Of a stretch of 64,000 nucleotides of DNA, positions 1 to 64,000 are shown piece after piece (the first letter of the stretch is position 1; each line of letters starts with the position of its first letter). Source of the DNA: Hydractinia symbiolongicarpus (lineage: Eukaryota > Cnidaria > Hydrozoa > Anthoathecata > Hydractiniidae); NCBI RefSeq assembly GCF_029227915.1, contig NC_079879.1, positions 15,190,001 through 15,254,000 of the forward strand. The letters run 5' to 3'. The translations under genes were made by a program, and so were the position numbers. The notes beneath the pieces are model-generated. The model saw only the letters and a list, made by a program, of their open reading frames with translations. It had not been told where the DNA came from and searched no databases.

Positions 1-3000
1 TACTGCATTTATTAGGCATCAAATGGCCATATTAAGGGCTATGGAGACTTTTCCTCGTAGTTGACGGTGTTCTAGAGCCTTGGCGGCAAGGAAAACGACT
101 TCGGACGTGGTAATCTATGGAGAGTGGAATTACTAGACCGATGGTAACCTGTGCAGGCCTGCGGAAGCACGTGATTTACGCCTAACGCACCTATTAGGCA
201 TCAAAAGGCCATATTTGAGACTTTGGAGACATGTTAGGCATCATATTAGAGATTTTAGAGACATGTGCATGTAGTTGACGGTGCTTTAAAGCCATGGCGA
301 CAAAAAAATTGACTTGGGACGTCATAGTCCATCACGAGTGGAAGCACTAGACCGATGGTAACCTGCACAGGCGCGTGGAAGGACGTGGTTTACGTGAATG
401 ACATTTTTTAGGCATCAAAAGGCCATATTAGAGACTTCAGAGACCTGTGCACGTAGTTAACGGTGTTCTAAAGTCACGTCGCCCAGGAAAACAACTTGGG
501 ACGTTGTAGCGAATTGAGAGTGGAAGGACTAGACCGGCGGTAACCTGTGCAGGCGCATGGAAAGACAAGATTTACGTATAAGGCCCTTATTAGGCCGCAA
601 AAACCCATTTTACAGTTTTAAGAGGCTTGTGCACGTACTTGACGGTGTTCTAAAGCCATGGCCCCAAGGAAAACGACATCGGACCTCGTAATCTATTGAG
701 AGTGGAAGGGCTAGACTGGTGGTAACCTGTGCAGGTGCGTGGTAGGACGGGATTTACGCCTAACGCATCTATTAGGCATCACAAGGCCATATTTGAGACT
801 TTGGAGACCTGTCCGCGTAGTTGACGATGTTTTAAAGCCATGGGGCCAAGGAAATTGACTTGGGACGTCATAGCCCATGGAGAGTGGAAGGACTAGACCG
901 GTGGTAGCCTGTGCAGGCGCGTGGAAGCACGTGATTTACGTGTATGACATTTATTAGGCATCAAAACGCCATATTAGAGACTTCAGAGACCTGTGCACGT
1001 AGTTAACGGTGTTCTAAAGCCATGACGCCCAGGAAAACAACTTGGGACGTCATAGCGAATTAAGAGTGGAAGGACTAGAGCGGCGGTAACCTGTGCAGGT
1101 GCGTGGAAGGACGGGATTTACGTAAAGGGCCCTTATTAGGCCGCAAAAAGCCATATTACAGTTTTAGAGGATTGTGCACGTACTTCACAGTGTTCCAACG
1201 CAATGGCGCCAGGTAAATTGACTTGGAAAGTCATGGTCCATTGAGAGTGGAAGGACTAGACCGGTGGTAGCCTTTGCAGGCGCGTGGAAAGACAAGATTC
1301 TCGTATAAGGTCTCTATTAAGCCGCAAAAAGTCATATACATATTACAGCATTTAGAGGCTTGTGCACGTACTTGACGGTGTTTTAAAGCCATGGCCCCAA
1401 AGAAAACGAGATGGGACGTCGTAGTCTGTTGACAGTGGAAGGACTAGACCTCTGGTAACCTGTGCAGGTGCGTGGAAGGACTTGATTTACGTAAAACGAC
1501 CTTGTTAGGCCGCAAAAACCCACATTACAGTCTTTAGAGGCTTGTGCACGTACTTGACGGTGGTCTAAAGCCATGGCCCCAAGGAAAACGACATCGGACC
1601 TCGTAATCTATTAAGAGTGGAAGGACTAGAGCAGTGGTAACCTGTGCAGGTGCGTGGAAGGACGGGATTAACGTAAAAGGCCCTTATTAAGCCGCAAAAG
1701 CCATATTACAGTTTTACAGGCTTGTGCACGTACTTGACGGTGTTTTAAAGCCATGGCCCCAAAGAAAACGAGATGGGACGTCGTAGTCTGTTGACAGTGG
1801 AAGGACTAGACCTGTGGTAACCTGTGCAGGTGCGTGAAAGGACTTGATTTACGTAAAACGGCCTTGTTAGGCCGCAAAAACCCACATTACAGTCTTTAGA
1901 GGCTTGTGCACGTACTTGACGGTGGTCTAAAGCCATGGCGCGAAGTCCATTGTGAGTGGAAAGACTAGACCGATGGTAACATGCGCAGGCGGGTGGAAGC
2001 ACGTGATTTACGTCTACCGCATTTATTAGGCATCAAAAGGCCACATTAAGGGCTATAGAGACCTGTCCGTGCAGTTGACGATGTTTTAAAACCATGGCAC
2101 CAAGGAAAATGACTTGGGACGTCGTAGTCCATTGAAAGTTGAAGGACTAGACCGATGGTATCCTGTGCAGGCGCGTGGAAGCACGTGATTTACGTGTATG
2201 ACATTTTTTAGGCATCAAAAGGCCATATTAGAGATTTTAGAGACATGTGCACGTAGTTGACGGTGCTTTTAAGACATGACGACAAGAAAATTGACTTGGG
2301 ACGTCATAGTCCATCACGAGTGGAAGGACTAGACCGATGGTAACCTGCACAGGCGCGTGGAAGCAAGTGGTTTACGTGAATGACATTTTATAGCCATCAA
2401 AAGGTCATATTAGAGACTTCAGAGACCTGTGCACGTAGTTATCGGTGTTCTAAAGCCATGTCGCCCAGGAAAACAACTTAGGACGTCGTAGCGATTTGAG
2501 AGTGCAAGGACTAGACCGGCGGTATCTTGGCAGGTGCGTGGTAGGACGGGATTTACGCCTAACGCATCTATTAGGCATCAAAAGGCCATATTTGAGATTT
2601 TGGAGACCTGTACGCGTAGTTCACGATGTTTTAAAGCCATGGCGCCAAGGAAATTGACTTGGGACGTCATAGCCCATGGAGAGTGGAAGGACTAGACCGC
2701 TGGTAGCATGTGCAGGCGCTTGGAAGGACGAGATTTACGTATAATGGCCTTTTTAAGCCGCAAAAAGGCATATTACAGTAGTTAGAGGCTTGTGCACGTA
2801 GTTGACGGTGCTTTAAACCCATGGCGAGAAGAAAATTGCCTTGGGACGTGATAGTACATCAGGAATGGAAGGACTAGACCGATGGTAACCTGCGCAGGCG
2901 CGTGGAAGCACGTGATTTATGTGTATGACATTTTTTACGCATCAAAAGGCCATATTAGAGACTTCAGAGACCTGTGCACGTAGTTAACGGTGTTCTAAAG

Positions 3001-6000
3001 CCATGGCGCTCAGGAAAACGACATCGGACGTCGTAGTCCATTAAGAGTGGAAGGGCAGGACAAGTGGTAACATGTGCAGTTGCGTGGAAGGGCGGGATTT
3101 ACGTTAAAGGCCCTTATTAGGCCGCAAAAAGCCATATTACAGTTTTAGAGGTTTGTGCACGGACTTCACAGTGTTCTAAAGCCATGGCGCCCAGGAAAAC
3201 GACATCGGACGTCATACTCCATTGAAAGTATAAGGACTAGACCGATGTTATCCTGCGCAGACGCGTGGAAGCACGTGATTTACGTGTATACCATTTTTTA
3301 GGCATCAAAAGGCCATATTAGAGATTTTAGAGACATGTGCATGTAGTTGACGGTGCTTTAAAGCCACGGCGACAAGAAAATTGACTTGGGACGTCATATT
3401 CCATCACAAGTGGAAGCACTAGAGCGATGGTAAACTGCGCAGGCGCGTGGAAGGACGTGACTTACGTGTATGACATTCTTTAGGTATCAAAAGACCTATT
3501 AGAGACTTTTGAGGCCTGTGCACGTGGTTGACGGTGTTTCACAGCCATGGGGCCAAGGAAAATGACTTGGGACGTTGTACTCCGTTTAGAGGGGAAGAAG
3601 TACACCGATAGTCAACTGTGAAGGCCCGTGGAAGCTCGTGATTTACGTATAAGGCCCTTATTAGGCGCAAAAAGCCATATTACAGTTTTTAGAGTATTTT
3701 GCACGTACTTGACTGTGGTCTAAAGCCATGGCGCGAAGGAAAAAAACACCGGACGTTGTAGTCCATTGTGAGTAGAAAGACTAGACCGATGGTAACATGC
3801 GCAGGCGGGTGGAAGCGCGTGATTTACGTCTACTGCATTTATTAGGCATCAAATGGCCATATTAAGGGCTATGGAGACTTTTCCTCGTAGTTGACGGTGT
3901 TCTAGAGCCTTGGCGGCAAGGAAAACGACTTCGGACGTGGTAATCTATGGAGAGTGGAAGTACTAGACCGATGGTAACCTGTGCAGGCCTGCGGAAGCAC
4001 GTGATTTACGCCTAACGCACCTATTAGGCATCAAAAGGCCATATTTGAGACTTTGGAGACATGTTAGGCATCATATTAGAGATTTTAGAGACATGTGCAT
4101 GTAGTTGACGGTGCTTTAAAGCCATGGCGACAAAAAAATTGACTTTGGACGTCATAGTCCATCACGAGTGGAAGCACTAGACCGATGGTAACCTGCACAG
4201 GCGCGTGGAAGGACGTGGTTTACGTGAATGACATTTTTTAGGCATCAAAAGGCCATATTAGAGACTTCAGAGACCTGTGCACGTAGTTAACGGTGTTCTA
4301 AAGCCATGGCGCCCAGGAAAACGACATTGGACGTCGTAGTCCATTAAGAGTGGAAGGGCTAGACAAGTGGTAACATGTGCAGTTGCGTGGAAGGACGGGA
4401 TTTACGTTAAAGGCCCTTATTAGGCCGCAAAAAGCCATATTACAGTTTTAGAGGTTTGTGCACGGACTTCACAGTGTTCTAAAGCCATGGCGCCAGGTAA
4501 ATTGACTTGGAAAGTCATAGTCCATTGAGAGTGGAAGGACTATACCTGTGGTAACCTGTGCAGGTGCGTGGAAGGACGTGACTTACGTGTATGACATTCT
4601 TTAGGTATCAAAAGACCTATTAGAGACTTTTGAGGCCTGTGCACGTGGTTGACGGTGTTTCACAGCCATGGGGCCAAGGAAAATGACTTGGGACGTTGTA
4701 CTCTGTTTAGAGGGGAAGAAGTACACCGATAGTCAACTGTGAAGGCCCGAAGGACAAGACCAATGGCAAGCTGTGCAGGTGCGTGAAAGGATAGGATTTA
4801 CGTATAAGGCCCTTATTAGGCGCAAAAAGCCATATTACAGTTTTTAGAGTATTTTGCACGTACTTGACTGTGGTCTAAAGCCATGGCGCGAAAGAAAACA
4901 ACACCGGACGTCGTAGTCCATTGTGAGTAGAAAGACTAGACCGATGGTAACATGCACAGGCGGGTGGAAGCGCGTGATTTACGTCTACTGCATTTATTAG
5001 CCATCAAATGGCCATATTAAGGGCTATGGAGACTTTTCCTCGTAGTTGACGGTGTTCTAGAGCCTTGGCGGCAAGGAAAACGACTTCGGACGTGGTAATC
5101 TATGGAGAGTGGAAGGACTAGACCGATGGTAACCTGTGCAGGCCTGCGGAAGCACGTGATTTACGCCTAACGCATCTATTAGGCATCAAAAGGCCATATT
5201 TGAGACTTTGGAGACATGTTAGGCATCATATTAGAGATTTTAGAGACATGTGCATGTAGTTGACGGTGCTTTAAAGCCATGGCGACAAAAAAATTGACTT
5301 GGGACGTCATAGTCCATCACGAGTGGAAGCACTAGACCGATGGTAACCTGCGCAGGCGCGTGGAAGGACGTGGTTTACGTGAATGACATTTTTTAGGCAT
5401 CAAAAGGCCATATTAGAGACTTCAGAGACATGTGCACGTAGTTAACGGTGTTCTAAAGTCATGTCGCCCAGGAAAACAACTTAGGACGTCGTAGCGATTT
5501 GAGAGTGGAAGGACTAGACCGGCGGTATCCTGTGCAGGTGCGTGGTAGGACGGGATTTACGCCTAACGCATCTATTAGGCATCAAAAGGCCATATTTGAG
5601 ATTTTGGAGACCTGTACGCGTAGTTCACGATGTTTTAAAGCCATGGCGCCAAGGAAATTGACTTGGGACGTCATAGCCCATGGAGAGTGGAAGGACTAGA
5701 CCGCTGGTAGCATGTGCAGGCGCTTGGAAGGACGAGATTTACGTATAAGGGCCTTTTTAAGCCGCAAAAAGGCATATTACAGTAGTTAGAGGCTTGTGCA
5801 CGTAGTTGACGGTGCTTTAAACCCATGGCGAGAAGAAAATTGCCTTGGGACGTGATAGTACATCAGGAATGGAGGGACTAGACCGATGGTAACCTGCGCA
5901 GGCGCGTGGAAGCACGTGATTTATGTTTATGACATTTTTTACGCATCAAAAGGCCATATTAGAGACTTCAGAGACCTGTGCACGTAGTTAACGGTGTTCT

Positions 6001-9000
6001 AAAGCCATGGCGCTCAGGAAAACGACATCGGACGTCGTAGTCCATTAAGAGTGGAAGGGCTAGACAAGTGGTAACATGTGCAGTTGCGTGGAAGGACGGG
6101 ATTTACGTTAAAGGCCCTTATTAGGCCGCAAAAAGCCATATTACAGTTTTAGAGGTTTGTGCACGGACTTCACAGTGTTCTAAAGCCATGGCGCCCAGGA
6201 AAACGACATCGGACGTCATAGTCCATTGAAAGTATAAGGACTAGACCGATGTTATCCTGCGCAGACGCGTGGAAGCACGTGATTTACGTGTATACCATTT
6301 TTTAGGCATCAAAAGGCCATATTAGAGATTTTAGAGACATGTGCATGTAGTTGACGGTGCTTTAAAGCCACGGCGACAAGAAAATTGACTTGGGACGTCA
6401 TATTCCATCACAAGTGGAAGCACTAGAGCGATGGTAAACTGCGCAGGCGCGTGGAAGGACGTGACTTACGTGTATGACATTCTTTAGGTATCAAAAGACC
6501 TATTAGAGACTTTTGAGGCCTGTGCACGTGGTTGACGGTGTTTCACAGCCATGGGGCCAAGGAAAATGACTTGGGACGTTGTACTCTGTTTAGAGGGGAA
6601 GAAGTACACCGATAGTCAACTGTGAAGGCCCGTGGAAGCTTGTGATTTACGTATAAGGCCCTTATTAGGCGCAAAAAGCCATATTACAGTTTTTAGAGTA
6701 TTTTGCACGTACTTGACTGTAGTCTAAAGCCATGGCGCGAAGGAAAAAAACACCGGACGTCGTAGTCCATTGTGAGTAGAAAGACTAGACCGATGGTAAC
6801 ATGCGCAGGCGGGTGGAAGCGCGTGATTTACGTCTACTGCATTTATTAGGCATCAAATGGCCATATTAAGGGCTATGGAGACTTTTCCTCGTAGTTGACG
6901 GTGTTCTAGAGCCTTGGCGGCAAGGAAAACGACTTCGGACGTGGTAATCTATGGAGAGTGGAATTACTAGACCGATGGTAACCTGTGCAGGCCTGCGGAA
7001 GCACGTGATTTACGCCTAACGCACCTATTAGGCATCAAAAGGCCATATTTGAGACTTTGGAGACATGTTAGGCATCATATTAGAGATTTTAGAGACATGT
7101 GCATGTAGTTGACGGTGCTTTAAAGCCATGGCGACAAAAAAATTGACTTGGGACGTCATAGTCCATCACGAGTGGAAGCACTAGACCGATGGTAACCTGC
7201 ACAGGCGCGTGGAAGGACGTGGTTTACGTGAATGACATTTTTTAGGCATCAAAAGGCCATATTAGAGACTTCAGAGACCTGTGCACGTAGTTAACGGTGT
7301 TCTAAAGTCACGTCGCCCAGGAAAACAACTTGGGACGTTGTAGCGAATTGAGAGTGGAAGGACTAGACCGGCGGTAACCTGTGCAGGCGCATGGAAAGAC
7401 AAGATTTACGTATAAGGCCCTTATTAGGCCGCAAAAACCCATTTTACAGTTTTAAGAGGCTTGTGCACGTACTTGACGGTGTTCTAAAGCCATGGCCCCA
7501 AGGAAAACGACATCGGACCTCGTAATCTATTGAGAGTGGAAGGGCTAGACTGGTGGTAACCTGTGCAGGTGCGTGGTAGGACGGGATTTACGCCTAACGC
7601 ATCTATTAGGCATCACAAGGCCATATTTGAGACTTTGGAGACCTGTCCGCGTAGTTGACGATGTTTTAAAGCCATGGGGCCAAGGAAATTGACTTGGGAC
7701 GTCATAGCCCATGGAGAGTGGAAGGACTAGACCGGTGGTAGCCTGTGCAGGCGCGTGGAAGCACGTGATTTACGTGTATGACATTTATTAGGCATCAAAA
7801 CGCCATATTAGAGACTTCAGAGACCTGTGCACGTAGTTAACGGTGTTCTAAAGCCATGACGCCCAGGAAAACAACTTGGGACGTCATAGCGAATTAAGAG
7901 TGGAAGGACTAGAGCGGCGGTAACCTGTGCAGGTGCGTGGAAGGACGGGATTTACGTAAAGGGCCCTTATTAGGCCGCAAAAAGCCATATTACAGTTTTA
8001 GAGGATTGTGCACGTACTTCACAGTGTTCCAACGCAATGGCGCCAGGTAAATTGACTTGGAAAGTCATGGTCCATTGAGAGTGGAAGGACTAGACCGGTG
8101 GTAGCCTTTGCAGGCGCGTGGAAAGACAAGATTCTCGTATAAGGTCTCTATTAAGCCGCAAAAAGTCATATACATATTACAGCATTTAGAGGCTTGTGCA
8201 CGTACTTGACGGTGTTTTAAAGCCATGGCCCCAAAGAAAACGAGATGGGACGTCGTAGTCTGTTGACAGTGGAAGGACTAGACCTCTGGTAACCTGTGCA
8301 GGTGCGTGGAAGGACTTGATTTACGTAAAACGACCTTGTTAGGCCGCAAAAACCCACATTACAGTCTTTAGAGGCTTGTGCACGTACTTGACGGTGGTCT
8401 AAAGCCATGGCCCCAAGGAAAACGACATCGGACCTCGTAATCTATTAAGAGTGGAAGGACTAGAGCAGTGGTAACCTGTGCAGGTGCGTGGAAGGACGGG
8501 ATTAACGTAAAAGGCCCTTATTAAGCCGCAAAAGCCATATTACAGTTTTACAGGCTTGTGCACGTACTTGACGGTGTTTTAAAGCCATGGCCCCAAAGAA
8601 AACGAGATGGGACGTCGTAGTCTGTTGACAGTGGAAGGACTAGACCTGTGGTAACCTGTGCAGGTGCGTGAAAGGACTTGATTTACGTAAAACGGCCTTG
8701 TTAGGCCGCAAAAACCCACATTACAGTCTTTAGAGGCTTGTGCACGTACTTGACGGTGGTCTAAAGCCATGGCGCGAAGTCCATTGTGAGTGGAAAGACT
8801 AGACCGATGGTAACATGCGCAGGCGGGTGGAAGCACGTGATTTACGTCTACCGCATTTATTAGGCATCAAAAGGCCACATTAAGGGCTATAGAGACCTGT
8901 CCGTGCAGTTGACGATGTTTTAAAACCATGGCACCAAGGAAAATGACTTGGGACGTCATAGTCCATTGAAAGTTGAAGGACTAGACCGATGGTATCCTGT

Positions 9001-10020
9001 GCAGGCGCGTGGAAGCACGTGATTTACGTGTATGACATTTTTTAGGCATCAAAAGGCCATATTAGAGATTTTAGAGACATGTGCACGTAGTTGACGGTGC
9101 TTTTAAGACATGACGACAAAAAAATTGACTTGGGACGTCATAGTCCATCACGAGTGGAAGGACTAGACCAATGGTAACCTGCACAGGCGCGTGGAAGCAA
9201 GTGGTTTACGTGAATGACATTTTATAGCCATCAAAAGGTCATATTAGAGACTTCAGAGACCTGTGCACGTAGTTAGCGGTGTTCTAAAGCCATGTCGCCC
9301 AGGAAAACAACTTAGGACGTCGTAGCGATTTGAGAGTGGAAGGACTAGACCGGCGGTATCCTGTGCAGGTGCGTGGTAGGACGGGATTTACGCCTAACGC
9401 ATCTATTAGGCATCAAAAGGCCATATTTGAGTTTTTGGAGACCTGTACGCGTAGTTCACGATGTTTTAAAGCCATGGCGCCAAGGAAATTGACTTGGGAC
9501 GTCATAGCCCATGGAGAGTGGAAGGACTAGACCGCTGGTAGCATGTGCAGGCGCTTGGAAGGACGAGATTTACGTATAAGGGCTTTTTTAAGCCGCAAAA
9601 AGGCATATTACAGTAGTTAGAGGCTTGTGCACGTAGTTGACGGTGCTTTAAACCCATGGCGAGAAGAAAATTGACTTGGGACGTGATAGTACATCAGGAA
9701 TGGAGGGACTAGACCGATGGTAACCTGCGCAGGCGCGTGGAAGCACGTGATTTATGTGTATGACATTTTTTACGCATCAAAAGGCCATATTAGAGACTTC
9801 AGAGACCTGTGCACGTAGTTAACGGTGTTCTAAAGCCATGGCGCCCAGAAAAACGACATTGGACGTCGTAGTCCATTAAGAGTGGAAGGGCTAGACAAGT
9901 GGTAACATGTGCAGTTGCGTGGAAGGACGGGATTTACGTTAAAGGCCCTTATTAGGCCGCAAAAAGCCATATTACAGTTTTAGAGGTTTGTGCACGGACT
10001 TCACAGTGTTCTAAAGCCAT
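1..10020. repeat. Large satellite blocks repeated at offsets of 3830 and 6834 bp
   Basis: The sequence starting at position 1 recurs from 3831 for about 480 bp, and again from 6835, where it runs with only scattered substitutions for about 3.2 kb (1-3190 against 6835-10020). After about 10020 the second block switches to matching the region near 4490 instead. The blocks are therefore a mosaic produced by several unequal exchanges, not a single clean duplication. A truncated hybrid monomer (gagactttggagacatg joined directly to a second partial unit) marks corresponding places at about 213, 4043, 5204, 7047, 10737 and 13167. Confidence 0.85.
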
Positions 10021-13000
10021 GGCGCCAGGTAAATTGACTTGGAAAGTCATAGTCCATTGAGAGTGGAAGGACTATACCTGTGGTAACCTGTGCAGGTGCG
10101 TGGAAGGACGTGACTTACGTGTATGACATTCTTTAGGTATCAAAAGACCTATTAGAGACTTTTGAGGCCTGTGCACGTGGTTGACGGTGTTTCACAGCCA
10201 TGGGGCCAAGGAAAATGACTTGGGACGTTGTACTCTGTTTAGAGGGGAAGAAGTACACCGATAGTCAACTGTGAAGGCCCGAAAGACAAGACCAATGGCA
10301 AGCTGTGCAGGTGCGTGAAAGGATAGGATTTACGTATAAGGCCCTTATTAGGCGCAAAAAGCCATATTACAGTTTTTAGAGTATTTTGCACGTACTTGAC
10401 TGTGGTCTAAAGCCATGGCGCGAAAGAAAACAACACCGGACGTCGTAGTCCATTGTGAGTAGAAAGACTAGACCGATGGTAACATGCACAGGCGGGTGGA
10501 AGCGCGTGATTTACGTCTACTGCATTTATTAGCCATCAAATGGCCATATTAAGGGCTATGGAGACTTTTCCTCGTAGTTGACGGTGTTCTAGAGCCTTGG
10601 CGGCAAGGAAAACGACTTCGGACGTGGTAATCTATGGAGAGTGGAAGGACTAGACCGATGGTAACCTGTGCAGGCCTGCGGAAGCACGTGATTTACGCCT
10701 AACGCATCTATTAGGCATCAAAAGGCCATATTTGAGACTTTGGAGACATGTTAGGCATCATATTAGAGATTTTAGAGACATGTGCATGTAGTTGACGGTG
10801 CTTTAAAGCCATGGCGACAAAAAAATTGACTTGGGACGTCATAGTCCATCACGAGTGGAAGCACTAGACCGATGGTAACCTGCGCAGGCGCGTGGAAGGA
10901 CGTGGTTTACGTGAATGACATTTTTTAGGCATCAAAAGGCCATATTAGAGACTTCAGAGACCTGTGCACGTAGTTAACGGTGTTCTAAAGTCATGTCGCC
11001 CAGGAAAACAACTTGGGACGTTGTAGCGAATTGAGAGTGGAAGGACTAAACCGGCGGTAACCTGTGCAGGAGCATGGAAAGACAAGATTTACGTATAAGG
11101 CCCTTATTAGGCCGCAAAAACCCATTTTACAGTGTTAAGAGGCTTGTGCACGTACTTGACGGTGTTCTAAAGCCATGGCCCCAAGGAAAACGACATCGGA
11201 CTTCGTAATCTATTGAGAGTGGAAGGGCTAGACAAGTGGTAACATGTGCAGTTGCGTGGAAGGACGGGATTTACGTTAAAGGCCCTTATTAGGCCGCAAA
11301 AAGCCATATTACAGTTTTAGAGGTTTGTGCACGGACTTCACAGTGTTCTAAAGCCATGGCGCCCAGGAAAACGACATCGGACGTCATAGTCCATTGAAAG
11401 TATAAGGAATAGACCGATGTTATCCTGCGCAGACGCGTGGAAGCACGTGATTTACGTGTATACCATTTTTTAGGCATCAAAAGGCCATATTAGAGATTTT
11501 AGAGACATGTGCATGTAGTTGACGGTGCTTTAAAGCCACGGCGACAAGAAAATTGACTTGGGACGTCATATTCCATCACAAGTGGAAGCACTAGAGCGAT
11601 GGTAAACTGCGCAGGCGCGTGGAAGGACGTGACTTACGTGTATGACATTCTTTAGGTATCAAAAGACCTATTAGAGACTTCAGAGACCTGTGCACGTAGT
11701 TAACGGTGTTCTAAAGTCACGTCGCCCAGGAAAACAACTTGGGACGTTGTAGCGAATTGAGAGTGGAAGGACTAGACGGGCGGTAACCTGTGCAGGCGCA
11801 TGGAAAGACAAGATTTACGTATAAGGCCCTTATTAGGCCGCAAAAACCCATTTTACAGTTTTAAGAGGCTTGTGCACGTACTTGACGGTGTTCTAAAGCC
11901 ATGGCCCCAAGGAAAACGACATCGGACCTCGTAATCTATTGAGAGTGGAAGGGCTAGACTGGTGGTAACCTGTGCAGGTGCGTGGTAGGACGGGATTTAC
12001 GCCTAACGCATCTATTAGGCATCACAAGGCCATATTTGAGACTTTGGAGACCTGTCCGCGTAGTTGACGATGTTTTAAAGCCATGGGGCCAAGGAAATTG
12101 ACTTGGGACGTCATAGCCCATGGAGAGTGGAAGGACTAGACCGGTGGTAGCCTGTGCAGGCGCGTGGAAGCACGTGATTTACGTGTATGACATTTATTAG
12201 GCATCAAAACGCCATATTAGAGACTTCAGAGACCTGTGCACGTAGTTAACGGTGTTCTAAAGCCATGGCGCCCAGAAAAACGACATTGGACGTCGTAGTC
12301 CATTAAGAGTGGAAGGGCTAGACAAGTGGTAACATGTGCAGTTGCGTGGAAGGACGGGATTTACGTTAAAGGCCCTTATTAGGCCGCAAAAAGCCATATT
12401 ACAGTTTTAGAGGTTTGTGCACGGACTTCACAGTGTTCTAAAGCCATGGCGCCAGGTAAATTGACTTGGAAAGTCATAGTCCATTGAGAGTGGAAGGACT
12501 ATACCTGTGGTAACCTGTGCAGGTGCGTGGAAGGACGTGACTTACGTGTATGACATTCTTTAGGTATCAAAAGACCTATTAGAGACTTTTGAGGCCTGTG
12601 CACGTGGTTGACGGTGTTTCACAGCCATGGGGCCAAGGAAAATGACTTGGGACGTTGTACTCTGTTTAGAGGGGAAGAAGTACACCGATAGTCAACTGTG
12701 AAGGCCCGAAAGACAAGACCAATGGCAAGCTGTGCAGGTGCGTGAAAGGATAGGATTTACGTATAAGGCCCTTATTAGGCGCAAAAAGCCATATTACAGT
12801 TTTTAGAGTATTTTGCACGTACTTGACTGTGGTCTAAAGCCATGGCGCGAAAGAAAACAACACCGGACGTCGTAGTCCATTGTGAGTAGAAAGACTAGAC
12901 CGATGGTAACATGCACAGGCGGGTGGAAGCGCGTGATTTACGTCTACTGCATTTATTAGCCATCAAATGGCCATATTAAGGGCTATGGAGACTTTTCCTC

Positions 13001-14691
13001 GTAGTTGACGGTGTTCTAGAGCCTTGGCGGCAAGGAAAACGACTTCGGACGTGGTAATCTATGGAGAGTGGAAGGACTAGACCGATGGTAACCTGTGCAG
13101 GCCTGCGGAAGCACGTGATTTACGCCTAACGCATCTATTAGGCATCAAAAGGCCATATTTGAGACTTTGGAGACATGTTAGGCATCATATTAGAGATTTT
13201 AGAGACATGTGCATGTAGTTGACGGTGCTTTAAAGCCATGGCGACAAAAAAATTGACTTGGGACGTCATAGTCCATCACGAGTGGAAGCACTAGACCGAT
13301 GGTAACCTGCGCAGGCGCGTGGAAGGACGTGGTTTACGTGAATGACATTTTTTAGGCATCAAAAGGCCATATTAGAGACTTCAGAGACCTGTGCACGTAG
13401 TTAACGGTGTTCTAAAGTCATGTCGCCCAGGAAAACAACTTGGGACGTTGTAGCGAATTGAGAGTGGAAGGACTAAACCGGCGGTAACCTGTGCAGGAGC
13501 ATGGAAAGACAAGATTTACGTATAAGGCCCTTATTAGGCCGCAAAAACCCATTTTACAGTGTTAAGAGGCTTGTGCACGTACTTGACGGTGTTCTAAAGC
13601 CATGGCCCCAAGGAAAACGACATCGGACTTCGTAATCTATTGAGAGTGGAAGGGCTAGACAAGTGGTAACATGTGCAGTTGCGTGGAAGGACGGGATTTA
13701 CGTTAAAGGCCCTTATTAGGCCGCAAAAAGCCATATTACAGTTTTAGAGGTTTGTGCACGGACTTCACAGTGTTCTAAAGCCATGGCGCCCAGGAAAACG
13801 ACATCGGACGTCATAGTCCATTGAAAGTATAAGGAATAGACCGATGTTATCCTGCGCAGACGCGTGGAAGCACGTGATTTACGTGTATACCATTTTTTAG
13901 GCATCAAAAGGCCATATTAGAGATTTTAGAGACATGTGCATGTAGTTGACGGTGCTTTAAAGCCACGGCGACAAGAAAATTGACTTGGGACGTCATATTC
14001 CATCACAAGTGGAAGCACTAGAGCGATGGTAAACTGCGCAGGCGCGTGGAAGGACGTGACTTACGTGTATGACATTCTTTAGGTATCAAAAGACCTATTA
14101 GAGACTTCAGAGACCTGTGCACGTAGTTAACGGTGTTCTAAAGTCACGTCGCCCAGGAAAACAACTTGGGACGTTGTAGCGAATTGAGAGTGGAAGGACT
14201 AGACCGGCGGTAACCTGTGCAGGCGCATGGAAAGACAAGATTTACGTATAAGGCCCTTATTAGGCCGCAAAAACCCATTTTACAGTTTTAAGAGGCTTGT
14301 GCACGTACTTGACGGTGTTCTAAAGCCATGGCCCCAAGGAAAACGACATCGGACCTCGTAATCTATTGAGAGTGGAAGGGCTAGACTGGTGGTAACCTGT
14401 GCAGGTGCGTGGTAGGACGGGATTTACGCCTAACGCATCTATTAGGCATCACAAGGCCATATTTGAGACTTTGGAGACCTGTCCGCGTAGTTGACGATGT
14501 TTTAAAGCCATGGGGCCAAGGAAATTGACTTGGGACGTCATAGCCCATGGAGAGTGGAAGGACTAGACCGGTGGTAGCCTGTGCAGGCGCGTGGAAGCAC
14601 GTGATTTACGTGTATGACATTTATTAGGCATCAAAACGCCATATTAGAGACTTCAGAGACCTGTGCACGTAGTTAACGGTGTTCTAAAGCC
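9838..14691. repeat. Tandem pair of 2427-bp satellite higher-order units
   Basis: Two adjacent units, about 9838-12264 and 12265-14691, align at a constant offset of 2426-2427 bp and are almost identical. Both begin at the same diverged monomer version (atggcgcccagaaaaacg). Because 2427 is not an exact multiple of 182, the unit includes the truncated hybrid monomer. The low divergence between units compared with that between monomers points to a recent unequal exchange. Confidence 0.85.
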
Positions 14692-17600
14692 ATGACGCCC
14701 AGGAAAACAACTTGGGACGTCATAGCGAATTAAGAGTGGAAGGACTAGACCGGCGGTAACCTGTGCAGGTGCGTGGAAGGACGGGATTTACGTAAAGGGC
14801 CCTTATTAGGCCGCAAAAAGCCATATTACAGTTTTAGAGGATTGTGCACGTACTTCACAGTGTTCCAACGCAATGGCGCCAGGTAAATTGACTTGGAAAG
14901 TCATGGTCCATTGAGAGTGGAAGGACTAGACCGGTGGTAGCCTTTGCAGGCGCGTGGAAAGACAAGATTCACGTATAAGGTCTCTATTAAGCCGCAAAAA
15001 GTCATATACATATTACAGCATTTAGAGGCTTGTGCACGTACTTGACGGTGTTTTAAAGCCATGGCCCCAAAGAAAACGAGATGGGACGTCGTAGTCTGTT
15101 GACAGTGGAAGGACTAGACCTCTGGTAACCTGTGCAGGTGCGTGGAAGGACTTGATTTACGTAAAACGACCTTGTTAGGCCGCAAAAACCCACATTACAG
15201 TCTTTAGAGGCTTGTGCACGTACTTGACGGTGGTCTAAAGCCATGGCCCCAAGGAAAACGACATCGGACCTCGTAATCTATTAAGAGTGGAAGGACTAGA
15301 GCAGTGGTAACCTGTGCAGGTGCGTGGAAGGACGGGATTAACGTAAAAGGCCCTTATTAAGCCGCAAAAGCCATATTACAGTTTTACAGGCTTGTGCACG
15401 TACTTGACGGTGTTTTAAAGCCATGGCCTCAAAGAAAACGAGATGGGACGTCGTAGTCTGTTGACAGTGGAAGGACTAGACCTGTGGTAACCTGTGCAGG
15501 TGCGTGGAAGGACTTGATTTACGTAAAACGGCCTTGTTAGGCCGCAAAAACCCACATTACAGTCTTTAGAGGCTTGTGCACGTACTTGACGGTGGTCTAA
15601 AGCCATGGCGCGAAGTCCATTGTGAGTGGAAAGACTAGACCGATGGTAACATGCGCAGGCGGGTGGAAGCACGTGATTTACGTCTACCGCATTTATTAGG
15701 CATCAAAAGGCCACATTAAGGGCTATAGAGGCCTGTCCGTGCAGTTGACGATGTTTTAAAACCATGGCACCAAGGAAAATGACTTGGGACGTCGTAGTCC
15801 ATTGAAAGTTGAAGGACTAGACCGATGGTATCCTGTGCAGGCGCGTGGAAGCACGTGATTTACGTGTATGACATTTTTTAGGCATCAAAAGGCCATATTA
15901 GAGATTTTAGAGACATGTGCACGTAGTTGACGGTGCTTTAAAGCCATGGCGACAAAAAAATTGACTTGGGACGTCATAGTCCATCACGAGTGGAAGCACT
16001 AGACCGATGGTAACCTGCGCAGGCGCGTGGAAGGACGTGGTTTACGTGAATGACATTTTTTAGGCATCAAAAGGCCATATTAGAGACTTCAGAGACCTGT
16101 GCACGTAGTTAACGGTGTTCTAAAGTCATGTCGCCCAGGAAAACAACTTGGGACGTTGTAGCGAATTGAGAGTGGAAGGACTAAACCGGCGGTAACCTGT
16201 GCAGGAGCATGGAAAGACAAGATTTACGTATAAGGCCCTGATTAGGCCGCAAAAACCCATTTTACAGTGTTAAGAGGCTTGTGCACGTACTTGACGGTGT
16301 TCTAAAGCCATGGCCCCTAGGAAAACGACATCGGACCTCGTAATCTATTGAGAGTGGAAGGGCTAGACTGGTGGTAACCTGTGCAGGTGCGTGGTAGGAC
16401 GGGATTTACGCCTAACGCATCTATTAGGCATCACAAGGCCATATTTGAGACTTTGGAGACCTGTCCGCGTAGTTAACGATGTTTTAAAGCAATGGGGCCA
16501 AGGAAATTGACTTGGGACGTCATAGCCCATGGAGAGTGGAAGGACTAGACCGGTGGTAGCCTGTGCAGGCGCGTGGAAGCACGTGATTTACGTGTATGAC
16601 ATTTATTAGGCATCAAAACGCCATATTAGAGACTTCAGAGACTTGTGCACGTAGTTAACGGTGTTCTAAAGCCATGACGCCCAGGAAAACAATTTGGGAC
16701 GTCATAGCGAATTAAGAGTGGAAGAACTAGACCGGCGGTAACCTGTGCAGGTGCGTGGAAGGACGGGATTTACGTAAAAGGCCCTTATTAGGCCGCAAAA
16801 AGCCATATTACAGTTTTAGAGGATTGTGCACGTACTTCACAGTGTTCCAACGCAATGGCGCCAGGTAAATTGACTTGGAAAGTCATAGTCCATTGAGAGT
16901 GGAAGGACTAGACCGGTGGTAGCCTTTGCAGGCGCGTGGAAAGACGAGATTCACGTATAAGGTCTCTATTAAGCCGCAAAAAGTCATATACATATTACAG
17001 CATTTAGAGGCTTGTGCACGTACTTGACGGTGTTTTAAAGCCATGGCCCCAAAGAAAACGAGATGGGACGTCGTAGTCTGTTGACAGTGGAAGGACTAGA
17101 CCTCTGGTAACCTGTGCAGGTGCGTGGAAGGACTTGATTTACGTAAAACGACCTTGTTAGGCCGCAAAAACCCACATTACAGTCTTTAGAGGCTTGTGCA
17201 CGTACTTGACGGTTGTCTAAAGCCATGGCCCCAAGGAAAACGACATCGGACCTCGTAATCCATTAAGAGTGGAAGGACTAGAGCAGTGGTAACCTGTGCA
17301 GGTGCGTGGAAGGAGGGGATTAACGTAAAAGGCCCTTATTAGGCCGCAAAAGCCATATTACAGTTTTACAGGCTTGTGCACGTACTTGACGGTGTTTTAA
17401 AGCCATGGCCCCAAAGAAAACGAGATGGGACGTCGTAGTCTGTTCACAGTGGAAGGACTAGACCTGTGGTAACCTGTGCAGGTGCGTGGAAGGACTTGAT
17501 TTACGTAAAACGGCCTTGTTAGGCCGCAAAAACCCACATTACAGTCTTTAGAGGCTTTTGCACGTACTTGACGGTGGTCTAAAGCCATGGCGCGAAGGAA

Positions 17601-18584
17601 AACAACATCGGACGTCGTAGTCCATTGTGAGTGGAAAGACTAGACCGATGGTAACATGTGCAGGCGGGTGGAAGCACGTGATTTACGTCTACCGCATTTA
17701 TTAGGCATCAAAAGGCCACATTAAGGGCTATAGAGACCTGTCCGTGCAGTTGACGGTGTTCTAGAGCCTTAGCGGCAAGGAAAACGACTTCGGACGCGGT
17801 ATTCTATGGAGAGTGGAAGGACTAGACCAATGGGAACCTGTGCAGGCCAGTGGAAGCACGTGATTTACGCCTAACGCATCTATTAGACATCAAAAGGCCA
17901 TATTTGAGACTTTAGAGACCTGTCCGTGTAGTTGACGATGTTTTAAAACCATGGCACCAAGGAAAACGACATCGGACGTCGTAGTCCATTAAGAGTGGAA
18001 GGGCTAGGCAAGTGGTAACATATGCAGTTGCGTGGAAGGACGGGATTTACGTAAAAGGCCCTTATTAGGCCGCAAAAAGCCATAGTACAGTTTTAGAGGT
18101 TTGTGCACGTACTTCACAGTGTTCTAAAGCCATGGCGCCAGGTAAATTGACTTGGAAAGTCATAGTCCATTGAGAGTGGAAGGACTAGACCTGTGGTAAC
18201 CTGTGCAGGTGCGTGGAAGGACTTGATTTACGTAAAACGACCTTGTTAGGCCGCAAAAACCCACATTACAGTCTTTAGAGTCTTGTGCACGTACTTGACG
18301 GTGGTCTAAAGCCATGGCGCGAAGGAAAACAACATCGGCCGCGTAGTCCATTGTGAGTGGAAAGACTAGACCGATGGTAACATGCGCAGGCGGGTGGAAG
18401 CACGTGATTTACGTCTACCTCATTTATTAGGCATCAAAAGGCCACATTAAGGGCTATAGAGACTTGTCCTTGTAGTTGACGGTGTTCTAGAGCCTTAGCG
18501 GCAAGGAAAACGACTTCGGACGCGGTATTCTATGGAGAGTGGAAGGACTAGACCAATGGGAACCTGTGCAGGCCAGTGGAAGCA

Positions 18585-18868
18585 CCATCGACCTAGTCCT
18601 TCCACTCTCAATGGACTATGACGTCCCAAGTCAATTTACCTGGCGCCATTGCTTTAGAACACTGTGAAGTAGGTGCACAAGCCTCTAAAACTGTAATATG
18701 GCTTTTTGCTGCTTAATAAGGGCCTTTTACGTAAATCCCGTCCTTCCACGCACTTGCACAGGTTACCACCGTTGTAGTCCTTCCACTCTCAATAGAATAC
18801 GACGTCCCAAGCCATTTTCCTTGGTGCCATGGTTTTAAAGCATCGTCAACTACACGGACAGGTCTCTG
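18585..18868 (-). repeat. Inverted satellite segment inside the direct array
   Basis: Between about 18585 and 18868 the satellite reads in the opposite orientation: the landmark appears as its complement (agtccttccactctcaat), and the two flanks are in the normal orientation. The reversed piece spans about 1.5 monomers. Its complement matches the distinctive version found directly at about 32109-32390 and 33193-33475, including the rare ggactaggtcgatgg and ctacaacggtgg variants. It therefore looks like a copied and inverted piece of that monomer type, not a simple flip of local sequence. Both junctions lack other inserted DNA. Confidence 0.93.
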
Positions 18869-21800
18869 AAAAACAACATTGGACGTCGTAGTCCATTGTG
18901 AGTAGAAAGACTATACCGATGGTAACATGCGCAGGCGGGTGGAAGCACGTGATTTTCCTCTACCGCATTTATTAGGCATCAAAAGTCCATATTGGAGACT
19001 TTAGAGACCTGTCCGCGTAGTTGACGATGTTCTAAAACCATGGAGCCAAGGAAAATGACTTGGGACGTCATAGTCCATGGAGAGTGGAAGGACTAGACCG
19101 GTGGTAGCCTGTGCAGGCGCGTGGAAGCACGTAATTTACGTGTATGACATTTATTAGGCATCAAAACGCCATATTAGAGACTTCAGAGACCTGTGCACGT
19201 AGTTAACGGTGTTCTAAAGCCATGACGCCCAGGAAAACAACTTGGGACGTCATAGCGAATTAAGAGTGGAAGGACTAGACCGGCGGTAACCTGTGCAGGT
19301 GCGCAGAAGGACGGGATTTACGTAAAAGGTCCTTATTAGGCCGCAAAAAGCCATATTACAGTTTTAGAGGATTGTGCACGTACTTCACAGTGTTCCAACG
19401 CAATGGCGCCAGGTAAATTGACTTGGAAAGTCATAGTCCATTGAGAGTGGAAGGACTAGACCGGTGGTAGCCTTTGCAGGCGCGTGGAAAGACGAGATTC
19501 ACGTATAAGGTCTCTATTAAGCCGCAAAAAGTCATATACATATTACAGCATTTAGAGGCTTGTGCACGTACTTGACGGTGGTCTAAAGCCATGGCCCCAA
19601 GGAAAACGACATCGGACCTCGTAATCTATTAAGAGTGGAAGGACTAGAGCAGTGGTAACCTGTGCAGGTGCGTGGAAGGACGGGATTAACGTAAAAGGCC
19701 CTTATTAAGCCGCAAAAGCCATATTACAGTTTTACAGGCTTGTGCACGTACTTGACGGTGTTTTAAAGCCATGGCCCCAAAGAAAACGAGATGGGACGTC
19801 GTAGTCTGTTGACAGTGGAAGGACTAGACCTGTGGTAACCTGTGCAGGTGCGTGGAAGGACTTGATTTACGTAAAACGGCCTTGTTAGGCCGCAAAAACC
19901 CACATTACAGTCTTTAGAGGCTTGTGCACGTACTTGACGGTGGTCTAAAGCCATGGCGCGAAGTGCATTGTGAGTGGAAAGACTAGAATGATGGTAACAT
20001 GCGCAGGCGGGTGGAAGCACGTGATTTACGTCTACCGCATTTATTAGGCATCAAAAGGCCACATTAAGGGCTATAGAGACCTGTCCGTGCAGTTGACGAT
20101 GTTTTAAAACCATGGCACCAAGGAAAATGACTTGGGACGTCGTAGTCCATTGAAAGATGAAGGACTAGACCGATGGTATCCTGTGCAGGCGCGTGGAAGC
20201 ACGTGATTTACGTGTATGACATTTTTTAGGCATCAAAAGGCCATATTAGAGATTTTTGAGACATGTGCACGTAGTTGACGGTGCTTTTAAGACATGACGA
20301 CAATAAAATTGACTTGGGACGTCATAGTCCATCACGAGTGGAAGGACTAGACCGATGGTAGCCTGCACAGGCGCGTGGAAGCACGTGGTTTACGTGAATG
20401 ACATTTTATAGGCATCAAAAGGTCATATTAGAGACTTCAGAGACCTGTGCACGTAGTTAGCGGTGTTCTAAAGCCATGTCGCCCAGGAAAACAACTTAGG
20501 ACGTCGTAGCGATTTGAGAGTGGAAGGACTAGACCGGCGGTATCCTGTGCAGGTGCGTAGTAGGACGGGATTTACGCCTAACGCATCTATTAGGCATCAA
20601 AAGGCCATATTTGAGACTTTGGAGACCTGTACGCGTAGTTGACGATGTTTTAAAGCCATGGCGCCAAGGAAATTGACTTGGGACGTCATAGCCCATGGAG
20701 AGTGGAAGGACTAGACCGCTGGTAGCATGTGCAGGCGCTTGGAAGGACGAGATTTACGTATAAGGGCTTTTTAAGCCGCAAAAAGGCATATTACAGTAGT
20801 TAGGGGCTTGTGCACGTAGTTGACGGTGCTTTAAACCCATGGCGACAAGAAAATTGACTTGGGACGTGATAGTACATCAGGAATGGAGGGACTAGACCGA
20901 TGGTAACCTGCGCAGGCGTGTGGAAGCACGTGATTTATGTGTATGACTTTTTTTACGCATCAAAAGGCCATATTAGAGACTTCAGAGACCTGTGCACGTA
21001 GTTAACGGTGTTCTAAAGCCATGGCGCCCAGGAAAACGACATCGGACGTCGTAGTCCATTAAGAGTGGAAGGGCTAGACAAATGGTAACATGTGCAGTTG
21101 CGTGGAAGGACGGGATTTACGTTAAAGGCCCTTATTAGGCCGCAAAAAGCCATATTACAGTTTTAGAGGTTTGTGCACGTACTTCACAGTGTTCTAAAGC
21201 CATGGCGCCAGGTAAATTGACTTGGAAAGTCATAGTCCATTGAGAGTGGAAGGACTAGACCTGTGGTAACCTGTGCAGGGGCGTGGAAGGACGTGACTTA
21301 CGTGTATGACATTCTTTAGGTATCAAAAGACCTATTAGAGACTTTTGAGGCCTGTGCACGTGGTTGACGGTGTTTCACAGCCATGGGGCCAAGGAAAATG
21401 ACTTGGGACGTTGTACTCTGTTTAGAGGGGAAGAAGTACACCGATAGTCAACTGTGAAGGCCCGTGGAAGCTCGTGATTTACGTACAAGGCCCTTATTAG
21501 GCGCAAAAAGCCATATTACAGTTTTTAGAGTATTTTGCACGTATTTGACTGTGGTCTAAAGCCATGGCGCGAAGGAAAACAACACCGGACGTCGTAGTCC
21601 ATTGTGAGTAGAAAGACTAGACCGATGGTAACATGCGCAGGCGGGTGGAAGCGCGTGATTTACGTCTACTGCATTTATTAGCCATCAAATGGCCATATTA
21701 AGGGCTATGGAGTCTTTTCCTCGTAGTTGACGGTGTTCTAGAGCCTTGGCGGCAAGGAAAACGACTTCGGACGTGGTAATCTATGGAGAGTGGAAGGACT

Positions 21801-22399
21801 AGACCGATGGTAACCTGTGCAGGCCTGCGGAAGCACGTGATTTACGCCTAACGCATCTATTAGGCATCAAAAGGCCATATTTGAGACTTTGGAGACATGT
21901 TAGGCATCATATTAGAGATTTTAGAGACATGTGCATGTAGTTGACGGTGCTTTAAAGCCATGGCGACAAAAAAATTGACTTGGGACGTCATAGTCCATCA
22001 CGAGTGGAAGCACTAGACCGATGGTAACCTGCGCAGGCGCGTGGAAGGACGTGGTTTACGTGAATGACATTTTTTAGGCATCAAAAGGCCATATTAGAGA
22101 CTTCAGAGACCTGTGCACGTAGTTAACGGTGTTCTAAAGTCATGTCGCCCAGGAAAACAACTTGGGACGTTGTAGCGAATTGAGAGTGGAAGGACTAGAC
22201 CGGCGGTAACCTGTGCAGGAGCATGGAAAGACAAGATTTACGTATAAGGCCCTTATTAGGCCGCAAAAACCCATTTTACAGTGTTAAGAGGCTTGTGCAC
22301 GTACTTGACGGTGTTCTAAAGCCATGGCCCCAAGGAAAACGACATCGGACCTCGTAATCTATTGAGAGTGGAAGGGCTAGACTGGTGGTAACCTGTGCA

Positions 22400-24497
22400 G
22401 GTGCGTGGAAGGACTTGATTTACGTAAAACGACCTTGTTAGGCCGCAAAAACCCACATTACAGTCTTTAGAGGCTTGTGCACGTACTTGACGGTGGTCTA
22501 AAGCCATGGCGCGAAGGAAAACAACATCGGCCGCGTAGTCCATTGTGAGTGGAAAGACTAGACCGATGGTAACATGCGCAGGCGGGTGGAAACACGTGAT
22601 TTACGTCTACCGCATTTATTAGGCATCAAAAGTCCATATTAAGGGCTATAGAGACTTGTCCTTGTAGTTGACGGTGTTCTACAGCCTTAGCAGCAAGGAA
22701 AACGACTTCGGACGCGGTATTCTATGGAGAGTGGAAGGACTAGACCAATGGGAACCTGTGCAGGCCAGTGGAAGCACGTGATTTACGCCTAACGCATCTA
22801 TTAGACATCAAAAGGCCATATTTGAGACTTTAGAGACCTGTCCTTGTAGTTGACGATGTTTTAAAACCATGGTACCAAGGAAAATGACTTGGGACGTCGT
22901 AGTCCATTGAAAGTGGAAGGACTAGACCGATGGTATCCTGTGCAGGCGCGTGGAAGCACGTGATTTACGTGTATGACATTTTTTAGGCATCGAAAGGCCA
23001 TATTAGAGATTTTAGAGATATGTGCACGTAGTTGACGGTGCTTTTAAGACATGACGACAAGAAAATTGACTTGGGACGTCATAGCCCATGGAAAGTGGAA
23101 GGACTAAACCGGTGGTAGCATGTGCAGGCGCGTGGAAGGACGAGATTTACGTATAAGGGCCTTTTTAAGCCGCAAAAAGGCATATTACAGTAGTTAGAGG
23201 CTTGTGCACGTAGTTGACGGTGCTTTAAACCCATGGCGACAAGAAAATTGACTTGGGACGTGATAGTACATCAGGAATGGAGGGACTAGACCGATGGTAA
23301 CCTGCGCAGGCGTGTGGAAGCACGTGATTTATGTGTATGACTTTTTTTACGCATCAAAAGGCCATATTAGAGACTTCAGAGACCTGTGCACGTAGTTAAC
23401 GGTGTTCTAAAGCCATGGCGCCCAGGAAAACGACATCGAACGTCGTAGTCCATTAAGAGTGGAAGGGCTAGACAAATGGTAACATGTGCAGTTGCGTGGA
23501 AGGACGGGATTTACGTTAAAGGCCCTTATTAGGCCGCAAAAAGCCATATTACAGTTTTAGAGGTTTGTGCACGTACTTCACAGTGTTCTAAAGCCATGGC
23601 ACCAGGTAAATTGACTTGGAAAGTCATAGTCCATTAAGAGTGGAAGGACTAGACCTGTGGTAACCTGTGCAGGTGCGTGGAAGGACTTGATTTACGTAAA
23701 ACGACCTTGTTAGGCCGCAAAAACCCACATTACAGTCTTTAGAGGCTTGTGCACGTACTTGACGGTGGTCTAAAGCCATGGCGCGAAGGAAAACAACATC
23801 GGCCGCGTAGTCCATTGTGAGTGGAAAGACTAGACCGATGGTAACATGCGCAGGCGGGTGGAAACACGTGATTTACGTCTACCGCATTTATTAGGCATCA
23901 AAAGTCCATATTAAGGGCTATAGAGACTTGTCCTTGTAGTTGACGGTGTTCTACAGCCTTAGCAGCAAGGAAAACGACTTCGGACGCGGTATTCTATGGA
24001 GAGTGGAAGGACTAGACCAATGGGAACCTGTGCAGGCCAGTGGAAGCACGTGATTTACGCCTAACGCATCTATTAGACATCAAAAGGCCATATTTGAGAC
24101 TTTAGAGACCTGTCCTTGTAGTTGACGATGTTTTAAAACCATGGTACCAAGGAAAATGACTTGGGACGTCGTAGTCCATTGAAAGTGGAAGGACTAGACC
24201 GATGGTATCCTGTGCAGGCGCGTGGAAGCACGTGATTTACGTGTATGACATTTTTTAGGCATCGAAAGGCCATATTAGAGATTTTAGAGATATGTGCACG
24301 TAGTTGACGGTGCTTTTAAGACATGACGACAAGAAAATTGACTTGGGACGTCATAGCCCATGGAAAGTGGAAGGACTAAACCGGTGGTAGCATGTGCAGG
24401 CGCGTGGAAGGACGAGATTTACGTATAAGGGCCTTTTTAAGCCGCAAAAAGGCATATTACAGTAGTTAGAGGCTTGTGCACGTAGTTGACGGTGCTT
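22400..24497. repeat. Overlapping 1272-bp satellite duplication (seven monomers)
   Basis: The segment near 22400-23225 recurs at an offset of 1272 bp (about 23672-24497), including the diagnostic acaacatcggccgcg variant at about 22524 and 23796. The offset equals seven monomers. This pair overlaps the first 4545-bp unit described separately, so it is a nested, older event within the same region. Confidence 0.75.
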
Positions 24498-27400
24498 TAA
24501 ACCCATGGCGACAAGAAAATTGACTTGGGACGTGATAGTCCATCAGGAATGGAGGGACTAGACCGATGGTAACCTGCGCAGGCGCGTGGAAGCACGTGAT
24601 TTATGTGTATGACATTTTTTACGCATCAAAAGGCCATATTAGAGACTTCAGAGACCTGTGCACGTAGTTAACGGTGTTCTAAAGCCATCGCGCCCAGGAA
24701 AACGACATCGGACGTCGTAGTCAATTAAGAGTGGAAGGACTAGGCAAGTGGTAACATGTGCAGTTGCGTGGAAGGACGGGATTTACGTAAAAGGCCCTTA
24801 TTAGGCCGCAAAAAGCCATATTACAGTTTTAGAGGTTTTTGCACGTACTTCACAGTGTTCTAAAGCCATGGCGCCAGGTAAATTGACTTGGAAAGTCATA
24901 GTCCATTGAGAGTGGAAGGACTAGACCTGTGGTAACCTGTGCAGGTGCGTGGAAGGACTTGATTTACGTAAAACGATATTGTTAGGCCGCAAAAACCCAC
25001 ATTACAGTCTTTAGAGGCTTGTGCACGTACTTAAAGGTGGTCTAAAGCCATGGCGCGAAGGAAAACAACATCGGACGTCGTAGTCCATTGTGAGTGGAAA
25101 GACTAGACCGATGGTAACATGCGCAGGCGCGTGGAAGCACGTGATTTACGTGTATGAAATTTATTAGGCATCAAAATGCCATATTAGAGAATTCAGAGAC
25201 CTGTGCACGTAGTTAACGGTTTTCTAAAGCCATGTTGGCCAGGAAAACAACTTGGGACGTCGTAGCGAATTGAGAGTGGAAGGACTAGACCGGCGGTAAC
25301 CTGTGCAGGTGCGTGGAAGGACGTGATTTACGTATAAGGCACTTATTAGGCCGCAAAACCCATTTTACAGTTTTAAGAGGCTTGTGCACGTACTTGACGG
25401 TGTTTTAAAGCCATGGCCCCAAAGAAAACGAGATGGGACGTCGTAGTCTGTTGACAGTGGAAGGACTAGACCTCTGGTAACCTGTGCAGGTGCGTGGAAG
25501 GACTTGATTTACGTAAAACGACCTTGTTAGGCCGCAAAAACCCACATTACAGTCTTTAGAGGCTTGTGCACGTACTTGACGGTTGTCTAAAGCCATGGCC
25601 CCAAGGAAAACGACATCGGACCTCGTAATCCATTAAGAGTGGAAGGACTAGAGCAGTGGTAACCTGTGCAGGTGCGTGGAAGGAGGGGATTAACGTAAAA
25701 GGCCCTTATTAGGCCGCAAAAGCCATATTACAGTTTTACAGGCTTGTGCACGTACTTGACGGTGTTTTAAAGCCATGGCCCCAAAGAAAAGGAGATGGGA
25801 CGTCGTAGTCTGTTGACAGTGGAAGGACTAGACCTGTGGTAACCTGTGCAGGTGCGTGGAAGGACTTGATTTACGTAAAACGGCCTTGTTAGGCCGCAAA
25901 AACCCACATTACAGTCTTTAGAGGCTTGTGCACGTACTTGACGGTGGTCTAAAGCCATGGCGCGAAGGAAAACAACATCGGACGTCGTAGTCCATTGTGA
26001 GTGGAAAGACTAGACCGATGGTAACATGCGCAGGCGGGTGGAAGCACGTGATTTACGTCTACTGCATTCATTAGGCATCAAAAGGCCACATTAAGGGCTA
26101 TAGAGACCTGTCCGTGCAGTTGACGATGTTTTAAAACCATGGCACCAAGGAAAATGACTTGGGACGTCGTAGTCCATTGAAAGTTGAAGGACTAGACCGA
26201 TGGTATCCTGTGCAGGCGCATGGAAGCACGTGATTTACGTGTATGACATTTTTTAGGCATCAAAAGGCCATATTAGAGATTTTAGAGACATGTGCACGTA
26301 GTTGACGGTGCTTTTAAGACATGACGACAAGAAAATTGACTTGGGACGTCATAGTCTATCACGAGTGGAAGGACTAGACCGATGGTAACCTGCACAGGCG
26401 CGTGGAAGCACGTGGTTTACGTGAATGACATTTTATAGGCATCAAAAGGTCATATTAGAGACTTCAGAGACCTGTGCACGTAGTTAGCGGTGTTCTAAAG
26501 CCATGTCGCCCAGGAAAACAACTTAGGACGTCGTAGCGATTTGAGAGTGGAAGGACTAGACCGGCGGTATCCTGTGCAGGTGCGTGGTAGGACGGGATTT
26601 ACGCCTAACGCATCTATTAGGCATCAATAGGCCATATTTGAGACTTTGGAGACCTGTACGCGTAGTTGACGATGTTTTAAAGCCATGGCGCCAAGGAAAT
26701 TGACTTGGGACGTCATAGCCCATGGAGAGTGGAAGGACTAGACCGCTGGTAGCATGTGCAGGCGCTTGGAAGGACGAGATTTACGTATAAGGGCCTTTTT
26801 AAGCCGCAAAAAGGCATATTACAGTAGTTAGAGGCTTGTGCACGTAGTTGACGGTGCTTTAAACCCATGGCGACAAGAAAATTGACTTGGGACGTGATAG
26901 TACATCAGGAATGGAGGGACTAGACCGATGGTAACCTGCGCAGGCGTGTGGAAGCACGTGATTTATGTGTATGACTTTTTTTACGCATCAAAAGGCCATA
27001 TTAGAGACTTCAGAGACCTGTGCACGTAGTTAACGGTGTTCTAAAGCCATGGCGCCCAGGAAAACGACATCGGACGTCGTAGTTCATTAAGAGTGGAAGG
27101 GCTAGACAAGTGGTAACATGTGCAGTTGCGTGGAAGGACGGGATTTACGTAAAAGGCCCTTATTAGGCCGCAAAAAGCCATATTACAGTTTTAGAGGTTT
27201 GTGCACGTACTTCACACAGTGTTCTAAAGCCATGGCGCCAGGTAAATTGACTTGGAAAGTCATAGTCCATTGAGAGTGGAAGGACTAGACCTGTGGTAAC
27301 CTGTGCAGGTGCGTGGAAGGACTTGATTTACGTAAAACGACCTTGTTATGCCGCAAAAACCCACATTACAGTCCTTAGAGGCTTGTGCACGTACTTAATG

Positions 27401-30400
27401 GTGGTCTAAAGCCATGGCGCGAAGGAAAACAACATCGGACGTCGTAGTCCATTGTGAGTGGAAAGACTAGACCGATGGTAACATGCGCAGGCGGGTGGAA
27501 GCACGTGATTTACGCCTAACGCATCTATTATACATCAAAAGGCCAGATTTGAGACTTTAGAGACTTGTCCGTGTAGTTGACGATGCTTTAAAACCATGGC
27601 ACCAAGGAAAATGACTTGGGACGTCGTATTCTATTGAGAGTGGAAGGACTACAACGGTGGTAACCTGTGCAGGCGCGTGGAAGGACGAGATTTACGTATA
27701 AGGGCCTTTTTAAGCCGCAAAAAGGCATATTACAGTAGTTAGAGGCTTGTGCACGTAGTTGACGGTGCTTTAAACCCATGGCGACAAGAAAATTGACTTG
27801 GGACGTGATAGTACATCAGGAATGGAGGGACTAGACCGATGGTAACCTGCGCAGGCGTGTGGAAGCACGTGATTTATGTGTATGACTTTTTTTACGCATC
27901 AAAAGGCCATATTAGAGACTTCAGAGACCTGTGCACGTAGTTAACGGTGTTCTAAAGCCATGGCGCCCAGGAAAACGACATCGAACGTCGTAGTCCATTA
28001 AGAGTGGAAGGGCTAGACAAATGGTAACATGTGCAGTTGCGTGGAAGGACGGGATTTACGTTAAAGGCCCTTATTAGGCCGCAAAAAGCCATATTACAGT
28101 TTTAGAGGTTTGTGCACGTACTTCACAGTGTTCTAAAGCCATGGCACCAGGTAAATTGACTTGGAAAGTCATAGTCCATTAAGAGTGGAAGGACTAGACC
28201 TGTGGTAACCTGTGCAGGTGCGTGGAAGGACTTGATTTACGTAAAACGACCTTGTTAGGCCGCAAAAACCCACATTACAGTCTTTAGAGGCTTGTGCACG
28301 TACTTGACGGTGGTCTAAAGCCATGGCGCGAAGGAAAACAACATCGGCCGCGTAGTCCATTGTGAGTGGAAAGACTAGACCGATGGTAACATGCGCAGGC
28401 GGGTGGAAACACGTGATTTACGTCTACCGCATTTATTAGGCATCAAAAGTCCATATTAAGGGCTATAGAGACTTGTCCTTGTAGTTGACGGTGTTCTACA
28501 GCCTTAGCAGCAAGGAAAACGACTTCGGACGCGGTATTCTATGGAGAGTGGAAGGACTAGACCAATGGGAACCTGTGCAGGCCAGTGGAAGCACGTGATT
28601 TACGCCTAACGCATCTATTAGACATCAAAAGGCCATATTTGAGACTTTAGAGACCTGTCCTTGTAGTTGACGATGTTTTAAAACCATGGTACCAAGGAAA
28701 ATGACTTGGGACGTCGTAGTCCATTGAAAGTGGAAGGACTAGACCGATGGTATCCTGTGCAGGCGCGTGGAAGCACGTGATTTACGTGTATGACATTTTT
28801 TAGGCATCGAAAGGCCATATTAGAGATTTTAGAGATATGTGCACGTAGTTGACGGTGCTTTTAAGACATGACGACAAGAAAATTGACTTGGGACGTCATA
28901 GCCCATGGAAAGTGGAAGGACTAAACCGGTGGTAGCATGTGCAGGCGCGTGGAAGGACGAGATTTACGTATAAGGGCCTTTTTAAGCCGCAAAAAGGCAT
29001 ATTACAGTAGTTAGAGGCTTGTGCACGTAGTTGACGGTGCTTTAAACCCATGGCGACAAGAAAATTGACTTGGGACGTGATAGTCCATCAGGAATGGAGG
29101 GACTAGACCGATGGTAACCTGCGCAGGCGCGTGGAAGCACGTGATTTATGTGTATGACATTTTTTACGCATCAAAAGGCCATATTAGAGACTTCAGAGAC
29201 CTGTGCACGTAGTTAACGGTGTTCTAAAGCCATCGCGCCCAGGAAAACGACATCGGACGTCGTAGTCAATTAAGAGTGGAAGGACTAGGCAAGTGGTAAC
29301 ATGTGCAGTTGCGTGGAAGGACGGGATTTACGTAAAAGGCCCTTATTAGGCCGCAAAAAGCCATATTACAGTTTTAGAGGTTTTTGCACGTACTTCACAG
29401 TGTTCTAAAGCCATGGCGCCAGGTAAATTGACTTGGAAAGTCATAGTCCATTGAGAGTGGAAGGACTAGACCTGTGGTAACCTGTGCAGGTGCGTGGAAG
29501 GACTTGATTTACGTAAAACGATATTGTTAGGCCGCAAAAACCCACATTACAGTCTTTAGAGGCTTGTGCACGTACTTAAAGGTGGTCTAAAGCCATGGCG
29601 CGAAGGAAAACAACATCGGACGTCGTAGTCCATTGTGAGTGGAAAGACTAGACCGATGGTAACATGCGCAGGCGCGTGGAAGCACGTGATTTACGTGTAT
29701 GAAATTTATTAGGCATCAAAATGCCATATTAGAGAATTCAGAGACCTGTGCACGTAGTTAACGGTTTTCTAAAGCCATGTTGGCCAGGAAAACAACTTGG
29801 GACGTCGTAGCGAATTGAGAGTGGAAGGACTAGACCGGCGGTAACCTGTGCAGGTGCGTGGAAGGACGTGATTTACGTATAAGGCACTTATTAGGCCGCA
29901 AAACCCATTTTACAGTTTTAAGAGGCTTGTGCACGTACTTGACGGTGTTTTAAAGCCATGGCCCCAAAGAAAACGAGATGGGACGTCGTAGTCTGTTGAC
30001 AGTGGAAGGACTAGACCTCTGGTAACCTGTGCAGGTGCGTGGAAGGACTTGATTTACGTAAAACGACCTTGTTAGGCCGCAAAAACCCACATTACAGTCT
30101 TTAGAGGCTTGTGCACGTACTTGACGGTTGTCTAAAGCCATGGCCCCAAGGAAAACGACATCGGACCTCGTAATCCATTAAGAGTGGAAGGACTAGAGCA
30201 GTGGTAACCTGTGCAGGTGCGTGGAAGGAGGGGATTAACGTAAAAGGCCCTTATTAGGCCGCAAAAGCCATATTACAGTTTTACAGGCTTGTGCACGTAC
30301 TTGACGGTGTTTTAAAGCCATGGCCCCAAAGAAAAGGAGATGGGACGTCGTAGTCTGTTGACAGTGGAAGGACTAGACCTGTGGTAACCTGTGCAGGTGC

Positions 30401-32217
30401 GTGGAAGGACTTGATTTACGTAAAACGGCCTTGTTAGGCCGCAAAAACCCACATTACAGTCTTTAGAGGCTTGTGCACGTACTTGACGGTGGTCTAAAGC
30501 CATGGCGCGAAGGAAAACAACATCGGACGTCGTAGTCCATTGTGAGTGGAAAGACTAGACCGATGGTAACATGCGCAGGCGGGTGGAAGCACGTGATTTA
30601 CGTCTACTGCATTCATTAGGCATCAAAAGGCCACATTAAGGGCTATAGAGACCTGTCCGTGCAGTTGACGATGTTTTAAAACCATGGCACCAAGGAAAAT
30701 GACTTGGGACGTCGTAGTCCATTGAAAGTTGAAGGACTAGACCGATGGTATCCTGTGCAGGCGCATGGAAGCACGTGATTTACGTGTATGACATTTTTTA
30801 GGCATCAAAAGGCCATATTAGAGATTTTAGAGACATGTGCACGTAGTTGACGGTGCTTTTAAGACATGACGACAAGAAAATTGACTTGGGACGTCATAGT
30901 CTATCACGAGTGGAAGGACTAGACCGATGGTAACCTGCACAGGCGCGTGGAAGCACGTGGTTTACGTGAATGACATTTTATAGGCATCAAAAGGTCATAT
31001 TAGAGACTTCAGAGACCTGTGCACGTAGTTAGCGGTGTTCTAAAGCCATGTCGCCCAGGAAAACAACTTAGGACGTCGTAGCGATTTGAGAGTGGAAGGA
31101 CTAGACCGGCGGTATCCTGTGCAGGTGCGTGGTAGGACGGGATTTACGCCTAACGCATCTATTAGGCATCAATAGGCCATATTTGAGACTTTGGAGACCT
31201 GTACGCGTAGTTGACGATGTTTTAAAGCCATGGCGCCAAGGAAATTGACTTGGGACGTCATAGCCCATGGAGAGTGGAAGGACTAGACCGCTGGTAGCAT
31301 GTGCAGGCGCTTGGAAGGACGAGATTTACGTATAAGGGCCTTTTTAAGCCGCAAAAAGGCATATTACAGTAGTTAGAGGCTTGTGCACGTAGTTGACGGT
31401 GCTTTAAACCCATGGCGACAAGAAAATTGACTTGGGACGTGATAGTACATCAGGAATGGAGGGACTAGACCGATGGTAACCTGCGCAGGCGTGTGGAAGC
31501 ACGTGATTTATGTGTATGACTTTTTTTACGCATCAAAAGGCCATATTAGAGACTTCAGAGACCTGTGCACGTAGTTAACGGTGTTCTAAAGCCATGGCGC
31601 CCAGGAAAACGACATCGGACGTCGTAGTTCATTAAGAGTGGAAGGGCTAGACAAGTGGTAACATGTGCAGTTGCGTGGAAGGACGGGATTTACGTAAAAG
31701 GCCCTTATTAGGCCGCAAAAAGCCATATTACAGTTTTAGAGGTTTGTGCACGTACTTCACACAGTGTTCTAAAGCCATGGCGCCAGGTAAATTGACTTGG
31801 AAAGTCATAGTCCATTGAGAGTGGAAGGACTAGACCTGTGGTAACCTGTGCAGGTGCGTGGAAGGACTTGATTTACGTAAAACGACCTTGTTATGCCGCA
31901 AAAACCCACATTACAGTCCTTAGAGGCTTGTGCACGTACTTAATGGTGGTCTAAAGCCATGGCGCGAAGGAAAACAACATCGGACGTCGTAGTCCATTGT
32001 GAGTGGAAAGACTAGACCGATGGTAACATGCGCAGGCGGGTGGAAGCACGTGATTTACGCCTAACGCATCTATTATACATCAAAAGGCCAGATTTGAGAC
32101 TTTAGAGACTTGTCCGTGTAGTTGACGATGCTTTAAAACCATGGCACCAAGGAAAATGACTTGGGACGTCGTATTCTATTGAGAGTGGAAGGACTACAAC
32201 GGTGGTAACCTGTGCAG
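23128..32217. repeat. Tandem pair of 4545-bp satellite higher-order units
   Basis: Unit one (about 23128-27672) and unit two (about 27673-32217) align at a constant 4545-bp offset with very few differences. For example, 23624 matches 28169, 25405 matches 29950 and 25767 matches 30312. The unit is close to 25 monomers long. Most of a further partial copy follows: about 33990-35886 corresponds to about 30540-32435 at an offset near 3451-3453, so it had already lost internal monomers. Exact ends are blurred because the junctions fall within shared monomer sequence. Confidence 0.88.
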
Positions 32218-35200
32218 GTGCGTGGAAGGACGGGATTTACGTAAAAGGCCCTTATTAAGCAGCAAAAAGCCATATTACAGTTTTAGAGGCTTGTGCACCT
32301 ACTTCACAGTGTTCTAAAGCCATGGCGCCAGGTAAATTGACTTGGGACGTCATAGTCCATTGAGAGTGGAAGGAGTAGGTCGATGGTAACATGCGCAGGC
32401 GCGTGGAAGCACGTGATTTACGTGTATGAAATTTATTAGGCATCAAAATGCCATATTAGAGAATTCAGAGACCTGTGCACGTAGTTAACGGTGTTCTAAA
32501 GCCATGTCGCCCAGGAAAACAACTTGGGACGTCGTAGCGAATTGAGAGTGGAAGGACTAGACCGGCGGTAACCTGTGCAGGTGCGTGGAAGGACGTGATT
32601 TACGTATAAGGCACTTATTAGGCCGCAAAACCCATTTTACAGTTTTAAGAGGCTTGTGCACGTACTTGACGGTGTTCTAAATCCATGGCCCCAAGGAAAA
32701 CGACATCGGACCTCGTAATCTATTAAGAGTGGAAGGACTAGAGCAGTGGTAACCTGTGCAGGTGCGTGGAAGGACGGGATTAACGTAAAAGGCCCTTATT
32801 AGGCCGCAAAAAGCCATATTACAGTTTTACAGGCTTCTGCACGTACTTGACGGTGGTCTAAAGCCATGGCGCGAAGGAAAACAACATCGGACGTCGTAGT
32901 CCATTGTGAGTGGAAAGACTAGACTGATGGTAACATGCGCAGGCGGGTGGAAGCACGTGATTTACGTCTACCGCATTTATTAGGCATCAAAAGGCCATAT
33001 TAAGGGCTATAGAGACTTGTCCTTGTAGTTGACGGTGTTCTAGAGCCTTAGCGGCAAGGAAAACGACTTCGGACGCGGTATTCTATGGAGAGTGGAAGGA
33101 CTAGACCAATGGGAACCTGTGCAGGCTAGTGGAAGCACGTGATTTACGCCTAACGCATCTATTATACATCAAAAGGCCATATTTGAGACTTTAGAGACCT
33201 GTCCGTGTAGTTGACGATGCTTTAAAACCATGGCACCAAAGAAAATGACTTGGGACGTCGTATTCTATTGAGAGTGGAAGGACTACAACGGTGGTAACCT
33301 GTGCAGGTGCGTGGAAGGACGGGATTTACGTAAAAGGCCCTTATTAAGCAGCAAAAAGCCATATTACAGTTTTAGAGGCTTGTGCACCTACTTCACAGTG
33401 TTCTAAAGCCATAGCGCCAGGTAAATTGACTTGGGACGTCATAGTCCATTGAGAGTGGAAGGACTAGGTCGATGGTAACATGCGCAGGCGCCTGGAAGCA
33501 CGTGATTTACGTGTATGAAATTTATTAGGCATCAAAATGCGATATTAGAGAATTCAGAGACCTGTGCACGTAGTTAACGGTGTTCTAAAGCCATGTCGCC
33601 CAGGAAAACAACTTGGGACGTCGTAGCGAATTGAGAGTGGAAGGACTAGACCGGCGGTAACCTGTGCAGGTGCGTGGAAGGACGTGATTTACGTATAAGG
33701 CACTTATTAGGCCGCAAAACCCATTTTACAGTTTTAAGAGGCTTGTGCACGTACTTGACGGTGTTTTAAAGCCATGGCCCCAAAGAAAACGAGATGGGAC
33801 GTCGTAGTCTGTTGACAGTGGAAGGACTAGACCTGTGGTAACCTGTGCAGGTGCGTGGAAGGACTTGATTTACGTAAAACGACCTTGTTAGGCCGCAAAA
33901 CCCACATTACAGTCTTTAAAGGCTTGTGCACGTACTTGACGGTTGTCTAAAGCCATGGCCCCAAGGAAAACGACATCGGACCTCGTAATCCATTAAGAGT
34001 GGAAAGACTAGACCGATGGTAACATGCGCAGGCGGGTGGAAGCACGTGATTTACGTCTACCGCATTCATTAGGCATCAAAAGGCCACATTAAGGGCTATA
34101 GAGACCTGTCCGTGCAGTTGACGATGTTTTAAAACCATGGCACCAAGGAAAATGACTTGGGACGTCGTAGTCCATTGAAAGTTGAAGGACTAGACCGATG
34201 GTATCCTGTGCAGGCGCATGGAAGCACGTGATTTACGTGTATGACATTTTTTAGGCATCAAAAGGCCATATTAGAGATTTTAGAGACATGTGCACGTAGT
34301 TGACGGTGCTTTTAAGACATGACGACAAGAAAATTGACTTGGGACGTCATAGTCTATCACGAGTGGAAGGACTAGACCGATGGTAACCTGCACAGGCGCG
34401 TGGAAGCACGTGGTTTACGTGAATGACATTTTATAGGCATCAAAAGGTCATATTAGAGACTTCAGAGAACTGTGCACGTAGTTAGCGGTGTTCTAAAGCC
34501 ATGTCGCCCAGGAAAACAACTTAGGACGTCGTAGCGATTTGAGAGTGGAAGGACTAGACCTGCGGTATCCTGTGAAGGTGCGTGGTAGGACGGGATTTAC
34601 GCCTAACGCATCTATTAGGCATCAATAGGCCATATTTGAGACTTTGGAGACCTGTACGCGTAGTTGACGATGTTTTAAAGCCATGGCGCCAAGGAAATTG
34701 ACTTGGGACGTCATAGCCCATGGAGAGTGGAAGGACTAGACCGCTGGTAGCATGTGCAGGCGCTTGGAAGGACGAGATTTACGTATAAGGGCCTTTTTAA
34801 GCCGCAAAAAGGCATATTACAGTAGTTAGAGGCTTGTGCACGTAGTTGACGGTGCTTTAAACCCATGGCGACAAGAAAATTGACTTGGGACGTGATAGTA
34901 CATCAGGAATGGAGGGACTAGACCGATGGTAACCTGCGCAGGCGTGTGGAAGCACGTGATTTATGTGTATGACTTTTTTTACGCATCAAAAGGCCATATT
35001 AGAGACTTCAGAGACCTGTGCACGTAGTTAACGGTGTTCTAAAGCCATGGCGCCCAGGAAAACGACATCGGACGTCGTAGTCCATTAAGAGTGGAAGGGC
35101 TAGACAAGTGGTAACATGTGCAGTTGCGTGGAAGGACGGGATTTACGTAAAAGGCCCTTATTAGGCCGCAAAAAGCCATATTACAGTTTTAGAGGTTTGT

Positions 35201-35886
35201 GCACGTACTTCACAGTGTTCTAAAACCATGGCGCCAGGTAAATTGACTTGGAAAGTCATAGTCCATTGAGAGTGGAAGGACTAGACCTGTGGTAACCTGT
35301 GCAGGTGCGTGGAAGGACTTGATTTACGTAAAACGACCTTGTTAGGCCGCAAAAACCCACATTACAGTCCTTAGAAGCTTGTGCACGTACTTAATGGTGG
35401 TCTAAAGCCATGGCGCGAAGGAAAACAACATCGGACGTCGTAGTCCATTGTGAGTGGAAAGACTAGACCGATGGTAACATGCGCAGGCGGGTGGAAGCAC
35501 GTGATTTACGCCTAACGCATCTATTATACATCAAAAGGCCAGATTTGAGACTTTAGAGACTTGTCCGTGTAGTTGACGATGCTTTAAAACCATGGCACCA
35601 AGGAAAATGACTTGGGACGTCGTATTCTATTGAGAGTGGAAGGACTACAACGGTGGTAACCTGTGCAGGTGCGTGGAAGGACGGGATTTACGTAAAAGGC
35701 CCTTATTAAGCAGCAAAAAGCCATATTACAGTTTTAGAGGCTTGTGCACCTACTTCACAGTGTCCTAAAGCCATGGCGCCAGGTAAATTGACTTGGGACG
35801 TCATAGTCCATTGAGAGTGGAAGGAGTAGGTCGATGGTAACATGCGCAGGCGCGTGGAAGCACGTGATTTACGTGTATGAAATTTA

Positions 35887-36504
35887 CCGTTTACAGACTT
35901 CTTGGCATCCAGTTCGATCAAAATCTAACCTGGGAAACCCATATCAATAAACTCTCTCAATCAGTTTATGCGAAACTATACGTTCTTCGCTATCTTCGTC
36001 GCACAGCAACATTTCGTTTGCGGAAGCAACTGGCAGAAGCCCTTCTAATTTCAAAAATTCACTATTGCTGTTCATTGTTTTGGAACCTGCCACTATTCCA
36101 GCTGAAAAAACTTGATAAGCTATTGTGCAGAATTGCGTCTTTTGTAACGCTGAGATATTCCACGCTCAAGGATGTAATACAACTTGGTTGGCTACCAATC
36201 CAGCAACAAATACACTTTGAAATTTTAAAACTTGCCCACAAATCGATTCACCAGGATGAGTTTCCATCGTATTTGAAAGGTTTCAAGTTGAGAATTGCTG
36301 GACGTGGAACTCGTAATGTTGACGAAGTTATTTCTAAGTATGAAATCAATGTGTCGGAGAAATTGTTTCTTGGTAAGGCAAGTCGCCTTCTAAATGATCT
36401 TCCCAAAGCTATCAGGGAAGAACCTGATCACAAAAAATTTCGTACTTTTTTGAAAAAATATTTATTAGACCATGGTCTTGCGATTTTTATTATGCAACAT
36501 ACCT

Positions 36505-36506
<2 letters not shown>
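35887..36506 (+). pseudogene. C-terminal fragment of LINE reverse-transcriptase ORF2
   Basis: The open frame runs uninterrupted to a TAG at 36504-36506, about 205 LINE-derived residues. It opens with RLLGIQFDQNLTWETHI, the motif usually found just downstream of the polymerase core in the thumb and C-terminal region of LINE ORF2. It then shows a helical, Leu/Lys-rich part and ends with a LPKAIREEPDHKKFRTFLKKY segment that resembles the usual extreme C-terminus of such ORFs. The polymerase catalytic domain and endonuclease are absent. The ATG at 35877 belongs to the satellite, so the apparent 209-residue protein is an accidental read-through from satellite into LINE and not a native start. Without the catalytic core it cannot be active. 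The lack of stops suggests a fairly recent insertion. Confidence 0.85.

Positions 36507-36544
<38 letters not shown>
36507..36544. repeat. Poly(T) run of 38 inside the LINE 3' region
   Basis: An uninterrupted run of 38 T follows the ORF stop directly and is followed by six A. Such a run is a mutational hotspot, and its length may vary between individuals or reflect assembly error. It lies inside the LINE and not at its end. Confidence 0.95.
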
Positions 36545-36551
<7 letters not shown>

Positions 36552-36993
36552 GACAATTTCTCAATATCCTAACTTAACATCTACTGACCGATTGAGACCA
36601 ATCCATGAGCAATACTTTATGCTTTGATTTATTCCTTCTGCTCTACTTAGTCTCAATTTTGTTCATTTGCTCGATTGTTTTTATTTCTTAAGCCCGTCGA
36701 TTAATAAATATATTTAATATATGTATATATTTTTTTTATTATATATTTTGGTGTATAATTTTCATTTTCATATGTTCTGGTCTTAATTCTCCGTCAGAAT
36801 CTATTATATCGATGTCTTCCAATCCTTCGCCACTTTAAACTCTGCTAATCTTGTCTACAGTTTTTACAGTGTCTTTTTTTATAGAATAACTTATTTCTTT
36901 ATTTAAATATTATTATTATTTTAATAGGACGAATAGCCATTGTAAAATATGGAAGTGCCTGAAAGACAGTTAATAAATAAAAATAAAATAAAA

Positions 36994-38336
36994 TTATTAG
37001 GCATCAAAATGCCATACTAGAGAATTCAGAGACCTGTGCACGTAGTTAACGGTGTTCTAAAGCCATGTCGCCCAGGAAAACAACTTGGGACGTCGTAGCG
37101 AATTGAGAGTGGAAGGACTAGACCGGCGGTAACCTGTACAGGTGCGTGGAAGGACGTGATTTACGTATAAGGCACTTATTAGGCCGCAAAACCCATTTTA
37201 CAGTTTTAAGAGGCTTGTGCACGTACTTGACGGTGTTCTAAATCCATGGCCCCAAGGAAAACGACATCGGACCTCGTAATCTATTAAGAGTGGAAGGACT
37301 AGAGCAGTGGTAACCTGTGCAGGTGCGTGGAAGGACGGGATTAACGTAAAAGGCCCTTATTAGGCCGCAAAAAGCCATATTACAGTTTTACAGGCTTCTG
37401 CACGTACTTGACGGTGGTCTAAAGCCATGGCGCGAAGGAAAAACAACATCGGACGTCGTAGTCCATTGTGAGTGGAAAGACTAGACTGATGGTAACATGC
37501 GCAGGCGGGTGGAAGCACGTGATTTACGTCTACCGCATTTATTAGGCATCAAAAGGCCATATTAAGGGCCATAGAGACTTGTCCTTGTAGTTGACGGTGT
37601 TCTAGAGCCTTAGCGGCAAGGAAAACGACTTTGGACGCGGTATTCTATGGAGAGTGGAAGGACTAGACCAATGGTATCCTGTGCAGGCGCGTGGAAGCAC
37701 GTGATTTACGTGTATGAAATTTTTTAGGCATCAAAAGGCCATATTAGAGATTTTAGAGACATGTGAACGTAGTTGACGGTGCTTTTTAGACCTGACGACA
37801 AGAAAATTGACTTGGGACGTCATAGTCCATCACGAGTGGAAGGACTAGACCGATGGTAACCTGCACAGGCGCGTGGAAGGACGTGGTTTACGTGAATGAC
37901 ATTTTATAGGCATCAAAAGGCCATATTAGAGACTTCAGAGACCTGTGCACGTAGTTAGCGGTGTTCTAAAGCCATGTCGCCCAGGAAAACAACTTAGGAC
38001 GTCGTAGCGATTTGAGAGTGGAAGGACTAGACCGGCGGTAACCTGTGCAGGTGCGTGGTAGGACGGGATTTACGCCTAACGCATCTATTAGGCATCAAAA
38101 GGCCATATTTGAGACTTTGGAGACCTGGACGCGTAGTTGACGATGTTTTAAAGCCATGGCGCCAAGGAAATTGACTTGGGACGTTATAGCCCATGGAGAG
38201 TGGAAGGACTAGACCGGTGGTAGCATGTGCAGGCGCGTGGAAGGACGAGATTTACGTATAAGGGCCTTTTTAAGGCGCAAAAATGCATATTACAGTAGTT
38301 AGAGGTTTGTGCACGTAGTTGACGATGCTTTAAACC
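36994..38336. repeat. Satellite array, distal block after the LINE
   Basis: About seven further 182-bp monomers continue in phase with the block left of the LINE. The first part matches 32437-33000, including the ctaaatccatgg variant. The array stops within a monomer at about 38336 (last recognisable word gatgctttaaacc), where retrotransposon sequence begins. The boundary has no A-rich or LTR signature. Confidence 0.95.
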
Positions 38337-38396
38337 ATTTGGTGAAATCTGTGTTGAATGTAAAGGCACATAACGTGTTTTCTTGGAGACTGCTTC

Positions 38397-39122
38397 TCAA
38401 GGTATACAACAATCTATTTTCTGGGCTACTAGGCTGCCCATGCCAAAGAAAAATATTTTCCTACGCAGTAGGGCTTTGGTCTTTGATAAGCCCCGGTGAC
38501 CTTGATGTGCAAGTTTAATGGCAAGGTTCTGGTAACATCTTGGTAACACTATGCGATTGTCTTTAAGGATCAATCTCTGCTCTGAGTTGACAGTCAGTGT
38601 ATCTTTGATTTTCCTGTATTGTTTCAGCGATCGTGCATCTTCAGTATCCAACATTTGGTCTAGTTTGTACCAGGAGCGACCATTGGTATGATGTATGACT
38701 TTCTGTAAGAAAGGGTCGGCTCCTGTGGCGATTTTGATTTCTTCCAATGTAATTGCGATTGGGCTAGCGTTTGTGGCAATAAAGTTAACGTGTTCTTCGA
38801 TGTAGTTTGTTAAGTCGATTGACATACGTCCCGGATGTCTACTTAAATAGTCAGATATATTGTCTTGTGAAGTAACATATTCGGCGTTGAAGGTGTATTC
38901 TTGTAGACGTAAGACCATTCGTTCGTTTCGTGCAGGTGGTTTCGCTTTGGGGTTATTTAAGATGGTCACTAATGATTTGTTGTCATTGATAATTGTGAAA
39001 GGTCGTCCGAATAAGTACAGTCGGTTTCGTTCACATGCATATGTTGCACTAAGGCACTCCCGCTCTATTTGTGAGTACCTCATTTCCGTTTCGCTCAACG
39101 CTCTTGATGAATAGGTTATCAC
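38397..39122 (-). pseudogene. Ty3/gypsy RNase H and integrase zinc-finger region, damaged
   Basis: A frame of 241 residues begins inside RNase H (ITYSSRALSETEMRYSQ, then the DNKSL region at about 46-50 and PARNERMVLRLQEY) and continues through the linker ending DYLSRHPG into the HHCC zinc-binding domain of integrase (HQGHRGLSKTKALLRR at about 208-223). The early part of RNase H, with its first catalytic Asp, is absent. Overlap of the two frames at 39130-39160 suggests an internal deletion joined RT to the middle of RNase H. The frame ends in TGA exactly where the last zinc-ligand Cys is expected. The same frame stays readable beyond that stop to about 38340, where the satellite begins. Confidence 0.87.
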
Positions 39123-39129
39123 ACTAACG

Positions 39130-39936
39130 TCATTTTTCCCTTTCGTTTTCTGCAGTAAGATCGGTGAGATGCCGACAGGGCTGGTTTAAAATAAACCTCT
39201 TGAGGTAGTTTGTCATGCCTAAGAAACTTCTTACTGATTTTATGTCGTTTGGTCGGTCAGCGTTCTGCAGATCCGCAATTTTAGAAGTGCTAGGCTTCAT
39301 CCCTTCGCTAGAAAATTCGTATCCGTAGAATTCAATTGTAGGTTTATCGAAAATACATTTTGGTAAGTTTAATTTCAGCTTATTCTCAGCGAGGCGTTTA
39401 AACACGGTAGTCAGAATTTCATCAGCAATGTTGAGAGCGCCTGGTATGTCGGAAAGCAGTGTTCCCAATGTGTGTTGCAACCCTTCTGCCGCAGTATTAG
39501 CCCCGAATATTAAGCGTTTATATTGTTTAATTTTGTTTTCTGTTCTAAACGCTGTAACATATCTACATGATTCGTCTAACTCGAGTTGATGGAATGCAGC
39601 ATTTAGATCTAATTTCGAAAACTTTTTCGCTCCTTTCAATTTTACTAACAGATCTTCGACGGTTGGAGTGGGGTATCGTGTCCTAGTTATAGTCTTGTTG
39701 GCGCTACGCATATCTAAGCAAATGCGCAAATCATTTTTTCCTTTTGGTACAACGACAAGAGGATTTAACCAAAGCGTTGGTTGTCCTAATACGTCTTCTA
39801 TTATATCTAATTCCTCTAGTCTTTCTATTTCTTTCTGTGCTTTCTCTCTCAAACTCATCTCCAGCGCCTTTTGTCTCTTTTTTTTACTGAACGGCGAGAC
39901 GAAAAGACACTGGAATCGTAGGCCGGAATTCTGCAT
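39130..39936 (-). pseudogene. Ty3/gypsy reverse-transcriptase domain, damaged
   Basis: A frame of 268 residues covers the reverse-transcriptase fingers and palm. LRICLDMRSAN at about residues 70-80 and FSKLDLNAAFHQ at about 106-117 (first catalytic Asp at about 110) are conserved, and so is the RFLI-type downstream region SVRSFLGMTNYLKRF at about 234-248. Two defects would be disabling. The catalytic Asp pair of the family reads Asp-Glu (ADEI, about 171-174), and roughly a dozen residues expected directly after it are missing. The frame ends in a stop just before the RNase H frame begins. The Met chosen by the reading frame is arbitrary, because sequence upstream in the original polyprotein would have continued. 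Confidence 0.87.
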
Positions 39937-39984
39937 TTGATTGGTTGGGTATAATTACCGTAATTATGCGCATTTCTAAGAAAT

Positions 39985-40677
39985 GTATATATACCTACCT
40001 AAATGTCATTTTAGACCAAAATTGGTCCAAAAATTAAAATTACTTTATTTTTGACAAAATTTGGCACAGTTAACAAAAAAAGTATCCTGAACATTTTGGT
40101 GACATCAAAACTTTGTTTTTTTGCCACCTTAAATGTCATTTTAGGCCAAAATTGGTCCAAAAATTAAAACCACTTCATTTTCGGCTAAATCTGGCACAGT
40201 TAACAAATAAAGTATGCTGAAAATGATGATGGTACAAAAGTTTGATTTTTTGTCACCTAAATGTCATTTCAGGCTAAAATTTGTCCAAAAATTAAAACTA
40301 CTTTCTTCTCGACAAAAATTGGCACAGTTAATAAAAAAAATATGCTGAAAATGATGGTCACATCAAAATTTTCAATTTTTTGTCAACTAAATGCCGTTTA
40401 AGACCATAAACGTTTCAATTGCAAGACTTTCAACCATGAATGATAGGCTGTATTTTTTGTTAGTAATTTCTTTTAAAATGTGAGTTTATTATTACACGTT
40501 TTGTTGTGTTTGCGTTTGTTGTAAGATATATAATATCACTTGTGTGCTTTATCTTCAGAGCTTCATCCACCAAACCTTTTCTAATGTTTGGCACGATAAC
40601 ACAATGAATTAGCAGGTTGTCATCAAATATTTTGGTAGCGAGCGGAAATTCTTAAAGCCCCCAGGGCTTCTTGTTTT
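39985..40677. mobile_element. Non-coding element with internal 128-bp tandem repeats, copy 1
   Basis: Three tandem units of about 128 bp start near 40001, 40131 and 40259 with the shared word aaatgtcatttta and contain ggcacagttaa. They are followed by a unique tail (about 40390-40677) that recurs almost unchanged at 53588-53878. Near the right end is a small hairpin (aagccc at 40655-40660 pairing with gggctt at 40664-40669) shortly before the point where the two copies stop matching. There is no reading frame. Internal minisatellite plus a terminal hairpin resembles Helentron/DINE-type non-autonomous Helitrons, but no diagnostic Helitron end is seen, so class is uncertain. Confidence 0.75.
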
Positions 40678-41712
40678 ATTCTAAAGTCGGTAAACTTTCA
40701 AATTTTCCCGTTAAAAAGTGTTGGTGTGTAAAATTTAATAAGTGGTTGTAGGCGGGTCGGAATTTTCTTAAGCTCTTCTTTCAAAGTTGGTAGGCACGTG
40801 GCTATTGTTGGTGTTTTCTTTTTGGGCATTGTTATTAAGTTTAAAGCTATTGCTGTAGCGCCACTCAATAAGTTTCTATGGCTGGTGTCTATTACGTAAA
40901 AGTCAGTTGTTATAATTCTTCTTTTGTTTTCGACTAACAGCGAAACCCATTAATTTTTAATGAAGGCTTGTCCCACACAAAGTCGGGCCTTATACAAAGT
41001 CGGGCGAAAATATTTGTCTGGCTTTAGCCGCCCGACTGTTAAAGTTTTTGCCCTATGTGGTGCATGGATGAAAAATTACAGTACTGATTAAAAAAAGAGA
41101 GCACTTTTTAAATGTTTTATTTGCAAGAAATAAAGAAATTATTTACGACAAAATAAAGTGAAACTTTTTACCATAAGTGTAAGAAAACCACTGTATTGCA
41201 AAAAAGTGCCTTTTGGTCAGCTTTGTGCTATTAAACCAAATTAGGCCCAGTCAAAGAGGGAGTTTTTTATCACGTTCATGAAATTAATACGTTAAGAATG
41301 GGCGTTGGCGAAAGCATGGTGAAAGATATATTTGGATATGTCGTAGATTTTGTCGTTCTTATTTTTTAACGTTAAGAATAATTTTAAAAAAAACTAAAAA
41401 AGGACACTCGTATTAAACTAACAGCCTTTAACGTAACGCTTTAGAGCCTATTAAAGATGCGTATTTACATAAGATCTCGACTTACTTTGAGCATAGTGTT
41501 TTGCGTGATTTTTTTAAAAAGCAATCAAAGGTACCGCAAATCCTGGCTAGCCAAAATCTGTTTCTACTTCCCTGCACAATTTCTAGACTAGTGCCCAGGT
41601 ATATTCCTCCGTATGGGTTGACAAAAGCTCAGAAAAAGGAGATCAAGGTTGGTCAATTTCTGTTCACATGTAGGTGTTTTCTGAAAGTTTCCCACTCGAC
41701 CAATCAACTAAC
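40678..41712. other. AT-rich intergenic stretch
   Basis: No coding sequence is recognised. The only structure seen is an 8-bp inverted repeat, gtcgggcg at 40999-41006 and cgcccgac at 41029-41036, with another agtcgggc just upstream at 40981. A plus-strand reading frame at 41501-41716 has no recognisable features. Confidence 0.6.
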
Positions 41713-42123
41713 ATGAGCACACACGAGAACAGAGAAAAGTTTGAAGAGTGGTTAAAATCTGAGGAGGGGAAGCGTAATGGAGGCATCATGCAACAAGATA
41801 TGCATGATGAAATTGTTGCATATTTGGAGGCTCAAAATAAGGAAAAGTTGACGGGTACCCAACGAGAAATTTTAGATAGGGATCGGAAAATTGAAAAGCG
41901 TGTAAAAAGACATAATTATAAATTGATGGATTATCCAACACCCGGGCTTCATAACGTTTTATGTATGCCAACAGGTAGTTTATATTTTTCCAATATTTCC
42001 ATATATAATCTTAATGATGATGCAAAAAACGCATGTATGGTGTTTAGTGAATTTCTCAAAACCTTTTCGGAAAGAATCTGCGAGAACATAAAGAAGGTAA
42101 AGGAATCACTAAAACGAAATTGA
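41713..42123 (+). CDS. Unrecognised 136-residue charged protein or exon
   Basis: Starting at the ATG at 41713 (MSTHENREKFEEW), the frame gives 136 residues, hydrophilic and rich in Glu and Lys, ending in KESLKRN and a TGA. The frame is open further upstream to 41674. The segment from about EEWLKSEEGKR to NYKLMDYPTPGLHNVL has a protein-like, non-random composition. It is reminiscent of the N-terminal region that precedes integrase domains in KRBA2-like or Ginger-like transposon proteins of invertebrates, with the part after about residue 90 unlike it. That resemblance is from memory of the family style and is weak. No transmembrane segment, signal peptide or catalytic motif is visible. It could be a truncated transposon exon or a real small gene. 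No promoter was identified. Confidence 0.4.
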   Translation: MSTHENREKFEEWLKSEEGKRNGGIMQQDMHDEIVAYLEAQNKEKLTGTQREILDRDRKIEKRVKRHNYKLMDYPTPGLHNVLCMPTGSLYFSNISIYNLNDDAKNACMVFSEFLKTFSERICENIKKVKESLKRN

Positions 42124-43771
42124 AGGGCATTGTTTCTTTATTTTAAACACTTTTTTTTGTCCAAAAGTGTATGAAAATTTAAAACTACGCTAAAGAAATT
42201 TAATTAGAAAATGTTTTGCTCTCTCGCAAAACTAAAATCCCGCGAAATTTAAACACCTTCAAGTTTAATTCGCATTTCCCAGTTATTTAAACAGCTGAGT
42301 ACTGCTTTGGTTTGGTTTACTTACAAAGATAACACATCTCCCTGAAATAAAACATACAGAATAAACACATTAACTATATTTCTGTACTGTCTGTTCTCTA
42401 AACATGTTCATTCATTATTTTTTTAGAATAGTAACTCCGTAGTTTGTTTTGTTTCAAATAAAGCATGTAGAATAGACACATCAACTATACTTCTGCATTT
42501 GCTGCTTTCTAAAAACGTCCATTCATTTATTTCTTTAAAATAGTAACTCTCCATTAAGGGCTTATAAGAGAGTTGCAATCGCATCTCAATTGTTTAACAT
42601 CATTGAAAAAGTGCATGTGCATGAGTTATGCCATTCTGGCCAATTGAAGACATGGAAAAAGGTACGGATTCACGTTTTGCTTTTAGTGGTATTCTATAAA
42701 AGCTTTTGCAATTTCTTATTATTGCTTAAAATTGGTTAAATAAACATAAGAAAAACTGCGCTCATTTATTTATTACATTTATTACTGGTTCTGCTTGAGG
42801 ATAATTTAGGAATGTAGGAATTCTAAAAAATGCGGAATATCGAGAGAGGTGTATAGCTATTATTATTTTCTTAGATAAACCAGATGTACACAAATCAGGG
42901 GCGGATCCAGACTTTTTCAAGACTTAGTCAAGACTGAGTCTTGAATTTAGCAGCTGGGGGCTAAATTTTAAGCTTTGCGGGTACAAAAATCGCCGAAAAA
43001 TTGTCTTCCGATTTATCTAGTTATTAATAAAATTGACCAAAAGAAACGCTAAGCTATAACAAAATCTCCTAAGAACATCTTTTATAAGAATCAAATCTCC
43101 GTCTTACACAGCAAATGCATACTATCACCACAAACCTAAATGTGCAATAACGGTTTTAAGAAAACCTCTTTCAACCAATGAAAGCCAGAAATAAATAAAA
43201 ACAGTCGCTATAAACGAAATTACAAGAGCTTTAAAACTCACTCGACTTTTTTTAATATTGTCCAAAACATCTGTATCATAACCTCTGTCTTTTAGGAATA
43301 AAACTATCTAAAAAAATATTGATCCACTTTAACTAGTGATAAATACAGCGAGATAAATAAGTTCTAGCTACCTAACAAGGCTAAAACCATCATTAGCTAG
43401 TTCTCCTTCTTGCTCTTTGTATTGTTCCTGGTTACCAATATATGACTCAATAGCTTGCTAACAGTGTTGGTATTCCAGGATAGGTACTCCATAATTTATC
43501 CATAGGCCATGTAATTTTTTTTCCATTATTTTTTTTGAGTATCTATCAAAATATACGTTCTTTGATTGATTTGATTGATTGATTGATACCAAAATCCATA
43601 ACCTACTTTCACTTTGCCCAACAGTTGTTAGCCACAAAGAACCTTAAAAAGTTAATTTAACAAACGAAAAAAAGACACATTCACGAAATTAAGCTATAGA
43701 ACATATTATGTAATGTGAAGAATTAAGATATATACCTCTTCATTTGTCACAGTAGTAGCAGTTGGCCCTGA
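42124..43771. other. AT-rich intergenic stretch
   Basis: Apart from the 112-bp repeat, this region has no gene that I can recognise. It holds a 15-bp palindrome, caagactgagtcttg at 42929-42943, next to ggggcggatccag at 42898-42910 (a word often met at ends of small hAT-like elements, here without a partner). It also holds a gatt microsatellite at about 43562-43586. Confidence 0.55.
42342..42553. repeat. Two-copy tandem repeat, 112-bp unit
   Basis: The segments at about 42344-42440 and 42456-42553 align at a constant 112-bp offset (acagaataaacacattaac against gtagaatagacacatcaac, and tagtaactcc at both ends) with about 15-20 percent differences. No function is evident. Confidence 0.75.
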
Positions 43772-43780
43772 CAGTGTGTT

Positions 43781-43811
43781 GAATTAACAGAAAGGCAGTC
43801 ATTGCCCCATT
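43781..43811 (+). repeat. Left terminal inverted repeat of the MULE
   Basis: The 31 bp starting gaattaacagaaaggcag match the complement of 49506-49536 except for A against G at the ninth base. The core ggcagtcattgcc is itself partly palindromic, a possible transposase binding site. The outer base G agrees with the common 5'-G of MULE ends. Confidence 0.9.
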
Positions 43812-44993
43812 TTTTAAATAACCTCTCAGATGAAGATATCGTTACACTCCGTTGTAAGTTATTATCAGACAACAAATATGGAATCAAGGATTCAAAGTCA
43901 TAGGCTTAAACATCAAAACAAACCCCACGTGCATGCGGGAAAATCATACCATCAAGGAAATTGAGTTAGCACATATTTGAAGCTAGTCCATTTTTTGAAA
44001 TATTAAAAATTATATATAAAACGTTTATTTACTTTGTGCTGGGTGCTTGTTCTCGGCTAAACTATTTGTTGTAGTTAGTTTGTGGAAAAATTAGTTATGG
44101 TAACAGAAAAAACTACAGGTGAGAAAAACTGTATTTTCTTTAGTTGTTTTGCCAAATGTTTTATCTTTTTTTCAATGAGTGTTTTCTTGTTTGTAGAAGA
44201 ATCAAGTTCGAACGTTATTGGGGAGAAGCTTTTATACAAAGCCATTATAAGGGAAACTAGGGAAGAATTAGGTAAGGTCTCTAAAATGTAATTTTTTACT
44301 TCATAGACACTGTCACAAAATGTTTTAGTCTTTTAAAAATATTTTTCACAAGGTTGCTTGAAGCAAAATATAAACAAAGCAAAGTACTCAATAATCGGTG
44401 AGTGAGTAAGATGAGTAAAGTATCCTCAATGTTAAAAAGTAATCGCTAAACTGTTTCCAATATACAGTATTATACACTTTCTTTTAGTTGACAGTTTTTC
44501 GGAAGATGAATGCAACACTGAGCTAGATAAAATATTTTCAGATGTTGAAAAAGAAGTTTCTAGTAAATTATGTATGCACTTCCAGCTACCTTTCGCATTT
44601 GTAATACGTCTAGAAAGTAGCGTCCTTGCGAGAAAATAAGTAAAAAAATTCTGAGTTTTTAGGCAAGGCACGTTTTTATTATTTTAGAGCAAAACTAAAA
44701 GATACAAGCGCAGAAGAGAAAAGAAGCTTCAAGCACTTCAAGATGAAGTTAAAATTACCCATGATGAAAGATCGGGTAAGTAAAAAAATACGATAAAGAT
44801 AAATGTTTTAAATGATAAATATTTTCCTTTTTTTCTAACCTTTTTACTCATGTTTTCAGATTCACCTGCCAAAACGCAAAGTGATGGAATTAATACGGAA
44901 TTCCCTGAAAAGGTCATCACAAAAAATGTAACCACCTTTCAATGTGATGAATGCGACGCAAACTATACACGCTAAAATAAGTTAAAAGCGCAT

Positions 44994-46307
44994 ATGTTGA
45001 AGAAACATAACACTACGTTAACTGACCAGGGTAAGCGTTCAAAATGTACATTCCCTGGTTGTGAAGAGACTTTTTACCACAAAAGTAGAATGATATCATA
45101 CCTAAACACATTCCATGGTACGAAGACAAACGTTCGTAACTTGGTATTTGAGGACGAACAGATGTTCATGGAATGGAAAGAAATAGAAGAATTAGATAAA
45201 CACATATATTTTTCAAAGCAAAGAGGGGATGGCGACTCTAAATTAACGAAATACGCTTATTACGTTTGCCAGCATGACGGGGACGGAAGATGGCATAGAG
45301 AAGAAAGTGAACCAGCTCGAAAAACAGAGAAAAAAATTAAACGCGGTCAGATTAAAACAGGACGCTTTTGCCCAGTTAGATTGACCTGTCACATGGACAA
45401 AGTTAATAAAGAAATTAGAGTAGAGTATATCACATCTCATAGTCACGCAGTCAATTTAGAAAATACTGTTTTTCAACCCATACCATCAACCATCCGCCGG
45501 GAAATAAAGGCAAAACTGTCTATTGGTATACCAGTTAACGAAGTATACAAGGAGTTACGTGACGGGATGGGTAACCGTAATACCAGGGAAAACGACTCAA
45601 AAATAACGCGGGTACATCTGGTCAGTAAGAGTAATGTTACTGACATAAAAAGACACATGAAATACGGTAGAAGGCTACACCCTGATGACAGCACATCAAC
45701 TCACTTGTTGGTGAAAAAATTGAAAATGGAAAATTACAACTGTATTATTGTGTATAAACCACAGGGACAGTCAGTTGCTACTGGGACAAAAATGTACGAT
45801 GATATCGATATAAAAACGGATCTCTTTGCAATCGGAATTCAAACAAGGGAACAGCTGGAAATGTTCATTAAGGGTGCAAACAAAGTGCATTGTATAGATG
45901 GCACCCACAGCACAAACAAGTATGAGTTCCCATTAACAAATGTGATCGTGCCGGATGAATTTAATAAAGGTTATCCGGTGGGTTGGCTGATATCCAATCG
46001 AAATGACGAATTAACTCTCCGGCCATTCTTAGAAGAAATAAAAAGCAGATGTCCTGACGACTTCACAGTTAACTGTTTGATGACAGACGATGATAATTCC
46101 GGATGGAACGCACATTCTGCTGTTTTTGGAAAAACTAAGGTCACATTCACTGAATCTGAACTGCGCGAACTCAAGAATATCGAACGTGGTTTTAGACCTG
46201 GTTGGCTACAAGATGAGATCATTACAGCCTATTTGTTTCACCTACGCTGTAAAAACACCGACATGATATATCTTGATCCGGCAGAGGTACTTGCTATAGT
46301 ACTATAA
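44994..46307 (+). CDS. Longest open part of the MULE gene: C2H2 finger, transposase, start of Ulp1 domain
   Basis: This uninterrupted frame of 437 residues starts at an ATG within the linker of zinc finger 1, in frame with the upstream exon but after its stop. The finger CTFPGCEETF (about residues 19-28) has both Cys ligands and the last His (FHG, about 40-42) but Tyr where the first His should be. Residues about 300-375 (HCIDGTHSTNKYEFPLTNV, then PVGWLISNRND, then LMTDDDN) match the catalytic half of MULE transposases, which cut and join transposon ends with a DDE-type active site. From about residue 405 (FRPGWLQDEIITAYLFHL) it changes to the opening of a C48/Ulp1 protease. The rest of the transposase, with the third acid, is absent between them. 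If translated it would be a truncated protein. An internal start here is doubtful. Confidence 0.7.
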   Translation: MLKKHNTTLTDQGKRSKCTFPGCEETFYHKSRMISYLNTFHGTKTNVRNLVFEDEQMFMEWKEIEELDKHIYFSKQRGDGDSKLTKYAYYVCQHDGDGRWHREESEPARKTEKKIKRGQIKTGRFCPVRLTCHMDKVNKEIRVEYITSHSHAVNLENTVFQPIPSTIRREIKAKLSIGIPVNEVYKELRDGMGNRNTRENDSKITRVHLVSKSNVTDIKRHMKYGRRLHPDDSTSTHLLVKKLKMENYNCIIVYKPQGQSVATGTKMYDDIDIKTDLFAIGIQTREQLEMFIKGANKVHCIDGTHSTNKYEFPLTNVIVPDEFNKGYPVGWLISNRNDELTLRPFLEEIKSRCPDDFTVNCLMTDDDNSGWNAHSAVFGKTKVTFTESELRELKNIERGFRPGWLQDEIITAYLFHLRCKNTDMIYLDPAEVLAIVL

Positions 46308-46314
46308 TAATAAC

Positions 46315-46407
46315 TTGCTATAATAATAACAGAAGAACATGTGATGCAGAAAGATGCACGCAGCTGTGGTGTATACTGTTGCTTCTATGCGTCTAAGATA
46401 ATGTCAG
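46315..46407 (+). pseudogene. Ulp1-type protease catalytic-Cys segment
   Basis: Reading in the same frame as the preceding ORF, past three consecutive TAA codons, gives QKDARSCGVYCCFYASKIMSG. This matches the conserved end of C48 cysteine proteases, where Gln, Asp and the nucleophile Cys lie in a Q-x-D-x(2-3)-C-G-V pattern. A gtgttt donor at 46408 and an acceptor before 46543 join it in phase to GKLTDKCDPMGFRRQ, a plausible family C-terminus. The stops sit in a short local duplication (two copies of a ttgctata...ataataac unit), so they may have arisen with that duplication. Confidence 0.65.
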
Positions 46408-46765
46408 GTGTTTCATTTATAGGATGTTTATGTCAAAAATTTTATTTAGTACTGACTTGTCTAAGCGAAATTAAGAAATGAAGACGTATAATTTAAATAC
46501 CTTCGAAAGTTTTGTTAATAAAATTTTATGACTTTCGTTAAGGTGGCAAGCTAACTGACAAATGCGATCCAATGGGCTTTAGAAGACAAATGTAAAGGAC
46601 GATTGTCGGAAATTGTATTCCATCTGGACGTACATGGAAGAATATTCAGAAAGAACATTCAATGTGTCGGGTAAGTGCATTTATATTCATATTTATGAGT
46701 AGCTACACAAGCAATCAATTGTCGTAATGAGTTCGAACTTTTATGATTCTTCTTCTTGATTTCAG

Positions 46766-46853
46766 GCATGTCTAAAAAAACCCAAAAGACAACGAAATTG
46801 ACTGGGTGCAATGTATACGATTTCCGCAATGGTATCATTGCAAATGCGCTTAG
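46766..46853 (+). pseudogene. PHD-finger-like exon, decayed
   Basis: After a consensus acceptor (ttgatttcag) one frame reads KNPKDNEIDWVQCIRFPQWYHCKCA and ends in TAG. The W-V-Q-C ... W-Y-H-x-x-C arrangement is the hallmark second half of a PHD zinc finger. The expected Cys before WYH is Phe, and an upstream Cys position is a TAA, so the finger is broken. The preceding exon (46543-46670) ends with IQCVG in the matching phase, which would supply the first Cys, but a frame change within that exon is needed. PHD fingers commonly read histone tails. Confidence 0.5.
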
Positions 46854-49505
46854 TTTACGGCGGAACAAGCCGATTTGGCAGTCAACTTCCGTTGCTGATG
46901 ACTTTATCTGTTATTTCTAGTTATATCTAGGGACCTTACATTATTTTTAATATTTTTAAATGTTTTTTAGGTCATCATCATTTTGTTGCTTAAAGACAAT
47001 TAATTCTGATATATATCACACCCACATCTCGGTGACGGTGTCTTTGTTACGTGGTGTCATTCATAAAGAGTAAGCCAATGACATAAATTTTTAGGATTTA
47101 CGTACAGGGCGCTTTGGTAACATTCATAAGTGCAATAAATGCACACATAAAATTTGGTACTTATTACAAAATACCACTGGGTTTGTTTACAAAAGAGAAC
47201 AGCTTCGACGTTGTTTGAATTGTTCTTACAGGTAGCTTAGCTAGCCTATAGCTAGATTTAGGATTATTCTAGCCTTTATTACTTAATACTAGGTATAATA
47301 GGCCAAGTTTGAATATTTAACTTTTTGGCCCTGGCTAGCTAGACTAAGTATATGAAAGGACAAGGCTGAGCTTTTTAGCTGGGTTAAAAGTCAAAACTTA
47401 AAAGGAAAATTAAATCACAGTTTTTAAAATTATATTATCCATATATGAGAACACCTGCAGGAAAATTCATTGTTTATCAAGTTATCCCATATGGGTAATA
47501 TGGAAGATTTTTTCATGTGAATTACTTTTACATTAACAAAAATTAAAATTTTTAAGATAAACTTTTGCAATTTTGTCATTTATTAGTTTTAAAATTTCTC
47601 ACTGGAAATTTTGAAGGTTTGAAACCCATGTCCCACAGTAACTTTTTCATCCTTATCCTAATGTCATTACATAAGCTATGCAACAACTTTTGCAGGAAAA
47701 TAAAAACACATCAGAAAAAAAGGTTGTTATTAAAATATTATAAATTAATTTCAAACCAATTAGTCCCTGCAGCCATTTTGGTGTAAGCGGTGTGAAAAGC
47801 TATACTAAGTAAAAGTCCTATTACTTCAGTAAAAATTGAAATAATGACTTGAAACTTGGTATTATATGTTTTTAGACCAGTTTGATGAAATGAACCCAAA
47901 ATTTTTTTTTACTACTATCATAGTTTCTGAGTTCCTGAATTTAGCCATTTTTGGAGACTCCGATAAACTGTTTTTGACAGCATATCAATTTTGACAAGCC
48001 ATGTGTACAGAAAACATTCAAAGTGATTCTCAGGATTAAAAATAATTCAAAGAGATATAATGTGTCCCAGGTTTAGGACCAAATATCTTATCCAGCTCAG
48101 AGATAGTGGGAATGTGTATATATACAAAGTGGTTAAAAAGTTATTATTTTTTTCACTGGGATCTGCAACACGTTTACTTGCACTAATTGCTCAGCCTAGT
48201 GCCACTCACAATTAATTTTTGAATATCCACAGGAACTTTTTATGTAAAATGAAAAATGCTAAACAACTGTATTTGCTTTGCAGAAGTATCAATAGGATTC
48301 ATCGTAAGTCCTGTGAATGTTGGTTTATGAAAAATATACTGTATCTTTAATGCAATAAGTGCTCCACTGGATTTGTAACACATTACACGAAGTGTCCTCC
48401 GTGTGACACAGTTTACCCTTTACTGAGTGTTAACCTGGACAGAGACTTTAGGTCTTCCCGCTCCAAGCGAATATTACTTCTGGCTATCACTACTCTCTCA
48501 AATTTTGTTATTTCATAAAAGAAACCGTTAGGTTAAAATTTATTTATGGAAAATAGGTTCCCCTTCGATAAAAGAAACCTGAACATTTGCAGAAATTTAT
48601 TTATGCAATACAGGTTTCTGTTTGTTGCGACAATCTATTTAACCAACATGCAATACCTTACATACCTAACTAGCTAGCTATATACTCAAGTCATGACTGT
48701 CCACTGTTATGGGAGGTCCAAATAGCTAGCTAGCTATCTTTATTTAAAATGAAAGAATGCCTTGAAAAATCTTTTGTGTAGCTAGCTACATAAAAATAAT
48801 ATATTTAGCTCTTGTACTTTATCACGTCATTGTTTAATAACAAATGTGCCCCTGGAGTGCTAGCATGGTACTAGCTAGGTAGCTAAAAATCACAAAATAA
48901 ATATTATCCAGATGCGACCATCTTTCATCATCAGACATCAGAAAGGCGTTTCTGTTCTTTACTTCTCATTGTGGGGTTCCTCAAATTCTTGTGTATCTAA
49001 TGAAAAAAAAATTTACTAAGACTTTCTTAGTACCAACCGCGTCTCTTTCACAAGTTTCAGCGCTGGCCAATATGACGGACAACGTCGAGGAACCCTGGGT
49101 AATTTTGAAAAAATGTGGTTCTGCCTTATGATTTTCAGTTTTTTGCTGCTGATATCAGCATATTTTAGCACTCGAGTGCCACACCTCCGCATATAGGAGT
49201 TAATTATCTTTACCTGGAAATAAATCAAAATAAAATAAAATGATCTACCAACTATCTAGTTAAACTTTTTAAAACACAAGATAACACAAAATACTTTGTT
49301 GTTTTTATATAAAAACCTATGGGAGTGCGGTGAAAAGAGAGATTCGTCTTATTATTATAAGAAGAAAAAATTAACTTGATTGTAAATATTCCAATTCCCT
49401 TTTTTCTGTTTTTCTTACTACGCGCTACGCACGCATTTGTTTAAGGGCCCTAAAGCGCATCTGGCTAAGCCCACGGTGCGTGCGTCCAAAAAAAATTAAA
49501 AAGAG
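46854..49505. other. Non-coding right half of the MULE
   Basis: This AT-rich stretch contains no recognised gene. A possible poly(A) signal (aataaa, 47134-47139) lies in the loop of a gtgca/tgcac hairpin. CTAG-rich tracts occur at about 47226-47345 and 48665-48890. At 49072 an ATG opens a 19-codon frame in a slightly more GC-rich patch (48970-49190) that could be a captured promoter or first exon, but nothing confirms it. Confidence 0.55.
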
Positions 49506-49536
49506 AATGGGGCAATGACTGCCTTTCCGTTAATTC
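49506..49536 (-). repeat. Right terminal inverted repeat of the MULE
   Basis: This is the complement of the left end, ending ccgttaattc at 49536. It is followed at once by cagtgtgtt (49537-49545), the second copy of the 9-bp target duplication. Confidence 0.9.
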
Positions 49537-49614
49537 CAGTGTGTTTGCGGCGGCCATATTTATTTTCTTGTTCTGTCTGGATTCCTCCACCGTTATTATA
49601 TAAAACTCTGCGAA

Positions 49615-49755
49615 CGAGTTCACTTTCAAAATTATGAATAGCCAAAAACGCGAAAAAAGATTCCCGTCTATTCACTTTTTTGAAAATGTGACTAGCCAAG
49701 AAAAAAATAGTTATTAGCTTATTAACTTTTTTAAAATTATGAATAGACAAGAGCA
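49615..49755. repeat. Degenerate short tandem repeat
   Basis: Three imperfect copies of an attcacttttttgaaaatt...gaatagccaag unit of varying length (about 40-70 bp) follow the MULE. Nothing else is recognised here. Confidence 0.5.
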
Positions 49756-49930
49756 ATGGCACTAATGGGCTTCTGTAATGAAGGCAATTAGTTAATGTGA
49801 TGTTTTTGCTTCGTTTTCTAGTTAAAATGACCCGCGCTAATATTTTCTAACCAAGGTAATTAGAGTCCAAACTTCCAATTCCGAGTGCGAAACTTTTTTA
49901 AAAAGTCAACTTTGTTTGTAAAAGTCCTTG

Positions 49931-49977
49931 ATTGGCTATAAACGTGTAACATTGACAAAAACATGAAAGCGCGCAAA
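49931..49977 (+). promoter_or_regulatory. Putative dUTPase promoter: CCAAT box, TATA-like box, E2F-like site
   Basis: An inverted CCAAT (attgg, 49931-49935), TATAAA (49937-49942) and gcgcgcaaa (49969-49977, complement TTTGCGCGC, fitting the E2F consensus TTTSSCGC) lie 76-120 bp upstream of the dUTPase ATG. dUTPase is a classic S-phase gene driven by E2F in animals, so the site makes biological sense. These are motif matches only. Confidence 0.5.
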
Positions 49978-50052
49978 ACATTAAAAATCGAGGTTTGCAC
50001 AGCGGGTGCTACATGTTAGATGTCCTGTGAACCTGTAAACAAAGCTAGAAAG

Positions 50053-53000
50053 ATGACTGATACTACAAATGGCAGTCATTTGACAATTAAAACAGATAAA
50101 AGTATTGAAGAACTTAAAACAGCAGGTAGTTAGCCTTTTTTTATTTTGATACCATAGCAACTCTATCTCTCTATCAAGTAGATTATTTCATCACTTCCAG
50201 GCAGAGGATAAACGCATAATTTGACTACGGTAGCTAGGCAATAACTTTATGACTTATCTTCTTTTCCTTTCTTGCATAAGGTACGAAAATTAGAATCAGA
50301 CTGTTTGTTTTATTTTAACTGCCATCCTGGACAAAAATATGGTCACAAATATAGCTATGTGATAGTTGTATTCTCTAGCTCGTCCAGCACCACAAAATAA
50401 TCTTTGTCAGACTCCAATTTAATAACACTCTCCTCCAGTGACACCTATCCTAGTCTCGTAAAGCGTATGTCTCAAACAACTTCTCGAAATTCTTTACAAA
50501 TGTTTGTTGTTTTCTTTCTCTTTTTTATAACTTTTTAATAACTTTTCGTTGTTTTCTTTCTCTCTTTTTCTCACAACTTTTTGTTGTTTCCTTTCTCTCT
50601 TTTTTAACTTTTTATTGTTTCCTTTCTCTCTCTTTTTTACAACTTCTCATTGTTTAATTTCTCTCTTTAACTTCTTGTTGGTTCTTTTCTCTCTTTTTCG
50701 AAACTAGTCCTGTAAAATTGCCCTTATCTCATGAGTACGCACACACCACAAAACGAAGTCTAAAGAAATCTTTAGTTGTTTTTTCAAGGCAATCTTGTCA
50801 GCTTAGAGAGGCCAATTTGATGTGAAATTCCTAATTTATATGCCATTGGTAACAGGCTAGGCTCAGTGGCCTGGCTAATTGAGGCAATACCCAATGTGGG
50901 TAAACAACATGCACCAATTTTGAAGCTCAATATAGTGTTTTTATATTTTAGTTCACTCAACCAGCTAGCAACCCAACTGGAAACTGCAATTAACATGAGA
51001 TAAACTATGTTTAGCTCCATATAAATTTTAAACCAGTGCAAACATTCAATCATTATTTATGGTTCTTATGTTTTTTCTCTCAGGCACCATCATTCTGCTT
51101 TTCTTGTTTGAATTGTACTCAGAAATTAAAAAAAAACACTTTGAATTATCATGCGCTAAGTTAGCAAAAGTAAGGTTTTATCCCGGGACGAGATCTCTCA
51201 TCCTGGTATGAAATTATGCTGTTTTCATTCCGGGATGAGGCTAACATGTAAATGTGCTCTAGGAACAGTAAAAAGTTTTTGTCCTATCTTTAAGTCATAT
51301 GGGGATATTTAGCATCAAAGTTGCTAAAAATAATGTTAATGTTTTATGTAGAGCATGCAGTTTTAAACTATTGGTAGCAGGCGAGGTTTTCCATATGTTT
51401 CCGTTTCTAGGGACTCAGGACTACATTGATCCCCATTAGTTTCGGTGTAAAAATTTTCTGACAGAATTTCAAAATTTCAGATCTAAAAAAAAATTATAAA
51501 ACAGGAAAAAAGGAAACAAAACAGGAGCAAACAAACTTGTAATTGTTATATAAAATCTTTTCTTTTTAAATAAAAACAAAGAAAGTTACAAATGACTGGT
51601 TAATAATAAAAAATAACAAATATGGTTAATAACCCAGGGAGCGAATTAAGTGTAAATAAATCAACAAATTTTTTTGCACAACAAAAAAATTCCAACTCCG
51701 GTGACAAGTTTGTTGATTTCGCGATCTGATTCGCGATGTGATCTTTTTTAATGCTTTTGCCATAAGTTTAATGGTGTAATCACTACCTCAAAATTGACGC
51801 TACGCTCTCTTTTTTATTCATGTAGCTGAACAAACACGCTTCTTCCTGTCATCGCCAAATTGCTACCATATTTATATTTGTTTGGAACTGTATCGCCGGT
51901 AGGCAAATTGCGAAAACATATCCGAAAAATATACAAGAGAGCATGTAAGATATCCTGTTGTGATAATCAAAACAATATGGTGTCACTGACAGTGTGCGTT
52001 GCAATTCTTTTACATCCATGATATAGACTCCTGTAAAAATATGAAAAACTTATAATTTTAAATTTACGATTTTTTATTTAAAGAGCATCTTGAGATCGCT
52101 AGTCCATAAAAACTGATTGTGATTCGTGATCCCTTAATTCGATTGTTGTAACAAATCAAAATGAACAACAAAAGTAAACGTTTTTTGTATTAAACTTAAC
52201 AGATTTTTTCCCTTTTATTTCACATTTGAATGCTGCCATCATCTTATGACACCATTTCTATCAATTTAAAATACCTTAAGGGTACAAATTTTCACAATTA
52301 TGTACTTAATTTCGCGGGTGGGGAAAGTGGTATATTTTGCAGATCGATATTCTCAAAAAAATTTGCGGATGAGGTTTTGAATTAGGTTTTTCGTTATTTT
52401 TAATCCTTGAATAACGGGTGAGAAACAGAATAATATAAGGTGTTTAATATTTTCGAAGTTTTATTTTAAAACAGGTGCCGCATTCAAAGAAAACAAACTC
52501 ATCTTTAAATTTGCCTGGAAGAAGTTAGTTTGCTTGTTATTGGCCAATGTTAATCAATTTAGTTCGTGCAAATAGTCGCCAAGTATTGTGCAGATGTAGC
52601 TAAATTTATAAAAATTACTTATTATATTTTAAATTCCAGACAAAAAGGATTGTGAGAACGACTGAAAAATTAAGGTGCAGTAGCTAACAAAAACTACGAA
52701 CGCAGTCTTCATAAAAGAGTTCAGGTGTGAGTAAGGAAAAAAATAGTTTTTTTTTGCAATTTTTTTTTTAACTTCTTTTATAAAAAAAAGTGAACTTTTT
52801 AATTGTGAAAATATTGAATTTCCGCGCCCAAAGGCGTAGGAAATTCTTTAAAACCGTCGTTTTTTTCTTTCGGAGCATTTTTTGAGAAAAAATCGACCCT
52901 GGGATTTCACATTCCTCCGTCACAGATGTAAACTTCGTACCCAAGCTCCTTAACTACTGGGAAGTCTCGTATTCACGTTTCAGGCCAAAATTGGTATTTG

Positions 53001-56000
53001 TTTTCTACAAAATTTGGCACAGTTAACAAAAAAAGTATGCTTAACATGATGGTGACATCAAAATTTTGATTTCTTGTTACCTAAATGTCATTCTAGGCCA
53101 AAATTGGTCCAAAAATTAAAACTACTTTATTTTTGACAAATTTGGGCACAATTAACAAAAAAGTATGTTGAACATGATGGTGACATCAAAATTTTGGTTT
53201 TTTGCCACCTTAAATGTCATTTTAGGCCAAAATTGGTCCAAATATTAAAACTACTTCATTTTCAACAAAAATTGGCAAAGTTAACAAAAAAAGTATGCTG
53301 AACATAATGGTGACATTAAAATTTTGATTTTTGTTACCTAAATGTCATTTTAGGCCAAAATTGGTCCAAAAATTAAAACCACTTCATTTTCAGCTAAATC
53401 TGGCACAGTTAACAAATAAAGTATGCTGAAAATGATGATGGTACAAAAGTTTGATTTTTTGTCACCTAAATGTCATTTCAGGCCAAAATTTATCCAAAAA
53501 TTAAAACTGTTTATTTTCGACAAAAATTGACACAGTTAATAAAATAAGTATGCTGAAAATGATGGTCACATCAAAATTTCTTGTCAACTAATGCCGTTTA
53601 AGACCATAAACGTTTCAATCGCAAGACTTTCAACCATGAATGATAGGCTATATTTTTTGTTAGCAATTTCTTTTAAAATGTGAGTTTATTATGACACGTT
53701 TCGTTTTGTTTGCGTTTGTTGTAAGATATAATGTCACTGGTGTGCTTTATCTTCAGAGGTTTATGCACCAAACCTCTTCGAATGTTTGGCACAATAATAC
53801 AACGAATTAGCAGGTTTTCATAGATATTTTGGTAACGCGCGGAAATTCTTAGAGCCCCCAGGGCTTCTTGTTTTTTTATAAAATAGGATAAAAATGCGAC
53901 TTTTTTCCAACAACACAATCCTCATCATTTGTCTTCCAGCTGAATGTGCTAAAAAGGTCAAATATAATTGTAAATGTTTGTGTTTATCACTTTGGAAATG
54001 AACTGTGATATTAGCATATTTTGTAACAATAACGTAATCACAACCAACTTTGTAAAAAACGATACCATTGAATTTCTTGTATCGCTTTTCTTTTGTTTGT
54101 TTTTATTTGATCAATTAAAAATCACTTGTTTCACTTTGACTTTCATTTATGCTTTTTTGAGAAAAAGTTTCATTCTACAAGCGAGCAACACTAACAATAT
54201 CAAGCTATATAAAATATTCAAAAATGTCTTCTTAGCGTCATAAAACCTTTGCTCCTTCAAAAAAAAAAAAAAAATGTGTTTTAACTCTCCGGGCAAGTGA
54301 AGATTGAAAATAAAAAATAATCCGCTAATTGAACAAAAGTGTAAGTCAAAGAAAATAATGGATGTTTTATCCAACAATAGCGAATACGACTCAGACAATT
54401 CTGTTATCATATCATTTTTTTTTAATCTCTATTCCATCAGATTTTGTAACATATTATATTTTTCCTTTTAGTTTATTTTTCACTTTGCACATCTCTCTTC
54501 TTGTGAATATGTTTTAAGTGCGAATATGAGCAGACACGCGCGTTATACAGAAGTTGTTAAAAACATCCGTAGTGACCATTTAACTATACTAAAGTGATGA
54601 TATTTTTAAAAATATTTAAAGCTCTTTTTCCCAATGTTCATTTTTTGTGTTAGTACTGCTAGCCTTTTCATCTTCATATACAAAACTATAAAAGGTACAA
54701 GGTGGAGGGTGAGCGGCTTTTAAAGATAGATGTTATATCTAAGAACAATTTTAAATTTATTTCATAAGTGTGAACAGATCTCGAGTTATGACGTATTTTT
54801 TAGCAAATTAAGGTTTGTAATTCAATAAAAAAAGTTAATTGAAGATATCTTCAAAACGAAAAATAATTACACTATAATTTTCAGATCGTTTTTAGACCAA
54901 TGTGTTGTGATTACAAAACAGTGAACACCAATCATGAAAAACTAAAAGTTTTGTAAATGGAGATGCATTTAGTAAAGGAGGGGTCATTTTTTAGCGTCTT
55001 TAAACGTCTTCAATTTTATTTCGTTTCCAATAATTTTTATATCATCTTTTAGGCAATTTTATAAACTTTCAGAAAATATACAATAATATTACAACTTCCA
55101 TGTAATTTTAATAGAAGCTATTTTAAAACATCACACTCTTTCCCTTCTCACACCTTAACCAAATAAAAAAAATAGTTTGTCGTCACACAGACTGAAAATG
55201 TTAACAAAAATACATATTTGGATTTCTATTTCAACCTCATGCTTGTTTCGAGAAATCTTCTAAAGGATCATTCTAAAAAAACGTTTCTTCCTTCACATGA
55301 AACATGTCACATTTGTCTTATAATTACAGGCTTTAATCTTAGATGCTTTCTGAAAATCATGCTCTTTTTTAGCGATAAGTGATCTCAAATAAACAAAACT
55401 TTAGCATACAGAAATGAAACAAAAGAGTCATTCAGCAAACCGCAACATAAACTGTGCAAACATCAATGGCTCGACTTGAAATTTGACGTTTTCTTAAACA
55501 TCTTTTGCGCCATGGCCATAACGGTGTTACAACTGCACATGTATATTATGTTTTACGCCATCAACACATATTTTAAATGTTTTCCACTTTCTCACAAAAA
55601 TGCAGAAGTTTTATAGAAATTTAAATACAATTTAAATGGAAGATTTGTGAGTTGTATCTCCTGTTCTTTTATACCTCCATGGATAGAAATTTAAAATTTT
55701 ACATGTGTAGTTCGAAAATTTACAAAAAAAGAAAACAATAATCCTCATCGTTATAAAAACACAAAAAGGACAGCTGGGTGGCTAAAGAACTGTGGAGCAA
55801 CTATGTACTAAAATTATCGCCTCGTAAACTCTTCAAAAAATGTTCTCAAAACAGTACATTGCAAAAAAAACCTGTTTGTTATTTGCAAGAGCTAAAAAAT
55901 ATAATTTTCAAGATTTGAAAAAAGGTGTTCAAAAGTTGAAAAATACAAAAATTACAAACATAGATTTTTTGACTTTCTTAGGGAATAAACTTTAAATTCT

Positions 56001-59000
56001 TCAAAACTTTGTATTGCTAAGAATCGCCATTTTAGATTATTGAATACACTGACCGACGAAAAATAGCATTTTTTGTTCCACAACGAAAATAACGTTTAAG
56101 CAATTGAAATTCTGAAATGAGGCTAAAGGATGCTCATGAAAAGTACTTTTTCAGGCTCAAAATATGCTTAGGTTATGCTTATGGCAAAAATATTTATTGG
56201 AATATGCCCATGAAAGACACATGATCAGGTTCAAAATAGAGCTAGCCTGTGTTGTGGTCCACTCGCCTGTGTCTGGCATGTTGCGTTTTCTTGAGGAAAA
56301 TTGTTGTCATGGGTATTGCGCATTGTTGGAATGTGTGGTTATGATTCTTTAATGTATCTCCACCTTCATGATATAATAATATTTCTTTTTTAGTTAAAGC
56401 AGCCCATAATATTGTAAACACAAGCAGACAAAATAAGTCCAAATACAATGACATTAGTGATGATAACACTGTGTTAAAGTTTAAGAAGTTATCAGAAAAT
56501 GCAACAACTCCTATTCGAGGATCTCAAAATGCTGCAGGTTTGTTTACTGCTTGTCTATAGCTAGTTTTACTTGTTATTGTTTCACAATTCTTTTTTCTTA
56601 AATTAAGACTTTATTAATTTATTTTAAAGGTTTTGATTTATGCAGTGCTGAAAACAAAGTAATTGCTGCAAATGGTCACGGCATAGTTAAAACTGACATA
56701 GCAGTTATGTTACCCAAAGGCACATATGGTAGAGTTGCACCCAGGTACAGACACTATATAAGTTGGTGTAGTACTTCCGATATTTGTGAATATTTTTATT
56801 ACTACAATATTTAATTAAAAAATTTATAAATAACAGCATTGTGGAATAAGTGAAAAGTTCTATCTGACCTGTCAGTAAGTTTGTTTATAAACCTTAGGAT
56901 ATAAGTGTAAAGGTTTTCATTTCATTAGTTATTTGGCTAATTGTTTTGATAAGATTATTTATGTGCATTTAAACTTTTATTTTGGATCCATTGGAAGCTT
57001 AATGTAAATATTTATTATCTGTAATCTTATGACCTAAGGTCTGGATTGGCAGTGAAGAATTTTGTTGACGTTGGTGCTGGTGTGGTTGATTACGACTACC
57101 GTGGTAATGTTGGTGTTGTTCTCTTTAACCATCTGCACAAGGACTTTGAAGTTACCAAGGGAATGAGAGTGGCACAGTTTATTGTCGAAAAAATATGCAT
57201 GCCAAAACTTGTACAAGTTGAGGTAAATTTGTAATGTTCAGTAATGTGGCTTAAACCAGGAATTTTTAACCTATTTTCTTTAGAAGAATGAAAAGTTTGT
57301 ATAAAATGTTTTATTAAAAAATAACACTCTTGTGCCATGAACAAATCATTAGCCTAAGTCACACGACCAAATTAATTAATAAGTCTGATTAATTAATTAA
57401 TCTAAATCTAATAAATCTGAAATTAATTAATCTGTGTGACTTCAGCGAACTATTTCTTCATTCAATTCAGTAGAAAATTCAGATTAGTTACTTCATGTAA
57501 TGAATCTTTTTGATTCATTACATGGATTCAACAGATAAAGATTAATTATTTGAAAACTCCCATGATCACACTACAGATTAATTAAGCTGGATTAATTAAT
57601 TAATTATTTAATTCCGTGTGACTGCTATAGGTAATTGTCGTCAATACTCAATGATATTAAGGTGCGAGTGCAGAAATTATCATTTTTCGTAAATTAAAAA
57701 AGGCGTAACTTTGATGAGCTGTTTCTCAGTTGTTTTTCATAGTCTGATAAAAAGTGAACCACCGCTGCTCAGCAAATTTTGTGTTCTTTTTTTTGGTTGT
57801 AAACATAATGGCTCACACGTAGCTGTTGAGACGTAAGAGGCCTGTGATCAATACATGGTTTTCACAGAAAATCAGGTGGGGCAGCACATTGACACGTTTC
57901 TGAAAGGCATTTTTTGGCTTATGAGAACTGTATCAATATAACTTTCAAAATCACGTTTTCCTTAACATCCAGGAGAGCTTTACTTCAACGTAATGTGCTA
58001 AAAACCACCTCAAAAATTTCTTTGACTCAAAGTTTTGTGTGAATAACATGGTTTATAGATCAGGTACTACATTAAGGGAGACATAGTTTGTAGCATTCAC
58101 TCTATGGCTTATTACGAATAATAATTATATATACGTATCTAGTGCATACATGTTGCCCCAAACTCTTTTCTTAGCCATATGACAAAGTTTCAGCTATAAG
58201 CTGCTGAAGCTTAGTCCGCAAGTTTAGAAAGTGCAGTGTCTAATAAATGTTAAATCGTAAGCCAATCAAAAGCCGAGAACAACAATGAAATCAAAAAAAT
58301 ATGGTAGCTGCATAATGTGTTTTCTCGCAGCCACTTAAAAGTCGATTTGAGACATGGCAAGACAAACAAGTATATATATAACTAGCTGCCTTTTCTTGAC
58401 ATTGGATAAAGATCGTCCAATGAGCCAACAAACATATTATTTCTATGTTTTATCAGTTCTATTGAATGTTTTGATCTGTAAAATACAAGAGGTAAATATA
58501 TTTTTAGATCAGTTCAGTTCACTATCCTCCAGACATGGCATTTTTGTGGTCTTTAAACGAAAGTGATGAATGCATTAAACACTTTCCCCTACAATTTAAA
58601 GAATATCAATTATCCTCACATAGCTATATACATATCATATACTCATTATTACCTGACTGTGTTGTAGATGCAAGATAATTATGTTTTATTTAGCCCTGTC
58701 CAAGATTTGAACCTGGATCTCTCATTTGCATGAGTGCATAGCCATTAGACCAACAGGGTATAAATATGCAAAACTATACAGATGTGTATTATATATGCTT
58801 AGGGATTTACACATAGCCTACTTAACTTTTTTTGTAGATATCAAAATTCAATTTTTTATTTTACAAAATAGACTGCTAAAGTTTAACTTTCTACAGATAT
58901 TTGAAAAGTTTTTCTCACGAAAAGTTTCTCTGAATGGAATACGTACCCTGATCAATTAATTTCATATGACAGAAACCTTTAAACCTCAAGTTCCTGAAAG

Positions 59001-59454
59001 TTTTTTGTATTTTACAGTAACTGATCAATCCCTAAGTAGTACTTTATAAAAGCATCTATCTGGCATCACAAAAGTCCGGATGCATACAATGTTAAAAGTA
59101 AGGAAAAAAAGAGAAGAAGGGGTTAACACGGTGATACATCCATTTCTTCTTTCCCAGAACAATAATACTATTTTTATCCATTGGCAGCTTGTTTTGAAAT
59201 TCTTGCGTTAGCCATAGTAATTTCACAGACCAGAATTTAACAGCAGAATATTGCGCGTTGCCCCACGAATGTTTCAAACATAAAATGCAGACCGACTCGC
59301 ACCTTAATATATCATCGAGTAGCCTAATTCTTGTAAATTTGATTAAAATTTGCCTTTTTTGTTTCCAGTTTAAGGTTTTTATAAAACTCTTTTCTAGGAA
59401 TTAACCGAAACTGAAAGAGGAGAAAATGGATATGGATCAACGGGACTACACTAA
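50053..59454 (+). CDS. DUT: dUTPase (deoxyuridine 5'-triphosphate nucleotidohydrolase), five exons, complete
   Basis: Exons are 50053-50125, 56394-56537, 56630-56744, 57039-57222 and 59398-59454. All introns are GT-AG with agreeing phases, and the product is 190 residues. The enzyme converts dUTP to dUMP and pyrophosphate, keeps uracil out of DNA and feeds thymidylate synthesis. It acts as a homotrimer whose active sites use motifs from all three subunits. All five motifs are present: AGFDLCSAE (72-80), [15 protein letters not shown] (101-115), [19 protein letters not shown] (123-141, catalytic Asp128), [13 protein letters not shown] (151-163) and [10 protein letters not shown] (179-188). The last has Tyr184 where most family members have the Phe that stacks on uracil. 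The N-terminal 60 residues are variable, Asn- and Lys-rich, with no clear mitochondrial signal. The start is chosen because exon 1 splices in phase and has a nearby promoter. A missed upstream or alternative first exon is possible across the 6.3-kb intron 1. Confidence 0.95.
50508..50700. repeat. Pyrimidine-rich minisatellite
   Basis: About five imperfect units of 35-45 bp built on aacttttcgttgttttct followed by a ttctctcttttt tract. The strand bias (almost no G or A on the plus strand outside short words) is striking. It is intronic in dUTPase. Confidence 0.75.
51178..51242. repeat. Short imperfect inverted repeat (cccgggatgag type)
   Basis: The words cccgggacgagat, catcctggtatgaaat and ccgggatgag lie within 65 bp and pair partly with one another around a gaaattatgctgttttcatt centre. 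This could be a very small MITE remnant. No flanking duplication was found. Confidence 0.4.
52979..53878. mobile_element. Non-coding element with internal 128-bp tandem repeats, copy 2
   Basis: Five units of about 128 bp begin near 52979 (partial), 53083, 53212, 53340 and 53468. They carry aaatgtcatttta, ggccaaaattggtcc and ggcacagttaa and are followed by the tail 53588-53878, which is about 90 percent identical to 40390-40677. The agccc/gggct hairpin at 53853-53865 precedes the point where similarity to copy 1 ends. The copy sits in dUTPase intron 1. Copy 1 has three units, so unit number varies between insertions. Confidence 0.8.
57357..57623. mobile_element. Palindromic foldback MITE
   Basis: The ends agtcacacg (57357-57365) and cgtgtgact (57615-57623) are inverted repeats. 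The arms are rich in attaatta on both sides, and a perfect 13-bp stem with a TTTTT loop sits at the centre (57494-57524). The whole 267 bp can fold on itself imperfectly. There is no coding capacity, and no clear target duplication could be read. Confidence 0.7.
57494..57524. repeat. Perfect 13-bp hairpin at the centre of the MITE
   Basis: catgtaatgaatc (57494-57506), TTTTT, then its exact complement (57512-57524). Confidence 0.95.
57657..59307. mobile_element. 1.64-kb non-autonomous element flanked by TTAA
   Basis: Perfect inverted ends ggtgcgagt (57661-57669) and actcgcacc (59295-59303) are each flanked by TTAA (57657-57660 and 59304-59307). TTAA duplication is the mark of piggyBac-type insertion. 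A reading as TA duplication with longer ends (Tc1/mariner-type) is equally compatible. The inside has no transposase frame, so it would depend on an enzyme supplied from elsewhere. It also carries a tRNA-derived sequence. Confidence 0.65.
58693..58759 (-). pseudogene. tRNA-derived sequence (tRNA pseudogene or SINE head)
   Basis: Read on the minus strand, an A-box-like TGGTCTAATGG and a B-box-like GGTTCAAATCT lie at the spacing of an internal RNA polymerase III promoter. A TpsiC stem (CCAGG/CTTGG) and six acceptor pairs (CCCTGT/ACAGGG) form. The anticodon arm is ctcat/atgag with a loop of only four bases (or six if the stem is shortened), so no normal anticodon loop exists. No CCA or poly(A) tail is evident. 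Confidence 0.65.
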
Positions 59455-59549
59455 TGTAACATAGGGACAAAACTTCCCTGTACATAGCTAATATTTTATT
59501 TATACACCACGGCGGTTTTTCATTTTGTTAAAAAATATTTACTATTATC

Positions 59550-59775
59550 ATGTCTTCGTAGTAACGTTTGTTTGTTGTACTTGCTTTTGCATTAAAGTTT
59601 GCTGAAAGTATTCTTGTTGCTTATTAATTTGTGTCTGCTGATGTTAGTAATGTTTTTCCATCAACTGTCTCTGAGCATGTGCCTGATCGCGTCGAAATTC
59701 TATTTCCTGCCTTATCATTTCCAATTTCTTTTCCCTTAACTTTCGTTCTTTTGGTTCTCTCCATGCTCTTATTTT
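59550..59775 (-). pseudogene. Gln/Arg-rich coiled-coil fragment, antisense to the dUTPase 3' end
   Basis: One minus-strand frame reads EPKERKLREKKLEMIRQEIE and on through FRRDQAHAQRQLMEK, then after one TAA continues HQQTQINKQQEYFQQT to a TGA at 59548-59550. The heptad-like charged and Gln-rich pattern is typical of C-terminal coiled coils, for example in Myb/SANT-like proteins linked to Harbinger transposons, but no DNA-binding domain is visible. It overlaps the presumed dUTPase 3' UTR. It is probably a transposon remnant, and chance is not excluded. Confidence 0.35.
59591..59596 (+). terminator. Putative dUTPase poly(A) signal
   Basis: attaaa lies 137 bp after the dUTPase stop, followed by GT-rich sequence (agtttgctgaaagtattc, ttgttgc). 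It is the nearest canonical or near-canonical signal. Confidence 0.5.
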
Positions 59776-59799
59776 TCTTCTTCAAATAGGTTATAGTGA

Positions 59800-60005
59800 T
59801 AAATTTTTCCGCGGATTTAATTTCGCGCTTGAGCTCATCTGCGAAAATCAAGCATGTCGCGGGGACTTAATTTCGCGTTTCGATATTTTGACTATTTTTT
59901 TAAAACTTGAAAAACTACGTTATGCGTACAAATCTTGGCGAGCATTTAATTTGGCGATAGACCAAATTGATTTTTTTGGCGAGCATTTAATTTGGCGATT
60001 GCAAA
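59800..60005. repeat. Direct repeats of aatttcgcg and ggcgagcatttaatttggcga
   Basis: ttaatttcgcg occurs at about 59817 and 59869, and ggcgagcatttaatttggcg occurs at about 59937 and 59979 (42-bp spacing). Similar aatttcgcg words also occur near 52308. This may be part of a dispersed repeat. Confidence 0.5.
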
Positions 60006-60121
60006 GTTATCTTTATTTTTTATGTTACAACAAATTTTATCTTAAAAGCTTTAAAAGATAAAAAAAACGTTTTTTTAAACAAGAACATATTAAAACAAAA
60101 AGAAGTCATGTAAAATTAAGC

Positions 60122-60445
60122 CTAGTTTTCTTTGAAAATATCGCGTCTTGAAATTTTCGGTTGATGCAGCAATGTTCGTTTTAATTTTAGCATTAGCCTC
60201 CTCTTGACTGCATTCAAGAGTTTGTGAATAAATTTGTGCGAATCATCGGTAATGCAAACGCATTTCTCATGGTCAATAGTAGTTTTGCCGCTCACTAGCT
60301 CCTGCAAGATTTAGGCTTTATTCGTTTTCACCAGTTCTTCAATGCTTGTGAGAAGTGCCCAGGGAACAGGACCAAGTAGGTAACGAAACACATCTTCAAA
60401 GGACAGGCGAACTGCGCTGCGGCACGGCTGCTGAATAAAATTTCA
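60122..60445 (-). pseudogene. Decayed coding fragment with LGPVPWAL motif
   Basis: A minus-strand frame reads SFEDVFRYLLGPVPWALLTS followed by IEELVKTNKA, then a TAA, and in the same frame ILQELVSGKTTIDHEKC through to KEN and a stop at about 60122. The LGP(V/L)PW...K(T)NKA pattern resembles an uncharacterised, highly repeated protein family of cnidarian genomes, probably mobile-element derived. That link is from memory and unverified. One stop and a short length make it a pseudogene fragment. Confidence 0.35.
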
Positions 60446-62460
60446 TGATGAGTGTTGATTTTAAAGCTTGGTCGTCTGCTTCATGAAAAATCCCCATAAA
60501 TTGCGTTTATATTTTTGTGAGTGCTGAATTATTTATAATTAAGTATTTTTTAAACATTGCCAAACGGGTGAATAAATTAAAAAAAATGGCATATTTTTCT
60601 TTGTATTGTGATGGTCTTGTATTGTGATAATCAAAACCTTCTTTTTTCATAAATATAATGAAAATTTCAAAACTACAATGAAATGGAACCATGGACAAAA
60701 TGAATCTAACATGAATGAATAAAAACATGGCAAGGATCAGAGTTTCATACCGCCCAAATAAATGCGAGTGGATCAATCAAATCAGATACACAAATACATG
60801 TACACCGGTCAAAATGACAGTAATATGGAAAGTGAGGTGATCACTTATTTTTATAACACTTTTCTATAAACAAATTTAAATAATTAGCCAGAAAATTGAA
60901 AAAAATTTTAAACAATTGCTAAACAATTTGCATGGGGTGAAAAAATGGTCAAAAATTAAGCTATTTGCTTTGCTTAGAACTTTGAACAATTCGCCCTGTA
61001 TAATCTTATTAAAGTAAACAAGACTAAACAATTTTTGGGGCGTTCTTCATAATTCGCTAAACTCATTTTTCTAGATTATTTCTTTCCGCCGCATAAGGCG
61101 GAATCTTTAAAATCGCCTTGGAAGATAGAGAGATAGGGACCACCTAGAGCCTGGACGCGCGGTGTCCAGGATAAAGTATTTACTCTCGGCTTGGAAATTG
61201 TTCAATTTCTAAAAAGCCAATAGAAATGCGTTATTTGATTATTTAAACAATAGGATCTCAGATTGTCAGAATTTGACATTCATGGCTTCCTGCGAGGTTT
61301 TTTTTCGAAGTTCTTCGAGTTCTAGGTCCCACAGGCCAAAGTTTCTTGCCCAAAACAGTCGGTTGAGGAAGGACTGTATGCAATATATAAAAAAAACTTT
61401 GTTGCATTATAATTTATCCAATCCAGTTTTTTAAACCCAAATAAAAATTTTTGCCAGAGGCACAATTTATTGCTTATTTTTCACATTTTGTGTCAACCTT
61501 TGGCAGGGTTTGTAATGAACTAACTGATTTAACATATACATTGACAAAGATTTGATTTTGACATTGATCAGCTTTTCTTGTATGTGACATTTTGAGTGGC
61601 ATAAATTTTATGGATGAGATGTAGTTTGAAATGCTTTGGTAAACTTCTTTCCGAATAATTTTTGCATTTTCAGAGGGTCAGAGCAAGTAATATTAGTAGA
61701 TTTAGATTTTAAATGTCACATTATACTGCAGTTGTTGGATACCTTCAATTTTTTGGTCAGTTATATAATAATGCAGATTGTAAGATTTGCCACTGCTGTA
61801 TTGTTTGCTTTTTGATGGATGTATATCTGTTACATGAATTAAATGAGAAATCAGTGGATCTTCCACGGGAAACAGCTAGTCTCTATAATAATACGCTAAG
61901 TGTGTCTGTGTGTCTGTGACAGGCAAAGTGGGTGTGTTTATTTTCCTTTAATGTTGCCGAAAAAGTTATGTCTCAAATGTTAAATTTTCTGACGTTACGG
62001 CGCGACGTCAATAATCTTATATAATAATACGGTGCTGCTATAGGCTAAATTATAGCTTTTTACATGTTTAAACCGTCTCTGTTGGAAAAATGGACATTTG
62101 CGTCAACGGCCATTTCTTTTTTTTTGATAGAATTTCTATTTTGTCTCAAAGATTATGTGGATGGTTGTAGAAGTAAAGAAAGTTAGAAGTAGAAAATAAA
62201 GGCTAGAGTTTGAAGTTGATTTGAAATCACAGATAGTAAGAACTTTGATATTTGTAGACGTTTGGTTTTTATGTGGCTGGAGCAAGCAGGCTTCCTTTTT
62301 TTCAGCAAAAGCCACCCACCCAAAAGCCTCAAATTCTTAAAGTAGCCCTTTTATAGACTTTTTGGTCCATAATTAATGTGTGCCCTGGCGTGTAACTAAT
62401 GTATTTGTCCTAAAATTCAAAGTGCTACATAAAGCTGTTAGCTGACTAACAAACGGAAAA
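60446..62460. other. AT-rich intergenic stretch
   Basis: No gene is recognised. Two small GC-rich hairpins lie at 61085-61102 (tccgcc/ggcgga) and 61150-61170 (cctggac/gtccagg). The word ataataatacg recurs near 61886 and 62022 around a tgtgtctgtgtgtctgtg tract (61900-61917), possibly marking a small repeat. Confidence 0.55.
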
Positions 62461-63521
62461 CTTTGTAGTATTCAGTAATACACTGTAATACTTTGTAGTA
62501 TTCAGTAATACACTGTAACACCTTGTATTATTCGGTAATACACTGTAATACTTTGTAGTATTCAGTAATACACTGTAATACCCTGTAGTATTCAGTAATA
62601 CACTGTAATACCTTGTAGTATTCAGTAATACACTGTAATACCTTGTAGTATTCAGTAATACACTGTAATACTTTGTAGCATTCAGTAATACACTGTAATA
62701 CTTTGTAGTATTCAGTAATACACTGTAATACTTTGTAGCATTCAGTAATACACTGTAATACTTTGTAGCATTCAGTAATACACTGTAATACTTTGTAGTA
62801 TTCAGTAATACACTGTAATACTTTGTAGCATTCAGTAATACACTGTAATACTTTGTAGCGTTCAGTAATACACTGTAATACTTTGTAGTATTCAGTAATA
62901 CACTGTAATACTTTGTAGCATTCAGTAATACACTGTATTACCTTGTAGTATTCAGTAATACACTGTAATACCTTGTAGTATTCGGTAATAGACTGTAATA
63001 TCCTGTAGTATTCAGTAATACACTGTAATACTTTGTAGTATTCAGAAATACACTGTAATACCTTGTAGTATTCGGTAATACACTGTAATACCTTGTAGTA
63101 TTCGGTAATACACTGTAATACCCTGTAGTATTCAGTAATACACAGTAATACCTTGTAGTATTCGGTAATACACTGTAATACCCTGTAGCATTCAGTAATA
63201 CACAGTAATACCTTGTAGTATTCGGTAATACACTGTAATACTTTGTAGTATTCAGTAATACACTGTAATACCTTGTAGTATTCGGTAATACACTGTAATA
63301 CCCTGTAGTATTCCGTAATACACTGTAATACCTTGTAGTATTCGGTAATACACTGTAATACCCTGTAGTATTCAGTAATACACTGTAATACTTTGTAGCA
63401 TTCGGTAATGCACTGTAATACCTTGTAGTATTCAGTAATACACTGTAATACTTAGTAATATACTGTAATACCTTGTAGTATTCAGTAATACACTGTAATA
63501 CTTTGTAGTAGTCAGTAATAC
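62461..63521. repeat. 30-bp minisatellite, about 35 units
   Basis: The unit is ctttgtagtattcagtaata followed by cactgtaata. Thirty-three regular units run from 62461 to 63450, then a 20-bp partial unit at 63451-63470, then nearly two more. Variation is concentrated at a few positions (ctttg/ccttg/ccctg, agta/agca and cagt/cggt), and the variant units are clustered. Each unit holds a gtatt/aatac hairpin around cagt. It lies between intergenic DNA and a P-element remnant. Confidence 0.97.
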
Positions 63522-63580
63522 GCTACCTTTCCCACTGTTTCGCTAAGCACTTGCGCTGCTAACCGCACCCTCATCACACG

Positions 63581-64000
63581 TTAGGGGTTTAAATTAATGT
63601 GATCATTGGTTAACTTTGGAAGCATCTTTAGACCACAGTCTAAATCTTGATAGTAAAATTAAGATATATGAGACCATAGGATGAAAAAACCACTATTCCA
63701 CATGAACCGTGTTGCACGACCAGCACCAGAGTTTGAAAGACAATTCCATGTGGTTTTGATCAAATGTGGTACATCAGCAAAAAAGTAAATGAATCGACCA
63801 TCACGAGCAAAAAGAATTTTTGTACGATGCACAACGTTTTTTCCACCATTACCATCAAGATTTTTGTGCATTCTAAAGAATTTTCTGTTGGGTGAGGCAC
63901 CATCAGCAGTAGCTGCTATTACTTTCAAATTGATATTTTTAAGAATGTTGACAGCCTTCCAAAATATGGGGAAAATTTGAAATGATGTTGCACCTGTTGT
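63581..64000 (-). pseudogene. P-element/THAP9-like transposase fragment, cut by the window edge
   Basis: The minus-strand frame is open from the right edge to 63659 and reads FWKAVNILKN, then VIAATADGASPNRKFF, FIYFFADVPHLIKTTWNCL and RATRFMWNSGFFILWSHIS. These are the conserved RNase-H-like and following parts of P-element/THAP9 transposases. DGASPN includes a catalytic-type Asp, and DVPHLIKT is a family signature. A TAA at 63659-63661 interrupts the frame, but the family match continues past it (QDLDCGLKMLPKLTNDHI) to a stop at 63581-63583. The single change looks like a Gln codon turned into TAA. The N-terminal THAP zinc finger would lie outside the window. The remnant begins 60 bp from the minisatellite. 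Confidence 0.88.

Follow-up and report, generated by a model that had tools for sequence, protein, structure and literature searches.

A decayed copy of a young Mutator-type transposon family in Hydractinia symbiolongicarpus whose full-length members encode a predicted transposase with Ulp1 protease and PHD modules

In the window analyzed here, a 64,000-nucleotide stretch of the genome of the laboratory model hydroid Hydractinia symbiolongicarpus, we found what is very probably a dead copy of a young Hydractinia family of Mutator-type (MULE) transposons bearing terminal inverted repeats (TIRs), whose full-length members would encode a multidomain transposase of about 1,240 amino acids with the module roles proposed below. 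The copy is laid out as follows.

43772..43780, no strand: left copy of the 9-bp flanking duplication (TSD), CAGTGTGTT
43781..43811, + strand: left 31-bp TIR, one base off the commonest form in the genome
44097..44118, + strand: equivalent of exon 1, start codon region, placed with the C14 full-length copy as reference
44197..44271, + strand: equivalent of exon 2, splice strings located
44488..44562, + strand: equivalent of exon 3, splice strings located
44688..44775, + strand: equivalent of exon 4, splice strings located
44860..46139, + strand: first part of exon 5, with C2H2 fingers, C-C-H-H module and MULE RNase H-like domain
44976..46307, + strand: 443-codon open frame, MULE part fused to the Ulp1 start across a deletion
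46139..46140, no strand: junction of a deletion that took out about 1.62 kb of full-length sequence (third catalytic residue, SWIM, linker)
46140..46299, + strand: Ulp1 domain start, with GWLQDE
46300..46327, no strand: filler of about 28 bp where the coding sequence for the Ulp1 His/Asp region (about 256 bp) would lie
46328..46407, + strand: fragment of Ulp1 that includes its Gln/Cys region, MQKDARSCGVY
46543..46670, + strand: equivalent of exon 7, C-terminal end of the Ulp1 part, in-frame stop present
46766..46898, + strand: equivalent of exon 8, PHD finger, frame broken and early stop
46990..46993, no strand: left copy of the TTAA duplication of a nested element (right copy TTAC, 49210-49213)
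46994..49209, no strand: the nested TTAA-type element (2,216 bp), lacking any long open frame
49210..49505, + strand: 3' subterminal part of the MULE
49506..49536, - strand: right 31-bp TIR
49537..49545, no strand: right copy of the 9-bp TSD, CAGTGTGTT

As the initial annotation had proposed, the element is delimited by 31-bp inverted ends with a single mismatch (the left TIR, 43781-43811, and the right TIR, 49506-49536, match in 30 of 31 positions) and by a perfect 9-bp duplication, CAGTGTGTT being present on both flanks, a match with a chance probability of about 1e-5 given the local base composition. The MULE transposase segment claimed for its gene was likewise recovered: the frame at 44976-46307, which from its first Met gives the 437 amino acids of protein P0001, matches MULE (PF10551, E = 1.6e-7) and ZSWIM1-3_RNaseH-like (PF21056, E = 2e-10), both above the Pfam cut-offs. 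A PDB search with this frame returned a single match (E = 0.076), which we took as chance. On its ends and gene content, the stretch is a copy of a Mutator-type (MULE) transposon.

The 481-Mb H. symbiolongicarpus assembly was searched for members of the family. The 31-bp end occurs at 25 sites (0 for the reversed control), 20 of which pair up into 10 elements; the 31-bp TIRs surround a gene with the PF10551 domain, and the TSD is a perfect 9-bp duplication in seven of the ten pairs, matches at 8 of 9 positions in one and at 7 of 9 in another, and is absent from the last. The Mutator superfamily is characterized by TSDs of 8 to 11 bp, according to an excerpt of PMC6446971. Five full-length relatives of 5.33 to 5.35 kb, located on different contigs, are 98.4 to 99.1% identical to each other in pairwise comparison, and 147 of the 169 variable gap-free columns among them are private to one copy. 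Such high identity with private variants is as after a recent burst, and marks the family as young and recently active.

In one full-length relative (L011), an eight-exon model with seven GT-AG introns yields a predicted protein of 1,239 amino acids without internal stop, in which two C2H2 fingers, a C-C-H-H module, the MULE transposase, a SWIM motif, the Ulp1 protease and a C-terminal PHD finger follow each other in this order. The profile searches suggested by the initial annotation gave matches above the Pfam cut-offs in separate exons for MULE (PF10551, E = 4.4e-13), Peptidase_C48 (PF02902, E = 3.1e-14) and PHD (PF00628, E = 8.2e-7), as well as for zf-C2H2 (E = 1.1e-5). In particular, the full-length copy presents the D-D-E set in CIDGTH, MTDDDN and FVESFH, presumably the catalytic residues. 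Its SWIM motif was spotted by eye as CxC...CxH, with no Pfam SWIM match at E values up to 1, and lies with Ulp1 in one exon and one frame; in the long exon, Pfam gave 0 matches to FLYWCH, a domain frequent in Phantom, at E values up to 1. Moreover, the His, Asp, Gln and Cys of the L011 Ulp1 part, which we take to be the active-site residues of the protease, align in register with SENP1 chains (E = 4.3e-6), and with this His-Asp-Gln-Cys set within Peptidase_C48 the domain is, by sequence, a predicted C48 (Ulp1/SENP) protease. As for the C4HC3 ligands of the PHD finger, PF00628 is above its cut-off, yet by eye the seventh ligand is the last before the protein ends. The assignment of the C2H2, transposase, Ulp1 and PHD modules to a single gene with several introns, proposed from the window, is borne out by the five full-length relatives, which share their ends, and by the exon in which the SWIM motif and Ulp1 are in one frame. 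A stop or frame break is present in the long exons of four of the five copies, so that the gene is unbroken in only one of them; in L012 and L013, splice sites are also missing in the alignment. The pN/pS ratios among the copies are mildly below 1 (MULE, 0.65; SWIM-linker, 0.53; Ulp1, 0.48), with some intron bases included and ten nonindependent pairs.

It is possible to imagine that the Ulp1-PHD part is a captured fragment of a host gene, a Pack-MULE-like passenger without function for the element, as host-gene capture is known for MULEs (excerpt of PMC6446971) and transposons unrelated to each other repeatedly carry Ulp1 and OTU domains (excerpt of PMC2836005). We consider this very improbable, since the Ulp1 frame is continuous with SWIM and the fusion is kept at 34 to 60% identity in other loci and sequence sources. 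In the same genome, the C7 locus shows MULE, SWIM, Ulp1 and PHD in the same order (34 to 60% identity), and the C1 locus shows the end of the linker, Ulp1 and PHD (34 to 46%); from other sequence sources, P0036 has linker and Ulp1 in one frame (44%) and P0037 has SWIM, linker and the Ulp1 start (36%). The last two were the new ones among four matches to the exon of the full-length copy (5,897 candidates), a search with the window Ulp1-PHD fragments alone (56 candidates) returned the window protein only, and in a scan of viral contigs with the family alignment 24 stretches matched and 0 were confirmed. Furthermore, none of the four rows of alignment A4 departs from His, Asp or Cys in the respective columns, and only the C7 row departs from Gln (it has Glu), which also argues against a passenger. 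Conservation of this kind speaks for Ulp1-PHD as an old, kept part of the transposase.

The joining of a MULE, a Ulp1 gene and a PHD fragment by unrelated insertions, or by chance, could be suspected from the window, which does hold an unrelated nested element and deletions and whose Ulp1 and PHD pieces score weakly alone, below the Pfam cut-offs (47 amino acids, E = 0.17; 25 amino acids, E = 0.0018 to a PHD variant model). These pieces are fragments, secure only via the exons of the full-length relative. We rejected a composite locus, to which we assign a negligible probability, on the full-length copies: five of them, on different contigs, have the same ends and module order, with the SWIM motif and Ulp1 in one exon, and C7, C1, P0036 and P0037 repeat parts of that order. 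The initial annotation had named ends flanking only unrelated sequence, or the lack of a second locus linking the domains, as grounds against its reading; the search with the 31-bp end found instead these five copies, sharing domain order and ends, and the perfect 9-bp duplications in seven of ten pairs.

The window copy itself had been described as complete, which we could not uphold: it carries two deletions, a stop codon at 44973-44975 in the C2H2 exon and a frame break, and 2.2 of its 5.76 kb are the nested element. The preserved part of exon 5 (44860..46139) reaches just beyond the region of the second catalytic aspartate. The nested 2,216-bp element is unrelated to the MULE; many copies of it exist elsewhere, and it is missing at the equivalent site in all five full-length MULE copies. 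Judging from these lesions, the window copy is unable to make the full transposase and could be mobile only through the action of a relative on its ends. That it is a functional or domesticated host gene, as the listing of the 437-amino-acid P0001 in a protein collection might suggest, has hardly any likelihood in view of the two deletions, the upstream C2H2-exon stop, the broken PHD frame, the nested insertion and the first 2.36 kb, which are about 96% identical to mobile copies of full length.

Three adjacent long frames on C12 (16,640,680-16,658,886; 844, 1,433 and 736 codons) keep the module order of the MULE-Ulp1-PHD family at 28 to 33% identity, with C2H2-like, FAR1-like, MULE-fold and SWIM modules. 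One of them additionally retains a PHD-like terminus and what is probably a degenerate stretch of Ulp1, and the other two end shortly after SWIM. When the Ulp1 alignment was compared by hhalign with the C-terminal portion of the 1,433-codon frame, the probability was 10.6% and the E value 0.0029, so that a Ulp1 remnant in this frame is only probable. The third transposase residue, Glu, is changed to Asp, Asp and Asn, and the first two motifs are partly altered; an acidic third residue is retained in two of the three frames, one of which keeps the first two residues as well. Loss of catalysis therefore appears clear only for the 844-codon frame, and for this reason we hold the view that the three frames are host genes domesticated from the MULE-Ulp1-PHD lineage to be evenly poised. 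A 21-nucleotide inverted repeat (90%) surrounds the 736-codon frame, with no duplication seen at its flanks. The products of the C12 frames may act in regulation by binding DNA and chromatin, with the parent transposons as possible targets. The frames resemble the ZSWIM1/3- and FHY3/FAR1-type class of MULE-derived genes, and the ZSWIM class is itself MULE-derived. FHY3-class genes are described as MULE-derived in an excerpt of PMC10027918, a 2023 survey whose excerpt reports that MULE-derived factors of the FHY3 type were absent from two cnidarians, Nematostella and Hydra. If the C12 frames are domesticated, a whole transposase chassis would have turned into host genes in a cnidarian.

Regarding the full-length transposase, we hypothesize, from such modules elsewhere, that the N-terminal zinc modules would bind the 31-bp ends, that the RNase H-fold DDE domain would cut and paste with a 9-bp stagger and that the PHD finger would contact histone tails. 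The Ulp1 domain, in turn, could strip SUMO or a related modifier from the transposase itself or, at the site, from factors of silencing or repair.

Among known systems, the ZSWIM1/3-type and FHY3/FAR1-type genes share with the window element the RNase H-like and SWIM chassis (PF21056 and PF10551 matches), but they are host genes, whereas the element is of the mobile type. Kaonashi (KI-MULE) of Arabidopsis and the Ulp1-MULEs of melon and rice likewise combine the Mutator superfamily with a Ulp1-like protease. However, KI-MULEs are described in an excerpt of PMC2528002 as non-TIR elements with ULP in reverse orientation to mudrA, whereas the Hydractinia element has TIRs and its Ulp1 lies on the same strand and in the same gene as the transposase. 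Ginger1 (Ginger1-9_HM), again from a hydrozoan, has a cut-and-paste transposase with Ulp1 and PHD at its C terminus (PMC2836005, Table 1); different from the Hydractinia element, with its MULE domain and 9-bp TSD, it has a Gypsy-integrase-type transposase and a 4-bp CCGG-type TSD.

A further likeness is with the Ulp1-bearing MuDR-type transposons of Hydra (Bao and Jurka, Repbase Reports 2008, as cited in PMC2836005), which have a hydrozoan host and a Mutator transposase with Ulp1, a likeness drawn from cited descriptions and Hydra proteins only. Compared with the window gene, three such proteins (P0017, P0018 and P0020) reach 40 to 49% identity; the C2H2-like fingers of P0017 fall just below the cut-off (E = 1.4e-4), and P0020 shows a SWIM motif by eye. 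The suggestion that the architecture may be undescribed has to be withdrawn, since Bao, Kapitonov and Jurka (2010; PMC2836005, in excerpt) reported that hydra and lancelet have Mutator transposons coding for Ulp1, and the legend to their Figure 1e mentions an alignment in which Ginger1 and Mutator transposases are compared over their Ulp1 and PHD domains. The Hydractinia MULE is a further member of an element kind already known from Hydra; it provides a copy-by-copy record of an animal Mutator transposase in which a single predicted protein combines a SUMO-protease-like domain with a PHD finger, and the fusion lasting at 34 to 60% identity elsewhere makes testable the proposal, found in the same excerpt, that transposon Ulp1 and OTU are active in transposition.

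The MULE copy at 43772 to 49545 and the element nested in it lie in a 480.9-Mb assembly of 76 contigs, at the following positions:

C5:15190001-15254000, location of the window
46994-49209 of the window, nested TTAA-type element of 2,216 bp, with ends AGAYAATTAAYTC

We confirmed the inverted ends and the flanking duplication claimed by the initial annotation, as the terminal inverted repeats (TIRs, 43781-43811 and 49506-49536) are identical at 30 of 31 positions and CAGTGTGTT directly flanks both of them on the outer side. The MULE transposase segment it had reported in the gene was also recovered; in particular, the 443-codon frame at 44976-46307, scanned as its 437-residue predicted protein, matches the MULE transposase and the ZSWIM1-3 RNase H-like domains of Pfam over the cut-offs. 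However, the element had been described as complete, and it carries two deletions, stops, a broken PHD frame and the 2,216-bp insertion. Compared to L011, a full-length relative on contig C14, this copy has lost about 1.62 kb after position 46139, and at 46300-46327 about 28 bp of filler replaces about 256 bp; these deletions take out the third catalytic residue, the SWIM motif, the linker, and the His and Asp of Ulp1. One stop occurs in the C2H2 exon, just upstream of the 443-codon frame, and a further one in exon 7, while the Ulp1 and PHD pieces are fragments with Pfam scores under the cut-offs. The window copy, about 96% alike to the full-length copies over its first 2.36 kb and 87-99% alike in the remaining blocks, is a non-autonomous relic.

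The nested element has TTAA at its left flank and TTAC at its right one; the uninterrupted site GCTTAACTGG is present in all five full-length MULE copies. It has more than 20 genomic relatives, the longer matches being roughly 82-94% identical, and its longest stop-free stretch spans 76 codons. Two further copies were inspected; one has TTAA on both sides and the other does not.

Elsewhere in the window, a long array of satellite repeats, with a unit of 182 bp and also a period of 364 bp, occupies 242-38338, interrupted at about 35.9-37.0 kb; its GC content is about 47%, versus about 33% in most of the remaining window, and as a guess it could possibly be a centromere-type satellite. Two open frames on the minus strand at 38397-39954 resemble, by eye, Gypsy-type reverse transcriptase and RNase H. 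Apparently the same tandem unit of 128-130 bp recurs at 39997-40393 and 53001-53579, 13 kb apart, the longer stretches around both being about 90% alike. A 30-bp minisatellite (35.6 copies) lies at 62463-63521, with several minus-strand frames open.

The genome search with the window element gave at least 85 matching places; since 40 of 906 candidates were scored, this count and those of the family are lower bounds. The matches form two groups. Those to the outer parts lie at about a dozen loci, one of them being the window, and those to the inner part 46994-49209 alone at more than 20 others. Among the eleven outer-part loci retrieved for comparison, we identified five full-length relatives with the same ends, 5,328-5,354 bp apart, all with flanks listed as 9-bp target-site duplications (TSDs): TATTTTGTA, GCACAAGGT/GCACAACGT, CTGGAGTTC, TGCCCGCTA and GGAAAATGG. 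A sixth copy, on C8, comprises every part as well as an insertion, with flanks identical to each other at 7 of 9 positions. Three shorter copies retain both ends (2,305, 1,609 and 1,495 bp); two of them, L015 and L017, have perfect TSDs and lie two bases apart in apparently the same flanking repeat, and the third has no matching TSD at its flanks.

A pattern scan with the 31-bp end (up to 3 mismatches) found 25 genomic sites versus none in the reversed control, and 20 of these make up ten pairs. Two of the five unpaired ends belong to copies that lost one end (L018 and L019), two run on into 3' subterminal sequence that is 83-87% similar to that of the full-length copies, and one, known from the pattern scan alone, has a decayed relative of the gene (61%) about 1 kb away. 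Since pairwise comparison of the five full-length copies gives 98.4-99.1% identity, and at 147 of their 169 variable gap-free columns a single copy differs, the family history appears as expected of a recent burst.

In L011, eight exons joined by GT-AG introns encode 1,239 amino acids followed by a stop. Every GT and AG is retained at the corresponding alignment columns in L009 and L010, while L012 is without two donors and L013 without three donors and one acceptor; in all four, long exons carry stops or frame breaks, so that the gene is unbroken in one of the five full-length copies. The single multi-intron gene with C2H2, transposase, Ulp1 and PHD parts that had been proposed is borne out by this copy, where two C2H2 fingers, a C-C-H-H module, MULE, a SWIM motif, a basic linker, Ulp1 and PHD follow one another. 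Profile searches on separate exons agree, with zf-C2H2 (1.1e-5), MULE (4.4e-13), Peptidase_C48 (3.1e-14) and PHD (8.2e-7) all over the Pfam cut-offs. Among solved structures, the Ulp1 part matches SENP1 chains (E 4.3e-6), its His, Asp, Gln and Cys lining up with theirs, and the MULE exon matches C2H2 proteins only (top CTCF, E 2.7e-5).

The exon encoding SWIM, linker and Ulp1 has 23 genomic matches, among them two divergent loci outside the family. At the one on C7 (L039), similarity to MULE, SWIM, Ulp1 and PHD (34-60% identity) runs in this sequence along a single strand, and the MULE part contains stops. At the other, on C1 (L038), the linker end and Ulp1 (34%) are followed by PHD (46%), with no MULE match within the fetched stretch; a neighbouring frame there resembles, by eye, reverse transcriptase. 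Alignment A4 has four rows, all of which retain His, Asp and Cys; Gln is retained by three of them. As for public proteins, P0036 covers linker and Ulp1 at 44% identity and matches SENP7 among solved structures (E 2.7e-4), and P0037 covers SWIM, linker and the Ulp1 start at 36%.

Three neighbouring long frames were found on the minus strand of C12:16640680-16658886:

L046:181-2712, minus strand, 844 codons
L046:4460-8758, minus strand, 1,433 codons
L047:4680-6887, minus strand, 736 codons

All are stop-free and 28-33% identical to the MULE exon; the longest stop-free stretch in the shuffled region is 152 codons (50 mononucleotide shuffles). In a 15-row tree the three frames make up one side, supported at 100/100, but their branches are long and the program reports the placement of these as unsure. 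Alignment A3 shows Asp in place of the third catalytic Glu in the 1,433- and 736-codon frames, which keep the first catalytic Asp, and Asn in the 844-codon frame, where the first is Glu; the second motif, MTDDDN, reads MTENSC (1,433), MTTLDD (844) and MTDVTS (736). Thus, only the 844-codon frame is clearly without the triad, the other two being altered. C2H2 and MULE exceed the Pfam cut-offs in the 736-codon frame only, which probably has an upstream exon, since no Met occurs before codon 179. MULE scores 0.011 in the 1,433-codon frame, which ends with a PHD match under the cut-off (0.0015), and has no match in the 844-codon frame; FAR1 is under the cut-off in all three. The fetched stretches on both sides (L042-L045) contain no family match, and those examined around the frames no TIR-like pair with a duplication. 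It is possible to hypothesize, from the module order shared with the family and the altered active-site residues, that these are domesticated genes.

The structure, family and burst-like history of the MULE are read directly from the genome; as to its mechanism, the zinc modules could recognise the element ends and the DDE domain would move the element with a 9-bp stagger, while Ulp1 may remove SUMO, or a tag related to it, either from the transposase or from silencing or repair proteins of the host, and PHD may contact chromatin.

Within the open-licence literature, with Repbase Reports outside this scope, we found no description of the Hydractinia MULE family or of the C12 frames. In PMC10027918, no FHY3-type factors are reported for Nematostella or Hydra. 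PMC6446971 assigns an OTU domain to the cnidarian group MuDR-6_HM, and the term ulp1 is not found there. The architecture had been thought possibly undescribed; however, PMC2836005 already describes Mutator transposons in hydra, lancelet and plants as encoding Ulp1, and the legend to its Figure 1e refers to aligned Ulp1 and PHD domains from Ginger1 and Mutator transposases.
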